Below, one piece after another: positions 1-55,061 of a DNA stretch of 55,061 bases. Below the pieces are notes generated by a model. The model searched no databases. It worked only from the letters and a program-made list of their open reading frames with translations, and was not told where the DNA came from. Position numbers and translations under genes: made by a program. The DNA comes from Sphaerochaetaceae bacterium (GTDB lineage Bacteria > Spirochaetota > Spirochaetia > Sphaerochaetales > Sphaerochaetaceae): assembly GCA_028532915.1 (NCBI GenBank), contig JAQQAI010000080.1, forward strand, positions 1-55,061, written 5' to 3'. Numbering within the stretch: the stretch's first letter is position 1; every line of letters begins with the position of its first letter.

Positions 1-896
1 CCCGGAGTCACTTTTCTCTCTTTCTGCATCTTGAACTCTCTGATTACATATCGTTTCTCATACAGTTTGGTTCTTACTTTATCCGGAACCGCCGGAATCG
101 TGATGAAAGTTCGGGAGAGCTCGTCTTTTGCTGCGGAGACAGTCACAGCGTTAAGAAATTCCTCGCCGAAGTCTTCTGCTGTGAGAGTCACAGGATAGGA
201 GTCATGAACAGAGAAGTTGTATGAACTATGTTCAATCGGAAGGTCGGTAAACGTGAGTGTGTATTGGGGTGTTGCGCTGATGTGAGAGATACTTGAGTTA
301 ACTGATATCGAGTCACCGGGAAAATAGCGTGTTCCCGTATCGGTGTCGGTATAATAAGCGACAGGAATCCGTCCATTGTCCAAAAATTCGGGAAAGACAT
401 AACTCTTATCGGAAAGTCCGGCAAATATATAGAGTCTTTTACTTTCCTTGAGGCCGGAATAGTCATCGACGGTGACCGGTTTTCTGTTTCTCAGGCCGAA
501 CAGTCTTTCAGCTTTGAGTCTATCTTCATCATCCCAGTCTCTTCTCACACTGTATGTATAACGTTCAAGGTCTTCAGGGTACTTTTCGAAAATCCTTGTC
601 ATCGGAAGGCTGGTTGCCATCGTTATTCCGTTGCGAACATATATTGGATCGTCGAAGGTTGATACATCAACTCTCCTGCATTTTTTTTCGAAGGCAACTG
701 CACGCTTGTAGACTCCCTCTGCAGCTCTCTCGAGTGCTGCGTAGTTAGTATATTCGAGATTATCGACTTTTGTACTGACGTCAATGGAATCATTCCAGAT
801 TTCAGTATATTCTTTTTCAATAGATGATTCTGTGGGTATGCATGACACGAACAGTGAAACTACTACAATCAAAGCGATGAAATTAATTTTTTTCAC
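1..896 (-). CDS. Putative lipoprotein, 3' end outside window
   Basis: The frame is open from a GTG at 896 to the window edge, so about 298 codons are visible and the C-terminus is missing. The N-terminus is a lipoprotein signal: MKK, a hydrophobic run, then lipobox LFVSC with Cys19 as the probable lipidated residue. The rest is soluble and rich in charged and aromatic residues; I recognise no family. The start is supported by GTGAGG at 903-908, six bases upstream; no ATG lies nearby. It is transcribed away from the ArsR-type gene, with about 190 bases between them. Role unknown; it is probably anchored to a membrane on the periplasmic side. Confidence 0.75.
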   Translation of the reverse strand, partial: MKKINFIALIVVVSLFVSCIPTESSIEKEYTEIWNDSIDVSTKVDNLEYTNYAALERAAEGVYKRAVAFEKKCRRVDVSTFDDPIYVRNGITMATSLPMTRIFEKYPEDLERYTYSVRRDWDDEDRLKAERLFGLRNRKPVTVDDYSGLKESKRLYIFAGLSDKSYVFPEFLDNGRIPVAYYTDTDTGTRYFPGDSISVNSSISHISATPQYTLTFTDLPIEHSSYNFSVHDSYPVTLTAEDFGEEFLNAVTVSAAKDELSRTFITIPAVPDKVRTKLYEKRYVIREFKMQKERKVTP

Positions 897-1016
897 AATG
901 AACCTCACAATGTAGCGAATAAGATGATTGAACAGATATAAGAATATGCTCAATACATAAAATGTTCAATATTAAAGGGCTTATTTATCCATATAGTTTC
1001 AGCTTTAGCGGCCTTT

Positions 1017-1040
1017 AAAGTTTCCAAATTTAGAAACTTT
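1017..1040. promoter_or_regulatory. 24-base palindrome upstream of arsR-type gene
   Basis: Arms AAAGTTTC and GAAACTTT flank a central AAATTT, with one mismatched pair. It lies 48 bases before the ArsR-type start and just upstream of a TTGACA at 1054-1059, so it is a plausible binding site for that repressor. ArsR proteins normally bind imperfect inverted repeats near their own promoter. A second set of half-sites (ATTGAACA, TGCTCAAT, TGTTCAAT) lies at about 926-970. Confidence 0.4.
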
Positions 1041-1088
1041 CGTCGATGTCTTGTTGACAACCGGCTTCTTTTTTGACAATGTTCAGAT

Positions 1089-1427
1089 ATGAATGAAATA
1101 AAAACGCAGGAATTACGGTCGATCGCACCACTGTTTCGCGTCCTGGGACATCCTGTACGGCTTCAGATAGTCAATCTTCTGAATGAACAGCCCCGCTGTG
1201 TCTGCGAGATCGCTGATGATCTTGGATTAAACAAATCTGTAACTTCAAAACATCTTTCCCAGCTGAAGCAGGTGGGTGTTGTTTCGATGGATAAAAAAGG
1301 GACTCAGGTGATGTGTTCTCTCGCTATGCCGTGTGTGCTCACTATGCTCCAATGCGCGATCCATCCTGATTCGCCGAAATATGCTGTATCCCGTCCGGTG
1401 AAACTATGTCGGAAAGGGTGTGAATGA
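1089..1427 (+). CDS. ArsR/SmtB-family transcriptional repressor
   Basis: This 112-residue winged-helix protein has the ArsR layout: an N-terminal helix (LFRVLGHPVRLQIVNLL), then the metal-site motif CVCEIADDL with Cys37 and Cys39 at the start of the recognition region, then SVTSKHLSQLK and a beta wing. ArsR members with this CxC pair sense arsenite, antimonite or soft metals. Further cysteines lie at 76, 82, 89, 107 and 111. No metal-efflux gene is adjacent, so the target is not shown by context. There is no Shine-Dalgarno before the ATG, and the nearest promoter-like elements would start transcription almost at the start codon. It could be a thiol or redox sensor instead of a metal sensor. 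Confidence 0.85.
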   Translation: MNEIKTQELRSIAPLFRVLGHPVRLQIVNLLNEQPRCVCEIADDLGLNKSVTSKHLSQLKQVGVVSMDKKGTQVMCSLAMPCVLTMLQCAIHPDSPKYAVSRPVKLCRKGCE

Positions 1428-1437
1428 TGCTTTTGCG

Positions 1438-1626
1438 CTAAGTATCAGAAGAAATCTTCCTCTTCATCTTTCTCTTTTCACGATTGAGCTTTTCGATGAC
1501 GGCTTTTTCCACGAATTCTCCTATCTTCTCTCTTTTGCCGTCTTTTCCGATATTCTGTGCCAGATAGAGCATAAGTTCCTGATATGTTTCTGCAGTAGTT
1601 GTTGCCCACAGGCGAATAGTCTTCAT
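1438..1626 (-). CDS. Small basic protein, possibly ribbon-helix-helix
   Basis: This 62-residue protein starts at an ATG with CAGGGAGAC just upstream. A longer reading to 1668 lacks such a site. The sequence begins MKTIRLWATT and continues with a helix-rich, strongly basic C-terminal half containing EKIGEFVEKAVIEKLN. A short strand followed by two helices would suit a ribbon-helix-helix DNA-binding protein, but I cannot confirm the fold. It is divergent from the S24-like repressor at 1771, and the space between holds three CACA-NN-TGTG-like sites, so the two are probably co-controlled. It could also be an antitoxin-like protein, but no toxin gene is adjacent. Confidence 0.55.
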   Translation of the reverse strand: MKTIRLWATTTAETYQELMLYLAQNIGKDGKREKIGEFVEKAVIEKLNREKRKMKRKISSDT

Positions 1627-1646
1627 AATGTCTCCCTGATATAATT

Positions 1647-1740
1647 CACAAATGAGAATATAAAACAAGATAAATCATGAATATACCTCATTCAATACAC
1701 AAATGTGTATAAAAAAATATATATTACACAACTGTGATAA
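1647..1740. promoter_or_regulatory. Three operator-like repeats with CACA-NN-TGTG core
   Basis: Three related sites lie between the divergent small gene and the S24-like repressor gene. They are CACAAATGAG at 1647-1656, the perfect inverted repeat ATACACA-AA-TGTGTAT at 1695-1710, and the imperfect repeat with core CACA-AC-TGTG at 1724-1740. Multiple copies of one dyad between divergent genes are typical of repressor operators. The most likely ligand is the helix-turn-helix protein encoded at 1771; that is inference. Confidence 0.5.
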
Positions 1741-1770
1741 CCGCCTTCTGATATGTGATATCTTCAGCTC

Positions 1771-2460
1771 ATGTCAAAACAACCATTCTGGGAGAAGGTA
1801 AAGTCCTATCTTGTGGAAGATCTGAATCAGGCCTGGCTTTCTCGTGTCATCGGAGTCTCTCCGAGTACTGTCTCAATGATGATCACACGAAATACGATCC
1901 CGAGAGCCGATATCGCTCTGAAGATCGCCGATGCCCTGGGGGTCTCTCTTCATGAGCTTCTGGGCATTGCTTATCCCACACGGCTGTATCAGGATTATCA
2001 GGAGGACGGGGTGAAAGAATCTCTGTGTCAGTCGGCAGATGATGAGATTCCTTCCTTCCCGGTACCGATAGTAAAAAGGAAGATAGAACTCTATTCAGGT
2101 GCCTTCCGTTCCGTTCCCGGAAATTTCAACGGTTCTGTGCGTATCATTCAGAATATGTGCAGAGGATTCGAGAGACAGGATATCTTCGCTCTTTATGTTA
2201 CAGGTGATGAAATGTCTCCGATCCATCTTCTCCATGATGATATCGCTGTTTTCGTGAATGGTTATGTTGCCGGAAACGGTTTGTATGCCGTTGCTCTGAA
2301 AAATGATGTATGTATCAAAAGACTCGAGTTCAATGAACTGGAGAATATCGTTTCGATCTTATCGGAAAATCAGCGGTACAGGTCGATAGAGTCTTCTATC
2401 GATAATCCGCAGCTCTCGATTCTCGGAAAAGTCATCGGATGGACTCATATACATCTTTGA
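1771..2460 (+). CDS. HTH-XRE regulator with degenerate S24/LexA-like domain
   Basis: This 229-residue protein has an XRE-type helix-turn-helix at about residues 8-66 (WLSRVIGVSPSTVSMMI, then IALKIADALGVSLHELLG). A C-terminal domain at about 125-229 resembles peptidase S24 of LexA and CI repressors. The usual nucleophile motif GDSM reads GDEM here: Glu147 stands where the catalytic Ser is expected. The Lys of the dyad appears kept as Lys183 in IKRL. The protein is therefore probably not self-cleaving and may use the domain only for dimerisation or ligand sensing. Dyads just upstream suggest autoregulation. No phage structural or integrase gene is nearby. Confidence 0.8.
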   Translation: MSKQPFWEKVKSYLVEDLNQAWLSRVIGVSPSTVSMMITRNTIPRADIALKIADALGVSLHELLGIAYPTRLYQDYQEDGVKESLCQSADDEIPSFPVPIVKRKIELYSGAFRSVPGNFNGSVRIIQNMCRGFERQDIFALYVTGDEMSPIHLLHDDIAVFVNGYVAGNGLYAVALKNDVCIKRLEFNELENIVSILSENQRYRSIESSIDNPQLSILGKVIGWTHIHL

Positions 2461-2471
2461 TTATGATATTC

Positions 2472-3629
2472 TCAATTGATCGTCAAAAGGCAGTATATGA
2501 TCGATGAGTATTCCCCCGGCGGTTTTCCGAAGACGACGGCAGCTGAATCGAGATAGATCCTGATATCACCCTCGAGTACCTGTGCAGATGTTGACGAACC
2601 TCCCATCGGGCTTGAGACTGTGGAAGAGGCTGATGTGAAACCGTTGTTCGATGATGAGATCCTGACTGCAGAGCCGCCCGGTGTCTGTGGATCGAATACT
2701 ACATTGTAAGGGAATGAGTAGGTGTTGCTGCCGATAGATGATTCAAAGTTGAAAGAGGTCGATGTTCCCGCACTGTCTGCATAAAACCCGACCGTTCCCT
2801 GGTCCTGAAAGAATGACTGGTAGGTAAGAGTTCCCACCAGTAGAGAATTTGAGAGGGACGTCTTCGATGTGAGTGTCTCGAGGGGAATGATGTCTCCGAC
2901 TGTCCTGTTGACGCTGAATGTATATTGATCAGGCCCCTGTCCCCAGCTGAAATACACTTTGCCTACAAATGAAAGCTGAGTTTCAGCTCCGGGAGCATAA
3001 AGAATGATACCGGATTCATAATAGGCGAACCAGTTCGAGAAGTTTCTGGTGTATGAGGTTCTGATGATGGTAATCTCTAAAATCGTATATGAGTACCGGT
3101 ATTGATACTTGTACTGATTCGATCCGTCATAGTAGCCGCTGACGCCTTGGGCATTGTAACCCTGTCCCGGTTCAGAAAGCTGCTGTGGGCCGGCTCCCGG
3201 TAGAGTAACCGTGTCTCCGGGGTGTTCTATGACGGTATTGACCGGATCATGGTTCACAACCGTCCCGTTGTGATATGAACCTTTTACCCGCGTGACGAAG
3301 AATATCTCTCTCCAGCTGTTGGTTGATGTCGTTCTCGTAAAGTAGAAGCGGTTGTTCTGAGTGTTCTGAGCCTGAGGTCCCCCATTTAGAAATGAGAGTG
3401 TCGTAGGTTCTCCGGTATAATAAACACGTCCGCTATAGCCGTCCAGATACGTATAATCTGTAGAGTTTGCCAAACCGGCGGGATTGTTCGAGTCTGAAGT
3501 CAGAATATAGAAATCGGTGATGGAAGCCCCGTTCGGGTCGTAGATCAGTGAAGCCCCTGTTAGGGGCAATAGTATTGCTGCGATCGAAAGAAGGATCAGT
3601 ACGATTCGCAATGTCAGGTTATGGTCCAT
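2472..3629 (-). CDS. Unrecognised secreted or membrane-anchored protein
   Basis: This 385-residue protein has one hydrophobic segment at about residues 7-25, suitable as a signal peptide or anchor. A long extracytoplasmic part follows, rich in Ser, Thr, Tyr, Gly and Asn. I recognise no domain. The composition suggests a beta-rich surface or periplasmic protein. A Cys occurs only near the extreme C-terminus, so it is not an obvious lipoprotein. There is no Shine-Dalgarno before the ATG at 3629. A strong promoter ends six bases upstream, so the transcript is probably leaderless. It is convergent with the S24-like regulator gene, leaving only 11 bases between them. Confidence 0.65.
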   Translation of the reverse strand: MDHNLTLRIVLILLSIAAILLPLTGASLIYDPNGASITDFYILTSDSNNPAGLANSTDYTYLDGYSGRVYYTGEPTTLSFLNGGPQAQNTQNNRFYFTRTTSTNSWREIFFVTRVKGSYHNGTVVNHDPVNTVIEHPGDTVTLPGAGPQQLSEPGQGYNAQGVSGYYDGSNQYKYQYRYSYTILEITIIRTSYTRNFSNWFAYYESGIILYAPGAETQLSFVGKVYFSWGQGPDQYTFSVNRTVGDIIPLETLTSKTSLSNSLLVGTLTYQSFFQDQGTVGFYADSAGTSTSFNFESSIGSNTYSFPYNVVFDPQTPGGSAVRISSSNNGFTSASSTVSSPMGGSSTSAQVLEGDIRIYLDSAAVVFGKPPGEYSSIIYCLLTIN

Positions 3630-3635
3630 TCACTA

Positions 3636-3664
3636 ATTATATAATAAGAAATATTTTGTCTCAA
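3636..3664 (-). promoter_or_regulatory. Promoter giving a probable leaderless transcript
   Basis: On the minus strand, TTGAGA (3659-3664) and TATAAT (3636-3641) are separated by 17 bases. The start codon at 3629 lies where transcription should begin, about seven bases past the -10 box. Between here and the palindrome at 3877 (roughly 210 bases) I see no gene or other clear element. Confidence 0.65.
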
Positions 3665-3876
3665 TGTATTTTGCGTTGTGTATTTATGGATTGAGTGTAT
3701 TTTTATTATAGTATCTTTTTTGATATTTTCAGTAATCAAAAAGATTCTTGCATTATATGGGTGTTTACCAGTAAAATTTATACTTCATTTCCTTAGAATG
3801 AAAGAATGTCGGAGAAAGTGTTGAACAAAAAGGACGAATCGTCCGGAAAAACAACACTATTTGTTTAGTTTGCAGA

Positions 3877-3898
3877 ATAATAATTGTATAATTATTAT
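3877..3898. promoter_or_regulatory. Palindrome over the -10 region of the peptide ABC operon
   Basis: A perfect inverted repeat, ATAATAATT and AATTATTAT with a GTAT loop, overlaps a TATAAT at 3887-3892. It lies about 40 bases before the binding-protein start. A repressor bound here would block the promoter. The shape is loosely like a PerR/Fur box but too AT-rich to assign. Confidence 0.35.
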
Positions 3899-3939
3899 GT
3901 TTAATGCATAATTAGAAAATCTTATTAATGGGGGTTAAT

Positions 3940-5541
3940 ATGAAAAAACTAGTATTATTGATGTTAATCGTAGCACTGGTGGTTCCTATGGCGCTGTTCG
4001 CTCAGGGATCACAGGAAGCTGCGACCGGCTCACAGGAAGATTCGAAAATGGGAGGAGTTCTCGTTTTCGGACGTTCCGGAGACTCTGTCAGTCTTGACCC
4101 GGGTCGTGAGACCGACGGTGAATCATTCTATGCTACAACAGCAGTGTATGACACTCTGGTCGAGTTCGTTCCCGGAGAGACTGCCGTACAGCCTGCCCTG
4201 GCCGAAAGCTGGGACATTGAAGATGGTGGCCTCACATGGACATTCCATCTTCGTGAAGGAGTGAAATTCCATGACGGAACTCCTCTGAACGCAGACGCTG
4301 TCGTGTTCAGTTTTGAGAGACAGTTCGTTGAAGATCATCCGTACTACGATCAGGGACCCTGGAAATACTGGGGGTACATGGACATGGATAACATCGTAGA
4401 TGAGGTTATCGCTGTTGATGACCTGACAGTCCAGTTCAAACTGAAGAAAGTCGAAGCTCCGTTCCTGGCAAACCTCGCCATGGATTTCGCTTCGATCGTC
4501 TCTCCTACCGCTGCTGCCAAGTACGGGGATGACTTCAAGAACAATCCTGTCGGAACCGGCGCTTTCAAATTCGTTTCATGGACAAAAGATTCCGATATCG
4601 TATTTGAGAGAAATGAAGATTACTGGGACGGTCCTGTATATCTTGACCGCCTGATTCTCAAAGTTATTCCTGATGCCACTTCACGCTGGCTGGCTCTCCA
4701 GAAAGGTGAAGTTGACCTGATTGACTTCCCTTCAGCTGAAGATCTTCCCGCCATGGCGGAAACCGATGGAATCCAGCTGATTCAGCAGCCCGGTCTGAAT
4801 GTGGGATATCTTGCATTGAATACTCAGAAAAAACCTTTCGATAACAAACTCGTTCGTCAGGCGATGAACTACGCTATCGATCAGGAAGAGATCGTCAAAG
4901 CCGTCTACGGGGATGTAGGTCAGGTTGCCAAGAACCCGCTTCCTCCGACGATCTGGTCATACAATGACGATATCGAAGACTACGGATATGATCCTGATAT
5001 GGCCAAGAAGCTTCTTGCTCAGGCAGGCTATGCGGATGGATTCGAGATGGAATTGTGGGCGATGCCTGTGGCAAGACCTTACAATCCTAACGCGAGAAAG
5101 ATCGCCGAAATCATGCAGGCACAGCTTGCCAAGGTCGGAATCGACGCACAGATCGTCAGCTACGAATGGGGCACTTACCTCGACAAGACCGATATGGGTG
5201 AACACCAGGCCGCAATGCTCGGTTGGACCGGTGATAACGGTGATCCGGACAACTTCCTCTGGGTTCTTCTTTCAGCTCCTGCAGCAGAACTTCCTGCCGG
5301 TAATATCGCACTGTGGAAGAATGCTGAATTCACCGATCTGATCGGCAGAGCTAAAGAAGTCACTGACCAGGCAGAAAGAACAGAGCTGTACCGTGAAGCT
5401 CAGGTTGTCTTCCACGAGGAAGCTCCATGGGTTCCTATCGCTCACTCAGTTGTCACAATACCTGCGAAAGAAGAAGTAAAGAACTTTGTGATCTATCCTA
5501 CCGGAAAGCGCGTGTTCAAACATGTGTATTTCGAAGACTAG
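3940..5541 (+). CDS. Peptide ABC transporter substrate-binding protein
   Basis: This 533-residue protein belongs to solute-binding family 5 (DppA/OppA type). It captures peptides or similar solutes in the periplasm and delivers them to the permeases encoded next. Residues 1-22 are a signal peptide ending ALFAQ, followed by GSQEA. The mature part has family-5 features such as LAESWDIEDGGLTWTFHLREGVKFHDGTPLNADAVVFSFER. There is no lipobox Cys, so it is probably a soluble periplasmic protein. I chose ATG 3940 because GGGGGTT sits just upstream, while the earlier ATG at 3928 has no site. A stable stem-loop after the stop may raise its mRNA level over the permease part. Confidence 0.92.
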   Translation: MKKLVLLMLIVALVVPMALFAQGSQEAATGSQEDSKMGGVLVFGRSGDSVSLDPGRETDGESFYATTAVYDTLVEFVPGETAVQPALAESWDIEDGGLTWTFHLREGVKFHDGTPLNADAVVFSFERQFVEDHPYYDQGPWKYWGYMDMDNIVDEVIAVDDLTVQFKLKKVEAPFLANLAMDFASIVSPTAAAKYGDDFKNNPVGTGAFKFVSWTKDSDIVFERNEDYWDGPVYLDRLILKVIPDATSRWLALQKGEVDLIDFPSAEDLPAMAETDGIQLIQQPGLNVGYLALNTQKKPFDNKLVRQAMNYAIDQEEIVKAVYGDVGQVAKNPLPPTIWSYNDDIEDYGYDPDMAKKLLAQAGYADGFEMELWAMPVARPYNPNARKIAEIMQAQLAKVGIDAQIVSYEWGTYLDKTDMGEHQAAMLGWTGDNGDPDNFLWVLLSAPAAELPAGNIALWKNAEFTDLIGRAKEVTDQAERTELYREAQVVFHEEAPWVPIAHSVVTIPAKEEVKNFVIYPTGKRVFKHVYFED

Positions 5542-5574
5542 AATCTGAAAGTGTCTGAAACACTTCACAATTCA

Positions 5575-5603
5575 TTCACCCCCTTTCCCAAAAAGGGGGT
5601 GAA
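5575..5603 (+). terminator. Stem-loop after the binding-protein gene, no T-tract
   Basis: The arms TTCACCCCCTTT and AAAGGGGGTGAA pair perfectly over 12 bases around a 5-base loop. No run of T follows, and the permease gene starts 37 bases later. It is more likely an mRNA-stabilising or partial-termination hairpin that raises binding-protein yield than a full terminator. A smaller hairpin (AAGTGT/ACACTT) precedes it. Confidence 0.6.
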
Positions 5604-5639
5604 TTCCCGTAAAGTCTTTACCAATGGAGTACCATTTGT

Positions 5640-6656
5640 ATGTTTAAACACATATTGAAACGATTGTCGCTTTTGATCCCCACTATATTCGGTGTGGTCA
5701 CTTTAGTCTTTTTCATGATAGCTCTTGCACCCGGTGATCCTGCGAGGGTAATGCTCGGAGAGAGAGCGAATGCCGAACAGATAGAACAACTCAGGGCTGA
5801 ACTCGGGTTGGATAAACCGCTTATCCAGCAGTATGGTCTGTACCTTTCCAGGATAGTCAGGCTTGATCTGGGCAAATCAATCACAAGCGGCCAGAAGATT
5901 GCCAGCGAAATCAAGGAACGATTTCCCGCCACTATCGAACTGGCGATATGGGCAATGCTTTTTGCCACGGTATTGGGAGTGCTGCTGGGGGTGACGAGCG
6001 CCATCCGGCGTAACACCTGGGTCGATTACACGACCATGGGAGGTGCCCTGGTCGGGGTATCCATGCCGGTATTCTGGCTCGGTCTTGTCCTTATTATGAT
6101 ATTCTCCGTGTGGCTCGACCTGCTGCCCACCGGCGGAAGGATGAATATCAGATATTTTTTCGAGCCTATCACAAATTTCTATGTCATCGACGGAATAATC
6201 ATGTGGTTCAAAGAGGGGACACCGAAATTCCTCGTTTCCGCATTACGTCATCTGATTCTTCCGACGATAGCACTGGGAACCATCCCTCTGGCTATCATAG
6301 CCAGAACGACCCGTTCTTCGATGCTTGAAGTACTCCAGCAGGACTATATCAAGACAGCGAGATCTGCAGGTATCAAGGAACGGCGTGTCATATATCGATA
6401 TGCATTGAGAAATGCACTGCTTCCGGTCATTACAGTGATAGGGCTGCAGTTCGGACTGCTGCTGTCGGGAGCCATCCTTACAGAGACTGTATTTTCCTGG
6501 CCGGGAATCGGGAAATGGATATATGTCGCTATCGGGGCCAGAGATTACCCCGCTGTTCAGGGCGGCATCATTTTCATTTCGATCTTCTTTGTCCTGATCA
6601 ACCTGGTCGTCGACATTCTATATTCGGTCGTAAATCCGAAAATCAGATTACAGTAA
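5640..6656 (+). CDS. Peptide ABC transporter permease, DppB type
   Basis: This 338-residue inner-membrane protein is the first permease of the peptide importer. It has the DppB N-terminus (MFKHILKRLSLLIPTIFGVVTLVFFMIALAPGDPA), about six membrane segments, and the binding-protein-dependent transport motif near residues 230-260 (DYIKTARSAGIKERRVIYRYALRNALLP), which contacts the ATPases. The region about 150-195 is somewhat longer than in many DppB proteins (FFEPITNFYVIDGIIMWFKEGTPKF). TGGAGT lies upstream of the start. The gene is 14 bases from the next permease, in one operon. Confidence 0.92.
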   Translation: MFKHILKRLSLLIPTIFGVVTLVFFMIALAPGDPARVMLGERANAEQIEQLRAELGLDKPLIQQYGLYLSRIVRLDLGKSITSGQKIASEIKERFPATIELAIWAMLFATVLGVLLGVTSAIRRNTWVDYTTMGGALVGVSMPVFWLGLVLIMIFSVWLDLLPTGGRMNIRYFFEPITNFYVIDGIIMWFKEGTPKFLVSALRHLILPTIALGTIPLAIIARTTRSSMLEVLQQDYIKTARSAGIKERRVIYRYALRNALLPVITVIGLQFGLLLSGAILTETVFSWPGIGKWIYVAIGARDYPAVQGGIIFISIFFVLINLVVDILYSVVNPKIRLQ

Positions 6657-6670
6657 GGGAGGAGGGATAG

Positions 6671-7552
6671 ATGCAGAATAATCAAACCTCACAAGAAATC
6701 ATCAAAGATCCTACTCCTCTGCAGGAGACCTGGTACAATCTCAAAAAGAATAAAGGAGCCATGGTCGGAATGACCATTATCCTGATCTTCATATTCATGG
6801 CGATATTCGCGCCTCTCATCTCTCCGTTCGATCCTCTGGCCCAGATCATCGAGGACAGAAAGACTCCGATGTTCACAAACGGGCACGTGTTCGGAACTGA
6901 TGACCTCGGTAGAGATATGCTCTCCAGACTGATCTACGGAGCACGGATATCTATGGCGATAGGAGTCATCTCGGTAGGGATCTCACTGGTCTTCGGTATC
7001 CTCATAGGTGTCACCTCAGCATATTTCGGAGGGATCTATGACAAAATCGTGATGCGTATCATCGACATCATGCTCGCATTTCCCTACATTCTTCTCACGA
7101 TCGTCATCGTGAGTGTGCTGGGGCCGTCTTTGATGAATGCGATGGTTGCGATCGGAATTTCGCAGATTCCCCGGTATGCCAGAGTTGTTCGTGCCTCGGT
7201 CCTCGCCGAGAAAGAGGCCGATTATGTACTGGCCGAAAGAGCTCTCGGAGCAGGGAATTTCGAACTGATGTTTTTGACAATTTTACCCAACTGTCTTTCT
7301 CCGACGATCGTTCAGGCTACACTCGGAGTCGGTGAAGCCATACTGAGCTCTGCCGGTTTGTCATTTCTCGGACTGGGAGCACAGCCTCCTACGCCTGAAT
7401 GGGGACTGATGATAGCAAGCAGTAAGGAGTTCATCACGAATGCGTGGTGGATCGTCACACTTCCGGGTATTGCGATTTTACTGGCAGTATTGGGATTCAA
7501 CCTTTTCGGTGATGGTCTGAGAGATATTCTCGACCCGAAAATGAGAAATTAA
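6671..7552 (+). CDS. Peptide ABC transporter permease, DppC type
   Basis: This 293-residue protein is the second permease. It has an N-terminal cytoplasmic stretch with one membrane helix (GAMVGMTIILIFIFMAIFAPLISPFDP), typical of DppC/OppC. The GTDDLGRDMLSRLIYGARIS segment follows, then further helices and the EAA-like loop ADYVLAERALGAGNFELMFLTILP near residues 178-202. It pairs with the upstream DppB-type protein in the inner membrane. A strong GGGAGGAGGG precedes the start, and the ATPase gene follows after 10 bases. Confidence 0.92.
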   Translation: MQNNQTSQEIIKDPTPLQETWYNLKKNKGAMVGMTIILIFIFMAIFAPLISPFDPLAQIIEDRKTPMFTNGHVFGTDDLGRDMLSRLIYGARISMAIGVISVGISLVFGILIGVTSAYFGGIYDKIVMRIIDIMLAFPYILLTIVIVSVLGPSLMNAMVAIGISQIPRYARVVRASVLAEKEADYVLAERALGAGNFELMFLTILPNCLSPTIVQATLGVGEAILSSAGLSFLGLGAQPPTPEWGLMIASSKEFITNAWWIVTLPGIAILLAVLGFNLFGDGLRDILDPKMRN

Positions 7553-7562
7553 AGGATACCAG

Positions 7563-8576
7563 ATGAATCAGCACGAAAAAGAAACATTGTTATCGATAGA
7601 AGATTTGAATTTTTCCTTTACCACCCAGCGCGGTATCGTGAGAGCCGTCAGAGATCTTTCGATCAACATCAAAAAGGGAGAGACTCTCACGCTTGTCGGT
7701 GAATCGGGATGCGGGAAATCGGTTACGGCTCATGCCATCAACCAGCTGAACCCCATGCCTCCCGGGCATGTGGATAGCGGAAAGATAGTGTTCAACGGTA
7801 CCGATCTGCTCACATTGAAGAAAAGCGAGATCGAGGCTCTCAGAGGGACTCAGATCTCGATGATCTTCCAGGAACCCATGACGGCATTGAATCCCGTATT
7901 CACTGTAGGGTCCCAGATAGCGGATGTCTTCCTGACCCATCAGGATATGACCAAACAGGAAGCGATGGAGAAGGCTGTAGAACTGTTCCGTCTGGTGAAG
8001 ATTCCGGCTCCTGAACGAAGAGTTCACTCATATCCGCATCAACTTTCCGGAGGAATGAGGCAGCGTGCGATGATCGCCATGGCTCTTGCTTCTCCGAACC
8101 CCGGCCTGATGATCGCCGATGAACCTACTACCGCTTTAGATGTGACCATTCAGGCTCAGATTCTCGATCTGCTGCAGGATCTGAAACAGCATATCGAGAT
8201 GTCGATTCTTCTGATCACCCATGATATGGGCGTCGTAGCGGAGATGGCTGACAGGGTCGTCGTTATGTATGCAGGTCGAAAAGTCGAAGAAGCGGATGCT
8301 GATTCGATCTTCCACAATCCTCATCATCCCTACACTCTGGGGCTGCTCAATTCGCTTCCTTCAAACAAGAAGTATAAGGGAGCCAGACGTCTGGAAGCGA
8401 TCGACGGAACGGTTCCGGACCTTCTCACTATCGGTGAAGGATGTCCATTTGCGAACAGATGTGTCTACCAGACCGGAGAGTGTTCCCGCTCCTTCCCCAA
8501 AGAGACGATCATCAGTGAGTCTCACTCAGTCTGGTGTCACAATTATCAAGCGGTAAAAACGGAGAATCGACAGTGA
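7563..8576 (+). CDS. Peptide ABC transporter ATP-binding protein, DppD type
   Basis: This 337-residue ATPase has Walker A GESGCGKS at 46-53, the signature LSGGM at 161-165, Walker B LMIADEP at 181-187 and a switch histidine in LLITHDMG. The C-terminal oligopeptide/dipeptide extension carries GCPFANRCVYQTGEC and a later WC. DppD-type proteins have such a four-cysteine cluster that may hold an iron-sulfur centre. It powers peptide import together with the next gene. Its TGA stop overlaps the GTG start of that gene (GTGA). Confidence 0.93.
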   Translation: MNQHEKETLLSIEDLNFSFTTQRGIVRAVRDLSINIKKGETLTLVGESGCGKSVTAHAINQLNPMPPGHVDSGKIVFNGTDLLTLKKSEIEALRGTQISMIFQEPMTALNPVFTVGSQIADVFLTHQDMTKQEAMEKAVELFRLVKIPAPERRVHSYPHQLSGGMRQRAMIAMALASPNPGLMIADEPTTALDVTIQAQILDLLQDLKQHIEMSILLITHDMGVVAEMADRVVVMYAGRKVEEADADSIFHNPHHPYTLGLLNSLPSNKKYKGARRLEAIDGTVPDLLTIGEGCPFANRCVYQTGECSRSFPKETIISESHSVWCHNYQAVKTENRQ

Positions 8577-9556
8577 GTAACGACAAGATCATAGAAGTAA
8601 AAGACCTGAAAAAACATTTCAGGATAAAGAGTGAGGGAGCGACCGAGTCCACCTCCCTTCTGAAGGCTGTTGACGGGATTACGTTCGATGTTCTCGAAGG
8701 AGAAATTCTCGGAGTGGTCGGAGAATCGGGATGCGGGAAGTCGACTATGGGAAAGACTGTACTGCGTCTTTACGACAAGACCGAAGGTGAGGTCCTCTAC
8801 AGAGGTGAGGATCTCTTCGCAAAGTCTGAAGTGCAGATGAAAGAGATGACCAGGAAGATGCAGATGATCTTTCAGGATCCCTATTCTTCTCTGAACCCCC
8901 GGAAAAAGGTTGCGAAGATCATCGGGCAGTCTCTCGATATTCATAAGATCGGAACGAGTGCCGAGCGACTTGACCGTGTGAAGTACCTGATGGAAGAGGT
9001 CGGCCTCAATCCGAAGTTCCGTTCCCGTTATCCTCATCAGTTTTCGGGAGGGCAGAGACAGAGAATCGGAATTGCAAGATCTCTCGCACTCCAGCCGGAA
9101 TTCATCGTGTGTGATGAAGCTGTATCAGCACTGGATGTATCGGTTCAGGCTCAGATTCTCAATCTGCTCCTCGACCTTCAGGAACGTCACAGCTTCACCT
9201 ATATGTTCATCGCACACGACCTGGGCGTTGTCGAGTTCATCTCTACGAGGATCCTTGTCATGTACCTCGGACGTATTGTCGAGATTGCAACGAAGGAGGA
9301 ACTGGTCAACCGGCATGTTCATCCTTATACAAAGGCTCTGTTCATCGCATCTCCGGTGGTCTCTCCGAGAGACAGGAAAGAGGGGAAACACCTTTTCCAG
9401 GGTGATGTCCCTTCTCCGATAAACCCGCCTTCAGGCTGTCATTTCCACCCGAGATGTCCCTACGCGGTAGAGAAGTGCAAACATGCTTACCCGCCGTTGA
9501 AGGAGATATCTCCCGGGCATAGTGCCGCCTGCTGGGTTGTACAGAACGATATCTAG
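8573..9556 (+). CDS. Peptide ABC transporter ATP-binding protein, DppF type
   Basis: This 327-residue ATPase is the second nucleotide-binding subunit. Walker A GESGCGKS lies at 50-57, signature FSGGQ at 157-161 and Walker B FIVCDEA at 177-183, with the C-terminal peptide-transporter extension (FHPRCPYAVEKC) present. I chose GTG 8573 because GGAG lies eight bases upstream and it overlaps the preceding stop as GTGA. An in-frame start at 8534 would reach deep into the upstream gene. The gene ends in a CTAG shared with the stop of the convergent antiporter gene. Confidence 0.92.
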   Translation: MSNDKIIEVKDLKKHFRIKSEGATESTSLLKAVDGITFDVLEGEILGVVGESGCGKSTMGKTVLRLYDKTEGEVLYRGEDLFAKSEVQMKEMTRKMQMIFQDPYSSLNPRKKVAKIIGQSLDIHKIGTSAERLDRVKYLMEEVGLNPKFRSRYPHQFSGGQRQRIGIARSLALQPEFIVCDEAVSALDVSVQAQILNLLLDLQERHSFTYMFIAHDLGVVEFISTRILVMYLGRIVEIATKEELVNRHVHPYTKALFIASPVVSPRDRKEGKHLFQGDVPSPINPPSGCHFHPRCPYAVEKCKHAYPPLKEISPGHSAACWVVQNDI

Positions 9557-10758
9557 GATTCTACTTCCAATAAGGCCGCTCCCGCTCTGCTGATCGCAAA
9601 AGCTCCCGGGGCGGCTGTTAATATGATGGACAGAACAGCTACCGCGAGAATGATCTGGCCGGGAGCACTATCCATTCCGTTGCTCTTCATAGCCATCAGA
9701 GGAGCGGCGCCGATTGCAGCCTGAACTGTGGCTTTGGGCAGATATGCTATTACGATGAAAATGCGCTCTTTGTGCGAGAACTGGGACCCGATCAGACATG
9801 TGTATGTTCCGATTGATCTGCCTGCGAGACCGATGAGTATCAAAGCGGCTCCGGCAAGACCCGCTCTGACTGCAACCTGGACATCGACACTCGCTCCGAC
9901 CAGAGAAAAGAGGATTATCTCGCAGAACACCCAGATCTTTTCCAGTTTGAGTGAGACCTGATGTGCACTGTGTTCCCTTTTTTCCACGAAGATATAGGCC
10001 AGCGACATTACTGCGATGAGAGCTGCGAACGGGATGTGGTGAGCCTCCAGCTGATTCCCGACAGATACTGTTATGATCGAGATGCCGATGATAGTCATCG
10101 CCTTCTTTGTTGCTCTGGGTGAATAGCGGTCGAACAGCAGATACATGAGAGTCCCGACTCCCAAACCGGCCAGAGTTCCGATGATGATGGAGAGGGGGAT
10201 GCTTGCAATTGACCAGGCGACATTGACCGACCCTCCGGTATATATGCCGATGAGAACACTGTATCCGACTATCACGACGACATCATCGATGCTCGATGCT
10301 GCAAGAAGGAGTGTCGGAATCCCTTTCGCTGTTCCTCTTTTCTCATGCTGGAATTTCACCATCATCGGGACAACCACGGCAGGAGATACAGCGGCCAGAA
10401 TTGATCCGAGAATGGCGGATTCCAGTGTAGAAAGACCCAGGAAGGATGGGCCGAGAAGTGTTATCACGACAGCTTCGCACAGCGCCGGGAAGAAAGAGAG
10501 AAGAAGTGCTCTGGTGCCGACTTTGTGCAGCGTGTCTCTGCGAAGTTCCAGTCCGGCCCTCAGCAGTATGATGATCAGTGCGATCAGCCGCAGATCGGCT
10601 GCCACAGCTAGTGTAGAAGGATGAATCAGCTGTGTGACAGAAGGTCCGAGCAGAACTCCTACGAAGAGCATTCCCACAAGACCCGGTATATGTATTTTCT
10701 TGAACAGATAATCGGCGATCAGACACAAAATGATGATTTCAGCTAGATTTATGGCCAT
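9553..10758 (-). CDS. Cation:proton antiporter, Kef/CPA2-like
   Basis: This 401-residue protein has about 12 hydrophobic segments and the sodium/hydrogen exchanger layout: the N-terminal helix ends IHIPGLVGMLFVGVLLGPS and a mid-protein segment reads SSIDDVVVIVGYSVLIG. It would exchange Na+ or K+ for H+ across the inner membrane. No TrkA-N regulatory domain follows, so it is the short form. I chose ATG 10758 because AAGGAG lies six bases upstream. The open frame continues to about 11109 but would overlap the prenyltransferase gene with no supported start. The two genes are on the same strand, 68 bases apart. Confidence 0.88.
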   Translation of the reverse strand: MAINLAEIIILCLIADYLFKKIHIPGLVGMLFVGVLLGPSVTQLIHPSTLAVAADLRLIALIIILLRAGLELRRDTLHKVGTRALLLSFFPALCEAVVITLLGPSFLGLSTLESAILGSILAAVSPAVVVPMMVKFQHEKRGTAKGIPTLLLAASSIDDVVVIVGYSVLIGIYTGGSVNVAWSIASIPLSIIIGTLAGLGVGTLMYLLFDRYSPRATKKAMTIIGISIITVSVGNQLEAHHIPFAALIAVMSLAYIFVEKREHSAHQVSLKLEKIWVFCEIILFSLVGASVDVQVAVRAGLAGAALILIGLAGRSIGTYTCLIGSQFSHKERIFIVIAYLPKATVQAAIGAAPLMAMKSNGMDSAPGQIILAVAVLSIILTAAPGAFAISRAGAALLEVES

Positions 10759-10826
10759 GTGAGACTCCTTTGGTACCACATAGCATGGTAATGATAGAGA
10801 AGGAAAATTACAATTGCCTGCAGCAT

Positions 10827-11732
10827 TTACTTGAAAAGAAGAAGATCGATTATGATTCCCGTGCAGAAACTTGCGAAGAAGTACAGAAAGAGAGAGGAGA
10901 CGCTTTTCATCGATGAGCCTTTGGTCTTCAGAGAGAAACCTCGTCTTTTCATGTTTGTGAACGTCAGGTGCGCCGGTATCAGAGCTGCAGCGGTGGTGAG
11001 TGCGACGATCTGCGGTACAATCGATGTGAACGAAAGGAATATCATTAAGATATAGGCTCCGTACATCTGAAGGTTCAGTAAAACCAGGTTCACCCTCCCG
11101 GAAATGCAAATAGTGAGAGTCTTTCTTCCTGCTTCGATATCGGCTTTTTTATCGCAGGTGTTGTTGACCGTGAGAATCATGGCGATAAGAAGCAGATATG
11201 GAACTGATACAATAACTGCCTGATATGAGATGCTCAGAGTCTGTACATAGTAGCTGAGCGTGAACAGGACTGTACCGAGAAAAGTTCCTGCAAACAGTTC
11301 TCCCGATGGTGTTCTGCTGATTGGAAACGGTCCCCCCGTATAAAGGAATCCCACACCCATGGAAATCGCCCCCGCCGCGATGAGGTAGAAGCTGGTCACA
11401 GAGGCAAGGATGATTCCGAGTATCCCTGCAAAAGCGAACAGCGATACGGAAATCAGCAGTGCCGAAATGGGAGAGACTCCTTCATGAACCAGGACCTTGT
11501 CCTTTTCATAGTTGAGAGAGGCTTTATCTGTTCCGCTTATGAAGTCGAAATAGGAGTTGAATCCGGTGGTTCCCATGTCCACGAACAGGACTGCAAAGAG
11601 CATCAGAGCCCACCTTAGGACTGAGAATTCCCGGGTGACATGCAGTGCATAAAGAGTTCCTGCAGAAAAAGTTCCCATACTTATTATCTTCGTTCGAATT
11701 TCTACGATTCGATTGAATTGTGTTATCGTCAT
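10827..11732 (-). CDS. UbiA-family prenyltransferase, MenA-like
   Basis: This 301-residue membrane protein has about eight to nine helices and both polar UbiA motifs: NSYFDFISGTD (about residues 58-68), comparable with NDYFD of MenA, and NNTCDKKADIEAGRKTL, comparable with the second NNxxDxxxD motif. UbiA enzymes attach a polyprenyl chain to an aromatic or other acceptor. The match is closest to dihydroxynaphthoate prenyltransferase. No other menaquinone gene is visible here, so the acceptor is open. A TATATA lies just before the start and no clear Shine-Dalgarno is seen, so the mRNA may be leaderless. Confidence 0.82.
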   Translation of the reverse strand: MTITQFNRIVEIRTKIISMGTFSAGTLYALHVTREFSVLRWALMLFAVLFVDMGTTGFNSYFDFISGTDKASLNYEKDKVLVHEGVSPISALLISVSLFAFAGILGIILASVTSFYLIAAGAISMGVGFLYTGGPFPISRTPSGELFAGTFLGTVLFTLSYYVQTLSISYQAVIVSVPYLLLIAMILTVNNTCDKKADIEAGRKTLTICISGRVNLVLLNLQMYGAYILMIFLSFTSIVPQIVALTTAAALIPAHLTFTNMKRRGFSLKTKGSSMKSVSSLFLYFFASFCTGIIIDLLLFK

Positions 11733-11849
11733 ATGTGCTATATAATCATAAAGAGCAAATGTGAGAACAGGTGAGAAGATCGATTCTCAAGAAAAATCTC
11801 AGAACTTTTTAAGGTATGTATGTAAATTATGATATAGAAGGGAGAACAA

Positions 11850-13334
11850 ATGAAAGATTTTAAAGAATTTATTCCGCTGCTTCACTCTAAGGCTGACCCT
11901 GTGTCTTATGGCGTCTATCCGCTGTCTGTTCACACAATCAAAAAGACGACTCTCTTTATCGCTAAAAGCAAAGAAGGTAAGGTCATTGTGAGTGCCGGAC
12001 CTTCAGTCAATCTGGTCGGAGAAAAGATCGTCATAGAAGGAACTGAGGTTGTCATAGGTGAATTGAACCATGAGAATGCGAAGGTCCTTCGTGCTTTATT
12101 TCCTTTCACAGCTCCGAAGAAAGTCCTTTCTGCGGCAAGAACGATAGGAGTCGGTGACCGCCTCGGTATCGCAGGACCCGGTCATATCCGGGTATTCGAA
12201 AAATATGATGCATATCCTGTTCTCGCCCAGCAGTCGGTCAGGGAATTGACTCTTACCAACAGAACATTCGAAGATGTTCTGGATGCCGCGACTTTTGCAG
12301 TCTTTCAGGAAGGCTACAAGAAAGGCTACGGAGCAGATGGAGATCATCTTAAGACTGAAAAGGAAGTAGAGACGGCCCTTTCTCTTGGGTTCTCTATGAT
12401 CACCCTCGATTGCAGTGAACATATGCACAATGAGTTCGAGCTGATGAATAAGGATGAACTCGACAGAACATATATCAGGTTCGATGAGCTCGAACAGAAA
12501 TATCTGAACAAGGACTTCGATATCGGTGAAGGGTTGACGGTTTCTTTCAGTGAAGAAGAGTTCAAGAGGATGGTGATGACTTATAAAGATGTCCTTGAGT
12601 TTGCATCTTTCATCTATGACAAATTCTTTATCACCGGCTCGTATGATGCTGATTTCGAGATCTCTATCGATGAGACGAGTACTCCGACGACACCTGCCGA
12701 ACATTTTTTCATTGCAAATGAGCTGATTGCAAGAAAGGTGAAGTTTGCGACTCTCGCTCCACGCTTTTGCGGGGAATTCCAGAAAGGGGTCGATTATATC
12801 GGAGATACGGACCAGTTCGAGAGAGAGTTGAAAGTTCATGCCGCGATCGCGCGCCATTTTTCCTATAAGCTTTCTCTGCATTCAGGCAGTGACAAGTTCA
12901 GGATCTTCGAAATCTTCGGCAGAATCACACGGGGAAACTTCCATGTGAAGACGGCAGGGACGAATTACCTGGAAGCAATGAAACTGGTCGCGATGAAAGA
13001 TCCTGCCTTCTACCGCAAGATTCACGCATTTGCATTGACTGCATTTGATGAAGTGACAAAGTACTATCATGTGACTACCGATATCACAAGAATTCCTCCG
13101 GTTGATACTCTTGATGACCAGCAGCTGGTCAAACTGTTCGAACATAACGACAGCCGTCAGCTTATCCATATCACCTACGGCCCGATTCTCAACAAAAAGG
13201 ATGAAAATGGCTCTTTCGTGTTCAAAGATGCTCTGTATGCACTGTGGAATACCTATGAGCAGCTCTACAGTGAGCTTCTGTTCAGGCATATCGGCAGGCA
13301 TCTTCATCAGCTGTACCGTCATTGCCAAAATTGA
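11850..13334 (+). CDS. uxaE: Tagaturonate/fructuronate epimerase-type protein (UxaE family)
   Basis: This 494-residue protein resembles the UxaE family, known from Thermotoga TM0440, which interconverts D-tagaturonate and D-fructuronate in galacturonate catabolism. Recognisable segments are GYGADGDHLKTEKEV (about 158-172), DETSTPTTPAEHFFIANEL (about 273-291), LHSGSDKFRIFEIFGR (about 345-360) and FHVKTAGTNYLEA (about 365-377). Conserved His, Asp and Lys residues there are probably metal and substrate ligands. AGGGAG lies before the ATG. No uronate isomerase or reductase is adjacent, but a GntR/HutC regulator follows. Recognition is from memory of the family motifs. Confidence 0.75.
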   Translation: MKDFKEFIPLLHSKADPVSYGVYPLSVHTIKKTTLFIAKSKEGKVIVSAGPSVNLVGEKIVIEGTEVVIGELNHENAKVLRALFPFTAPKKVLSAARTIGVGDRLGIAGPGHIRVFEKYDAYPVLAQQSVRELTLTNRTFEDVLDAATFAVFQEGYKKGYGADGDHLKTEKEVETALSLGFSMITLDCSEHMHNEFELMNKDELDRTYIRFDELEQKYLNKDFDIGEGLTVSFSEEEFKRMVMTYKDVLEFASFIYDKFFITGSYDADFEISIDETSTPTTPAEHFFIANELIARKVKFATLAPRFCGEFQKGVDYIGDTDQFERELKVHAAIARHFSYKLSLHSGSDKFRIFEIFGRITRGNFHVKTAGTNYLEAMKLVAMKDPAFYRKIHAFALTAFDEVTKYYHVTTDITRIPPVDTLDDQQLVKLFEHNDSRQLIHITYGPILNKKDENGSFVFKDALYALWNTYEQLYSELLFRHIGRHLHQLYRHCQN

Positions 13335-13413
13335 AATGTATCTAATTTGTCTCCCTTTACATGTCAGATTATGATATACTATGTGCAGTTGTGATATATT
13401 CAGAAAATAAAAG

Positions 13414-13441
13414 CATACTCATTTTCTAAATGAGTATGTTT
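13414..13441 (+). terminator. Terminator-like hairpin after uxaE-type gene
   Basis: Arms CATACTCATTT and AAATGAGTATG pair perfectly over 11 bases around a three-base loop, followed by TTT. It separates the epimerase-type gene from the GntR gene. The short T-tract makes termination partial at best. Confidence 0.55.
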
Positions 13442-13492
13442 CGGTATATGACCCATGATAAGTATTAAATCCAGCATGTGAGGGACAGTAAT

Positions 13493-14239
13493 ATGCAGCT
13501 TAAGTATCAGGCGGTCTTGACAGATATTCAGAGCAAGATCATTTCAGGATTATGGCCGGAAAATTCGATGATTCCTACAGAGCTGGAATTATGCAGTATA
13601 TATAAAGTCAGCAGGATCACTATCCGCCGGGCGTTGGATGAACTGACGCAGACGGGTCTGATCATAAGAATACGGGGAAAAGGGACCTTCGTCCGTCAGG
13701 TGAAGCAGTACAATGACAGTTTTGCCATCGATTTCGGAGAGAATGAGACGGAAAAGAAGAACAAGATCTTCAACAAGATCCTTACCTATATCGAATATCC
13801 ATCAGACAGTGACCTCGTGAGGAATATGCTTCCGCAGTTTAAACTATCTCAGGAGTCGGGAGAGACGATCTCACGGATCCATGTCGTTCGATCGGTCAGA
13901 GATATTCCCTATGCCGTGATGAATCTGTTCCTGCTGACATCCACTGCAAAGAAGATAGACAAAGAAAAGCTTGCTTACTCCACCTTATTGGAGATGTACA
14001 AGGATGTGGAAGGAAAAGAGATTACGACGGTCCAGCGTTCCTTCTCGGCTGTCATTCCAGATTCCTACACTTCTCAACTGCTTAGAACGAAGCCGGGGAG
14101 TGCCCATCTGTGGATGAAGAGTGTCGCACTCGTCGACCCTGACAGACCGGTGGCTATCAATTATGCTGTATACGATGGAAATATCTTCAATTTTACAATG
14201 ACGTTCAATACCAGAAACCAGTCGAAGGTGATTATGTAG
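13493..14239 (+). CDS. GntR/HutC-family transcriptional regulator
   Basis: This 248-residue regulator has an N-terminal winged helix at about residues 4-68 (PTELELCSIYKVSRITIRRALDELTQTGLIIRIRGKGTFV). A C-terminal UTRA-type effector domain follows at about 95-235. HutC-subfamily members respond to sugars, sugar acids, amino acids or fatty-acid derivatives. It lies between the epimerase-type gene and the acyl-CoA ligase and could control either. I chose ATG 13493 because GAGGG lies eight bases upstream. A GTG at 13478 is in frame but would overlap that site. Confidence 0.88.
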   Translation: MQLKYQAVLTDIQSKIISGLWPENSMIPTELELCSIYKVSRITIRRALDELTQTGLIIRIRGKGTFVRQVKQYNDSFAIDFGENETEKKNKIFNKILTYIEYPSDSDLVRNMLPQFKLSQESGETISRIHVVRSVRDIPYAVMNLFLLTSTAKKIDKEKLAYSTLLEMYKDVEGKEITTVQRSFSAVIPDSYTSQLLRTKPGSAHLWMKSVALVDPDRPVAINYAVYDGNIFNFTMTFNTRNQSKVIM

Positions 14240-14281
14240 AAAAAATAATGCGATAATCGCTTAAAAACTCCCTAACGTATT

Positions 14282-14309
14282 TTGACAGTCACTTGTTTTG
14301 TGTTATTAT
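14282..14309 (+). promoter_or_regulatory. Promoter of the acyl-CoA ligase gene
   Basis: TTGACA at 14282-14287 and TATTAT at 14304-14309 are 16 bases apart, leaving a leader of about 40 bases with TAAGGAG before the ATG. The short palindrome GCGAT-A-ATCGC lies just upstream, at about 14249-14259. Confidence 0.65.
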
Positions 14310-14356
14310 TATTCACATATGTCCCATATTTATTTGGAAAAGTAAGGAGAGTTCTC

Positions 14357-16294
14357 ATGCGAACAATTGTGAATATGCTGCATGATGCGGCAGCACGATT
14401 TCCACAACGAGCCTATGCAACAAAAAAGGGTGATTCAGGATGGATAGAGTATTCCTATTCATTGGTCGACGAACAGTCGGATTATGTGTGTGCCGCTCTC
14501 GCTCAGAATAATGTGAAAAATCAGTCAGCATTCGGATTGTTAGCCGAAGGGCGCCCTGAATGGGTGATCGCCGAAATGGGGGTGATCAAACACCGTTCGG
14601 TTTCCGTTCCTCTCTCCATCAAGCTTGCTCCGGAGGAAATAGCTTTCCGCCTCACTCACAGTGAAGCTGTAGGAATCATCGCCAGCAGCAATACGCTGGA
14701 TAATATATGCCGGTCTTTCGAATTTATGGAGGGAGATCTTCCGGTACTCTACTATCTTGACGAGATCGATCAGAGACTGGAAAAATATATTGAGAAATTC
14801 GACTGGAAAGAAGGTGAGAATTTCTATTGCTGGAGTACTCTCATAGATCTGGGAAAGAAAGCTCTTTCGGAAAATCCTTCTGTGGTCGAAGATATCGAAA
14901 AGACTATCCGCGAAGATGACACGATCAATATCTGCTACACCTCAGGAACTACGGGGAATCCGAAAGGAATCATGCTCACTCATCTGAATTACTGGACCAA
15001 TTCACATGATGCGGTCGAGCTGTTCATCCTTCCTGATGAAGTGTTTGAAACACTCGTAGTTCTTCCTGTTGACCACGCTTTTGCACATACAGTAGGTATC
15101 TATACATCAATGCTCAGAGGAATAACCCTCCATTTTGTCGATGCCAGAGGTTCCAATGCGGCCATCATCAGGAACTTCCCGAAGAATCTTGTGGAAGTGA
15201 ATCCCTATTATCTGATGACAGTCCCTTCCATAAGCGGAAACTTTATGAAGAAGATGAAACAGGGAGTGCTGGCAAAAGGCAAATTCATCAACGGAATCTT
15301 CGAGAGAGGTCTCGAGGCGGGAATCAAACGCAACGGGGACGGGTTCCACCGTCCTTCCGCCTGGGTGAGATTCAAAACCTTCATCCCTTACAAGATTGCT
15401 TCAATGCTGGTATTTCCTTCATTGAGAAAAGTGTTCGGTTCGAGAATGCTCTACTGTGTCGGTGGAGGAGCGCTGCTTGAAGCCCGTCAGCAGCACTTCT
15501 TCGCTGCGATAGGAACACCGGTTTATCAGGGGTACGGACTGACAGAGGCCGCTCCGATCATCAGCAGTAACAGCCCTTCCAAATACAAATTCGGTACAAG
15601 CGGCGTTATCGCTCCTTCAGTGGAATGCAGAATCATGAAGAGCGATACTGAAGAGGCCGAGGTCCTTGAACGCGGAGAGATCGCCATAAAAGGTGATAAT
15701 GTCATGAAAGGCTACTTCAAGAACCCTGCAGCTACAAAGGAAGTCTTGAAGAAGATCGATGGTGAGACCTGGTTGTTCACCGGAGATCTCGGTTACATGG
15801 ATGAGGATGGTTTCCTTGTCGTGACAGGAAGGGCCAAAGCTCTTCTTATCGCGAAGGACGGAGAGAAATACTCTCCGGAAGAGATCGAAGAAGTGATCAT
15901 CAATAACACGGATATCGTCAATCAGATCCTCGTCTACAATGATCATAGGGCCTACACAAGCGCTCTGGTCACACTTCAGGAAGACAGAGTCGCCGCTTTG
16001 ATCAGAGAAGAGGGTCTCGATACTCCAGAAAAAGCCTACGAACGGATCATGGAGATTCTCAGAAGTTATGAAGAGGAAGCAAAGAAGAGCATTCCGCTTC
16101 AATGGATGCCTTCAACCTTTGCGATTCTCGAGAAACCGTTCAGCGAAGCTGACAAACTGGTCAATTCGACGATGAAGGTCGTCCGTTATAAAGTCATTGA
16201 ATTCTATGAGAAGAGAATCGATGAGATGTACGGCCATAAGAATCATGATACGCTGAATATCGAAGCAGTGAAAAACCTCTTTTTCAACGATTGA
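14357..16294 (+). CDS. Long-chain fatty-acid-CoA ligase (AMP-binding)
   Basis: This 645-residue adenylate-forming enzyme activates a fatty acid with ATP and joins it to CoA. Motifs are the phosphate loop YTSGTTGNPKG at 194-204, GYGLTEAAP near residue 395, and the hinge and C-terminal motifs TGDLGYMDEDGFLVVTGR and AKDGEKYSPEEIEE. It resembles the FadD15/bacteroidete-type ligases with a long C-terminus. TAAGGAG precedes ATG 14357. The frame extends upstream, but that part covers the promoter. It ends inside the convergent perR-like gene, overlapping by 11 bases. Substrate chain length cannot be told from sequence. Confidence 0.9.
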   Translation: MRTIVNMLHDAAARFPQRAYATKKGDSGWIEYSYSLVDEQSDYVCAALAQNNVKNQSAFGLLAEGRPEWVIAEMGVIKHRSVSVPLSIKLAPEEIAFRLTHSEAVGIIASSNTLDNICRSFEFMEGDLPVLYYLDEIDQRLEKYIEKFDWKEGENFYCWSTLIDLGKKALSENPSVVEDIEKTIREDDTINICYTSGTTGNPKGIMLTHLNYWTNSHDAVELFILPDEVFETLVVLPVDHAFAHTVGIYTSMLRGITLHFVDARGSNAAIIRNFPKNLVEVNPYYLMTVPSISGNFMKKMKQGVLAKGKFINGIFERGLEAGIKRNGDGFHRPSAWVRFKTFIPYKIASMLVFPSLRKVFGSRMLYCVGGGALLEARQQHFFAAIGTPVYQGYGLTEAAPIISSNSPSKYKFGTSGVIAPSVECRIMKSDTEEAEVLERGEIAIKGDNVMKGYFKNPAATKEVLKKIDGETWLFTGDLGYMDEDGFLVVTGRAKALLIAKDGEKYSPEEIEEVIINNTDIVNQILVYNDHRAYTSALVTLQEDRVAALIREEGLDTPEKAYERIMEILRSYEEEAKKSIPLQWMPSTFAILEKPFSEADKLVNSTMKVVRYKVIEFYEKRIDEMYGHKNHDTLNIEAVKNLFFND

Positions 16295-16679
16295 TTTTCT
16301 TCTCTTCTCTGCACTCTCTGCAGATTCCTCTCAATACGATATCGTGTTCTTTCACCGAGAACCCGGTATCGTGTTCGAGGGCCTCGTCCAGTTGACTGAA
16401 TGTCGAAACATCTATATCGAACACTTTGTGACAGACTTCACAGACCAGATGGGAGTGTTCATCATTTCTTCCGTCATACCGGACACTCGATTCTCCCGGA
16501 GAAACGAATTTACGTATGACATTCTGTTCTACGAGCATACCGAGATTTCTATATACCGTTCCCAGAGATATCGAAGGGATCTGTGTGCGAACCTTCTCGA
16601 ATACCTGTTCTGCGGTCGGGTGCTCAGGAAATTCCTGTAATGTCCTGAGAATCTGTTGTCTCTGTCTCGAGAATCTCAT
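16284..16679 (-). CDS. Fur-family regulator, PerR-like
   Basis: This 131-residue protein has the Fur winged helix (RFSRQRQQILRTL, then GTVYRNLGMLVEQNVI). Its metal-binding region has RYDGRNDEHSHLVCEVCHKVFDID and a C-terminal CRECREE, giving two CxxC pairs for the structural zinc. The spacing of Asp and His in NDEHSHLVC matches PerR, which senses peroxide through Fe-catalysed histidine oxidation. This suits the rubrerythrin, ferritin and superoxide reductase genes nearby. AAGGAGG lies nine bases before the ATG. The gene start overlaps the end of the DUF454 gene by 56 bases, so the two are probably co-transcribed. Confidence 0.85.
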   Translation of the reverse strand: MRFSRQRQQILRTLQEFPEHPTAEQVFEKVRTQIPSISLGTVYRNLGMLVEQNVIRKFVSPGESSVRYDGRNDEHSHLVCEVCHKVFDIDVSTFSQLDEALEHDTGFSVKEHDIVLRGICRECREEKKINR

Positions 16680-17049
16680 CCGGTTGTTCCTCCTTGAAAG
16701 TTTTTATCAATACTAAATGCAGTGTAACAGATATTCCGATTATCGGCAGGATAATCGAAACTATCTTTGATTGTGCGAGAATCATTGAAAGGATCAGGCC
16801 GGCCCATAATACGATGATCGCTCTTACCTTTACCCGAAGAGGAACGCCCTGCCGGGTTCTCCAATGACGAAGATACGATCCGAATATCCTGCTGTTTTCA
16901 AGTTTTCTGGCCCGTTCAGGGCTGCTGACCGAGAAGATTCCTGCTGAAAGAAGCACAAAGGGAGTAGTCGGAAGTACCGGAAGGACTATTCCTATGAGTC
17001 CCAGAGCCAATGAGATGAAGGCGATTGCTGTCAGCAGATAATATTTCAC
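16624..17049 (-). CDS. DUF454 (YbaN-like) membrane protein
   Basis: This 141-residue protein has hydrophobic segments at about 4-40, 78-95 and 95-115. It carries the DUF454 hallmark GLIGIVLPVLPTTPFVLLSAGIFSVSSPE and later RIFGSYLRHWRTRQGVP. The function of the family is unknown. It starts at a GTG with a TATAAT ten bases upstream and only a weak ribosome site. Its C-terminal part is acidic and is read in a different frame over the start of the perR-like gene. A Fur-box-like sequence lies at 17089-17103 ahead of its promoter. Confidence 0.82.
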   Translation of the reverse strand: MKYYLLTAIAFISLALGLIGIVLPVLPTTPFVLLSAGIFSVSSPERARKLENSRIFGSYLRHWRTRQGVPLRVKVRAIIVLWAGLILSMILAQSKIVSIILPIIGISVTLHLVLIKTFKEEQPDEILETETTDSQDITGIS

Positions 17050-17088
17050 TACTTTTTTAATTATACTATATTTCCTTTATATTTATAT

Positions 17089-17103
17089 TGAGAATCATTA
17101 CTG
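17089..17103. promoter_or_regulatory. Fur/PerR-box-like sequence
   Basis: TGAGAATCATTACTG compares with the 7-1-7 Fur/PerR consensus TGATAAT-N-ATTATCA: the left half matches at six of seven positions, the right half is poorer. It lies just upstream of the putative promoter (TATAAT at 17060-17065, minus strand) of the DUF454-perR transcript, so PerR autoregulation is possible. Confidence 0.35.
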
Positions 17104-17301
17104 GTTTTGATATCATTTCATGAAAATTGTGTCAATAAGATGAAAAAGTTGTCACATCCTTGTGATTAAAGTGTTATAGTATTATGTTATAGGAAGAAAA
17201 AGTGCATGAACCATGACAATATGAAGATATTTTTGTGATTCTTTCTATCATACAATGAAAAGCGGATAAGGTAATATATCCGTCATAGAGGAGGAAAATC
17301 T

Positions 17302-18495
17302 ATGAAAAAACGAATATTGCTGATAAGCATCGCTGTCATCGTGGCAGTCACGTTTGTTTCGTGTGAAGGAGATATATTCCAATCAATAAGTGATTTTATG
17401 GGACAGACCGGATCGAACGTCTATCTTGACGGCGGTGTGGTGACAGTCCCGACCGAGAACATCGATGCTCTGGAAGAGACTCTGGGAGGAACTACTACCG
17501 ACCCTGTCACTCCCGAACAGATAGAGGATGTCAAAGATTCCGTCGAAGCGATTCTGGAATCGGAAGGGGAGACTGATGCGGCGAAGGAGCTTCTCGAAGA
17601 ACCCGTCGAAGACGAAGAGATTCCCTCCGATGTTAAAGGCGTCATGGAAGATCTTGAAGATGAACTGGGGCTGGAGGAAGGAACACTCGATATCGAAGAT
17701 AAAGGTGACCTTGCCGCTGCCATCCTTCTCAAGAACCTGAAAGATAAGAAGGCTGCACTTCCTGCAGATCCTACAGATGAAGAGAAAGCCGCCTTCGTCG
17801 AAGAGGCACAGCTCGTCATCGAGTTCATGAAGAAGGTCTCTCCCGTCGGAGATATCGATGTTACGACAGCCATCACGGATCTGCTTGCAGGTATGTTCGA
17901 AGAAAGAAGTGCCACCCGAGGAGTATCGGACCCGCTGTTCGACATGGAAGAGGTGCTCGGTTATGCAGTTCCTGTTTTCAACATGTACTTCAACGTGATC
18001 GATGAAGACGACAATGGAACAGTTACATCAGCCGAACTGAAGGATATTGTAGGAGACTATGCTGTTCTGCGCAGTACGTACGAGGATACACTCGGATCAT
18101 TGAGCGTCGGAGATATGAAACTGAGCGATCTGATCACCTATGCCTCCAGTGTGATAATCTCAAGTAACGATGCACTTATTCCTGAGACGGTAAAAGATGG
18201 GATTGCACCAACATATCCTCCTACTGATTTCGTTACAATTTTGAATTTGGTCTATCAATACTTTATTGTCGGTGGTAATACGGAGATGCCGTCAGATACT
18301 GATACTAACTGGTGGTTCATTGATGAGACCATGTACAATGAGTGGGAATCGACTTTCAATTCATTCATGGAGGATTCTGATAATGCAGACATTCTTCCTA
18401 CACTGCTGGCAATCTCAGGTGCCATCGAAGATAATGAGTTCATTACAGGTCTGCTTGAAGAGTTCGTCGAAGATTTTACCGGAGGTGATGAATAA
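17302..18495 (+). CDS. Acidic lipoprotein with one EF-hand loop
   Basis: This 397-residue protein begins with a lipoprotein signal, lipobox TFVSC with Cys21. The mature part is very acidic and helix-rich. Residues 234-245 form a canonical 12-residue EF-hand loop (DEDDNGTVTSAE), with Asp1, Asp3, Asn5 and Glu12 in calcium-binding positions, so Ca2+ binding is likely. I recognise no enzyme domain. GAGGAGG precedes the ATG. The stop overlaps the start of the next barrel-type gene by one base (TAATG), so they are translated together and probably act together at the outer membrane. Confidence 0.75.
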   Translation: MKKRILLISIAVIVAVTFVSCEGDIFQSISDFMGQTGSNVYLDGGVVTVPTENIDALEETLGGTTTDPVTPEQIEDVKDSVEAILESEGETDAAKELLEEPVEDEEIPSDVKGVMEDLEDELGLEEGTLDIEDKGDLAAAILLKNLKDKKAALPADPTDEEKAAFVEEAQLVIEFMKKVSPVGDIDVTTAITDLLAGMFEERSATRGVSDPLFDMEEVLGYAVPVFNMYFNVIDEDDNGTVTSAELKDIVGDYAVLRSTYEDTLGSLSVGDMKLSDLITYASSVIISSNDALIPETVKDGIAPTYPPTDFVTILNLVYQYFIVGGNTEMPSDTDTNWWFIDETMYNEWESTFNSFMEDSDNADILPTLLAISGAIEDNEFITGLLEEFVEDFTGGDE

Positions 18496-19739
18496 TGATT
18501 AAGAAAATATTTGTTATAATCAGCGTATTGCTTTTTGCAGGTACAGGGGTCTTTGCCTCGTACACATATCCGAATCTGTTCTGGGATGATGTGACGTTCG
18601 CACCGACGAGTACCCGCATCGAAGGGATGGGGGGAAGCGGTATATCGACTTCCAACGGACTCGATTCGATCTATATGAACCCGGCGAATCTGGCTTCCCA
18701 GAGTTTCTCGATGTATCTTCCATCTGTGTCGGTCACAGCGTTCAATGCGAAGAACATCGTCGATTCGGGCCTCATCCAGGATATAATGGACGGAAATGCC
18801 GGACCTGCAACAGCCGGAAAGTATCTTGATACGATCACTGCCGATAAGGGTGAACTGCTTACCACGGATGTATCGACAGGTTTTGCGGGAGGCGGTTTTG
18901 CTCTTTCGTTGAATCTTCAGGAGCAGCTTCATAACCTCGATACCGGTGCCGACACGAACGTCGTAGCAGAGATCAACGCTGCAGCGGCTGTCGCCCTGGG
19001 GATCAATATCGGTCTTGTCGAGGATGCTGTCAGTGTAGATATCGGTGCTACGGTACGTCCTACCTACAAAGCATACACCCAGAAGATCAGCGGACAGGGG
19101 CTGTTCTCGACGTTCATGGACGAGACCAACGATGATGTCCTCAACAGTCTTCTGGAAGATAATATGCTCACCGCAGGATATGCAATACCGATCGATGTCG
19201 GTGTGAATGTGAATCTGCCGATCGGATTCAGGCTCAGCGGAGTCATGAGAAACATCAACGGCAGCTACACGATGAAGAATTACAGCGAAGCGGGAGCATG
19301 GGTCAATGAGATACTCGCTTTCGCATCTCAGGATCCGATCTATGAGGATGAAGCCCCCACAGCAACGATCTCCGGCGAGACCACTATTGTCGTGCCTGCG
19401 ACGATCGATCTCGGTTTCGGCTGGGCTCCTCAGCTGGGATGGGGGATCAAACCTGTTCTTTCGGTCGATCTTGTTGATGTAGAAGGAATGATCGAGGATC
19501 TTGAGACCGATGATCAGGCTTTCTGGAATTATATGAGAGCAGGAGCCGAGGTGAAACTCCTTTCAGCTCTCAATGCCCGGTTCGGTATTAACCAGGGGTA
19601 TATGTCGATAGGAGCAGGATTCGATCTTCTTCTTTTCCATATTGATGCTTCATACTATTGGAGAGAATACGGAGAGAATATCGGAGATAATCCGGTTGAT
19701 GCTCTGAGTATCCGATTCAATCTGGGAATTGACGGCTAA
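18495..19739 (+). CDS. Outer-membrane beta-barrel protein, FadL/TraF-like
   Basis: This 414-residue protein has a signal peptide of about 21 residues (VLLFAGTGVFA) and then the segment RIEGMGGSGISTSNGLDSIYMNPANLA. That GMGG...NPA pattern is typical of PorV/FadL/TraF-like barrel proteins. The rest alternates short amphipathic strands and Gly-rich turns and ends in a predicted strand (VDALSIRFNLGIDG). It probably sits in the outer membrane; a transport role is possible but not shown. It is coupled to the EF-hand lipoprotein and followed by a strong terminator. Confidence 0.75.
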   Translation: MIKKIFVIISVLLFAGTGVFASYTYPNLFWDDVTFAPTSTRIEGMGGSGISTSNGLDSIYMNPANLASQSFSMYLPSVSVTAFNAKNIVDSGLIQDIMDGNAGPATAGKYLDTITADKGELLTTDVSTGFAGGGFALSLNLQEQLHNLDTGADTNVVAEINAAAAVALGINIGLVEDAVSVDIGATVRPTYKAYTQKISGQGLFSTFMDETNDDVLNSLLEDNMLTAGYAIPIDVGVNVNLPIGFRLSGVMRNINGSYTMKNYSEAGAWVNEILAFASQDPIYEDEAPTATISGETTIVVPATIDLGFGWAPQLGWGIKPVLSVDLVDVEGMIEDLETDDQAFWNYMRAGAEVKLLSALNARFGINQGYMSIGAGFDLLLFHIDASYYWREYGENIGDNPVDALSIRFNLGIDG

Positions 19740-19764
19740 ACATCAGTAAACAATAGAATAACAG

Positions 19765-19802
19765 GTTCACTCTCGACCTTGGTGTTGAGAGTGAACTTTT
19801 TT
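19765..19802 (+). terminator. Rho-independent terminator
   Basis: Arms GTTCACTCTC and GAGAGTGAAC form a perfect 10-base stem with a 12-base loop, followed by TTTTTT. It ends the lipoprotein/barrel operon. Confidence 0.85.
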
Positions 19803-19864
19803 AACGCTATACTCAAATATCCTCTGATGTGATACAGTCGATAATGAATGTAAAGGGAGAGTAT

Positions 19865-21043
19865 ATGGATATCAGAAAAATAGGAGGTACGATCCAGCCG
19901 TATCTTTGGGGAGATTCCTATTTCATAGCACAGCTGCTTCAGAAAGAAAAATCAGCATCGCCGCAGGCTGAACTGTGGATGGGTACACACCCGCAGGGAC
20001 CGTCCAGAATAATCGGAGAGGACCTTTCCCTTCAGGAATATATCGAACATGATCCTGAAAAGATCCTCGGTTCTTCCCATCTGGAACGATTCGGAGTTAC
20101 TCTGCCGTTTCTGTTCAAGATACTGGCGATCAATGAGCCTCTGTCTCTTCAGGTGCATCCGTCGAGTGATCTTGCGGTGGAAGGCTACAGAAATGAAGAG
20201 AACAAAAGGGGTACGGTCGATGTTTCTGATCTCAATTACAAAGATGATAAGCAGAAAGATGAGGTTCTCTATGCATTGTCTCCTGTCACCGCGATGGCGG
20301 GTTTCAGACCGCTGGAAGATATCCGTGACTCTTTTTCTTCTTTTCTGACAGACTCTGCGCACATCATCGAACCTGGTGACACGGTGGAGACTTTTTTCAG
20401 GACCCTGCTGAACCTCGACAGTAAGAGACGTTTTGAAGTGATCGGATCTCTCAGAGAATATCTTGCCGGGATGAAAGAAGAGAACACCTCGATGTTCCTC
20501 TCTCCCTTCGAGATCGCAAAACGGGCTCTTGATCTGTATGATGATGATATCATGGTATGTGCTCCGTTCTTTCTCAATGTCGTCCATCTCGAACCGGGGC
20601 AGGCTCTGCATGTGAAACCGGGAACTTTGCATGCATATGTCTACGGACATGCGGCAGAGCTGATGAGCTGTTCTGACAATGTCCTCAGAGGCGGACTGAC
20701 CCGCAAGAAAGTCGATGTGGAAGAACTGGTGAAAGTCGTCAGTTTTACATCCGAGGAGCCGACTCTCCTCACATCCAAGAAGATCGGCGATACGGTAGAG
20801 CGAATCGAAGCAGGATCGGAAGAGTTCGCGTATCAGATATATCATGCGGGGACGATCGTTCAAGACGATCGCAGAAGTGTCGAACTTGCACTGGTAGTGG
20901 AAGGAAAGGCTACCTTCATATGGGAAGGGCGGCAGCTTCGGTGTACCAAAGGAGATAGCGTGATCATTCCCGCTTCGATCAGAGGGTATGAACTGGAAAA
21001 TGACGGGCTGATCATAAGTGCTTCGGTCCCTTTATCTCAATAA
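19865..21043 (+). CDS. manA: Mannose-6-phosphate isomerase, class I
   Basis: This 392-residue zinc enzyme interconverts mannose 6-phosphate and fructose 6-phosphate. Family features are the N-terminal IQPYLWGDSYF, the metal-site segment PLSLQVHPS at about 90-98, and the cupin part HVKPGTLHAYVYGHAAELMSCSDNVLRGGLT at about 246-276, which carries metal ligands and the catalytic Arg region. I chose ATG 19865 because AAAGGGAGAG precedes it; the upstream frame has no such site. An exonuclease gene follows 14 bases later and is likely co-transcribed. Confidence 0.92.
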   Translation: MDIRKIGGTIQPYLWGDSYFIAQLLQKEKSASPQAELWMGTHPQGPSRIIGEDLSLQEYIEHDPEKILGSSHLERFGVTLPFLFKILAINEPLSLQVHPSSDLAVEGYRNEENKRGTVDVSDLNYKDDKQKDEVLYALSPVTAMAGFRPLEDIRDSFSSFLTDSAHIIEPGDTVETFFRTLLNLDSKRRFEVIGSLREYLAGMKEENTSMFLSPFEIAKRALDLYDDDIMVCAPFFLNVVHLEPGQALHVKPGTLHAYVYGHAAELMSCSDNVLRGGLTRKKVDVEELVKVVSFTSEEPTLLTSKKIGDTVERIEAGSEEFAYQIYHAGTIVQDDRRSVELALVVEGKATFIWEGRQLRCTKGDSVIIPASIRGYELENDGLIISASVPLSQ

Positions 21044-21057
21044 GGAAACAGTAATAG

Positions 21058-21669
21058 ATGAAATATGTTGCAATAGATTTTGAAACAGCGAACAATGAAG
21101 CAATCAGCGCGTGTTCGGTCGGTCTGGCGAAGTTCGAGAATGGAGAACTGATTGATTCCTACTACTCTCTGATCAATCCTCCCTCTTCATATTTTTCTCC
21201 GAACAATATCAGTATTCATAATATCAGGCCTGAAGATGTGAAAGATGCGCCAACATTCGATAAGATCTGGCCGGAGATTCTCATGTTCATCGATAACAAA
21301 CTCGTCATTGCCCACAACGCCCCTTTCGACATCGGGATCGTGAAGGCAATGCTCGGTTTCTACTCGATTCCTGTTCCACCACTGCATTATACCGATACAC
21401 TGCGTATCTCGAGGAAAGTCTTCACCGGTATGCCGAATCATAAACTCACTTCGCTGAGTGCCGCTTTCGGTTTTGATTATCAGGCTCACCATGCACTTGA
21501 TGACGCAGTCAACTGCGCAAAACTCTTTCATAAGGCATGCCCTCTGCAGGATGAGCAGGAGGTGATCGATTTTTTCAATTCGATTGATATCAGGTTCCAG
21601 AAGATGACCGGCGGATACGCTCCTTTAGAGGCAAAAGTTGATAAAGAAGAGCCTCTCGGGCTATTTTAA
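21058..21669 (+). CDS. DEDDh 3'-5' exonuclease (DnaQ-like)
   Basis: This 203-residue protein has the exonuclease fold and motifs: Exo I DFET with Asp7 and Glu9, Exo II AHNAPFDIGI with Asp91, and Exo III HHALDDA with His144 or His145 and Asp149. It is close to the stand-alone DNA polymerase III epsilon-like proteins that trim single-stranded DNA or RNA from the 3' end. The last 40 residues are unassigned. AAGGA precedes the start. It may be co-expressed with manA; no shared function is evident. Confidence 0.88.
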   Translation: MKYVAIDFETANNEAISACSVGLAKFENGELIDSYYSLINPPSSYFSPNNISIHNIRPEDVKDAPTFDKIWPEILMFIDNKLVIAHNAPFDIGIVKAMLGFYSIPVPPLHYTDTLRISRKVFTGMPNHKLTSLSAAFGFDYQAHHALDDAVNCAKLFHKACPLQDEQEVIDFFNSIDIRFQKMTGGYAPLEAKVDKEEPLGLF

Positions 21670-21769
21670 GCAGCTAAATCCTGTGGTATGCTATTGCCAG
21701 AGTGTGATGGTGATGGTATCATCAATTAAAATCATTACAGAAATTTACACATTTTCATAGGAGGAAGAG

Positions 21770-22312
21770 ATGGAACTAAAAGGTTCAAGAACCGAAAAAA
21801 ACCTGCAGGAAGCTTTTGCAGGTGAATCAATGGCTCGCAACAAATATTCCTATTGGGCAGGACAGGCCCGTAAAGAGGGGTATGAGCAAATCGCAGACCT
21901 GTTTGAAGAGACTGCAGATAACGAAAGAATGCACGCGAAGTTGTGGTTCAAGGCACTGCAGGAAAACGGTGAACTCGGCGACACGGCCAGCAATCTGAAA
22001 GCAGCTGCCGAGGGAGAGCACTATGAATGGACCGATATGTATGCCGGTTTTGCAGAAGTTGCACGTGAAGAGGGTTTCAAGAAGATCGCGGCTCTGTTCG
22101 AAGGTGTAGCAAGAATCGAAAAAGAACATGAAGCCCGCTACCTTGCTCTTCTCAAGAACGTTGAAGATTCTGTTGTGTTCTCCAAAGATGGCGAGCAGAT
22201 CTGGAAATGTGCAAAATGCGGACATATCCATGTCGGGAAGAAAGCACCTGAAATCTGTCCGGTATGTGCTCATCCCAAAGCATATTTTTCGATCGCATGC
22301 AGAAACTATTAA
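21770..22312 (+). CDS. Rubrerythrin
   Basis: This 180-residue protein reduces hydrogen peroxide in anaerobes. The diiron four-helix domain spans about residues 1-135, with E19, the ExxH motifs E52-H55 and E117-H120, and other acidic ligands. The C-terminal rubredoxin-like domain has C147-C150 and C163-C166 around one iron. Electrons would come from a rubredoxin or NADH-dependent reductase. AGGAGG lies before the ATG, and a terminator follows directly, so it is a single-gene transcript. PerR control is typical of the family; I see no convincing box here, only an ATTTACA half-site at about 21748. Confidence 0.95.
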
Positions 22313-22333
22313 GAGATTGATCTTGATAGAAAG

Positions 22334-22357
22334 AAGAGGGCCTGCAGCCCTCTTTTA
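22334..22357 (+). terminator. Rho-independent terminator after rubrerythrin
   Basis: Arms AAGAGGGC and GCCCTCTT with a CTGCA loop are followed by TT and an AT-rich stretch. It may also serve the convergent aldo/keto reductase gene, which ends 14 bases further on. Confidence 0.75.
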
Positions 22358-22370
22358 TTATGCCCATCTG

Positions 22371-23468
22371 CTAAAAGGATGCTATCTGTTCCAGTCTGTC
22401 GATGATCGGCAGATGCTGGGTGCACATCGATTCGCACTGACCGCAGGCTATGCACTTCGCTGCCTCGTCTTTTGTCAGTCCCCAATGCATCGTCAGCCGC
22501 TGACTGATTCGTTCCTTATCATCCGAGAGCAGATACATGTTGTACGAATCCATGAACTGGGGAATGTGAATCTCCTCGGGACAAGAGTCGCAGTATCCGC
22601 AGCCGGTGCATAGCGTGTTCATATTCGTATGAACATCCTGTCCCATCGTTTCAAGGAAGTTCTCAGGCTTTTCAGGGAGTCCTTTAGTTGCCATGACAGC
22701 TTCCTTTACCTCTTCGACAGAAGAGAACCCTACAAGTGCCACAGTGGCTTTGCGCTGTGCAAGGATGAATTTCAGAGCACTGACTGCAAGGGAATCATTC
22801 CCCTGTTTCAGAAATGAGAAGAATTCCGGATGCTGGGGAATGAGACCTCCGCCCAGGGGATTCATCGTGACGATACCGAGGCGATTCTCGTAACAGGCGT
22901 CCAATCCCTTCTGTCTGAACGCGAAATTGATCGCATTGTATCCCAGTGTCACCGCCTCGAAGTTGCCGTCTTTTATGACATCGATGATCTGGTCTCCCGG
23001 AAGATGGGTAGTGAAGCACAGATGCTTTATAAGACCTTCTTCCTTTGCCTTGACCATTCCTTCATAGACTCCGCCCTTTTTCATGAACTGATGATATTCG
23101 TCCATGGTCTTGATCGACCATGCATTGTAGAAATCGATGAAATCAAGATTCATCCGTTTCAGGGACTGATCGATCATCCTGCGGGCTCCGTCGCTTGTTG
23201 TAGCGTTCCACAGACCGCATTTGCTCGAAACATGAAAAGTGTTCCGCTTCATATCCTTGAAGGCTTCTCCATAGATCGATTCGCTGAGCTGGTCACAATA
23301 ATTCGGAGCTGTATCGAAATAGTTGATACCTTCATCGTATGCGGTATGTACGATCTTTACTGCTCTGGCATAGGGTTTTTCCTCATAATCTTCCTTTTTG
23401 AATCTCATGCCGCCCATCCCTATGACCGAGACGTAGGTATTCGTTTTTCCGAATGGTCTGTAAATCAT
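22371..23468 (-). CDS. Aldo/keto reductase with C-terminal 4Fe-4S domain
   Basis: This 365-residue protein has an aldo/keto reductase barrel at about 1-270, with the N-terminal strand MIYRPFGKTNTYVSVIGMGGMRF and the active-site segment NYFDTAPNYCDQLSE. A ferredoxin-like tail follows: CTGCGYCDSCPEEIHIP and then CIACGQCESMCTQHLPI, enough cysteines for two clusters. Such fusions are common in anaerobes; the substrate is unknown. AGAGGAT precedes the ATG. It stands alone: a terminator at 23492-23517 isolates it from the gene upstream. Confidence 0.9.
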   Translation of the reverse strand: MIYRPFGKTNTYVSVIGMGGMRFKKEDYEEKPYARAVKIVHTAYDEGINYFDTAPNYCDQLSESIYGEAFKDMKRNTFHVSSKCGLWNATTSDGARRMIDQSLKRMNLDFIDFYNAWSIKTMDEYHQFMKKGGVYEGMVKAKEEGLIKHLCFTTHLPGDQIIDVIKDGNFEAVTLGYNAINFAFRQKGLDACYENRLGIVTMNPLGGGLIPQHPEFFSFLKQGNDSLAVSALKFILAQRKATVALVGFSSVEEVKEAVMATKGLPEKPENFLETMGQDVHTNMNTLCTGCGYCDSCPEEIHIPQFMDSYNMYLLSDDKERISQRLTMHWGLTKDEAAKCIACGQCESMCTQHLPIIDRLEQIASF

Positions 23469-23491
23469 GTTTCATCCTCTCTTTATCAAAG

Positions 23492-23517
23492 AAAAGAGCC
23501 CTCTGGCGGGCTCTTTT
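23492..23517 (-). terminator. Rho-independent terminator, also symmetric
   Basis: Arms AAAAGAGCCC and GGGCTCTTTT pair perfectly around TCTGGC. It lies 50 bases past the stop of the four-domain oxidoreductase gene and before the aldo/keto reductase gene on the same strand. Confidence 0.8.
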
Positions 23518-23567
23518 CGTTTTCTCTGCCCTGAGACTATGTACGGGCAATTATAGCATGAGTAAAA

Positions 23568-26048
23568 TCAGATGAACAGGTTCACGTTACTCTCGCTTGC
23601 TGCCTCCATATAGGCTGCAACGCCTCCGATCTCGACTCCCTCGAGCAGTTCGCTCGAATCGATGCCCATGATATCCATCGACATCTGGCAGGCTACCATT
23701 CTCACTCCGGCCAGACGGGCCTGCGAGAACATCGAGCGCAGCTGGTCGACATTCTTCTGTTTCATCCTTTTTTTCATCATTGCAGGTCCCATCCCGCCGA
23801 AATTGATCTGCGAGAGGTGAAGATCGTCCATCCCTTTTGGAAGCATGGATCCGAACATCTTTCCCATGAGGTCCTTTTTGACTTTGCCCGGATGTTTCTT
23901 CCGAAGGACACTCAATCCCCAGAATGTATAGAACATCGTCACTTCCTTTCCTGTTGCCGCAGCTCCGTTGGCCAGAACGAATGAAGCAAGCGCCTTGTCC
24001 AGATCATTGCTGAATACGACAATCGTGGCGCCGTTTTTGACCGGTGCGCTCTTTTCGACTCCACGGTTCTTGCTGCTGCCTTTCTCAATGAGTGCTTCGA
24101 TCTTACCTTCATGTGTTTGAAGTGATACGAGTGTATTTCCGGTAAGTTTCGTCCACGATTTCACATCCTTGGTAAAGCCCGGGTCGGTCGCCTGGATCCT
24201 CAGTACATCTCCTGTATGCAGGGCGTCCATCGATTTCTTCAAAGAGAGGATAGGCCCCGGACACTGAAGTCCGCATGCATCTACAAGAGCTATCTCATCA
24301 CTCTGTTTCGTTCTCGGTGATCCATCCTCTTCTACCGGATTCTCATTGAAAAAGGAGACCGAGGGAATCTCTTGAGGATTCTCGAGAGCTCTTCTCTCAT
24401 TGTTCACCGCCTGATAGGTATGGTATCCGCCGGTGAGATTATACACATTCTCATAACCGTTCTGACGGAGCATGCGTTCTGCCAGATACCCTCTGATACC
24501 AACAGCACAGTTCACCACGACGGGACGGTCTTTCGGGATCTGATCGAGTTTTTCTCTGATTTCGGTATGAGGTATGTTCACAGCACCTTCGATCGCACCC
24601 AGACTGAATTCTTCTTCGGTTCGTACATCAAGGAAGAATGCGTTCTTTTCACGCATCGAATCAACCAGATCCCATGTCAGCGGGTGAGTAAAGCCGTCTT
24701 CAGCATTCTCCGCAATGAATCCGAGCATGTTCAGCGGATCTTTGGCAGAAGAGAACGGAGGAGCATACGCCTGTTCGAATTCCGCCAGATCATGGATCGT
24801 TCCCTCTTTCTTGATATATGCTGCAAGGACATCGATGCGTTTGTCGACACCGTCATATCCAACTGCCTGACCTCCGTATATCTTTCCTGTTTCCCCGTCA
24901 TACAACACTTTCACACACAACTGAAGTGATCCCGGGTAGTATCCGGCATGGGATCCTGCATGGGTGATGACCTCTTTATATGGTATTTCTGATGTTTTCA
25001 GCTGTTTCCCTGTCATCCCTGTGGAGGCTGCCGTAAGCTGGAATATCTTTGCGATACTGGTGGCAATAGTACCGGTATAAGGGCGGCAGGAGCCTGTCAC
25101 AATAGCCTGAGCACATAATCGAGCCTGCTTGTTTGCCGGTCCTGCAAGAGGGACGGATACGGGTAGATGAGTGAACGGAGAGGGATATTCGATCGCATCA
25201 CCGACAGCTCTGATATGAGGGTCACTTGTGATGAACTGATCGTCGACTACGATGGCACCATTTCTTCCGAGAGTAAGTCCGGCATCATGTGCCAGTTTCG
25301 TATCGGGGCGTACTCCGATCGATAATATTACCATGTCGGTAGAAATTACTGTCCCGCTTGAGAGTGTCACGTTGATCTGACCTTTCTCTCTTTCGAAGCT
25401 CTTCACTCCATCTTTCAGATAGAGACGTACTCCTTCATCTCTTATATGCTGTTGTACAATGGCTGCCATATCGTAATCGATTACATTCATCACCTGATCA
25501 AGAGCCTCTACCAGCGATACCTGAAGTCCTTTCTCTTTCAGATTCTCAGCCATCTCCAGACCGATGAAACCTCCTCCTACGACGACGGCTCTTCTTGTCT
25601 GGGAGCTTTCCAGTTTCGTGACGATCGCGTCGATATCAGCTACTGAACGGAGAGAGAGGATCGACGGGTCGTCGATTCCGGGTATTCGAGGACGGACAGG
25701 CGCGGCTCCCGGAGAGAGAACCAGATCGTCATAGTATTCATCAAACTGTTCCTCTGTGTTCAGGTCTTTCACTGTCACATATCTTTCTTCTTTATTGATT
25801 GAAATGACCTCGTGACGAGTCTTTACCTCGACATTGAAGACCTCTTTGAATCTGTCGGGAGTGATGACGAACAACCTTGAACGTTCGGTGATCGCTCCGC
25901 CTGCATAGTATGGAAGACCGCAGTTTGCAAAACTGATGTGTTCTCCGCGCTCGAACATGATGATTCGGGCATTCTCGTCAAGTCTCCGCAGTTTTGCGGC
26001 GGTACCGGCCCCTCCGGCAACACCTCCCACGATGATATATGTTTTCAT
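23568..26048 (-). CDS. CoA-disulfide reductase/rhodanese/TusA/DsrE fusion
   Basis: This 826-residue protein fuses four units. Residues 1-440 are a pyridine-nucleotide disulfide oxidoreductase with FAD motif IIVGGVAGGAG, NAD motif VVVGGGFIG and the single redox Cys43 in SFANCGLPYY, as in CoA-disulfide reductase. Residues about 462-550 are a rhodanese with active-site Cys514 (NCAVGIRGY). Residues about 586-655 are a TusA-like unit with CPGP at Cys596. Residues about 672-826 are a DsrE-like domain with Cys787. The set points to reduction and relay of persulfide sulfur in the cytoplasm, using NAD(P)H. It overlaps the MarR gene as ATGA and is clearly in its operon. Confidence 0.93.
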   Translation of the reverse strand: MKTYIIVGGVAGGAGTAAKLRRLDENARIIMFERGEHISFANCGLPYYAGGAITERSRLFVITPDRFKEVFNVEVKTRHEVISINKEERYVTVKDLNTEEQFDEYYDDLVLSPGAAPVRPRIPGIDDPSILSLRSVADIDAIVTKLESSQTRRAVVVGGGFIGLEMAENLKEKGLQVSLVEALDQVMNVIDYDMAAIVQQHIRDEGVRLYLKDGVKSFEREKGQINVTLSSGTVISTDMVILSIGVRPDTKLAHDAGLTLGRNGAIVVDDQFITSDPHIRAVGDAIEYPSPFTHLPVSVPLAGPANKQARLCAQAIVTGSCRPYTGTIATSIAKIFQLTAASTGMTGKQLKTSEIPYKEVITHAGSHAGYYPGSLQLCVKVLYDGETGKIYGGQAVGYDGVDKRIDVLAAYIKKEGTIHDLAEFEQAYAPPFSSAKDPLNMLGFIAENAEDGFTHPLTWDLVDSMREKNAFFLDVRTEEEFSLGAIEGAVNIPHTEIREKLDQIPKDRPVVVNCAVGIRGYLAERMLRQNGYENVYNLTGGYHTYQAVNNERRALENPQEIPSVSFFNENPVEEDGSPRTKQSDEIALVDACGLQCPGPILSLKKSMDALHTGDVLRIQATDPGFTKDVKSWTKLTGNTLVSLQTHEGKIEALIEKGSSKNRGVEKSAPVKNGATIVVFSNDLDKALASFVLANGAAATGKEVTMFYTFWGLSVLRKKHPGKVKKDLMGKMFGSMLPKGMDDLHLSQINFGGMGPAMMKKRMKQKNVDQLRSMFSQARLAGVRMVACQMSMDIMGIDSSELLEGVEIGGVAAYMEAASESNVNLFI

Positions 26049-26428
26049 GTATTTTCTCCTGTTGAAATGATGTCTTCGATTTCTGTTACGGTTTTTATTA
26101 GGTAATCGGGGATGTCGAGTGATATAGTGTGCAACTTTTTCCCCGTCTTCTCTCCTTCCTCTGTGAGTGTCACCCTTATATTCCTTCTGTCCTTATCGTC
26201 ATGGATTCTTTCGACAAGGTCTTTTTTCACCAGTGAGTCGATGACTCTGGAGGTTCTGGAAAGGGAAAGAGAAAGCTCTTTCGAGAGAGAGGACGGTTCG
26301 ATGTTTCCTTTATCAATCTGGCAGACGCAGAGAGCTTCATTCAATGTCAGAGAGGTCTCTCTTTTCAGTGTCTCTTCTATTCTCTTCACATCTGTGAGAA
26401 TGTGCCTGAGATAACATAGATCGATCAT
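26045..26428 (-). CDS. MarR-family transcriptional regulator
   Basis: This 127-residue winged-helix protein has LTLNEALCVCQIDKG, the recognition region SSLSKELSLSLSRTSRVIDSLVKKDLV and the wing RIHDDKDRRNIRVTLTEEG, all typical of MarR. Two Cys in ALCVC and one in LCYL could sense redox or persulfide state; that is inference. I chose ATG 26428 because AAGGAAG is just upstream; a longer reading to 26464 runs into the operator. It precedes and overlaps the four-domain sulfur protein, and tandem dyads in its own promoter imply autoregulation. Confidence 0.88.
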   Translation of the reverse strand: MIDLCYLRHILTDVKRIEETLKRETSLTLNEALCVCQIDKGNIEPSSLSKELSLSLSRTSRVIDSLVKKDLVERIHDDKDRRNIRVTLTEEGEKTGKKLHTISLDIPDYLIKTVTEIEDIISTGENT

Positions 26429-26450
26429 ACATGCTTCCTTGATTTTATTA

Positions 26451-26508
26451 TTTGCCAATAGCAACTATTGCCACTAGCAAATATATACGAACGATTATAT
26501 CGAGTCAA
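26451..26508 (-). promoter_or_regulatory. MarR operon promoter with tandem operator dyads
   Basis: On the minus strand, TTGACT (26503-26508) and TATATT (26480-26485) are exactly 17 bases apart. Directly after the -10 box come two copies of one dyad, TTGCTAGTGGCAA and TTGCTATTGGCAA, 16 bases apart (within 26451-26481). A repressor bound there would cover the transcription start. The MarR protein encoded 23 bases downstream is the obvious candidate. Confidence 0.7.
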
Positions 26509-26541
26509 GCTTATCGATTAAAATTTATTCATTTCTTTTCT

Positions 26542-26570
26542 TTGCCATTCGAAGCAATAATGTGTATGTT
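26542..26570 (+). promoter_or_regulatory. Ferritin promoter with inverted repeat over the -35 box
   Basis: TTGCCA (26542-26547) and TATGTT (26565-26570) are 17 bases apart. The inverted repeat TTGC-N8-GCAA spans 26542-26557. Its half-sites equal those of the MarR operators, but the spacer is 8 instead of 5 bases, so shared control is only a possibility. Confidence 0.4.
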
Positions 26571-26619
26571 ATAAGAAGAAACTATAAAGGGTGTATTCGA
26601 CCCGATGGAGAAGTTAACT

Positions 26620-27132
26620 ATGTTACAAGATTCAGTAGCCAAATTATTAAACGAACAGATCAACAAGGAATTCTATTCAGCCTATCTTTATCTCGATATC
26701 GCAAACTATTATGCACATGAAGGGCTGGAAGGGTTCGAGAACTGGTTCAAGATTCAGGCACAGGAAGAACAGGATCATGCTATGCTGTTCAGACAGTACC
26801 TGCTGAACAACGGTCATCCTGTCAAAATGGGAACGATTGCCGATCCATATGCTAAATATGATGATTACAAGAAACCTCTTGAAGCTGCTTTGGAACACGA
26901 ACGTTATGTGACATCGTCCATCAATGCGATCTACACCGAGGCCCTTGAAGTCAAAGACTACCGCACTGTTCAATTTTTGGACTGGTTCGTGAAAGAGCAG
27001 GGAGAGGAAGAGAAGAATGCCGAAGACAACATCCGCAGATTCGAGCTGTTCGGCGACGGCAAGGGACTGTACATGCTGGATCAGAATCTCATGGGAAGAG
27101 TTTATACTCCCGCCTCACTAGTCCTGGATTGA
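26620..27132 (+). CDS. Ferritin
   Basis: This 170-residue protein is a bacterial non-haem ferritin. It forms a 24-subunit shell that oxidises Fe2+ and stores iron. The ferroxidase ligands are visible in NKEFYSAYLYLDIANYY, QAQEEQDHAMLF (ExxH) and later VKEQGEEEKNAEDN. The sequence FENWFKIQAQEEQDHA is typical of FtnA. I chose ATG 26620 because GGAG lies nine bases upstream; the earlier ATG at 26605 has no well-spaced site. Storing iron would limit Fenton chemistry, fitting the neighbouring peroxide and superoxide enzymes. A terminator follows. Confidence 0.94.
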   Translation: MLQDSVAKLLNEQINKEFYSAYLYLDIANYYAHEGLEGFENWFKIQAQEEQDHAMLFRQYLLNNGHPVKMGTIADPYAKYDDYKKPLEAALEHERYVTSSINAIYTEALEVKDYRTVQFLDWFVKEQGEEEKNAEDNIRRFELFGDGKGLYMLDQNLMGRVYTPASLVLD

Positions 27133-27163
27133 GATGGTTACCTGATAGTATTCTCGTGAAAAA

Positions 27164-27199
27164 AAGACCTGCCTGATGAAAGATCCGGCAGGTCTTGTT
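27164..27199 (+). terminator. Bidirectional terminator between ferritin and superoxide reductase
   Basis: Arms AAGACCTGCC and GGCAGGTCTT pair around a 13-base loop. A-rich bases precede and TTGTTG follows, so it can act for both convergent genes. Confidence 0.75.
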
Positions 27200-27213
27200 G
27201 TGAAGATCTATGA

Positions 27214-27585
27214 TCAGACTTCAGTTTTCCAAAGTCCGTGAAGGTTGCAGTATTCATATACTTCCTTCACGTCGAGTCCGGTGAAGACCGCCTGGGGTTT
27301 GTCACTCGGAGTCAGATTGATTCTGAAAACGCCATTATCTGTCACAGCTGCAATCCACTGGATATAGTGAGCATCAGTCATCGGGTGTTCGACAGAACCG
27401 ACTGTAGCAACCAGCTTCCCATCTTGTTTTTCCACTACAGGCACATGTTTCTCTGTGGCCGCATCAGTAGTATTTGCTTTGAGTTCTACCATCGGCTGGC
27501 CGCAGCAAACGAGTTCGCCACCACCGTTATTGATCAGTTCTACAATATTTCCGCATTCTTCACAGCGATAAAATTTTACACTCAT
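27214..27585 (-). CDS. dfx: Desulfoferrodoxin (superoxide reductase)
   Basis: This 123-residue two-iron superoxide reductase reduces superoxide to peroxide without making oxygen. The N-terminal desulforedoxin centre has C8, C11, C27 and C28. The catalytic square-pyramidal iron would be held by H47, H67, H73, H116 and C113, all present, with the neighbouring E45-K46 that steer superoxide. Residue spacing follows the Desulfovibrio protein. Electrons would come from rubredoxin-type carriers. A good Shine-Dalgarno (AGGAGG) precedes the ATG. Its promoter carries a distinct palindrome. Confidence 0.96.
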   Translation of the reverse strand: MSVKFYRCEECGNIVELINNGGGELVCCGQPMVELKANTTDAATEKHVPVVEKQDGKLVATVGSVEHPMTDAHYIQWIAAVTDNGVFRINLTPSDKPQAVFTGLDVKEVYEYCNLHGLWKTEV

Positions 27586-27600
27586 TATTAGCCTCCTGTG

Positions 27601-27658
27601 TGTAAATCTTTATTTACATCAACTATTTTACAGTAAAGGGTGATAAGATGGAAGTCAA
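27601..27658 (-). promoter_or_regulatory. Promoter and palindromic operator of dfx
   Basis: On the minus strand TTGACT (27653-27658) and TACTGT (27630-27635) are 17 bases apart. Just downstream, at 27601-27618, is the perfect inverted repeat TGTAAAT-N4-ATTTACA, in the position of a repressor site between promoter and ribosome site. The regulator is unknown. Confidence 0.6.
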
Positions 27659-27755
27659 TATACAATAAAATTATGATATCATTCCAAAAAACGAAATGGC
27701 CTATCGATATGATGAAAAACTGTTGAACGGGAAAAAGTCTTTCAGATACAAGAAA

Positions 27756-27795
27756 GGTTGTGTGTCTCATCTCCCCCGATTAAAGACACACAACC
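27756..27795 (-). terminator. Terminator-like hairpin after the alkyltransferase gene
   Basis: Arms GGTTGTGTGTCT and AGACACACAACC pair perfectly over 12 bases. On the minus strand the stem is followed by TTTCTTG. It lies about 75 bases past the stop of the alkyltransferase gene. Confidence 0.65.
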
Positions 27796-27870
27796 CACAG
27801 AACAATGACCCGGACAAGAAATGATCCAGATATGCTTATCATATATGAATATATACCGGCGGTCAAGTTT

Positions 27871-28347
27871 TTAGGACCGACGATAACCTTCTATTTCCAG
27901 AAGTTTCTTCTTCATCTGCAATCCGCCTGCGTATCCGACCAGAGAACCGTCTGACCCTATCACTCTGTGGCAGGGCACTGCAATCCATAAGGGGTTTCTG
28001 TTCACTGTATTGCCTACAGCACGATATCCTTTGGGAGAACCGGCTCTTTCGGCGATCTCTTTGTATGATGCGGTCTGACCATAGGGAATCTCAAGCAGCG
28101 CGTTGTAGACTCTCCTCTGAAAAGGGGTCCCTGTGATCTCTATAGGAAAGGTGAACGTGCGGCGGCTTTTTTCGAAGTACTGTTTCAGCTGCATCGAAGC
28201 TTCCCGTATCACATCTGTCTCTCTTTCTTCTCCTAACGAAGGGTGCTGATGAGAATCCGTATTGCTAAAGATCGTATGAATGCTTCCATCTCTCTCTGCT
28301 ATAAGCACATGATAGTCTGCTAATTGATAGCAATAATAGTAATTCAT
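27871..28347 (-). CDS. ogt: Methylated-DNA-protein-cysteine methyltransferase
   Basis: This 158-residue suicide repair protein moves the alkyl group from O6-alkylguanine to its active cysteine in VPCHRVIGSDGSLVGYAGGLQMK. The helix-turn-helix part EIPYGQTASYKEIAERAGSPKGYRAVGNTVNRNP is complete. A short N-terminal domain is present, as in Ogt; there is no Ada regulatory domain. The frame opens further to a GTG at 28380, but that part lies inside the terminator of the glutaredoxin gene, so I prefer ATG 28347 although its ribosome site is weak. It is probably transcribed on its own. Confidence 0.9.
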   Translation of the reverse strand: MNYYYCYQLADYHVLIAERDGSIHTIFSNTDSHQHPSLGEERETDVIREASMQLKQYFEKSRRTFTFPIEITGTPFQRRVYNALLEIPYGQTASYKEIAERAGSPKGYRAVGNTVNRNPLWIAVPCHRVIGSDGSLVGYAGGLQMKKKLLEIEGYRRS

Positions 28348-28370
28348 GTCATTCAGTATATCATCAAATG

Positions 28371-28408
28371 AAAAGAGCACAACAGCCTTCAGCAGGCGCT
28401 GTGCTCTT
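28371..28408 (-). terminator. Terminator after glutaredoxin-like gene
   Basis: On the minus strand AAGAGCACA pairs with TGTGCTCTT, extended by GC pairs inside, and is followed by TTC and ATTT. It lies 22 bases past the stop of the glutaredoxin-like gene. Confidence 0.7.
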
Positions 28409-28429
28409 CTATACAGTTCTTTGACTTTT

Positions 28430-28660
28430 TTATCGTTTGAGAGCCTGATCGATAGCGGTCCTATCGAAACCTACGATAACCTTTCCGTTGATATCAATTA
28501 CGGGAACTCCCATCTGACCCGATTTTCTTACCATTTCCTGGGCCTTTTCGGAATTCGATGCGACATTATATTCTGTGAAAGGAATATTGTTGTTCGCCAA
28601 ATAACTTTTTGCCATTTTACAGAATCCGCAAGTTGGTGTGCTATACAATGTAACAGCCAT
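28430..28660 (-). CDS. Glutaredoxin-like protein
   Basis: This 76-residue thioredoxin-fold protein has the dithiol motif CGFC at Cys11-Cys14, followed by KMAKSYLANNNIPFTEYNV. The cis-proline segment GVPVIDINGKVIVGFDR is the NrdH/glutaredoxin-type substrate site. It would carry out thiol-disulfide exchange in the cytoplasm. AAGGAGG lies just before the ATG. It is divergent from the rubredoxin-like/ferredoxin pair, sharing about 127 bases of upstream sequence, which suggests a joint redox role. Confidence 0.9.
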   Translation of the reverse strand: MAVTLYSTPTCGFCKMAKSYLANNNIPFTEYNVASNSEKAQEMVRKSGQMGVPVIDINGKVIVGFDRTAIDQALKR

Positions 28661-28787
28661 ATGCTGCCTCCTTAGATTAGTATTCTTTCTTACGCATTCA
28701 ACATACCTTCAACGGACAAGACGGTCAACAAAAGAGTTGGTGACAACATCACCGACGGATGGTAGCATAGACAGAAGGAGGATTACG

Positions 28788-29252
28788 GTGAAGGAACAAA
28801 AGCAATACGGATATGATGAACTGGCTCTGGTTTTCTCCAATCTGGCCAAATCTGCCGAAAAACAGATAAACGCTGAAGTCAGTAAAAAACTGGATACATT
28901 AAGTACATTCTTCAAAAAGAACAGTTCGAAGGAAACCGGGTTCGATATCGATGAACTTGTCTCATCGGTCTCACAGGATGTAAGCAGCAGGTATCCTGAA
29001 GTCGAGAAAGAGGGGAAGATCTCGGAAGACCGGGGAGCACTCAGATGTGCGACATGGGGCAAAAAGGTAAGTGCGATTCACAAATCGATTCTGACACGCT
29101 ACAAAAATCAGAAGGAGCAGCTGTTCGAAGGAAAGGAAGTGTGGGTCTGTGAAGCATGCGGCTTCATTGCGATATCACCTCAGGTTCCGGCTGTCTGTCC
29201 GATCTGCAAAGCTCCGTCATCACGTTTCACGAAGATCAGAAAGGAGAATTGA
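28788..29252 (+). CDS. Rubredoxin-like domain protein
   Basis: This 154-residue protein has a helical, charged N-terminal part (about 1-115) and a C-terminal rubredoxin-like knuckle. The latter has C121-C124 and C137-C140 in CEACGFIAISPQVPAVCPICKAP, like the tail of rubrerythrin. The N-terminal part lacks the ExxH diiron motifs, so it is not itself a rubrerythrin. I chose GTG 28788 because AAGGAGG lies seven bases upstream; the longer reading runs into the divergent glutaredoxin gene. The ferredoxin-type gene follows after three bases. Together they look like an electron-transfer pair. Confidence 0.75.
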   Translation: MKEQKQYGYDELALVFSNLAKSAEKQINAEVSKKLDTLSTFFKKNSSKETGFDIDELVSSVSQDVSSRYPEVEKEGKISEDRGALRCATWGKKVSAIHKSILTRYKNQKEQLFEGKEVWVCEACGFIAISPQVPAVCPICKAPSSRFTKIRKEN

Positions 29253-29255
29253 CCC

Positions 29256-29714
29256 ATGTATGCTGTAAGAAATAGTTCATTGTGTACCAAAGATTGTCTG
29301 TGTCTGTTCGTATGTCCCACCGGAGCAACCGACACTGAGACGGGACAGATCGATGCCTCAAAATGTCTCGACGGATGTCGTTTATGTGTAGATGCATGCC
29401 CGTCTCATGCGATCAGTTTGATGGTCACATCTTTTCCTGAAAGGAAAGAGAAAAGCAGTGAGGTGAGTTCTTCTTTGCAGGAGGTTTTCCATAGCAAGAC
29501 AGGACAGCTGGCGATGGTCAGGCAGCAGCAGTCTCTTCTTGAAAGAGCATTGTACCATTCCCTTCAGATTCTCGGAGAGGATTGTGCCCGTGAGGAAGGC
29601 TTTATGATAGCCCAGGACAGAAAAAGTATCGAACTACTCCAATCCCTTCTCGAATGTGAAGACCCTGATCTGCCCAAAGATACGATCAGAGAGCTTCTGG
29701 ATCTGTTGAGCTGA
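29256..29714 (+). CDS. 4Fe-4S ferredoxin-like protein with odd Cys spacing
   Basis: This 152-residue protein has a ferredoxin-type N-terminus (about 1-55) and a helical C-terminal part of about 100 residues without a recognised domain. The cysteine groups are C10-x3-C14-x-C16-x3-C20-P and C37-x3-C41-x2-C44-x3-C48-P. Both differ from the usual CxxCxxCxxxCP. Two clusters are still possible; this needs experiment. It is translationally close to the rubredoxin-like gene upstream, and a kinase gene follows after 106 bases. The role is inferred as electron transfer. Confidence 0.75.
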   Translation: MYAVRNSSLCTKDCLCLFVCPTGATDTETGQIDASKCLDGCRLCVDACPSHAISLMVTSFPERKEKSSEVSSSLQEVFHSKTGQLAMVRQQQSLLERALYHSLQILGEDCAREEGFMIAQDRKSIELLQSLLECEDPDLPKDTIRELLDLLS

Positions 29715-29820
29715 TCTTTCCTGTAAGGTTCTTGATGAATATTGCCTTGAGGTATATTCTTGTCTCCACCGGAGGACCTGTCCGCCTTGTGTATACAGGG
29801 AAAAGGCCGGAGGGAAAAAG

Positions 29821-31254
29821 ATGATTCTCACGATCGATATCGGAACGACAAACTGCAAAGCCGCACTATTTAGCGAAGATGGCGCAATGATTCATTACGA
29901 TACGACCGCTCTGGATGAGAGATTTTTCTTCTTTGACGGAACCTGTATCGATCCTAAGGCTTTTTCCATCGCTCTGCGGCACCTTTTTGTGAATATGCCG
30001 AAGACCGATGATCTTGAGGCGATCATCGTGACAGGAAGCGGTCCTTCCCTGGTGCCGGTTCTTGCTCCGGCAGTTTATGAGGACGGGCTGCTTTATGCAC
30101 CGGCCGCCCTTGCCCGTCTTTATTTCGACAGAAGAGCTGTAGAGGAATCGAGAGAGGTCTCGGCCGCCATAGGACGGTTCGTCGACGCTTCTTTCTTTGT
30201 CCCGAAGGCACTGTATCTGGCTCGGCATGAGAAAGCTTTGTATGATAAAGCGATCTGTTTCCTTTCGAGTTACGATTATGTGAATTACCTCCTTACAAAT
30301 GAGCTTACAGCGATCATGCATGCACCTGAGGCATACACATGGTATTACGATGATTCTCTGCTTGATACACTATCACTCGACAGGGAAAAATTTGCCCCGC
30401 TTATCTTTCCAGGTGCATTCATAGGGAATGTTTCGTCACTTGCCTCCAAAGCATTTTCTATTCCTCCGAAAGCGAAGGTTATTGCGGGGGGACCCGATTT
30501 TGTCGTTTCCATACTCGGCTGTTCGGTTGTCCGCCCCGGAATGGTATGCGACCGTTCGGGAACAAGCGAAGGGATCAATGTCTGTTCACGTGTCGATGTG
30601 ACCGATTCTAGGCTGATGAGTTTCAGACACCCTATCGACCCCTATTACAATATATCGGGAATGATATCTACCTCGGGTAAGGCGATCACCTGGGCACGAA
30701 ACCTGCTGAATCTGGATTCTCTTTCATACGAACAGATGTTTCAGAAGATCGAGACGGTCCCCCCAGGAGCAAACTCTCTATTGTTTCTTCCCTATCTTGC
30801 AGGAGAAAGGGCCCCGATATGGGATCCGAACGCAAAAGGAGTTTTTTCGGGGCTGAATCTCGGAACTACAGATTCCTATCTGTTCAGAGCCGTGGTCGAA
30901 GGTGTTTCCTTCGCGATTCGTGATGTGATAGAGACTATCGAAGATGTCGGACAGGAAGTTACCACCCTTCGTACGGTGGGAGGAAGTTCCTCGATTCCGA
31001 TTCTGCAGCAGATTAAAGCTGATATCACCCAGAGAGAGGTTGCCGTTCCTTCTGTCAGTGAAGCTGAGATGGTAGGTGCTATGGTTCTTGCCCAATATGC
31101 GGTTGGGAGATTCAGTTCACTCACCCAATCGTGCGAATCTCTCATTTCTTTTGATACATTCTACTATCCCGATACGAACAAGAAAGCTCTATATGATGAT
31201 CTGTTCGGGCGCTACCGGTCTCTATATAAAGCATTGAAAGGGCAATGGAGCTGA
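29821..31254 (+). CDS. FGGY-family carbohydrate kinase
   Basis: This 477-residue protein has the FGGY kinase layout: the N-terminal phosphate motif DIGTTNCKAALF, a middle segment IAGGPDFVVSILGCSVVRPGMVCDRSGTSEG like the GGxD region of xylulokinases, FLPYLAGERAPIWDPNAKGVFSGL, and the C-terminal adenosine motif LRTVGGSSSIPILQQIKADI. It phosphorylates a sugar or polyol with ATP. Xylulokinase is the nearest guess, but the next genes encode a nucleoside-type importer, so a pentose or nucleoside substrate is also possible. AAAGATG is a weak start context, with CGGAGGG a little upstream. Confidence 0.88.
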   Translation: MILTIDIGTTNCKAALFSEDGAMIHYDTTALDERFFFFDGTCIDPKAFSIALRHLFVNMPKTDDLEAIIVTGSGPSLVPVLAPAVYEDGLLYAPAALARLYFDRRAVEESREVSAAIGRFVDASFFVPKALYLARHEKALYDKAICFLSSYDYVNYLLTNELTAIMHAPEAYTWYYDDSLLDTLSLDREKFAPLIFPGAFIGNVSSLASKAFSIPPKAKVIAGGPDFVVSILGCSVVRPGMVCDRSGTSEGINVCSRVDVTDSRLMSFRHPIDPYYNISGMISTSGKAITWARNLLNLDSLSYEQMFQKIETVPPGANSLLFLPYLAGERAPIWDPNAKGVFSGLNLGTTDSYLFRAVVEGVSFAIRDVIETIEDVGQEVTTLRTVGGSSSIPILQQIKADITQREVAVPSVSEAEMVGAMVLAQYAVGRFSSLTQSCESLISFDTFYYPDTNKKALYDDLFGRYRSLYKALKGQWS

Positions 31255-31296
31255 TTTGATCCTCAGTGCTTTTTCCGTGAAGGGGTAGAGTGTTCT

Positions 31297-31325
31297 TTGA
31301 CCTTGTGATACAGTTTTTCCAATAT
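31297..31325 (+). promoter_or_regulatory. Possible promoter of the BMP-type importer operon
   Basis: TTGACC (31297-31302) and CAATAT (31320-31325) are 17 bases apart, shortly before the binding-protein gene. An alternative -10, TACAGT in GTGATACAGT, overlaps. This would allow expression apart from the kinase gene. Confidence 0.4.
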
Positions 31326-31345
31326 CAGAACTTCAGGGGGTATCA

Positions 31346-32389
31346 ATGAATAATAGAATATATTCCGTTTTGGCAGTGTTTTTTGTCCTTTTTCTTCTCA
31401 GTCCTCTAGGTGCAGCCGGAGTCAAAGAAGAAGCAAAGGCTGATGATTCTTTCTCTGTTCTTGTCTTTGTTCCCGGTGTGGCTGCGGGTTCTCCTCCCTA
31501 TGAGACAATGGTCGCCGGAGCAAATGAGTTCGCTCAGGATAAAGAGAACGTATCTGTGAAAGTCTATGAAGCGGGATTTAACCAGGCTCAATGGGAACAA
31601 CAGCTCACCAGTCTGGTCGCGACAGGCGAATATGATGTCGTTTTGAGCACAAATCCATCACTTCCTGAAATCTGCGAAAGGGTCGGGGAAAAATTTCCCG
31701 ACCAGAAGTTCATCATCACAGATGCCTATGCAGAAGGGAACGATCAGATGAGAACCTATCTCTACAATCAGTACGAGCAGTCGCTATATCTGGGATATCT
31801 TGCAGGACTTGTTACCGCGAGTGATATGGAATTTGCCAATGAGAACCTGAAAATCGGTTTCATCGCATCGCAGGAGTATCCTCTTTTAAACAATCATATC
31901 CTGCCGGGTTTCCTTGATGGCGCCCGATTGGTGAACAAAGATATCGAACTTGATTTCAGAGTGATAGGTAACTGGTTCGATGCAAACAAGGCTTCCGACC
32001 TGGCCTCGAGCATGATTGACGGCGGTGTTGATATCTTTGCAGTAATAGCGGGAGGTGCCGCTCAGGGAGTATTCAAGACAGTCACACAGAAAGGGGCATA
32101 TGTTGTATTCCATGATAAGAATGAATACAGTGCCGCTCCGGGGTATGTTGTGGGAAGCGGATCGATGGAACAGAAGAAACTTGTGATGGAGATCCTCTCT
32201 GATGTGGTAAATGGTACTGTGGAATACGGAAAAGCTACTGTTGTCGGACTCGAAGAAGGCTATATAGGATTCCATTTTGAAGATCCTCTCTATGTCTCTT
32301 CACTTCCTCAGGATATCAGAGACGAGTTTGCCTCCTTCATGGAACGGTTGAGAAACGGTTCAATATCCTATACATTGCCGGTTTTATAA
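31346..32389 (+). CDS. BMP-family ABC transporter substrate-binding protein
   Basis: This 347-residue protein is related to PnrA/TmpC of spirochaetes, which bind purine nucleosides. It has a signal peptide of about 24 residues (VLFLLSPLGAAG) without a lipobox Cys, then the family pattern with MVAGANEFAQ, QWEQQLTSLVATGEYDVVLSTNP, EQSLYLGYLAGLVTASDM and FAVIAGGAAQGVFKTV. It would deliver nucleoside-like solutes to the ATPase and permeases that follow. A GGGGG lies upstream. The true ligand could be another sugar-containing solute. Confidence 0.9.
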   Translation: MNNRIYSVLAVFFVLFLLSPLGAAGVKEEAKADDSFSVLVFVPGVAAGSPPYETMVAGANEFAQDKENVSVKVYEAGFNQAQWEQQLTSLVATGEYDVVLSTNPSLPEICERVGEKFPDQKFIITDAYAEGNDQMRTYLYNQYEQSLYLGYLAGLVTASDMEFANENLKIGFIASQEYPLLNNHILPGFLDGARLVNKDIELDFRVIGNWFDANKASDLASSMIDGGVDIFAVIAGGAAQGVFKTVTQKGAYVVFHDKNEYSAAPGYVVGSGSMEQKKLVMEILSDVVNGTVEYGKATVVGLEEGYIGFHFEDPLYVSSLPQDIRDEFASFMERLRNGSISYTLPVL

Positions 32390-32436
32390 ATTGAATGTAT
32401 CTTTTTCTCAGTCTATGAAATAAATAAGAGGTTGCA

Positions 32437-33984
32437 ATGTTCCCCATAGTGCAGATGCACTCGATAGTTAAAGTTTATCCATACACACTTCTCAAAGCGA
32501 ACGATCATGTTGATCTGACACTCAATGAGAGAGAGATCCTCTCTCTGGCAGGCGAGAACGGTGCCGGGAAGACAACTTTGATGAAGATTCTGTACGGGAT
32601 GGAAGAATTTGATGAGGGAATGATTGAAGTTGACGGGAAAAAAGTTAATATCAGCTCTCCTCTCGATGCTGCACGGTTGGGAATCGGTATGGTTCAGCAG
32701 CATGTGACGCTGGTTGATGAATTTACCGTTGCACAGAATGTCGTGCTGGGGAAGGAGAACACTGTCCATCATCTGCTATATGACGAACGGAAGAACAGCA
32801 GTAAGGTCGCTACTCTGATTGAAGAAAACCATTTCTCAGTCGAGCCGGACGCTCTTGTGGGTTCTCTGAGCGTGGGGGAGAAACAGCAGGTAGAGATACT
32901 GAAGATGCTGTACCGTGACGTGAGGGTCCTGATCCTCGATGAACCTACTGCAGTGTTGACAAGTCAGGAGATTGATGCTCTCTTTTCAACATTGCGTTCT
33001 CTCCAGTCTAAAGGTGTTTCGATCATTCTCATAACCCACAAGCTCCATGAGATCCTTGAAATATCCGACAGAGTGGCGATAATGAGACAGGGAGCCATGA
33101 TCGGAACCTACGAGACATCTCTTGTAGATGAACAATCCATAGGCAGGATGATGATGGGAGAGACTGCCGCCGTCCCGGCAAAGATTCTCACTAGTATCGA
33201 TTCAGACCGGATAGTTCTTTCGGTAGATCATGTCTCGATTGAACGACACAATCAGAAACAGCCGCTGCTAGATGATATCCATTTTGATCTTTTCAGGGGA
33301 GAGATCCTTGGTTGCACCGGAATTTCCGGAAATGGCCTGGGACAGCTTGAATCTGTCCTTCTCGGAGAGCTGCCTATTTCGAAAGGGAAGATTTTCTACC
33401 ATGATACGATCCTTTCGAGTGAACACAAGAGAGCCCGGACCCGCGAGATAGGGCTTCCTTTCGTTCCCAGCGATCGTCTGTACACGGGTAGTTCTCTCAC
33501 AGCGCCTGTGAGCGAGAATATGATCGCAACTTCACGGGAGAAATTCTTCCCCCCTTTCGGAATCAGAAAAAGGAAGATTCAGGCATATACCCGGCAGCTG
33601 ATAAGCCGGTATAAGATCAAAAGTGAACCATATCAGGCGATCGGGACTCTTTCGGGAGGAAATATTCAGAAAGTGATCCTTGCCCGTGAGATCGAGAAAG
33701 TGAAGGATGTGATAATCTGTTGTGAACCGACCTGGGGACTCGATGCATCGAGTGCATCCTTTATTCATGAGCAGATCATCAAGCTGAGAAACAGCGGGAT
33801 AGGGGTTCTTCTTCTTTCATCCAATCTGGATGAGATCATCTCTCTGAGCGATCGTCTTCTCATCTTTTCAAGGGGGGCTGTGGTAGCACGATTCGGAGTC
33901 GGAGAAGTCTCTACTATGACAAAAGAGAGTCTTGGACCATTTCTGCTTGGAAAAGCGGTAAGAGTGAAAAGAGGCAAGATGTGA
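32437..33984 (+). CDS. Double-NBD ABC ATPase of the BMP-type importer
   Basis: This 515-residue protein has two nucleotide-binding domains. The first is complete: Walker A GENGAGKT at 39-46, signature LSVGE and Walker B VLILDEPTAVL. The second has a degenerate Walker A (GISGNGLGQLE, no GKT) but keeps the signature LSGGN and VIICCEPTWGLD. This asymmetry is normal in RbsA/YufO-type ATPases. The acidic residue after Walker B in the second domain reads CEP, so it may still be active. It ends in overlap with the GTG start of the first permease gene. Confidence 0.92.
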   Translation: MFPIVQMHSIVKVYPYTLLKANDHVDLTLNEREILSLAGENGAGKTTLMKILYGMEEFDEGMIEVDGKKVNISSPLDAARLGIGMVQQHVTLVDEFTVAQNVVLGKENTVHHLLYDERKNSSKVATLIEENHFSVEPDALVGSLSVGEKQQVEILKMLYRDVRVLILDEPTAVLTSQEIDALFSTLRSLQSKGVSIILITHKLHEILEISDRVAIMRQGAMIGTYETSLVDEQSIGRMMMGETAAVPAKILTSIDSDRIVLSVDHVSIERHNQKQPLLDDIHFDLFRGEILGCTGISGNGLGQLESVLLGELPISKGKIFYHDTILSSEHKRARTREIGLPFVPSDRLYTGSSLTAPVSENMIATSREKFFPPFGIRKRKIQAYTRQLISRYKIKSEPYQAIGTLSGGNIQKVILAREIEKVKDVIICCEPTWGLDASSASFIHEQIIKLRNSGIGVLLLSSNLDEIISLSDRLLIFSRGAVVARFGVGEVSTMTKESLGPFLLGKAVRVKRGKM

Positions 33985-35036
33985 ATAAGAAGATCGAATG
34001 TTATAACCCTGTCATATATATGCTGCGTTCTATGGTGGGACTGATTTTCATCGTCTTTGTATCTCTGGTAGCTTTGGTGGGCTTTTCCTACTATCTGAGC
34101 GAGACTCCTGACAAGACAATCTACTATTTCTTCAACGGTCCGTTTCTCTCTTTGTATGACTTCGGAAACATGATCAACATGGCAGTCCCCCTCATCATAG
34201 GAGGACTGGGAATCTCGCTTGCCTTCAGGTCGGGGAGTATGAATATCGGAGGGGAAGGGCAGCTCTATTTCGGGGCCCTGATAGCGACACTGACCGTCAT
34301 AGCATTGGAGCCGCTCGGGAGAGCAGGTGCAGTGATAGCTATTTTTGTCGCTATGATGAGTTCTGGAATACTTGCAGGGATTTCGGGAGTCCTGCGCTAT
34401 AGATGGAATACTAATGTTCTGATCACATCTTTCCTCATATCAAATGCAGTCGTCCTGATCGTTAACTATCTGATAACAGGTCCGTTCGACGATCCTCTCA
34501 CCAACCTGTTCAGCACGCAGCCGATTCCCGAAACAGCAGAGCTTTCCTACATCCTTCCCCCTTCGAATCTGAATACGTCGCTGATCGTTGCGGTGGCGGC
34601 AGTTTTCATCATCCATGCGCTGATGTACAGAAGCCGGACCGGTTTCGAATTGAGAATGTACGGTGATAATCCGAGATTCGCGAAATATGCGGGGGTGAAT
34701 GTCATGTACTACCAGATTATGCCGATGTTCGTAAGCGGTGCGATGTATGCTCTGGCGGGATCTTTGAGCATATTCGGTACCTATCATGCGACAATCAAGG
34801 ACTTTTCTTCCGGAATGGGATGGAATGCTCTCGCGGTAGCACTCATCGCCCGGTATCGTCCGTTTGCCGTGATCCCCGCTGCACTCTTTTTCGCATATAT
34901 TGAATCCGGAGCCCGCAGCGCGATGCTCTACAGTGATGTTACCTTCGAGCTCTCTTCGATTGTCCAGGCAACAGTCTTCTTCCTTGTCTCTTCTGTGACG
35001 CTGCAGCGGCTGGGCCTTAAAAAGAGGAGAATCTGA
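33981..35036 (+). CDS. ABC permease, BMP/nucleoside type (first)
   Basis: This 351-residue inner-membrane protein has about nine to ten helices and the BPD_transp_2 pattern with INMAVPLIIGGLGISLAFRSGSMNIGGEGQLYFGAL. The loop RMYGDNPRFAKYAGVNVMYYQIMPMFVSGAMYALAG is typical of nucleoside permeases. It starts at GTG overlapping the ATPase stop and ends overlapping the next permease (TGATG). It forms the membrane channel as a heterodimer with the next product. Confidence 0.92.
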   Translation: MNKKIECYNPVIYMLRSMVGLIFIVFVSLVALVGFSYYLSETPDKTIYYFFNGPFLSLYDFGNMINMAVPLIIGGLGISLAFRSGSMNIGGEGQLYFGALIATLTVIALEPLGRAGAVIAIFVAMMSSGILAGISGVLRYRWNTNVLITSFLISNAVVLIVNYLITGPFDDPLTNLFSTQPIPETAELSYILPPSNLNTSLIVAVAAVFIIHALMYRSRTGFELRMYGDNPRFAKYAGVNVMYYQIMPMFVSGAMYALAGSLSIFGTYHATIKDFSSGMGWNALAVALIARYRPFAVIPAALFFAYIESGARSAMLYSDVTFELSSIVQATVFFLVSSVTLQRLGLKKRRI

Positions 35037-35935
35037 TGGATACCGTGTCTTCTCTCATCTTCAGTGCAGTAACTATCATGACTCCGCTCCTTCTTGCGGC
35101 CACCGGAGGACTCTATACGGAGCTCACCGGAATGCTGAATATCGGGATCGAGGGACTGATGCTTCTCGGAGCATTCTCTTCTGTCGTTTCACTTCATTTT
35201 ACCCATAATATTGTTCTGGCGATACTGATCGGTACAGGAAGCTCGATGCTCCTTGCCGCCGTCATAGCTTCTATCACCCTCTATCTGAAGGCGAATGTCT
35301 TTATTACGGGCCTGGCGGCAAACCTGTTTGCCTCGGGAATTACGACAGTCCTCTCATTTCACATCTTTGCAAACAAAGGCGTTGTGACCTTTCCCGAACT
35401 TCCGCAGATGCCGGTATTGTTTGAACGGGGAACAGAGGCCGTTCCCGTTCTCGGGCCGCTTCTTTTCGGTCATACCTTTTTTACATACCTCAGCTTCATT
35501 CTTCTTTTCCTTTCCTATGTGGTTCTCTACCGGACTCCTTTCGGGTTTCGTCTCAGGGCGACAGGTCTTTATCCGAAGTCTCTGATCTCGGTGGGGCTTT
35601 CTCCGAAAAGGTATCAGTTTATCGCCTTTCTTATCTCAGGGTTCTTCAGTGCGGTCGCGGGTGCGATGTTGAGTGTCAATCTCGGCGCCTTCGTTCCGAA
35701 TATAACAGCAGGAAAAGGGTGGGTCGCTCTTGTAGTGATCTTCCTCGGGCAAAAGCGTCCGGTCGGTCTTCTGATTGCCTCTTTCATTTTCGGGATATCC
35801 GAAGCTTTTTCGAACTACGCACAGGGGATATGGCATATTCCTTCCGATTTCATTCTCGCCATTCCCTATATCTTCACACTTGTTGCGATCGTTTTTTATT
35901 CTATCTACGATTACAACAGACAGAAAGTCGAATAA
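35036..35935 (+). CDS. ABC permease, BMP/nucleoside type (second)
   Basis: This 299-residue inner-membrane protein has about eight helices. It has the motif LYTELTGMLNIGIEGLMLLGAFSSV near the N-terminus and LRATGLYPKSLISVGLSPKRYQFIAFLISGFFSAVAGAML later, matching the second permease of PnrA-type importers. It completes the four-gene operon and overlaps the upstream stop by one base. It is convergent with the flavoprotein gene, with seven bases between their stops; no separate terminator is visible. Confidence 0.92.
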   Translation: MDTVSSLIFSAVTIMTPLLLAATGGLYTELTGMLNIGIEGLMLLGAFSSVVSLHFTHNIVLAILIGTGSSMLLAAVIASITLYLKANVFITGLAANLFASGITTVLSFHIFANKGVVTFPELPQMPVLFERGTEAVPVLGPLLFGHTFFTYLSFILLFLSYVVLYRTPFGFRLRATGLYPKSLISVGLSPKRYQFIAFLISGFFSAVAGAMLSVNLGAFVPNITAGKGWVALVVIFLGQKRPVGLLIASFIFGISEAFSNYAQGIWHIPSDFILAIPYIFTLVAIVFYSIYDYNRQKVE

Positions 35936-35942
35936 AAAGTCT

Positions 35943-37325
35943 TCATTCAAGCGGTCTGAGAGACGAGAACATGAACGGGATGAGCTCTCCGACTGTCGGG
36001 TGAGGAATCACGGTATTCTGGAGTGCACTGTAGGGAAGATGTGATTGCATCATCACATTTATGATTCCTATGAGCTCATCTCCTCCGACACCGAAGATCG
36101 TGGCTCCTAAGATCTCATCCGTCTTTCTGTCCACGACTATCTTGATTTTACCCTGAGTCTCCTTTTTCTCCTTAGCTCTTGCTATCGAACTCATCGGCAT
36201 TTCGCACACCATCACATCTTTTCCGGTTTTCTTTGCTTCCTGTTCGTTCATTCCCACCCGGCCTACCGGCGGGTCCGTATACAGGGCATAGGTTGCTGTT
36301 CTTGACGATAGCGACCGTGAGCCTCTTTTGAAATAGTGATCGAGAAAGATCTGTCCGTCATGTACCGAGGTATGGGTGAAGGCGCCTTCTCCGTTCACAT
36401 CTCCCAAGGCATACACATGCTCCAGTGAAGTCTGACAGTATTCATTGATTTTGATATATCCTTTTTCTGTAGTCTCGATGCCGGTTCTCTCCAAGTGGAG
36501 ATCTTGTGACTGCGCAGCCCTTCCGACGGCAGCAAGAAGATGGGTTGCTCCTTCCTGTCTCTTTATTCCGTTCTGACCGAAGGTGACGCATAATCCTTCG
36601 CCGGCCTTTTCAACCTTTTCTATCTGTGTATTCAACCATACCGAGATCCCCTCATCCTCCAGCACTTTCTGTATTCCTTCACTGATATCACGATCCTCAC
36701 GTGCGATCAGCCGGTCATTCTTTTCCAGAATCGATACATCACTTCCCAAGCGTCTGAAGATCTGTCCGATTTCGAGAGCGATATACGATCCTCCAATGAT
36801 CAGCAGATGACGGGGAAGCTCCTTCAGTGAGAACAGGCTCCTGTTGGTCAGATAGGTTACCTCCCCGATTCCTTTGAGTGAAGGGATTATTGCTTTTGCC
36901 CCTGTATGGATGATGATCGTCTCACCCCTGATCGCACTTATACCGCCGCTGTTCATTTCAACATCGATCGTATGTTCATCTTTGAAGGATCCGCTTCCGC
37001 TGTAAAAGTCTGTGACCTTTTCAAGGTACTCTCTGAAGCTCTTTTCGCTTTCGTCTCTGGTTTTGTTCAGCGAGCGCATCATTTCGGGAAAGTTCACTTC
37101 AAAAGAAGGACAGTCGATGCCATAGTCCTCTGACCGGCTGATCATGGAGGCAACCTTTGCATTCGCCACCAGAGTCTTTGTCGGAGTGCAGCCCCAGTTC
37201 ACACAGGACCCTCCGACTCTATCCTTCTCGATAACTGCTACCTTCAATCCTGCTTCCAGCATAGAGGGCAGGATCGTTCCCGTGGCCTGACCTGTTCCTA
37301 TGAGAATAATGTCATATGATTTCAT
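35943..37325 (-). CDS. FAD-dependent pyridine nucleotide-disulfide oxidoreductase
   Basis: This 460-residue protein belongs to the dihydrolipoamide dehydrogenase/mercuric reductase family. The FAD motif is IILIGTGQATGTILP, the redox pair is C41/C46 in GGSCVNWGCTPTKT, and the C-terminal HPTVGEL carries the His-Glu pair. It lacks the N-terminal metal-binding domain and the C-terminal Cys pair of true mercuric reductases. The disulfide substrate is unknown; a low-molecular-weight disulfide is possible. AAAAGGGGG precedes ATG 37325. The frame extends to 37415 but overlaps the divergent promoter. TATAAT at 37345-37350 suits its promoter. Confidence 0.88.
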   Translation of the reverse strand: MKSYDIILIGTGQATGTILPSMLEAGLKVAVIEKDRVGGSCVNWGCTPTKTLVANAKVASMISRSEDYGIDCPSFEVNFPEMMRSLNKTRDESEKSFREYLEKVTDFYSGSGSFKDEHTIDVEMNSGGISAIRGETIIIHTGAKAIIPSLKGIGEVTYLTNRSLFSLKELPRHLLIIGGSYIALEIGQIFRRLGSDVSILEKNDRLIAREDRDISEGIQKVLEDEGISVWLNTQIEKVEKAGEGLCVTFGQNGIKRQEGATHLLAAVGRAAQSQDLHLERTGIETTEKGYIKINEYCQTSLEHVYALGDVNGEGAFTHTSVHDGQIFLDHYFKRGSRSLSSRTATYALYTDPPVGRVGMNEQEAKKTGKDVMVCEMPMSSIARAKEKKETQGKIKIVVDRKTDEILGATIFGVGGDELIGIINVMMQSHLPYSALQNTVIPHPTVGELIPFMFSSLRPLE

Positions 37326-37381
37326 GACAGCCCCCTTTTCGTGAATTATAACATACTCAGTTGTGCCGGCATTTTTGAGGA

Positions 37382-37410
37382 TTGCCTGAAAAAGATGACG
37401 GTTGTATAGT
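37382..37410 (+). promoter_or_regulatory. Promoter of the nitroreductase gene
   Basis: TTGCCT (37382-37387) and TATAGT (37405-37410) are 17 bases apart, giving a leader of about 14 bases before ATG 37431 with GAAGAGG as ribosome site. Confidence 0.6.
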
Positions 37411-37430
37411 TGCAATTGAAGAGGTTCAAT

Positions 37431-38018
37431 ATGCAGTTTCTTGAATTGGCAGAGAGCCGATGTACGACACGGGGTTTTCTTGAAAAAAAATTAAGCGAAT
37501 CTGATCTTACCTATATCCTTGAAGCGGGCAGGATGGCTCCGACCGCCTGCAACCGGCAGCCGCAGCGTATCATCGTTGCATCTTCCGAACACGCACTCAA
37601 TGAGGTGAAGAAGGCATATAATACGTTCGGTGCACCGGTAGTTCTGATCGTCTGTCAGGACAGAACAGACCCTCTGATCCGACCTTTCGACGGTAAATGT
37701 TCCGGCGATCTTGATATAGGTATCGTATGTGATCATATGATGCTTGCCGCACGAGAAAGGGGTATAGGGAGTGTCATGGTCGGTCTTTTTGACCCTGAGA
37801 TAATCAGGGGAGGTTTCGATATCCCGCCTGAATTCGAAGTTACAGCCCTGCTGATTCTGGGATACCCGGCAGAAGATTTTGCCGACCTGCTGAAGCGCAA
37901 GAGGCGAAAGCCTCTCGGGCAGACAGTGATGTTTGAAAAGGCCGGTACTGCTGGCGATGTGCCGCTGGAAGACAATTCCACCGATAATCGTATTCATTTG
38001 GTTTTCTCAGAACAATAA
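37431..38018 (+). CDS. Nitroreductase-family flavoprotein
   Basis: This 195-residue protein has the FMN-binding nitroreductase pattern: ESRCTTRGFLEKKLSESDLTYILEAGRMAPTACNRQPQRIIV near the start, the central DLDIGIVCDHMMLAARERGIGSVMVG, and the C-terminal LLILGYPAEDFADLLKRKRRKPLGQTVMFE. These enzymes reduce nitro groups, quinones or flavins with NAD(P)H. I chose ATG 37431 because GAAGAGG is upstream. It is divergent from the flavoprotein gene and 27 bases upstream of the promoter of an unrelated membrane module. Confidence 0.9.
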   Translation: MQFLELAESRCTTRGFLEKKLSESDLTYILEAGRMAPTACNRQPQRIIVASSEHALNEVKKAYNTFGAPVVLIVCQDRTDPLIRPFDGKCSGDLDIGIVCDHMMLAARERGIGSVMVGLFDPEIIRGGFDIPPEFEVTALLILGYPAEDFADLLKRKRRKPLGQTVMFEKAGTAGDVPLEDNSTDNRIHLVFSEQ

Positions 38019-38045
38019 CTTAGGATGTAAAGCCTCATTTTATTA

Positions 38046-38075
38046 TTGACAATGAAACCGTGGAAGGTCTAGACT
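38046..38075 (+). promoter_or_regulatory. Promoter of the two-gene membrane module
   Basis: TTGACA (38046-38051) and TAGACT (38070-38075) are 18 bases apart. Transcription should begin at about 38082-38084, right at the ATG, so the mRNA is probably leaderless. An in-frame GTG at 38060 lies between the two boxes and is therefore an unlikely start. Confidence 0.5.
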
Positions 38076-38083
38076 TTCCTGAA

Positions 38084-39001
38084 ATGAGTACTGACTGTTC
38101 ACAAATTATAAAACTTAACGGCGAGAAGAGAATAAGGGAATTGCGGGAGATTCAGAACAGTTATGTGAACAAGATAAATGATTACTATGAGAAAAATAGT
38201 TATCTAGAGGTAGAGAAAGAAAGGCTGAAGGATGATTACCGCTCAACACTAGTTCATGCGCATAATTTGCGCATCAGGAAAGTCTTGTTCATTCTGTCTC
38301 TCATAGAGTTGTCGATCTTATACTATCTCTTTTACAGCTTGTCTCTGGACTCGCTGCGATTCTTTCCGACATTTGGACTGACACTGCAGGCAGCAATCAT
38401 TTCTTTTTATTTTTTCACCTTATTGCTGCTATTCAGGTCAAAGGTTTGCCTGTTCTTGTCAAATCTATTTTTCGGATTGATCATTGTCACTTACTATATG
38501 TACTTCTTTTTCCCTGGTGAATCTGAATGGTATTATATGTTGATTCCAATAGTTGTCTTTGAGGCATTACTGATATGGATAAAACCGCTGCGTACTCTTT
38601 CTTCCTGGGGAATCGCGGGTATGTTCGCTGTATCATATCTATTAGAGTACACCATAAATGAGCTTGTGATCTTTATTCCCGTCGCTCTGATTCTCCCGGG
38701 ACTGTTGCTGTCCATCAAATTCAGGAATCTGTATCATATTCCTCAGAAGATCTCGGCGATGATACTTCTGTTCAATTATTCCACTGTCTCTTACGCGATA
38801 TCTTATATCAGGCAGATAGAATTCCCTTATATCTCAGATCCTGTGTATGTATCGATGATCCACGGAATATTCGATATTCAATCAGCTTTTTTGAAGTCGG
38901 TATTTCAGGACCCTGTGTATATGACATTGCTCGCCGTTGTCCTGGTCATCACCATAGTAAAAGAAGTCCTGTACCATAAAAGAATAGGGGAAAAACAGTG
39001 A
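38084..39001 (+). CDS. Unrecognised multi-pass membrane protein, N-terminal coil
   Basis: This 305-residue protein has a charged, probably coiled-coil N-terminal part (about residues 15-60) and then about eight hydrophobic segments. It ends in a short basic tail (YHKRIGEKQ). I recognise no family and no catalytic motif. Codon and base use is more AT-rich by eye than in the flanking transporter genes. The start at ATG 38084 is chosen from the promoter position; no Shine-Dalgarno is visible. Its stop overlaps the GTG of the next gene (GTGA), so both products are made together. Confidence 0.6.
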   Translation: MSTDCSQIIKLNGEKRIRELREIQNSYVNKINDYYEKNSYLEVEKERLKDDYRSTLVHAHNLRIRKVLFILSLIELSILYYLFYSLSLDSLRFFPTFGLTLQAAIISFYFFTLLLLFRSKVCLFLSNLFFGLIIVTYYMYFFFPGESEWYYMLIPIVVFEALLIWIKPLRTLSSWGIAGMFAVSYLLEYTINELVIFIPVALILPGLLLSIKFRNLYHIPQKISAMILLFNYSTVSYAISYIRQIEFPYISDPVYVSMIHGIFDIQSAFLKSVFQDPVYMTLLAVVLVITIVKEVLYHKRIGEKQ

Positions 39002-40269
39002 CAATAGAATTGTTGATTCAAATCTGGAAAATATCCTTTTTTATATCGATCGGGACTTCGATACTTCTATTTCTCTTTCTTGAAAAAGGAATAGAAGTAG
39101 ATGATAGTGGATTTTGGGGAAATTTTCCTTTTTTTCAATTCTATTATATTCTGGCATTCGCCGGAATATATTTGTTCTTCGGAAGAATTTCAACAGGATT
39201 CTTCCTGATAAATTGTGTGCTGGTCAATCTGGTGAATATAGCTTTCATATACGTCATAGTCCGCTTGATCGTGAACCGGTCTAAGAGAAAAAATCTGCAG
39301 ATGGTACAGAGGAAAAATTCCCGGATCGGAGAATTAAGCAGAAGCCAGGATACAAATTTACAGAATATACGTACATACGAAGAGAAGATACAGGAAGTTC
39401 AGCAGGAAATAGAGAAGATCGAATTCTTCATAAGGGAAGAATATATATGGACCAACTTGTTAAAAGAGACAAAATATTTCGATAAAGAGCATAAATTCAA
39501 TTCTGCAGGAACGAACATCTTTCTCGCAGGGTTCTCCTTTTATCAGGAATTCGAAGTCACTTCTCTCTCTTCTGATTTCTTCTTCTTTCTTTTACACAGC
39601 GCCAGATTTTATTATCTGGCAGGTGATTTCTCATTTGCAAACGGTCTGCTGGGGTCTTATGATGAGAAAAATGATCTGTTTTATGCGAAAATAGACGATA
39701 AGCACTATAGATGCAATAAGCTATTCGAGTTTTTGAATATAGATGATCAGGGAGAGAAGATCAGAAGAGGGATTCTGATAGGGCTCATGCTGATTGAAGT
39801 TCACATGGAAAAGAGAGCCATGGGAATAATAATCTACTGCAAGAATCTTCTTGAAAATTCCATCGGATCCGGCAATCAGACAGTACGGGCTCTCAAGCAG
39901 ATCATCTCGAACACATATACAGATAATGATCTGCTGGATTACAGATTCGATGACCTGAAAAAAACGATGTTCGCTAATTTTGAGAGATTGAGATTGGAGC
40001 AGTCAAGGTTCTATACTCAACTATTGAATAAGATGGATGATTATCAGAGAGATCTCAGGTCTATCGATAACAGAGTAAACAACCTGTCAGCAGGGTTGAA
40101 GATCGGGTTGCAGGAGATCAGTTACAATATCGATACTTTGAACAATAAAGTCGATTCAAACTTCGATTCATTATCAGATTCAGTGAACAGCGGCCTTACC
40201 TCAGTGAACAGGAATATCGACACAACCAGGAGAGACATAAACTACCTATATGACAGGCTGCTGTATTAG
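38998..40269 (+). CDS. Unrecognised membrane-anchored coiled-coil protein
   Basis: This 423-residue protein has about three N-terminal membrane segments (within residues 5-95). A coiled-coil follows at about 115-145 (NIRTYEEKIQEVQQEIEKIE), then a soluble middle domain of about 200 residues, and a C-terminal coil (about 345-423). The last coil shows a repeated pattern of NI/NV spaced by Asp, Ser and Asn (ISYNIDTLNNKVDSNFDSL, VNRNIDTTRRDI). I recognise no known domain. It starts at a GTG overlapping the previous stop. A tRNA-Arg gene lies 81 bases beyond the end, on the other strand. Function unknown. Confidence 0.6.
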   Translation: MTIELLIQIWKISFFISIGTSILLFLFLEKGIEVDDSGFWGNFPFFQFYYILAFAGIYLFFGRISTGFFLINCVLVNLVNIAFIYVIVRLIVNRSKRKNLQMVQRKNSRIGELSRSQDTNLQNIRTYEEKIQEVQQEIEKIEFFIREEYIWTNLLKETKYFDKEHKFNSAGTNIFLAGFSFYQEFEVTSLSSDFFFFLLHSARFYYLAGDFSFANGLLGSYDEKNDLFYAKIDDKHYRCNKLFEFLNIDDQGEKIRRGILIGLMLIEVHMEKRAMGIIIYCKNLLENSIGSGNQTVRALKQIISNTYTDNDLLDYRFDDLKKTMFANFERLRLEQSRFYTQLLNKMDDYQRDLRSIDNRVNNLSAGLKIGLQEISYNIDTLNNKVDSNFDSLSDSVNSGLTSVNRNIDTTRRDINYLYDRLLY

Positions 40270-40308
40270 CTGGTTTTGATGTGGAACATTTAAAATTCCC
40301 GGTGTATG

Positions 40309-40340
40309 AAAAAGCCTTGCAGGCCGGAAGCCCGCAAGGC
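40309..40340 (-). terminator. Terminator of the tRNA-Arg transcript
   Basis: On the minus strand GCCTTGC and GCAAGGC pair around a GC-rich loop that can pair further, followed by TTTTT. It begins ten bases past the tRNA 3' end. Confidence 0.8.
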
Positions 40341-40349
40341 ATGGATTTG

Positions 40350-40423
40350 TACCCCGAACGCGATTCGAACGCGTGACCCCTTCCTTAGGAGGGAAGTGCT
40401 CTATCCAGCTGAGCTATCGGGGC
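40350..40423 (-). tRNA. tRNA-Arg (anticodon CCU)
   Basis: The 74-base cloverleaf reads on the minus strand. The acceptor GCCCCGA pairs with TCGGGGT (G-U at the end), then comes a D arm with AGCTCAGCTGGATAGAGC and an anticodon arm CTTCC-CTCCTAA-GGAAG giving anticodon CCU (decodes AGG). A variable loop and T arm ACGCG-TTCGAAT-CGCGT follow, with discriminator A. CCA is not encoded. It is a single tRNA gene followed by its own terminator. Confidence 0.95.
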
Positions 40424-40546
40424 GAATGTGTTATCGATGATAAGAGAAGAGGCCCTTTTGGTCAATTGTTTTTAGCAGTCACAACCCATTCTCCTCCTGA
40501 TTTTTAAATTATTATTTCGAATACTTCCATTTTACATGAAAGAAGG

Positions 40547-40577
40547 TTGAATAAAAATACTGATTTATGTATATAAT
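40547..40577 (+). promoter_or_regulatory. livK: Promoter of the Liv operon
   Basis: TTGAAT (40547-40552) is followed after 17 bases by TATATA and after 19 by TATAAT (40572-40577), with TG just before. This leaves a leader of about 85 bases before the binding-protein gene. Between the tRNA and this site I see only AT-rich sequence. Confidence 0.55.
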
Positions 40578-40668
40578 TTCTTTAAACTTTATTAATTGGA
40601 TTTTTTTCTGAAGTCTATGATGGAAGAAGGATCCTGTTTATGCTGTTAAATCATATCTGGAGGTATGT

Positions 40669-41847
40669 ATGAAAAAGATTTTAGTTGTTCTCATGATTGT
40701 TGCTGTCATGAGTGGTATAACTCTTTTCGCTAACGGGCAGGATGAAGCCGTATCAGAAGTTAAGGTAGGTTTTATCGGTCCTATGACTGGAGACTATGGT
40801 AACTATGGAGACCTTATTTCCAAAGGTGTTCTTCTTGCTATGGACGAAAAGAATGCTGCCGGCGGTATTGCAGGAAAAGTGAATATTGAACTGGTCATCG
40901 AAGACAGTGAAGGTGATCCTCAGAAAGGACTTGCCGGTATCGAAAAACTTTCTTCAAGCGATAAGATCGTTGCCCTCACAGGTCCTGTTTTCACCGGTGT
41001 ATCTTTTGCTGTCGGTGAGCGCGTTCAGGTAGAAGGTATCATGATGGTAACTCCTTCCGGTACCCATAAAGACATCACGAATATCGGTGACTACGTATTC
41101 AGAACCGTTGCAAGTGACGGTCTGCAGGGCGAAGTTTCTGGCCGTTACTTCCACGAAGTACTCGGTATCGACGAGCTCGGTGTTCTGTATGTGAAAAATG
41201 ACTACAGTCAGGGACTGTTCGAAGGTACAAGCGAATCTTTCGAAGCTGCCGGCGGAACAGTCACTATAGCAGAGACTGCACAGGCTGGAGACAAAGACTT
41301 CAAGACACAGCTTACAAAGATCAAAGCTGCCGGTCCCGATGCTGTCTATATTCCCAACTATACGGCAGAGATGGCTCAGATTCTCGAACAGGCTTCTCAG
41401 CTCGGTCTTGATATCCCATTCATCAGCGGTGACGGATTCAGTAATCCTGAAATCTATCAATTGGCAGGAGATTACACCGACGGTGTTATCTATGTAGGTC
41501 CTACACAGGTGAGCGAAACCGATGACTATAAAGACTTCGTGGCCGCCTACACTGAAAAATGGGGATTCGCACCCGATTCATTTGCTACCAACGCCTATGA
41601 TGCCGCGAACATCCTCTTTGCAGCTATGGAGAAAGTCTATAACGAAACCGGTAAATTCGACAGAACTGACATCAGGGATGCATTTGCCGCGACCAAGGAT
41701 TACTCGGGTGTAACCGGGACTATCAACTTCGCTGAGAATGGTGACCTCGTCGCTTATCAGGGAGTATATAAAGTCAACGGAACCACTCCGGAATACATCG
41801 GAACATACACCGTTGTTGACGGCGAGCTCGTTGAAGTGACTCTCTAG
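40669..41847 (+). CDS. livK: Branched-chain amino-acid ABC binding protein (LivK-like)
   Basis: This 392-residue periplasmic protein has a signal peptide of about 22 residues (MSGITLFANG). The type-1 periplasmic fold begins VKVGFIGPMTGDYGNYGDLISKGVLLAMDEKNAAGGI, and later come GPVFTGVSFAVGE, MMVTPSGTHKDIT and FATNAYDAANILFAAMEKV. It binds leucine, isoleucine, valine or a related amino acid for the four Liv subunits downstream. GGAGGT precedes the ATG. A structured RNA region follows the stop and probably sets its expression above that of the permeases. Confidence 0.92.
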   Translation: MKKILVVLMIVAVMSGITLFANGQDEAVSEVKVGFIGPMTGDYGNYGDLISKGVLLAMDEKNAAGGIAGKVNIELVIEDSEGDPQKGLAGIEKLSSSDKIVALTGPVFTGVSFAVGERVQVEGIMMVTPSGTHKDITNIGDYVFRTVASDGLQGEVSGRYFHEVLGIDELGVLYVKNDYSQGLFEGTSESFEAAGGTVTIAETAQAGDKDFKTQLTKIKAAGPDAVYIPNYTAEMAQILEQASQLGLDIPFISGDGFSNPEIYQLAGDYTDGVIYVGPTQVSETDDYKDFVAAYTEKWGFAPDSFATNAYDAANILFAAMEKVYNETGKFDRTDIRDAFAATKDYSGVTGTINFAENGDLVAYQGVYKVNGTTPEYIGTYTVVDGELVEVTL

Positions 41848-41855
41848 ACAATAGC

Positions 41856-41973
41856 CGGTGAGGTATTGAAGCTTTTTCTCTACCTCACCGATTTTCATTT
41901 ATTGCATTGTCGGCGCATCTTGTGTTAGTGTAACACCGTCGACATGGAGACCTCCGTGTGAAAGCGGGGGTCT
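41856..41973 (+). ncRNA. Structured intergenic RNA: three consecutive stem-loops
   Basis: Three stems lie in the 146 bases between livK and livH. Stem one is CGGTGAGGTA with TACCTCACCG (41856-41890), a perfect 10-base stem without a good T-tract. Stem two is GTGTTA-GTG-TAACAC (41922-41936) inside an outer TGTCG/CGACA pair (41908-41944). Stem three is AGACCTCCG with CGGGGGTCT (41948-41973). The livH ribosome site follows at once. Likely roles are mRNA protection, partial termination or translation control; no known riboswitch class is recognised. Confidence 0.45.
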
Positions 41974-41993
41974 GACTCATTAAGGAGCGGCGA

Positions 41994-42911
41994 GTGGGAT
42001 CTATATCGGAATTTTTTCAACATTTGATGAACGGCCTTACACTGGGGGGGATTTATGCCCTGATCGCCCTCGGGTATACGATGGTATACGGCATTCTCAA
42101 ATTCATTAACTTTGCACATGGTGATATCTTGATGGTCGGTTCATATATCGGTCTGTTCACCTTCAATGCTATTCGGGGACAACAGATGGGCATATGGACT
42201 ATCGTGGCCTTTTTCATCGCAATGATAGCAGGAATGCTGTTCAGTGCAGTTTTGGGAGTGCTTATAGAACGTATCGCCTATAAGCCTCTGCGCAGGGCTA
42301 CCCGGCTGGCTCCTTTGCTCTCCGCTATCGGGGTTTCTTTCATCCTCAGCAATACTGCTGCATGGGCATGGGGAACGAAATCAAGGAAACTCGACTATCC
42401 GTTTGATAATACCCCGTTCACGATCGGCGGTGTTGCGATCACTCCGCATCAGATTCTCATCCTTGTAGTCGTCATCATCATGATGGTGTCTCTTAAGCTT
42501 TTTGTTGACCGGTCCAGAATCGGAAAAGCAATGAGAGCTACCAGTCTTGACCAGGATACGGCAAAACTGATGGGGATTAAAGCGGACCAGATCATTGCGA
42601 TCACATTCGCGATCGGATCAGCACTGGCAGCAACTGCAGGATTTTTGATTGCTCTCGAGATCAAGGTGTATCCCTCTATGGGTATGATGACCGGACTCAA
42701 GGCTTTCGTTGCGGCCGTTGTCGGAGGGATCGGGAATATTTCAGGTGCTATGCTTGGAGGAATTCTTCTCGGCCTGCTTGAGACCTTCGGAGTCGCTCTG
42801 CTCGGCATCCCGTATGGAATGAGAGATACGATCGCCTTTGTCGCATTGATCATCATTCTGCTGATCAAGCCTGAAGGGCTTCTCGGAAAAGTAGAAAAGG
42901 AGAAAGTGTAA
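41994..42911 (+). CDS. livH: Branched-chain amino-acid permease, LivH-like
   Basis: This 305-residue inner-membrane permease has about eight helices, the N-terminal motif LMNGLTLGGIYALIALGYTMVYGILKFINFAHGDILMVGSY and the loop RSRIGKAMRATSLDQDTAKLMGIKADQIIAITFAIGSALAATAGFL. These are characteristic of LivH. It starts at GTG 41994 with AAGGAG seven bases upstream. Its stop overlaps the ATG of livM by one base. It forms the channel together with LivM. Confidence 0.93.
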   Translation: MGSISEFFQHLMNGLTLGGIYALIALGYTMVYGILKFINFAHGDILMVGSYIGLFTFNAIRGQQMGIWTIVAFFIAMIAGMLFSAVLGVLIERIAYKPLRRATRLAPLLSAIGVSFILSNTAAWAWGTKSRKLDYPFDNTPFTIGGVAITPHQILILVVVIIMMVSLKLFVDRSRIGKAMRATSLDQDTAKLMGIKADQIIAITFAIGSALAATAGFLIALEIKVYPSMGMMTGLKAFVAAVVGGIGNISGAMLGGILLGLLETFGVALLGIPYGMRDTIAFVALIIILLIKPEGLLGKVEKEKV

Positions 42912-43825
42912 TGATTAACTTTATCCTTCTTATATTGATATACACCGGCATCTATGCACTGATGGCGATCGGTCAGAATCTGATTACCGGATATGTGGGT
43001 CTGCTGAGTCTTACTCAGGCCGGGTTCTTTGCCATCGGAAGCTATGTTACCGCTATTTTAAGTGTCACATACGGTATCGATTTCTGGATTACCGTTCCGA
43101 TTGCAGGTATTCTGGCGGCTCTCTTCGGTGTAGTGATCGGATTGCCGACTCTCAGGTTGAGCGGAGATTATCTCGCGATCGCAACACTGGGGTTCGGTGA
43201 GATTGTCAGAAATATATTGAATAACTGGGACTCTCTTACCAACGGTCCTATGGGGATTCAGAGAATTCCCATGATCACAGTGTTCGGGATGAAAATAAGT
43301 CCGTACGCTAAATGGGGCTTTCTTGTCGTTGTCTGGCTGTTTGTTCTTGTAGCTTTCGTACTGTTCGAACGGCTGGCGAATTCGAGAATGGGAAGAGCTT
43401 TAGAGGCGGTAAGAGAAGACGAAATAGCGGCATCTTCGATGGGTATAAATGCCACCCGCTATAAAGTCTGGGCATTTGCTCTGGGAGCAGGTATCGCCGG
43501 AGTGGCGGGATCTCTCCAGTCGACGTTCATCCTCTCTGTTACTCCCGGCGTGTTCACCTTCATGGTTTCGATCATGGTCCTTTGTATGGTCGTTCTCGGC
43601 GGGATGGGAAATTTTGCCGCAGTCATTCTGGGTGCTTTCATTATCCAGTTTATCTCATATTTCCCCCAGCTCGTCGGTCTTTCCAATATCATCCCGCCCC
43701 AGTTTAAACAGATCCTGTTCGGCTTGATTCTGGTGACCATGATGATCTGGAGGCCTCAGGGGATTCTCGGGAGAAAGACGAGAGGCGAGCCTGCAATATT
43801 CAAAAGACGCGGGGGTAAGAAATGA
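42911..43825 (+). CDS. livM: Branched-chain amino-acid permease, LivM-like
   Basis: This 304-residue inner-membrane permease has about eight to nine helices with the LivM motifs GQNLITGYVGLLSLTQAGFFAIGSYVTAIL and RMGRALEAVREDEIAASSMGINATRYKVWAFALGAGIAGVAGSL. It is shorter than E. coli LivM because it lacks the N-terminal extension, as in many other bacteria. The C-terminus is basic. The start codon overlaps the livH stop and the stop overlaps the livG start (ATGA). Confidence 0.93.
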   Translation: MINFILLILIYTGIYALMAIGQNLITGYVGLLSLTQAGFFAIGSYVTAILSVTYGIDFWITVPIAGILAALFGVVIGLPTLRLSGDYLAIATLGFGEIVRNILNNWDSLTNGPMGIQRIPMITVFGMKISPYAKWGFLVVVWLFVLVAFVLFERLANSRMGRALEAVREDEIAASSMGINATRYKVWAFALGAGIAGVAGSLQSTFILSVTPGVFTFMVSIMVLCMVVLGGMGNFAAVILGAFIIQFISYFPQLVGLSNIIPPQFKQILFGLILVTMMIWRPQGILGRKTRGEPAIFKRRGGKK

Positions 43826-44601
43826 TTGTACTGGAAACAAAGAAACTTACCCGTGCATACGGTGGTGTCGTTGCAGTAAGTGAAGTCGACTTTCAGGTGA
43901 AAGACGGTCTTATCACAGGTCTGATCGGTCCCAACGGGGCAGGGAAGACGACACTGTTCAATAACATGACTGGTCTGGATACTCCGACCAGCGGTCAGGT
44001 GTTCTATAACGGGGAGGAAATCACCAATAAGAGTGCACACAGGATCTGCCGACTTGGGATCGCACGGACATTCCAGAATATCCGACTGTTCAAGGAACTG
44101 TCGGTTCTCGAGAATGTGATGGTGGGACTCCATTTCAAAACAGGAAAGGATCCTTTGAAAGGACGTCTGAAAGCCGCAGTCGACAGTTATCTTCACGTCA
44201 GAACAGAGTATGATGCCACACATGAGAAGGCAATGAAATGGCTCGAATTTTTCGGCCTGAGCGAATTTGCCGATGAACTTGCGCGTAATCTCCCCTACGG
44301 TCACCAGCGTGAGCTGGAGATCGCAAGAGCTCTGGCAACTGATCCTCAGATATTATTCCTTGATGAACCGGCTGCCGGGATGAATCCAAGCGAGACCGAA
44401 TCGCTGATGAACACGATCCGGAGAATCCGGGATCTGGGTGTGACTGTCGTTCTGATAGAACACGATATGAAACTTGTCATGAATATCTGTGATACGATCA
44501 CGGTGCTGAACTACGGTCGGAACATCGCTCAGGGTACACCGGAAGAGATCAGGAACAATGAGCAGGTGATCGAAGCCTATCTAGGGAAGGAAGAAGAATG
44601 A
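43822..44601 (+). CDS. livG: Branched-chain amino-acid ABC ATPase, LivG-like
   Basis: This 259-residue ATPase has Walker A GPNGAGKT at 36-43, the LivG-type RTFQNIRLFKELSVLENVMVGLH, signature LPYGHQ and Walker B ILFLDEPAAGMNPSE, with VVLIEHDMKLVMNICDTI after it. It hydrolyses ATP with LivF to drive import. Gene ends overlap its neighbours by four bases on both sides, so translation is coupled. Confidence 0.94.
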   Translation: MIVLETKKLTRAYGGVVAVSEVDFQVKDGLITGLIGPNGAGKTTLFNNMTGLDTPTSGQVFYNGEEITNKSAHRICRLGIARTFQNIRLFKELSVLENVMVGLHFKTGKDPLKGRLKAAVDSYLHVRTEYDATHEKAMKWLEFFGLSEFADELARNLPYGHQRELEIARALATDPQILFLDEPAAGMNPSETESLMNTIRRIRDLGVTVVLIEHDMKLVMNICDTITVLNYGRNIAQGTPEEIRNNEQVIEAYLGKEEE

Positions 44602-45383
44602 GTGAGCTGTTAACTATAGATTCGATACATGTCTCTTACGGGAATATCAAGGCATTGAAGGATGTAAGCATGCATGTCGATCAGGGCGATATCGTCTGTC
44701 TCATCGGAGCAAACGGTGCAGGAAAATCCACTTTGCTTAAAGCGATCGTAGGATTGGAACCTCTCGTAGAAGGAAATATCTCACTCGATGGTGAGGTCAT
44801 AGCCACCACCCAGATGAGTGGAAGTTCCAGACACATAAAGCTTTTCAGACGCTCCGGGGCTGCCGGCACCTCTTCTTTGAGGACGGACCAGATCGCAGGA
44901 CTCGGCGTAGCTCTCGTTCCGGAAGGAAGGAGAGTCTTTGCAGATATGAGCGTCGAAGAGAATCTGGATATGGGGGCTTTCCTTGTAAGAGATGAACAGC
45001 TTATCGCGAAGAAGAAGGAAGAAATGTATGATTTCTTTCCGATTCTCGGATCCAGAAGAAAACAGAAGACCAGAAGCCTCAGCGGCGGTGAACAGCAGAT
45101 GATGGCTATCGCGAGAGCTCTCATGAGTTCACCGAGACTTCTGCTGCTCGACGAACCGGGACTCGGACTTGCTCCTCTCATTGTTGCCGATATCTTCGAC
45201 AAGATCAGAATAATCAATCAGGAAGAGAATGTGACGGTATTTCTCGTTGAACAGAACGCAAGAATGGCATTGAAAGCTTCCAATCACGGCTATGTCATGG
45301 AAAACGGAAGGATAGTTCTCTCCGATAAATCCGAGAAACTCCTTGCTGATGAGAAGGTGAGGGCCGCTTACCTCGGAGAGTAG
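44598..45383 (+). CDS. livF: Branched-chain amino-acid ABC ATPase, LivF-like, with insertion
   Basis: This 261-residue ATPase has Walker A GANGAGKS at 37-44, the LivF-type LVPEGRRVFADMSVEENLDMGAF, signature LSGGE at 161-165 and Walker B LLLLDEPGLGLAPL. Compared with the usual LivF length of about 235 residues, there is an extra segment at about 73-95 (SGSSRHIKLFRRSGAAGTSS), just before the IAGLGVALVPEG strand. The insertion is basic and probably exposed. It is the last gene of the operon. Confidence 0.93.
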   Translation: MSELLTIDSIHVSYGNIKALKDVSMHVDQGDIVCLIGANGAGKSTLLKAIVGLEPLVEGNISLDGEVIATTQMSGSSRHIKLFRRSGAAGTSSLRTDQIAGLGVALVPEGRRVFADMSVEENLDMGAFLVRDEQLIAKKKEEMYDFFPILGSRRKQKTRSLSGGEQQMMAIARALMSSPRLLLLDEPGLGLAPLIVADIFDKIRIINQEENVTVFLVEQNARMALKASNHGYVMENGRIVLSDKSEKLLADEKVRAAYLGE

Positions 45384-45467
45384 CAGCGGTCAACATTGTG
45401 CTGGAAATCTAAATAGCTCTAGGATACAATACAAGTACCATTTTCCGAATCCAAGTGGAGGGACTTT

Positions 45468-46112
45468 ATGATAATAGAGAGACGAATGACAAGAAACCCT
45501 GTCACTGCTACACCCGAAATGTCGGTTGCTGAAGCTTCAGCATTGATGAAGAGGGAAAAAGTTCATCGCCTGCCGGTTCTCGACAAGGAACATCATCTGG
45601 TGGGAATTATTTCCGAAAAGGATATTCTGTACGCCTCACCTTCACCGGTGAGTACTCTCAGTATTCATGAAATGGCTTATCTGCTCAGTCAGCTGACTGT
45701 GAAGAAGCTGATGACTCATGATGTTATCACGATAGGTAAGGATACCACTGTAGAGGAGGCGGCACGTCTGATGGTCGATCAGGATCTTTCGAGTCTCCCT
45801 GTCGTCGAGAATGATAAGCTGATAGGAATCGTCAGCAAGAGTGATCTGTTCAAGATCCTACTCGAACTGTTCGGTGCACGCCATTACGGAGTGAGAATGA
45901 GCTTTCTCGTTGAGGATAAACCCGGTGCTATCGCCGCAATCTCGAATGTACTTTCCCAGCATGGAGTCGATATCATCGCCTTCGGAACCTTCATGGGGAC
46001 AGACAGTTCCAATGCCGTCTGTACGATCAAGATGCAGGGGATAACGACGAGTGAGGCTGTGGATGTCGTGAAACCTCTTGTCATGGAAGTGCTGGACGTT
46101 CGCGAGGTATAA
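45468..46112 (+). CDS. CBS-pair protein with C-terminal ACT domain
   Basis: This 214-residue cytoplasmic protein has two CBS motifs at about 1-60 (RMTRNPVTATPEMSVAEASALMKREKVHRLPVLD) and 78-135 (LMTHDVITIGKDTTVEEAARLMVDQDLSSLPVVE). An ACT-like domain follows at about 141-210 (MSFLVEDKPGAIAAISNVLSQHGVDIIAFGTFMG). CBS pairs bind adenine nucleotides and ACT domains bind amino acids, so it is probably a sensor. It directly follows the Liv operon, which might relate to amino-acid sensing. The Smr gene starts at the base after its stop. Confidence 0.85.
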   Translation: MIIERRMTRNPVTATPEMSVAEASALMKREKVHRLPVLDKEHHLVGIISEKDILYASPSPVSTLSIHEMAYLLSQLTVKKLMTHDVITIGKDTTVEEAARLMVDQDLSSLPVVENDKLIGIVSKSDLFKILLELFGARHYGVRMSFLVEDKPGAIAAISNVLSQHGVDIIAFGTFMGTDSSNAVCTIKMQGITTSEAVDVVKPLVMEVLDVREV

Positions 46113-46571
46113 ATGGATTTTAAAGAGATCCTGGAACGATGGGAAACTTCGACAGAAGGAAAGAAAGCGGCTGGTGACAGCCGTTTTTCTCATATAATCA
46201 AAGAGAAAGAGGCCCATTACGACTCCCTCTATACGAAGGGAGATGTGAAAAAGGGTACCTATAAGACAGGAAAAGCCTCTCTCGGATCATTGAAGAGGAA
46301 AGCTGATGAGGATGTTCTCGATCTTCACGGATACACTTCAACCGAGGCGAACGAACTGCTCGAAGAATTTCTGAGAAAGAGCGTGTCTGCAGGTCTTCAG
46401 AAGGTCAGAATCGTTCACGGCAGAGGACTGCACAGTCAGGACGGTATCGGGGTTTTGAAAAAGGTCGTAATCGGGCAATTGAAGAAATCAAAATATGTGA
46501 GAGCATACGGAAACGCTCCTCCCGAAATGGGGGGAAGCGGTGCTACATGGGTTGTGCTACAGCGGGGATGA
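46113..46571 (+). CDS. Smr-domain protein
   Basis: This 152-residue protein has a charged N-terminal region and a C-terminal Smr domain at about 65-150, with the motifs LDLHGY at 69-74 and HGRG at 102-105. Stand-alone Smr proteins are linked to nuclease action on DNA or on stalled-ribosome mRNA (SmrB type). The start codon follows the upstream stop with no gap, so translation is coupled to the CBS-ACT gene. It is convergent with infA, separated by one base. Confidence 0.87.
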   Translation: MDFKEILERWETSTEGKKAAGDSRFSHIIKEKEAHYDSLYTKGDVKKGTYKTGKASLGSLKRKADEDVLDLHGYTSTEANELLEEFLRKSVSAGLQKVRIVHGRGLHSQDGIGVLKKVVIGQLKKSKYVRAYGNAPPEMGGSGATWVVLQRG

Positions 46572-46572
46572 T

Positions 46573-46791
46573 CTATCTTTCTCGGTAGATAATACGACCT
46601 CTTGTGAGATCATAAGGGGAAAGCGCTACCCGAACAGTGTCTCCAGGGACGATTCTGATGTAGTGTTTGCGCATCTTCCCGGAAAGGTGAGCAAGTATGA
46701 CATGCCCATTGGTCAGTTCAACGCGGAACATAGTGTTAGGAAGGGCTTCTTTTACGAGTCCCTCGACTTCAATTGCTTCTTCTTTAGCCAC
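46573..46791 (-). CDS. infA: Translation initiation factor IF-1
   Basis: This 72-residue OB-fold protein reads [26 protein letters not shown], then [45 protein letters not shown], the full IF-1 pattern. It binds the A site of the 30S subunit during initiation. It starts at a GTG with GGAGGT three bases upstream. It is a single gene with its own strong promoter, outside the ribosomal-protein operons where infA often lies. Confidence 0.97.
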
Positions 46792-46836
46792 AATACCTCC
46801 GATAAAGTATGTCGCCTTTAGAAAGGCAACTCGTGA

Positions 46837-46865
46837 ATTGTAAAAAAAGGGACGCGTTTTGTCAA
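46837..46865 (-). promoter_or_regulatory. infA: Strong promoter of infA
   Basis: On the minus strand TTGACA (46860-46865) and TACAAT (46837-46842) are exactly 17 bases apart. The leader is about 40 bases and contains a small hairpin (TTGCCTTTC-TAAAGGCGA). The remaining stretch up to the gene ending at 47033 shows nothing clear. Confidence 0.75.
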
Positions 46866-47032
46866 CTCGGTAGACGATGCCGCAAAAAATGGAAGAGAGA
46901 GTATCGTCTTACTTCTCATCGGATGAAGAGGATGTCCACTTGCTCTGAAACGAAGAAGAATTCAACATGCAGGTCCGTCAGAAACCGGTAGATCTTTGAA
47001 TATTGTCACGATGCGCTGTATCTGAACAGGCG

Positions 47033-47884
47033 TCAGGATTCTTTTTGTATGCAGACAGTATCTAGATTCCTATCGTCACAATTAGGATGATAGGTTATCG
47101 AGAATCTTGTTTTATCGAGATGTTTTTCCATGATTCTCAAGGCCGGAGTGTAAATAAATGATCCTCCAAAGGATAGAGAATCCAGAATCTCATGATATTT
47201 GCGCTCATAGAGCCCTTTTACCGGATCTTGAGCGATAAGACTTCTTCTGAAATGGTTTGAAAAGGACATATGTGCAATAATAGTGCCCCATGAAGAAGGT
47301 CTGAAGTAATATTCCAGCCAGTTACCGCAGAGTATATTCTGATCATTACCTTTATATTGATCGATCCCGTAAAGCTTATCGTATCCTCTGGATCTCAGAA
47401 AAGTAATCAGCTGATGACGTCTTCCGCATCCGAGATCGAGTATCGGTGGTCTCAACATTTTCCCTTCAAGATGCAGGAGACTGAACTGAAAAGAACCCGT
47501 ATACTCTGCACAGTGTGAGCAAATCTGGTTCTGATCTCTATTATTCACATTATTCTGCAACGTCTGTATAAGATTCTTTCTGTGTTTTGTTACGATCTGT
47601 TCCAGGTCTCCTTCAGCGATACTTCCCTGCATTGCGTAGTGTCTAAGGTTCAGAATCAGATTTCTGTAGACGTTCTCGATTTCCTTCATCGTCTTCTGTG
47701 ACAGAGATATATACTGGTTTGAATGAACACATTCCATAACCAGATGGTCATACAGTAGGCCAGCAATTGAATGTATCTTTTCTTCGGTCCGTATCATCCG
47801 GTACAAGGAAAGGTTTTCCCGAATTATCTGAATGATATTGCCTTTGGTCTTTTTGTCTTCGAGATAGGTGATAATAGATCTCAT
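47033..47884 (-). CDS. Putative SAM-dependent methyltransferase with CxxC motif
   Basis: This 283-residue protein has a helical N-terminal region of about 120 residues, a CSHC pair at 122-125, and then a class I methyltransferase-like domain. The latter has motif I ILDLGCGRRHQLI at 148-160 and an acidic residue in YGIDQY after strand two. I cannot name the substrate. The ATG follows a weak ribosome site (GGAGAAC). It stands alone between infA and the RNHCP gene, and is more AT-rich by eye than its neighbours. Methyltransferase assignment is from the motif only. Confidence 0.6.
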   Translation of the reverse strand: MRSIITYLEDKKTKGNIIQIIRENLSLYRMIRTEEKIHSIAGLLYDHLVMECVHSNQYISLSQKTMKEIENVYRNLILNLRHYAMQGSIAEGDLEQIVTKHRKNLIQTLQNNVNNRDQNQICSHCAEYTGSFQFSLLHLEGKMLRPPILDLGCGRRHQLITFLRSRGYDKLYGIDQYKGNDQNILCGNWLEYYFRPSSWGTIIAHMSFSNHFRRSLIAQDPVKGLYERKYHEILDSLSFGGSFIYTPALRIMEKHLDKTRFSITYHPNCDDRNLDTVCIQKES

Positions 47885-48103
47885 ATAGTTCTCCGGTCAT
47901 ATTTTGACTACATATCATGATACTCTTTTTGAGTTGAACGGACTGTGGTAAAAGGAGAGTCATGCTTACATGGTTCGTCGCGGTATATGGCAGATTAGAA
48001 TTCAGTGTTTCAACGAGAGCAGAACCTTTTCATACTCACCACACGTTAGGCTGAAAAAAGATTCTGCTTCTCTTTGTGAGTGCCGACTATCATAAATCCC
48101 TGT

Positions 48104-48415
48104 TCATGATGACAGTCGGGGAATCAGTCTTGTCAAGGCATCGAAATTATCATCTCCCGCAACTCTATTTGCTTTGATTGTTCCGCATGTTCTGCATCTG
48201 TGCAGCACTTTAAGTTCTCCATCAACTCCTTCCCATAATGCGATGGGTTCCATCTCGCCCCTGCACAGGCATGCTCTGTCGCCGGGTTTGATATCTACAT
48301 GGCGGCTCCACAGGCAGTTTGGGCAGTGGTTTCTGTGTTTTGTCCCCCATGCACGGGAGGAAACGGGATAACCGCAATGAAGGCATATGAAATCGTCAGT
48401 ATCGGTCATACTCAT
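48104..48415 (-). CDS. RNHCP-domain zinc-binding protein
   Basis: This 103-residue protein has CLHCG at 11-15, RNHCPNC at 28-34 and a C-terminal HRCRTCGTIKANR, giving three cysteine pairs plus a CLC. It matches the small RNHCP family of unknown role. Its start overlaps the stop of rsgA as ATGA, so the two are co-translated, which suggests a ribosome-related job. A hairpin (CCGACT...AGTCGG) spans the gene end at about 48083-48119. Confidence 0.85.
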   Translation of the reverse strand: MSMTDTDDFICLHCGYPVSSRAWGTKHRNHCPNCLWSRHVDIKPGDRACLCRGEMEPIALWEGVDGELKVLHRCRTCGTIKANRVAGDDNFDALTRLIPRLSS

Positions 48416-49497
48416 TTTCCTCTCCTATAAAGATACTTTACTTTTCCAAGAGCTTTATCTTTCTCGTTCCTCTTGGTCAAAGTTTTCTCGATACTGTGAG
48501 ATTCATCACATAGCTGCAGATAATGAAGGAACCTGTCCTGTTCGAGTTCTCCTGCTGATAAAGCTTTTTTAATAGCACACCCCGGTTCACCCGTATGGGA
48601 GCAATCAGAATAGCGGCAGGACTTGGCTAGTTCTGCAATGTCCGGAAAAGAATTACTGACTTCCGAATAGCCTCTGTTCATCCCGAGAACCCGCAACCCG
48701 GGGGTGTCAAACAAAATGGAACCATTCGGGAGCAGGTATAATTGTCTGTTCGTGGTCGTATGCTTTCCTCTTCCATCCTTGTCTCTCACTTCTTTTGTTC
48801 TGGCTATCGGTCTATCGCACAGACTGTTGACAAGCGTAGACTTTCCTGCTCCGCTGAGTCCTATGAGCATAATTGTCTGTCGTGGTCTGAAATATAAGAG
48901 AAGATTTTTGATACCGGTACCTTTCAGAGAGTCGACCATAAATACGGGAAGATCCTGAAACCGGGAAAGGACTCTTTTTCTGTAAGCTTCGATGTTATCA
49001 ATAAGATCGATTTTTGTCAGAATCAATAGGGGGCGAATTTCATCAGTGCTCAAAAGGGCTACAAGTCTGTCTATCCGGTGAAGATTGAAATCATACCGGG
49101 AATCAATGACGATCGCGCCCATATCGATATTCGCAATGGTGATACATCCGTCGCCTCTGATCCCATTGGTGTCATGCAGCACCGGTTTGTGAAAGACTTT
49201 CGTTCGGGGGAGGACAGCTTCGATCAAACCCCGGTTCTCATCATACTTTTTCACCGCGCACCAATCACCTGGAACTGGATTCGGCTGGAGCCCCATATCC
49301 TGTAATGATCTGAATCCTCCTGAACATTCCAGAAGAATCTGCCGGCTGCCATCCGTTCCCCGAAAGACACCTTGTCCTTCCATGCAGATCCGTACAGGAA
49401 CATGGTCGAGTCGTTTGAATGGTTCGAAGTTTATGGAATGGTGTTCATCCCACCCATATTTGTATAAAGTTGTTATATAATGCTTATTATTGTTCAT
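48412..49497 (-). CDS. rsgA: Small ribosomal subunit biogenesis GTPase RsgA
   Basis: This 361-residue circularly permuted GTPase checks late 30S assembly. In order come an N-terminal OB fold, G4 TKID at 161-164, G1 GLSGAGKS at 213-220, switch region GRGKHTTT at 242-249, G3 DTPG at 264-267 and a zinc knuckle with C294, C299, H301 and C307. The order G4-G1-G3 is the family hallmark. No strong Shine-Dalgarno is seen before the ATG at 49497. The RNHCP gene overlaps its stop. Confidence 0.94.
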   Translation of the reverse strand: MNNNKHYITTLYKYGWDEHHSINFEPFKRLDHVPVRICMEGQGVFRGTDGSRQILLECSGGFRSLQDMGLQPNPVPGDWCAVKKYDENRGLIEAVLPRTKVFHKPVLHDTNGIRGDGCITIANIDMGAIVIDSRYDFNLHRIDRLVALLSTDEIRPLLILTKIDLIDNIEAYRKRVLSRFQDLPVFMVDSLKGTGIKNLLLYFRPRQTIMLIGLSGAGKSTLVNSLCDRPIARTKEVRDKDGRGKHTTTNRQLYLLPNGSILFDTPGLRVLGMNRGYSEVSNSFPDIAELAKSCRYSDCSHTGEPGCAIKKALSAGELEQDRFLHYLQLCDESHSIEKTLTKRNEKDKALGKVKYLYRRGK

Positions 49498-49796
49498 TTA
49501 CTACCGTCCGGATTTAATATAAGAACAGCTCTCGGCTATTACTCAGACTTCCCCGAAACAGGTGTTGAGAACAAGACTTTCAAAGAGATAAAGTTCATTC
49601 AGTTCAATACAACACCGATTAACGGGGCTGTATCACCGAATCCAGATAGTTATTAAGCATCCACACTCCAAACATTAGATTAATGATACTATACTTTGTG
49701 CATTGTGGGTTGTCAATAAAGTTGTTCCGTCGGATTTTTTCGCATCTGCCCAGATGATAATTATTTTGAATTAAGGAAGTTCTTTTTCCCGATTTA
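49498..49796. other. Intergenic region upstream of rsgA and glyA
   Basis: About 300 bases between the divergent rsgA and glyA contain no gene I can support. They hold AT-rich promoter-like sequence near 49515 for rsgA (TATATT, minus strand) and a short perfect palindrome CATCTG-CC-CAGATG at 49743-49756 that could be an operator for glyA. I looked for a glycine-riboswitch core here and did not find one. Confidence 0.4.
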
Positions 49797-49826
49797 TTGA
49801 CATCTCATACCACATAACGGCACAAT
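49797..49826 (+). promoter_or_regulatory. glyA: Probable promoter of the glyA-gcv operon
   Basis: TTGACA (49797-49802) and CACAAT (49821-49826) are 18 bases apart. Transcription from here would leave a leader of about 30 bases with AGGAG before ATG 49864. Confidence 0.5.
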
Positions 49827-49863
49827 GAAGAAAATCTATGATTATCTGTCAGGAGTATTGGTT

Positions 49864-51384
49864 ATGAATAGCGTCTCTTTATTGTCGGAGTATCTCAAGT
49901 CGAAACAGGGCGGGGAAATAGATGCGAAAGCTGTTTCCTACATCGCGAATCTGGATGTGGTTTCCTCGGTCTCTCCTCTCGTAGCCTCATCGATCGTTCA
50001 GGAGTTGAAGGACCAGCGTTCTCACCTCAAACTGATCGCCAGCGAGAATTTTTCCAGCATAGCGACTCAGGCTGCGATGGGTAATCTCCTCACAGATAAA
50101 TACAGTGAAGGCTTCGCTTTCCACCGGTTCTACGCAGGATGCGCCAATGTCGATGTGATCGAAGAACATGCCTGCTCTCTTGCCTGTTCACTGTTCAATG
50201 CTGAGCATGCCTATGTTCAGCCTCACAGCGGAGCTGATGCCAATCTGATCGCCTACTGGGCTATTTTGAACCATAAAGTTCAGGTCCCTGCTCTGGAAGA
50301 GATGGGAATCACCAACGTCAGTGAACTGAGCCGGGAAGACTGGAATACGATCCGCGAGAAAGTCGGCAATCAGAGAATCCTCGGACTCGATTACTATTCA
50401 GGAGGCCATCTCACACACGGATATCGTCAGAATGTCAGTGCCCAGATGTTCGACGCCTATTCCTACAGTGTCGACAGAGAGACCGGTCTTCTCGACTATG
50501 ACGAGATAGAGAGAATTGCTCGGGAGGTGAAACCTCTCATTCTTCTTGCCGGATACAGTGCCTATCCGAGACTGATAAACTTCAGAAAAATGAAGGAGAT
50601 CGCAGAGAAGGTGGGGGCCGTATTCATGGTGGATATGGCCCACTTCGCAGGACTTGTGGCAGGAAAAGCGATGAGTGGAGATTTCGATCCTGTTGCCCAC
50701 GCCGATGTAGTGACAACAACTACCCACAAGACCCTCAGAGGCCCGCGCGGAGGTATGGTACTGTGTAAAAAAGAGTTCGCAGAAAGTGTCGATAAAGGAT
50801 GTCCTCTGGTTATCGGAGGCCCGCTTCCTCATGTGATGGCAGCAAAGGCTGTCGCCTTCACCGAGGCTGCCGACCCTTCTTTTGCACAATATGCACAGAA
50901 AGTCGTCGAAAATGCGAAGGCTCTCGCCGCCGAATGTGAGGCTTTGGGGATCACAGTAGCCACAGGAGGAACTGATAATCACCTGATGCTGCTTGATGTC
51001 AGATCGTTCGGTATCAACGGAAGACAGGGAGAGAGTGCACTGAGAGAATGCGGTATCACACTCAACAGAAATGCCCTCCCGTTCGATGAGAACGGTCCCT
51101 GGTACACGAGCGGACTGAGAATCGGAACTCCTGCTGTCACCACATTGGGAATGGGAAAGAAAGAGATGAAGGAGATCGCATCGATCATTCATCTTGTCCT
51201 CTCAAATACGAGTCCCGCCGTTATCACCAAAGGAGCGAAGAAGGGACAGCCGAGTCGTGCCAGATTTGTCACACCCGACGGTGTCGTAAAAGAGGCGACA
51301 AGAAGGGTTCAGGACCTTCTCGATTCATTTGTTCTTTATCCGGAGCTTGACCTGGCGTTGTTAAGTCAGTATGTTCAGAAGTAA
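49864..51384 (+). CDS. glyA: Serine hydroxymethyltransferase, long form
   Basis: This 506-residue PLP enzyme converts serine and tetrahydrofolate to glycine and methylene-tetrahydrofolate. Motifs are LKLIASENF at 56-64, VQPHSGADAN at 118-127, the PLP lysine K289 in VTTTTHKTLRGPRGG, and the C-terminal LRIGTPAVTTLGM. It is about 80 residues longer than usual: there is an N-terminal extension and an insertion at about 134-175 (NHKVQVPALEEMGITNVSEL) before YYSGGHLTHG. I recall this long form from treponemes. I chose ATG 49864 because AGGAG lies eight bases upstream. gcvH follows after 17 bases. Confidence 0.95.
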   Translation: MNSVSLLSEYLKSKQGGEIDAKAVSYIANLDVVSSVSPLVASSIVQELKDQRSHLKLIASENFSSIATQAAMGNLLTDKYSEGFAFHRFYAGCANVDVIEEHACSLACSLFNAEHAYVQPHSGADANLIAYWAILNHKVQVPALEEMGITNVSELSREDWNTIREKVGNQRILGLDYYSGGHLTHGYRQNVSAQMFDAYSYSVDRETGLLDYDEIERIAREVKPLILLAGYSAYPRLINFRKMKEIAEKVGAVFMVDMAHFAGLVAGKAMSGDFDPVAHADVVTTTTHKTLRGPRGGMVLCKKEFAESVDKGCPLVIGGPLPHVMAAKAVAFTEAADPSFAQYAQKVVENAKALAAECEALGITVATGGTDNHLMLLDVRSFGINGRQGESALRECGITLNRNALPFDENGPWYTSGLRIGTPAVTTLGMGKKEMKEIASIIHLVLSNTSPAVITKGAKKGQPSRARFVTPDGVVKEATRRVQDLLDSFVLYPELDLALLSQYVQK

Positions 51385-51401
51385 GGATAAAGGAGGCATG
51401 T

Positions 51402-51785
51402 ATGAGCGGTATTCCAGGACAATTAAAGTATTCAAAGGAGCATGAGTGGGTTCGCCTTGACGGTAATCTCGCTTATGTCGGTATTACCGACTATGCCCAG
51501 GAAAGTCTCGGCGAGGTCGTCTTCGTGGAATTCCCCGAGGTGGGAGAGCAGCTTGAAGCGGACCAGGAGATTGCCAATATTGAATCGGTGAAGGCTGCGA
51601 GTGCCATCTATAATCCGATTAGAGGAACCGTGGATTCGGTAAACGAAGAACTTACAGATGCTCCAGAGCTGATCAATGAGGATTGCTATGCTCATCATCT
51701 GTATATCTTGAAGGATTTCGACATGAGTCAGTTCGAACAGCTGCTTGATGCATCTTCTTATATCGAATATCTGGAAACTCTTTGA
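51402..51785 (+). CDS. gcvH: Glycine cleavage system H protein
   Basis: This 127-residue lipoyl carrier shuttles the aminomethyl group between the P and T proteins. The lipoylation site is Lys64 in IESVKAASAIY, and the N-terminal KYSKEHEWVRLDGNLAYVGITDYAQESLGEVVFVEFPEVG is typical. AGGAGG precedes the start. It is 16 bases upstream of an outer-membrane-type gene that interrupts the gcv set. Confidence 0.96.
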   Translation: MSGIPGQLKYSKEHEWVRLDGNLAYVGITDYAQESLGEVVFVEFPEVGEQLEADQEIANIESVKAASAIYNPIRGTVDSVNEELTDAPELINEDCYAHHLYILKDFDMSQFEQLLDASSYIEYLETL

Positions 51786-51801
51786 GAATGGAGAAAAGAA
51801 G

Positions 51802-52674
51802 ATGAAAAAAACAATTGCGACTCTTTTTGTGGTGTTGTTCGCAATTCCGTTATTCGCATTCACGTTCGAACCGTTCGTGGAGACAGAGCAGGGTACGATA
51901 GGAATCCTCTCTCATACCTATCAGAACGGAAAGGCCCCCGACGGAGGCACTTCCGATGTGTTTGATTTCAAAAATCAGGGAGGGCAGGATCTGCTCTATC
52001 CGTTTCAGCGGTACGCCGTCGGAGCGACGATTAACGGTGCTCACCGCATCTGGTTCACCTATCAGCCGCTGCTTCTGCAGACGAACGTCACATTCCAGGA
52101 GAATGTCACTGTCGGAAAAGAGGAAGATACTGCAGATACTGAGCTGACCTTTGTTGCCGGGACCCCCATGGAACTGACCTATTCGTTCCCTTTCTACCGC
52201 GTCTCATACACCTATGATGTTCTCAGAGGTCGCGATGATGCTGTTCTCGGTCTTGGAGTCGTGATGCAGATCAGAAATGCCTCGATAAAATTCGAAGCTC
52301 TCGACGGAAGCGGTCTGTACGTGTCTCAGAATCTGGGGATCGTACCCGCACTTCAGCTGTACAGCGAATATTCGTTCCCGTTCGGACTGACGTTATCTGC
52401 CGATGTCGCCGGCAGTTACGCAAGCAGTGCTCTGTTCAACGGTGCCGATTTCGACTTCGAAGGATCGATCCTTGATGCCTCACTGAGGGCTTCCTACTAC
52501 ATCGGTGACGGGTTCTCTCTTTTCGGTAACGCAAGATTCTTCGGAGGAACCAGTAAAGGGGTAAGCCAGTACGATGATGATGAGAGATGGTCGGTGAGTT
52601 CCTACGAGTTCACCGAGAACAACATCTCTTCTCTGACCGCCAGCGTAGGGGTGAAATGGGAACAGCAGAAGTAA
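51802..52674 (+). CDS. Putative outer-membrane beta-barrel protein
   Basis: This 290-residue protein has a signal peptide of about 18 residues (VVLFAIPLFAF) and then alternating amphipathic strands with aromatic ends, such as YSFPFYRVSYTYDVLRG and LQLYSEYSFPFGLTLSADVAGSYA. It ends in LTASVGVKWEQQK. This suits a barrel of about 10-12 strands; I recognise no family. ATG 51802 is preceded by TGGAGAAAAGAAG. It sits in the glycine-cleavage operon with short gaps on both sides, an unexpected place. A weak promoter-like element (GAGATATACA at about 52710) lies after it, before gcvPA. Confidence 0.65.
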   Translation: MKKTIATLFVVLFAIPLFAFTFEPFVETEQGTIGILSHTYQNGKAPDGGTSDVFDFKNQGGQDLLYPFQRYAVGATINGAHRIWFTYQPLLLQTNVTFQENVTVGKEEDTADTELTFVAGTPMELTYSFPFYRVSYTYDVLRGRDDAVLGLGVVMQIRNASIKFEALDGSGLYVSQNLGIVPALQLYSEYSFPFGLTLSADVAGSYASSALFNGADFDFEGSILDASLRASYYIGDGFSLFGNARFFGGTSKGVSQYDDDERWSVSSYEFTENNISSLTASVGVKWEQQK

Positions 52675-52740
52675 GATATTGATTGCATCTGATGGGGTGT
52701 TCCTTTACACTTGAGATATACACAAGCGGAAGGGACACAG

Positions 52741-54084
52741 ATGCCAACATACATTCCTCACAGTGACCGGCAGATACAACATATGTTAGACACCATCGGT
52801 GCAGATTCACTACAACAGCTGTTTTCTCATATCGATGGTGTTTCTGTCTCTCAGGGCCCTGATAACGGATTGAGCGAAGAGGAACTTCGCCGCTATTTCG
52901 ACACCATCAGCAGCAGGAATGTGAGAGGCCTCTCTTTTCTCGGATTCGGAAGCTATTCTCATATCATTCCTTCGGCAGTTTCAGCCCTCTCCTCTCTTCC
53001 CCAGTTTGTGACATCCTACACTCCGTATCAGGCGGAACTATCTCAGGGATATCTTCAGGCGATATTCGAGTTTCAAAGCTATATCTGCACTCTCACCGGA
53101 CTGGATGTATCGAACGCATCACTCTATGACGGACACAGTGCGGCCGTCGAAGCGATTGCTCTTATGTTGAGAGCTGGAAAAAAGAAAAACGCCATACTGG
53201 TCAGTTCAACCCTCCATCCGTTCACTCTTTCGGTGATCAGAACCTATGCGGAATTGCACGATATATCGGTCACAGAGATCCCGCAATGCAACAGATGCTG
53301 CGATCTTGATTCCCTTAAAGCCATGGTCGATGATAGGACGGCCGGCGTTCTCGTTCAGTCTCCGAACAGATACGGATATATCGAAGATTATACAGGGGCT
53401 GCAGAAGTGATTCATACACAGGGGGCTCTTTTCTCAATTTCCAGCGATCCGCTCTCTCTTGTTCTCCAGAAGAACAGCAGAGACTGGAATGCCGATATCG
53501 CTATCGGGGACACTCAGGTCTTCGGTCTTCCCCTTTCATTCGGAGGGGCCACCTGCGGCTATATGAGTGTCGCCAGAAAACTGATGAGAAAGATTCCGGG
53601 AAGAATAGTCGGTCAGACGGTAGACAGTGAGGGCAACAGAGCTTTCTGTCTCACTCTTCAGGCGAGAGAACAGCATATCACCAGATACCGTTCAACCAGC
53701 AATATCTGTTCAAATCATGCTCATGCTGCTTTGATGAGCACCATCTACCTTGCCATTGTCGGAAAGAGTGGACTTCAGGAAGCAGCTGTCCAAAGCTATG
53801 ATAAAGCTCACTATCTCCACGACAGATTGAAAGAGATTCCCGATGTGCTGGTGATAAGAGAGAATCCTTTCTTCTGCGAGTTCCCTCTCATTTTTCCAAC
53901 AGAAGATGAAATGGAAAGAGTGCTCGACCATTTCCTCAAGCACAACATATTCGCTGGAGTCCCCCTTTACCGGTATACTGAACAAGAATCTGACAGATCG
54001 ACACTGCTCGTAGCGGTTACCGAAAAACATACCAGAGAGCAGCTCGATGAATATGTCGGCCATCTCAGGGAGGTGTTAAAATGA
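52741..54084 (+). CDS. gcvPA: Glycine dehydrogenase (decarboxylating) subunit 1
   Basis: This 447-residue protein is the N-terminal half of the split P protein. It has the family segments YIPHSDRQIQHMLDTIGADSLQQLFSHI, FLGFGSYSHIIPSAV, TSYTPYQAELSQGYLQAIFEFQSYICTLTGLDVSNASLYDG and NICSNHAHAALMSTIYLAIVG. With subunit 2 it decarboxylates glycine and loads GcvH. GGAAGGG precedes ATG 52741; an in-frame TTG at 52711 has no comparable site. Its stop overlaps the gcvPB start as ATGA. Confidence 0.95.
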   Translation: MPTYIPHSDRQIQHMLDTIGADSLQQLFSHIDGVSVSQGPDNGLSEEELRRYFDTISSRNVRGLSFLGFGSYSHIIPSAVSALSSLPQFVTSYTPYQAELSQGYLQAIFEFQSYICTLTGLDVSNASLYDGHSAAVEAIALMLRAGKKKNAILVSSTLHPFTLSVIRTYAELHDISVTEIPQCNRCCDLDSLKAMVDDRTAGVLVQSPNRYGYIEDYTGAAEVIHTQGALFSISSDPLSLVLQKNSRDWNADIAIGDTQVFGLPLSFGGATCGYMSVARKLMRKIPGRIVGQTVDSEGNRAFCLTLQAREQHITRYRSTSNICSNHAHAALMSTIYLAIVGKSGLQEAAVQSYDKAHYLHDRLKEIPDVLVIRENPFFCEFPLIFPTEDEMERVLDHFLKHNIFAGVPLYRYTEQESDRSTLLVAVTEKHTREQLDEYVGHLREVLK

Positions 54085-55061
54085 GTCCTTTACTGTGTGA
54101 GATGGGAAATGTTGAGGCTCAAGGCTACTCATACCCCCGATCCGATGTCCCCTCCGCTGCACCGCTGCCTCAGCATCTTCGCCGATGTGAACTCCCGGAT
54201 ATTCCGACTGTCAGCGAGCTGGAGGTAGTCCGCCATTTTACCTCTCTTGCGCAAGATACATACAGTATCGACCGGGGGATCTATCCTTTGGGATCGTGCA
54301 CCATGAAGTACAATCCGAAGATACATGATGAGATAGCTTCCGATTCGATGTTCACTTCCATCCATCCCCTTCAGCCTCTATCGACGGTTCAGGGAAGTCT
54401 TGAAATCCTTCACTCCCTTCTGACCGAACTGTGTTCTCTTGTGGGGATGGATTGGGGAACGCTTCAGAGTGCGGGAGGGGCGCAGGGTGAGTACATCGGA
54501 CTGCATATCATCAAATCATACCACCGAAAAAGAGGGGACAAAGAACGCAATACAGTTCTCATCCCTTCGAATGCGCACGGGACCAATCCCGCTTCAGCCG
54601 CTTTCTGTTCCATGGATGTCATAGAGATACCGGTAAATGAAAAAGGACTGATCGATACAGCGGCACTTGCATCTCTTCTGAATGAGAACATCGCTGCGGT
54701 GATGCTCACGAATCCGAATACCGTCGGTTCTTTTGAGACAGAAATGTCGAAGATCGCCGATATGGTACACTCCTGCGGCGCTTTGCTGTATTACGATGGA
54801 GCCAATCTCAATGCTATCATGGAGATGGTAAGACCCGGAGAGATGGGATTCGATGTGATGCATGTGAATGTCCACAAGACCTTCTCGACTCCGCACGGCG
54901 GAGGAGGTCCGGGAGCCGGTCCTGTTCTGGTCAAAGCTTTCCTGCGCGGTTTCCTCCCTGTTCCGGATATAATCAAAGGTGAGGACGGGTACTCTCTTTC
55001 GTACGACCTGAAAGACTCTATCGGAAAGACCCTCGGCTTCTGGGGAAACTTCCCGGTTCTT
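54081..55061 (+). CDS. gcvPB: Glycine dehydrogenase subunit 2, cut by window end
   Basis: The frame is open from ATG 54081 to the window edge, showing 327 codons without a stop; the family is usually about 480-500 residues. It carries the PLP half of the split P protein. LGSCTMKYNPK lies at about 70-80, SNAHGTNPASAAF at 163-175, and the PLP lysine K266 in NVHKTFSTPHGGGGPGAGP. Together with subunit 1 it releases CO2 from glycine. The start overlaps the gcvPA stop. gcvT and lpd are not seen before the window ends. Confidence 0.95.
   Translation, partial: MSPLLCEMGNVEAQGYSYPRSDVPSAAPLPQHLRRCELPDIPTVSELEVVRHFTSLAQDTYSIDRGIYPLGSCTMKYNPKIHDEIASDSMFTSIHPLQPLSTVQGSLEILHSLLTELCSLVGMDWGTLQSAGGAQGEYIGLHIIKSYHRKRGDKERNTVLIPSNAHGTNPASAAFCSMDVIEIPVNEKGLIDTAALASLLNENIAAVMLTNPNTVGSFETEMSKIADMVHSCGALLYYDGANLNAIMEMVRPGEMGFDVMHVNVHKTFSTPHGGGGPGAGPVLVKAFLRGFLPVPDIIKGEDGYSLSYDLKDSIGKTLGFWGNFPVL

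Follow-up and report, generated by a model that had tools for sequence, protein, structure and literature searches.

A rare, translation-coupled pair of membrane and coiled-coil genes beside tRNA-Arg(CCT) in a spirochaete: a possible conflict or defence module

Kiwa is a two-gene membrane defence system. The locus described here, from a Sphaerochaetaceae genome, also consists of two genes for membrane-associated proteins (A and B), and we tentatively read it as a rare inner-membrane module of two proteins whose genes are translation-coupled, gained by horizontal transfer and most likely of the conflict or defence type. The features of the locus are collected in Table 1; the window is the whole stretch of 55,061 nucleotides that was analysed, which forms contig C80 of a genome of 2.64 Mb in 96 contigs.

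Table 1. Features of the A/B locus and its borders (positions in the window)
Feature	Position	Strand	Basis and remarks
Nitroreductase-family gene	37410..38018	+	Upstream of A; Pfam PF00881, E 4.7e-21; not beside the pair in L010
Sigma-70-like promoter TTGACA-N18-TAGACT	38046..38075	+	10/12 consensus matches
Gene A	38084..39001	+	305 aa; N-terminal cytosolic coil (predicted) and ~8 membrane helices; ORF call, L010 alignment, hydropathy, low-confidence AF2
GTGA start/stop overlap of A and B	38998..39001	+	Sequence; ATGA in L010
Gene B	38998..40269	+	GTG start, 423 aa; ORF call, L010 alignment A1, hydropathy, heptad scan, low-confidence AF2
Terminator-like hairpin of the tRNA	40314..40340	-	Between B and the tRNA; equivalent hairpin in G001 and G003
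tRNA-Arg, anticodon CCT	40349..40423	-	ARAGORN, Rfam; convergent with gene B

The initial annotation described two overlapping genes, and the overlap is indeed present, the GTG of B running into the TGA of A (junction letters CAGTGACA). Open reading frame A was first called at 38060..39001 (+), with a GTG start and 313 aa. The ATG at 38084 is preferred because the homologue of A in the only relative found (L010, described below) has, in the alignment, precisely 13 residues ahead of the invariant G in a KxNG motif, matching this ATG; on sequence grounds, the start of gene A thus appears better placed there, giving 305 residues. The pair had also been credited with its own promoter, and a sigma-70-like sequence does precede A; its match is, however, weak on its own, as 21 sites with this pattern were found versus 9.7 in shuffles, and it overlaps the GTG at 38060, so that either the promoter or that GTG start must be wrong. 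A transcript from this promoter would start almost at the start codon of A. In L010, TTATTGAC lies ~43 nt upstream of the start codon, and neither copy has a good ribosome-binding site at normal spacing before A.

The relative in question, JAQVLH010000159.1 (L010), is a contig of 3073 bases assigned to a Nanoarchaeia metagenome-assembled genome; a scan of 84,980 genomes yielded no other relative. Both genes recur on it in unchanged order, with an overlapping start and stop (ATGA) and the same domain layout, and the contig also holds the start of an ISL3 transposase gene. It differs from the window in this ISL3 neighbour, in its GC content (23–24%, compared with 38–39% for the window pair) and in that its 3 kb hold neither a nitroreductase gene nor tRNA-Arg. 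Identity to the window proteins is 42% for B over its length and 28% for A. Between the two B genes, identity at the three codon positions is 54/68/34%, and 98 of the 172 identical residues are encoded by different codons, a pattern that indicates selection on the protein and, together with the recurrence of the pair at much lower GC, argues against A and B being chance reading frames. A and B are thus real, selected genes, conserved as a unit in two unrelated assemblies. The assignment of L010 to a Nanoarchaeia host is uncertain: its tetranucleotide correlation of 0.45 lies at the low end of its bin, and its ISL3 gene has no other copy in that genome and none in 237 relatives of the phylum. 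Because the pattern-based genome scan finds close relatives only, the A/B family may be larger than the two members found.

The proteins are built much as first proposed. For A, hydropathy and the helices of low-confidence AF2 models give an N-terminal coil of ~60 aa followed by ~8 membrane helices, of which 6–7 survive a strict hydropathy cut – in agreement with the eight-segment membrane protein with an N-terminal coil of the initial annotation. The membrane-anchored protein with two coiled coils and a middle domain is likewise recovered in B: three membrane helices (residues ~9–92, from the same two sources), the third followed by a positively charged stretch, lead into a first coil (~96–140), a conserved helical domain (~141–325) and a C-terminal coil (~326–423), as delineated by hydropathy, heptad scan and AF2. 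The single-sequence AlphaFold models themselves (pLDDT 55 for A and 49 for B) were rejected as a basis for a fold search on account of their poor quality. Identity of B to its L010 counterpart is 41% over the membrane part, 22% over coil 1 and 31% over the C-terminal coil; within the middle domain, one half reaches 40% and the other 63%, the latter value belonging to residues 231–325, and a core motif, GEKIRRG-x2-IG-x-MLIEVHMEK, is nearly invariant between the two known B proteins. This distribution of identity points to the middle domain as the probable functional centre of B.

That neither protein belongs to a known family was claimed at the outset and is confirmed at the level of Pfam, NCBIfam, PADLOC, PHROGs and PDB sequences, none of which gives a significant match beyond a generic coil. 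In Pfam and NCBIfam, no match of A or B exceeds the curated cut-off, the best sub-threshold ones lying in coiled coil. The PspC domain of the PSP envelope-stress proteins is reached at E 0.031 and 14.2 bits, versus a cut-off of 104 (NCBIfam pspC). PHROGs holds no clear full-length match for either protein, PDB sequences no significant one, and none of the PADLOC-DB 2.0.0 families is matched by A or B of either member (window, L010). One candidate, phrog_3590 (E 3e-4), was attributed to the coiled coil and rejected, since the match was lost when the middle domain alone was scanned and also appeared in unrelated control genomes.

All 138 other genomes of the family, two congeners included, lack the pair (one weak coil match was seen), and a single-sequence search of 394 other genomes of the class did not recover it either. 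The remaining matches among 296 genomes sampled from the phylum are weak, and almost every one stays within the C-terminal coil of B; 278 genomes of the L010 phylum gave two weak partial matches. Two weak genome matches (L007, L008) were discarded as relatives, being a GAF/phosphatase protein and an antisense reading, respectively; the matches in family f19 genomes were discarded as homologues because they cover the coil only. The congeneric genome G001 has an empty site: an ABC permease, a disulphide oxidoreductase, tRNA-Arg(CCT) and livK follow one another in window order, the gap between the oxidoreductase start and the tRNA is ~140 bp, tRNA terminator included, and there is no counterpart of the ~2.95 kb that hold the nitroreductase gene, A and B. 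The same spot is taken by PfkB-type and other genes in G002, and by CutC and a metallopeptidase remnant in G003. The best relative of the nitroreductase in the 15 family genomes searched is 35% identical. The simplest reading is a gain of the insertion in the window's lineage; the empty site, the absence from 138 family genomes and the position of the distant relative beside a transposase together support the pair as accessory and horizontally acquired.

Base composition, in turn, does not mark an island. The AT-richness noted by the initial annotation exists as overall GC (0.39 for A and 0.38 for B, versus a window gene mean of 0.47), but it does not hold as a sign of foreign origin: GC3 is 0.486 for A and 0.468 for B, within the range of the window genes (0.513, sd 0.042), so neither gene has the atypical synonymous composition expected of horizontal acquisition, and composition was dropped as island evidence. 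The low GC sits at codon positions 1 and 2, and thus reflects amino-acid composition – membrane and coil residues – rather than foreign codon usage. Elsewhere in the window, a 283-aa open reading frame at 47036-47884 (-), with a GC of 0.40 and no Pfam match, adjoins an RsgA-like GTPase gene.

In Escherichia coli, tRNA loci often serve as hotspots for defence genes (PMC10121019). The initial annotation took the neighbouring tRNA for an insertion site, a claim that holds in part: the tRNA gene does lie beside the pair, and in relatives it is a hotspot, but the window copy has neither an integrase gene nor a tRNA repeat. Between 37353 and 40349 there are only the nitroreductase gene, A and B, with no integrase among them, and the tRNA 3' end has no direct repeat in the window, nor any in the genome at E<=1e-12. 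For this genome, the data therefore do not support insertion by an integrase at this tRNA.

Three of the 71 family genomes carrying tRNA-Arg(CCT) contain a further, partial copy. In G007, an element starts at the tRNA, and a 47-nt tRNA 3' fragment located on a different contig fits its far end; on its two contig ends, this element carries genes for SSB, an excisionase-like HTH protein, a CI repressor, a PtuA-like ATPase (3e-35), PDC-S39 and PDC-M19A/B (9e-77, 2e-82), and we infer that the two contigs adjoin. The element block corresponds to L042, L070 and L115 (C16:87929-98704 and C1:1-5309). In G034, a 42-nt tRNA 3' fragment lies at a distance of 10.6 kb, and the interval includes PDC-M04A/B (1e-93, 3e-40) as well as an AriA/NsnB-like ATPase; as the fragment is inverted, simple insertion is not supported there, and the arrangement suggests an inversion involving att-like sites. 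The stretch G034:C95:1-10767 (L095, L116), with the tRNA-Arg 3' fragment at 122-163, also contains a TIR-like gene and a CI-like repressor. G004 has an RmrA-like HTH-M78 gene and a UG39-type reverse transcriptase (RT_UG39) between tRNA-Arg(CCT) and livK (L110, C1:570681-576680), and G003 has a truncated PD-Lambda-2_B-like gene near the tRNA. A further observation comes from G399, where two tRNA-Arg(CCT)-like matches in the same orientation lie 2.2 kb apart (C1:3035677-3037986). In a sample of 20 genomes, defence-type matches occur on either side of the tRNA, many genomes having housekeeping genes only. The idea that defence genes are limited to its 3' side was rejected, since the 5' side carries them too; it is hence the region, rather than one side, that is variable, and the context is a regional one.

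Genomic context would favour defence over a membrane-stress or surface role. Positively charged residues, which follow the third B helix and also occur in the A coil, would place the N-terminal coil of A and the large C-terminal part of B both in the cytosol; B may be anchored beside A, with the two proteins pairing through their coils. If the pair is a conflict module, residues 231–325 of B, with the conserved core motif, might then recognise an infection or envelope signal and change the state of the eight-helix A protein, and the altered A would affect membrane integrity or transport such that growth or infection stops. Topology and conservation would thus cast B as a putative sensor and A as a candidate effector. 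A bolder version, which we consider rather unlikely, holds that the pair constitutes a membrane immune system of two proteins not described before, in which B supplies an all-helical sensor domain (possibly a new fold) and A an eight-helix membrane effector. It would have spread across distant phyla – perhaps from bacteria to archaea or the reverse – albeit so far seen in two genomes.

The case for defence is that, in relatives, this tRNA is surrounded by genes of defence type and of mobile elements; against it, the members found amount to two copies (window and L010), and the pair itself sits among genes for a nitroreductase, an oxidoreductase and ABC transporters, with no defence gene adjoining. 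These nearby transporters and redox enzymes would rather suit an envelope or membrane-stress pair – A transporter- or channel-like, B a membrane-anchored cytosolic regulator or scaffold – serving as an accessory fitness trait with no phage role. The topology is compatible with a transporter and its regulator, and the normal GC3 points either to a long stay in this lineage or to a donor whose GC was similar. Such a pair is nonetheless somewhat unlikely: not one of the 138 family genomes conserves it, neither protein matches a transporter family, and the distant L010 copy adjoins a transposase.

That ISL3 neighbour, the real elements found at the tRNA hotspot in G007 and G034, and the nitroreductase gene that came with the insertion are all consistent with cargo or a maintenance pair of a mobile element (toxin–antitoxin-like, for superinfection exclusion, or conjugation-related membrane proteins), left after the element decayed. 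Yet A and B are unusually large and multi-domain for a toxin–antitoxin pair, and 50,697 phage records, 72,556 plasmid records and IMG/VR gave no match to the pair in scans that perform best at close relatives, which leaves this origin distinctly unlikely. Host-like GC3 and codon usage with no foreign signal could, lastly, indicate a lineage-restricted host orphan pair, inherited vertically, lost in G001 and others, and not mobile. We hold this to be very improbable, since absence from the 138 family genomes, two congeners among them, combined with a 42% identical copy in the unrelated L010 assembly, would demand multiple independent losses.

Should the preferred reading of a conflict or defence module be correct, the pair adds a membrane system that current defence catalogues miss on account of its rarity and its lack of a known family. 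Even if they do not act in defence, A and B define two new protein families that are conserved together, and the tRNA-Arg(CCT)–livK region is a place to seek further unknown systems in this spirochaete family.

Described proteins and systems offer the following comparisons. Among bacterial coiled-coil proteins, SpiroCoCo_C and many proteins in family f19 genomes weakly match the heptad-rich C-terminal segment of B; the match is limited to the coil (profile positions ~331–444), the conserved domain and membrane parts of B having no counterpart. The PADLOC candidates at tRNA-Arg(CCT) in relatives (PDC-M19A/B, PDC-M04A/B and PtuA-like) share the neighbourhood and the form of small accessory operons, but have no sequence relation to A or B. 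Kiwa-like systems, whose PADLOC profiles do not match the pair and whose size and domain layout differ from those of A and B, resemble it in general architecture: a multi-pass membrane protein coupled to a second protein.
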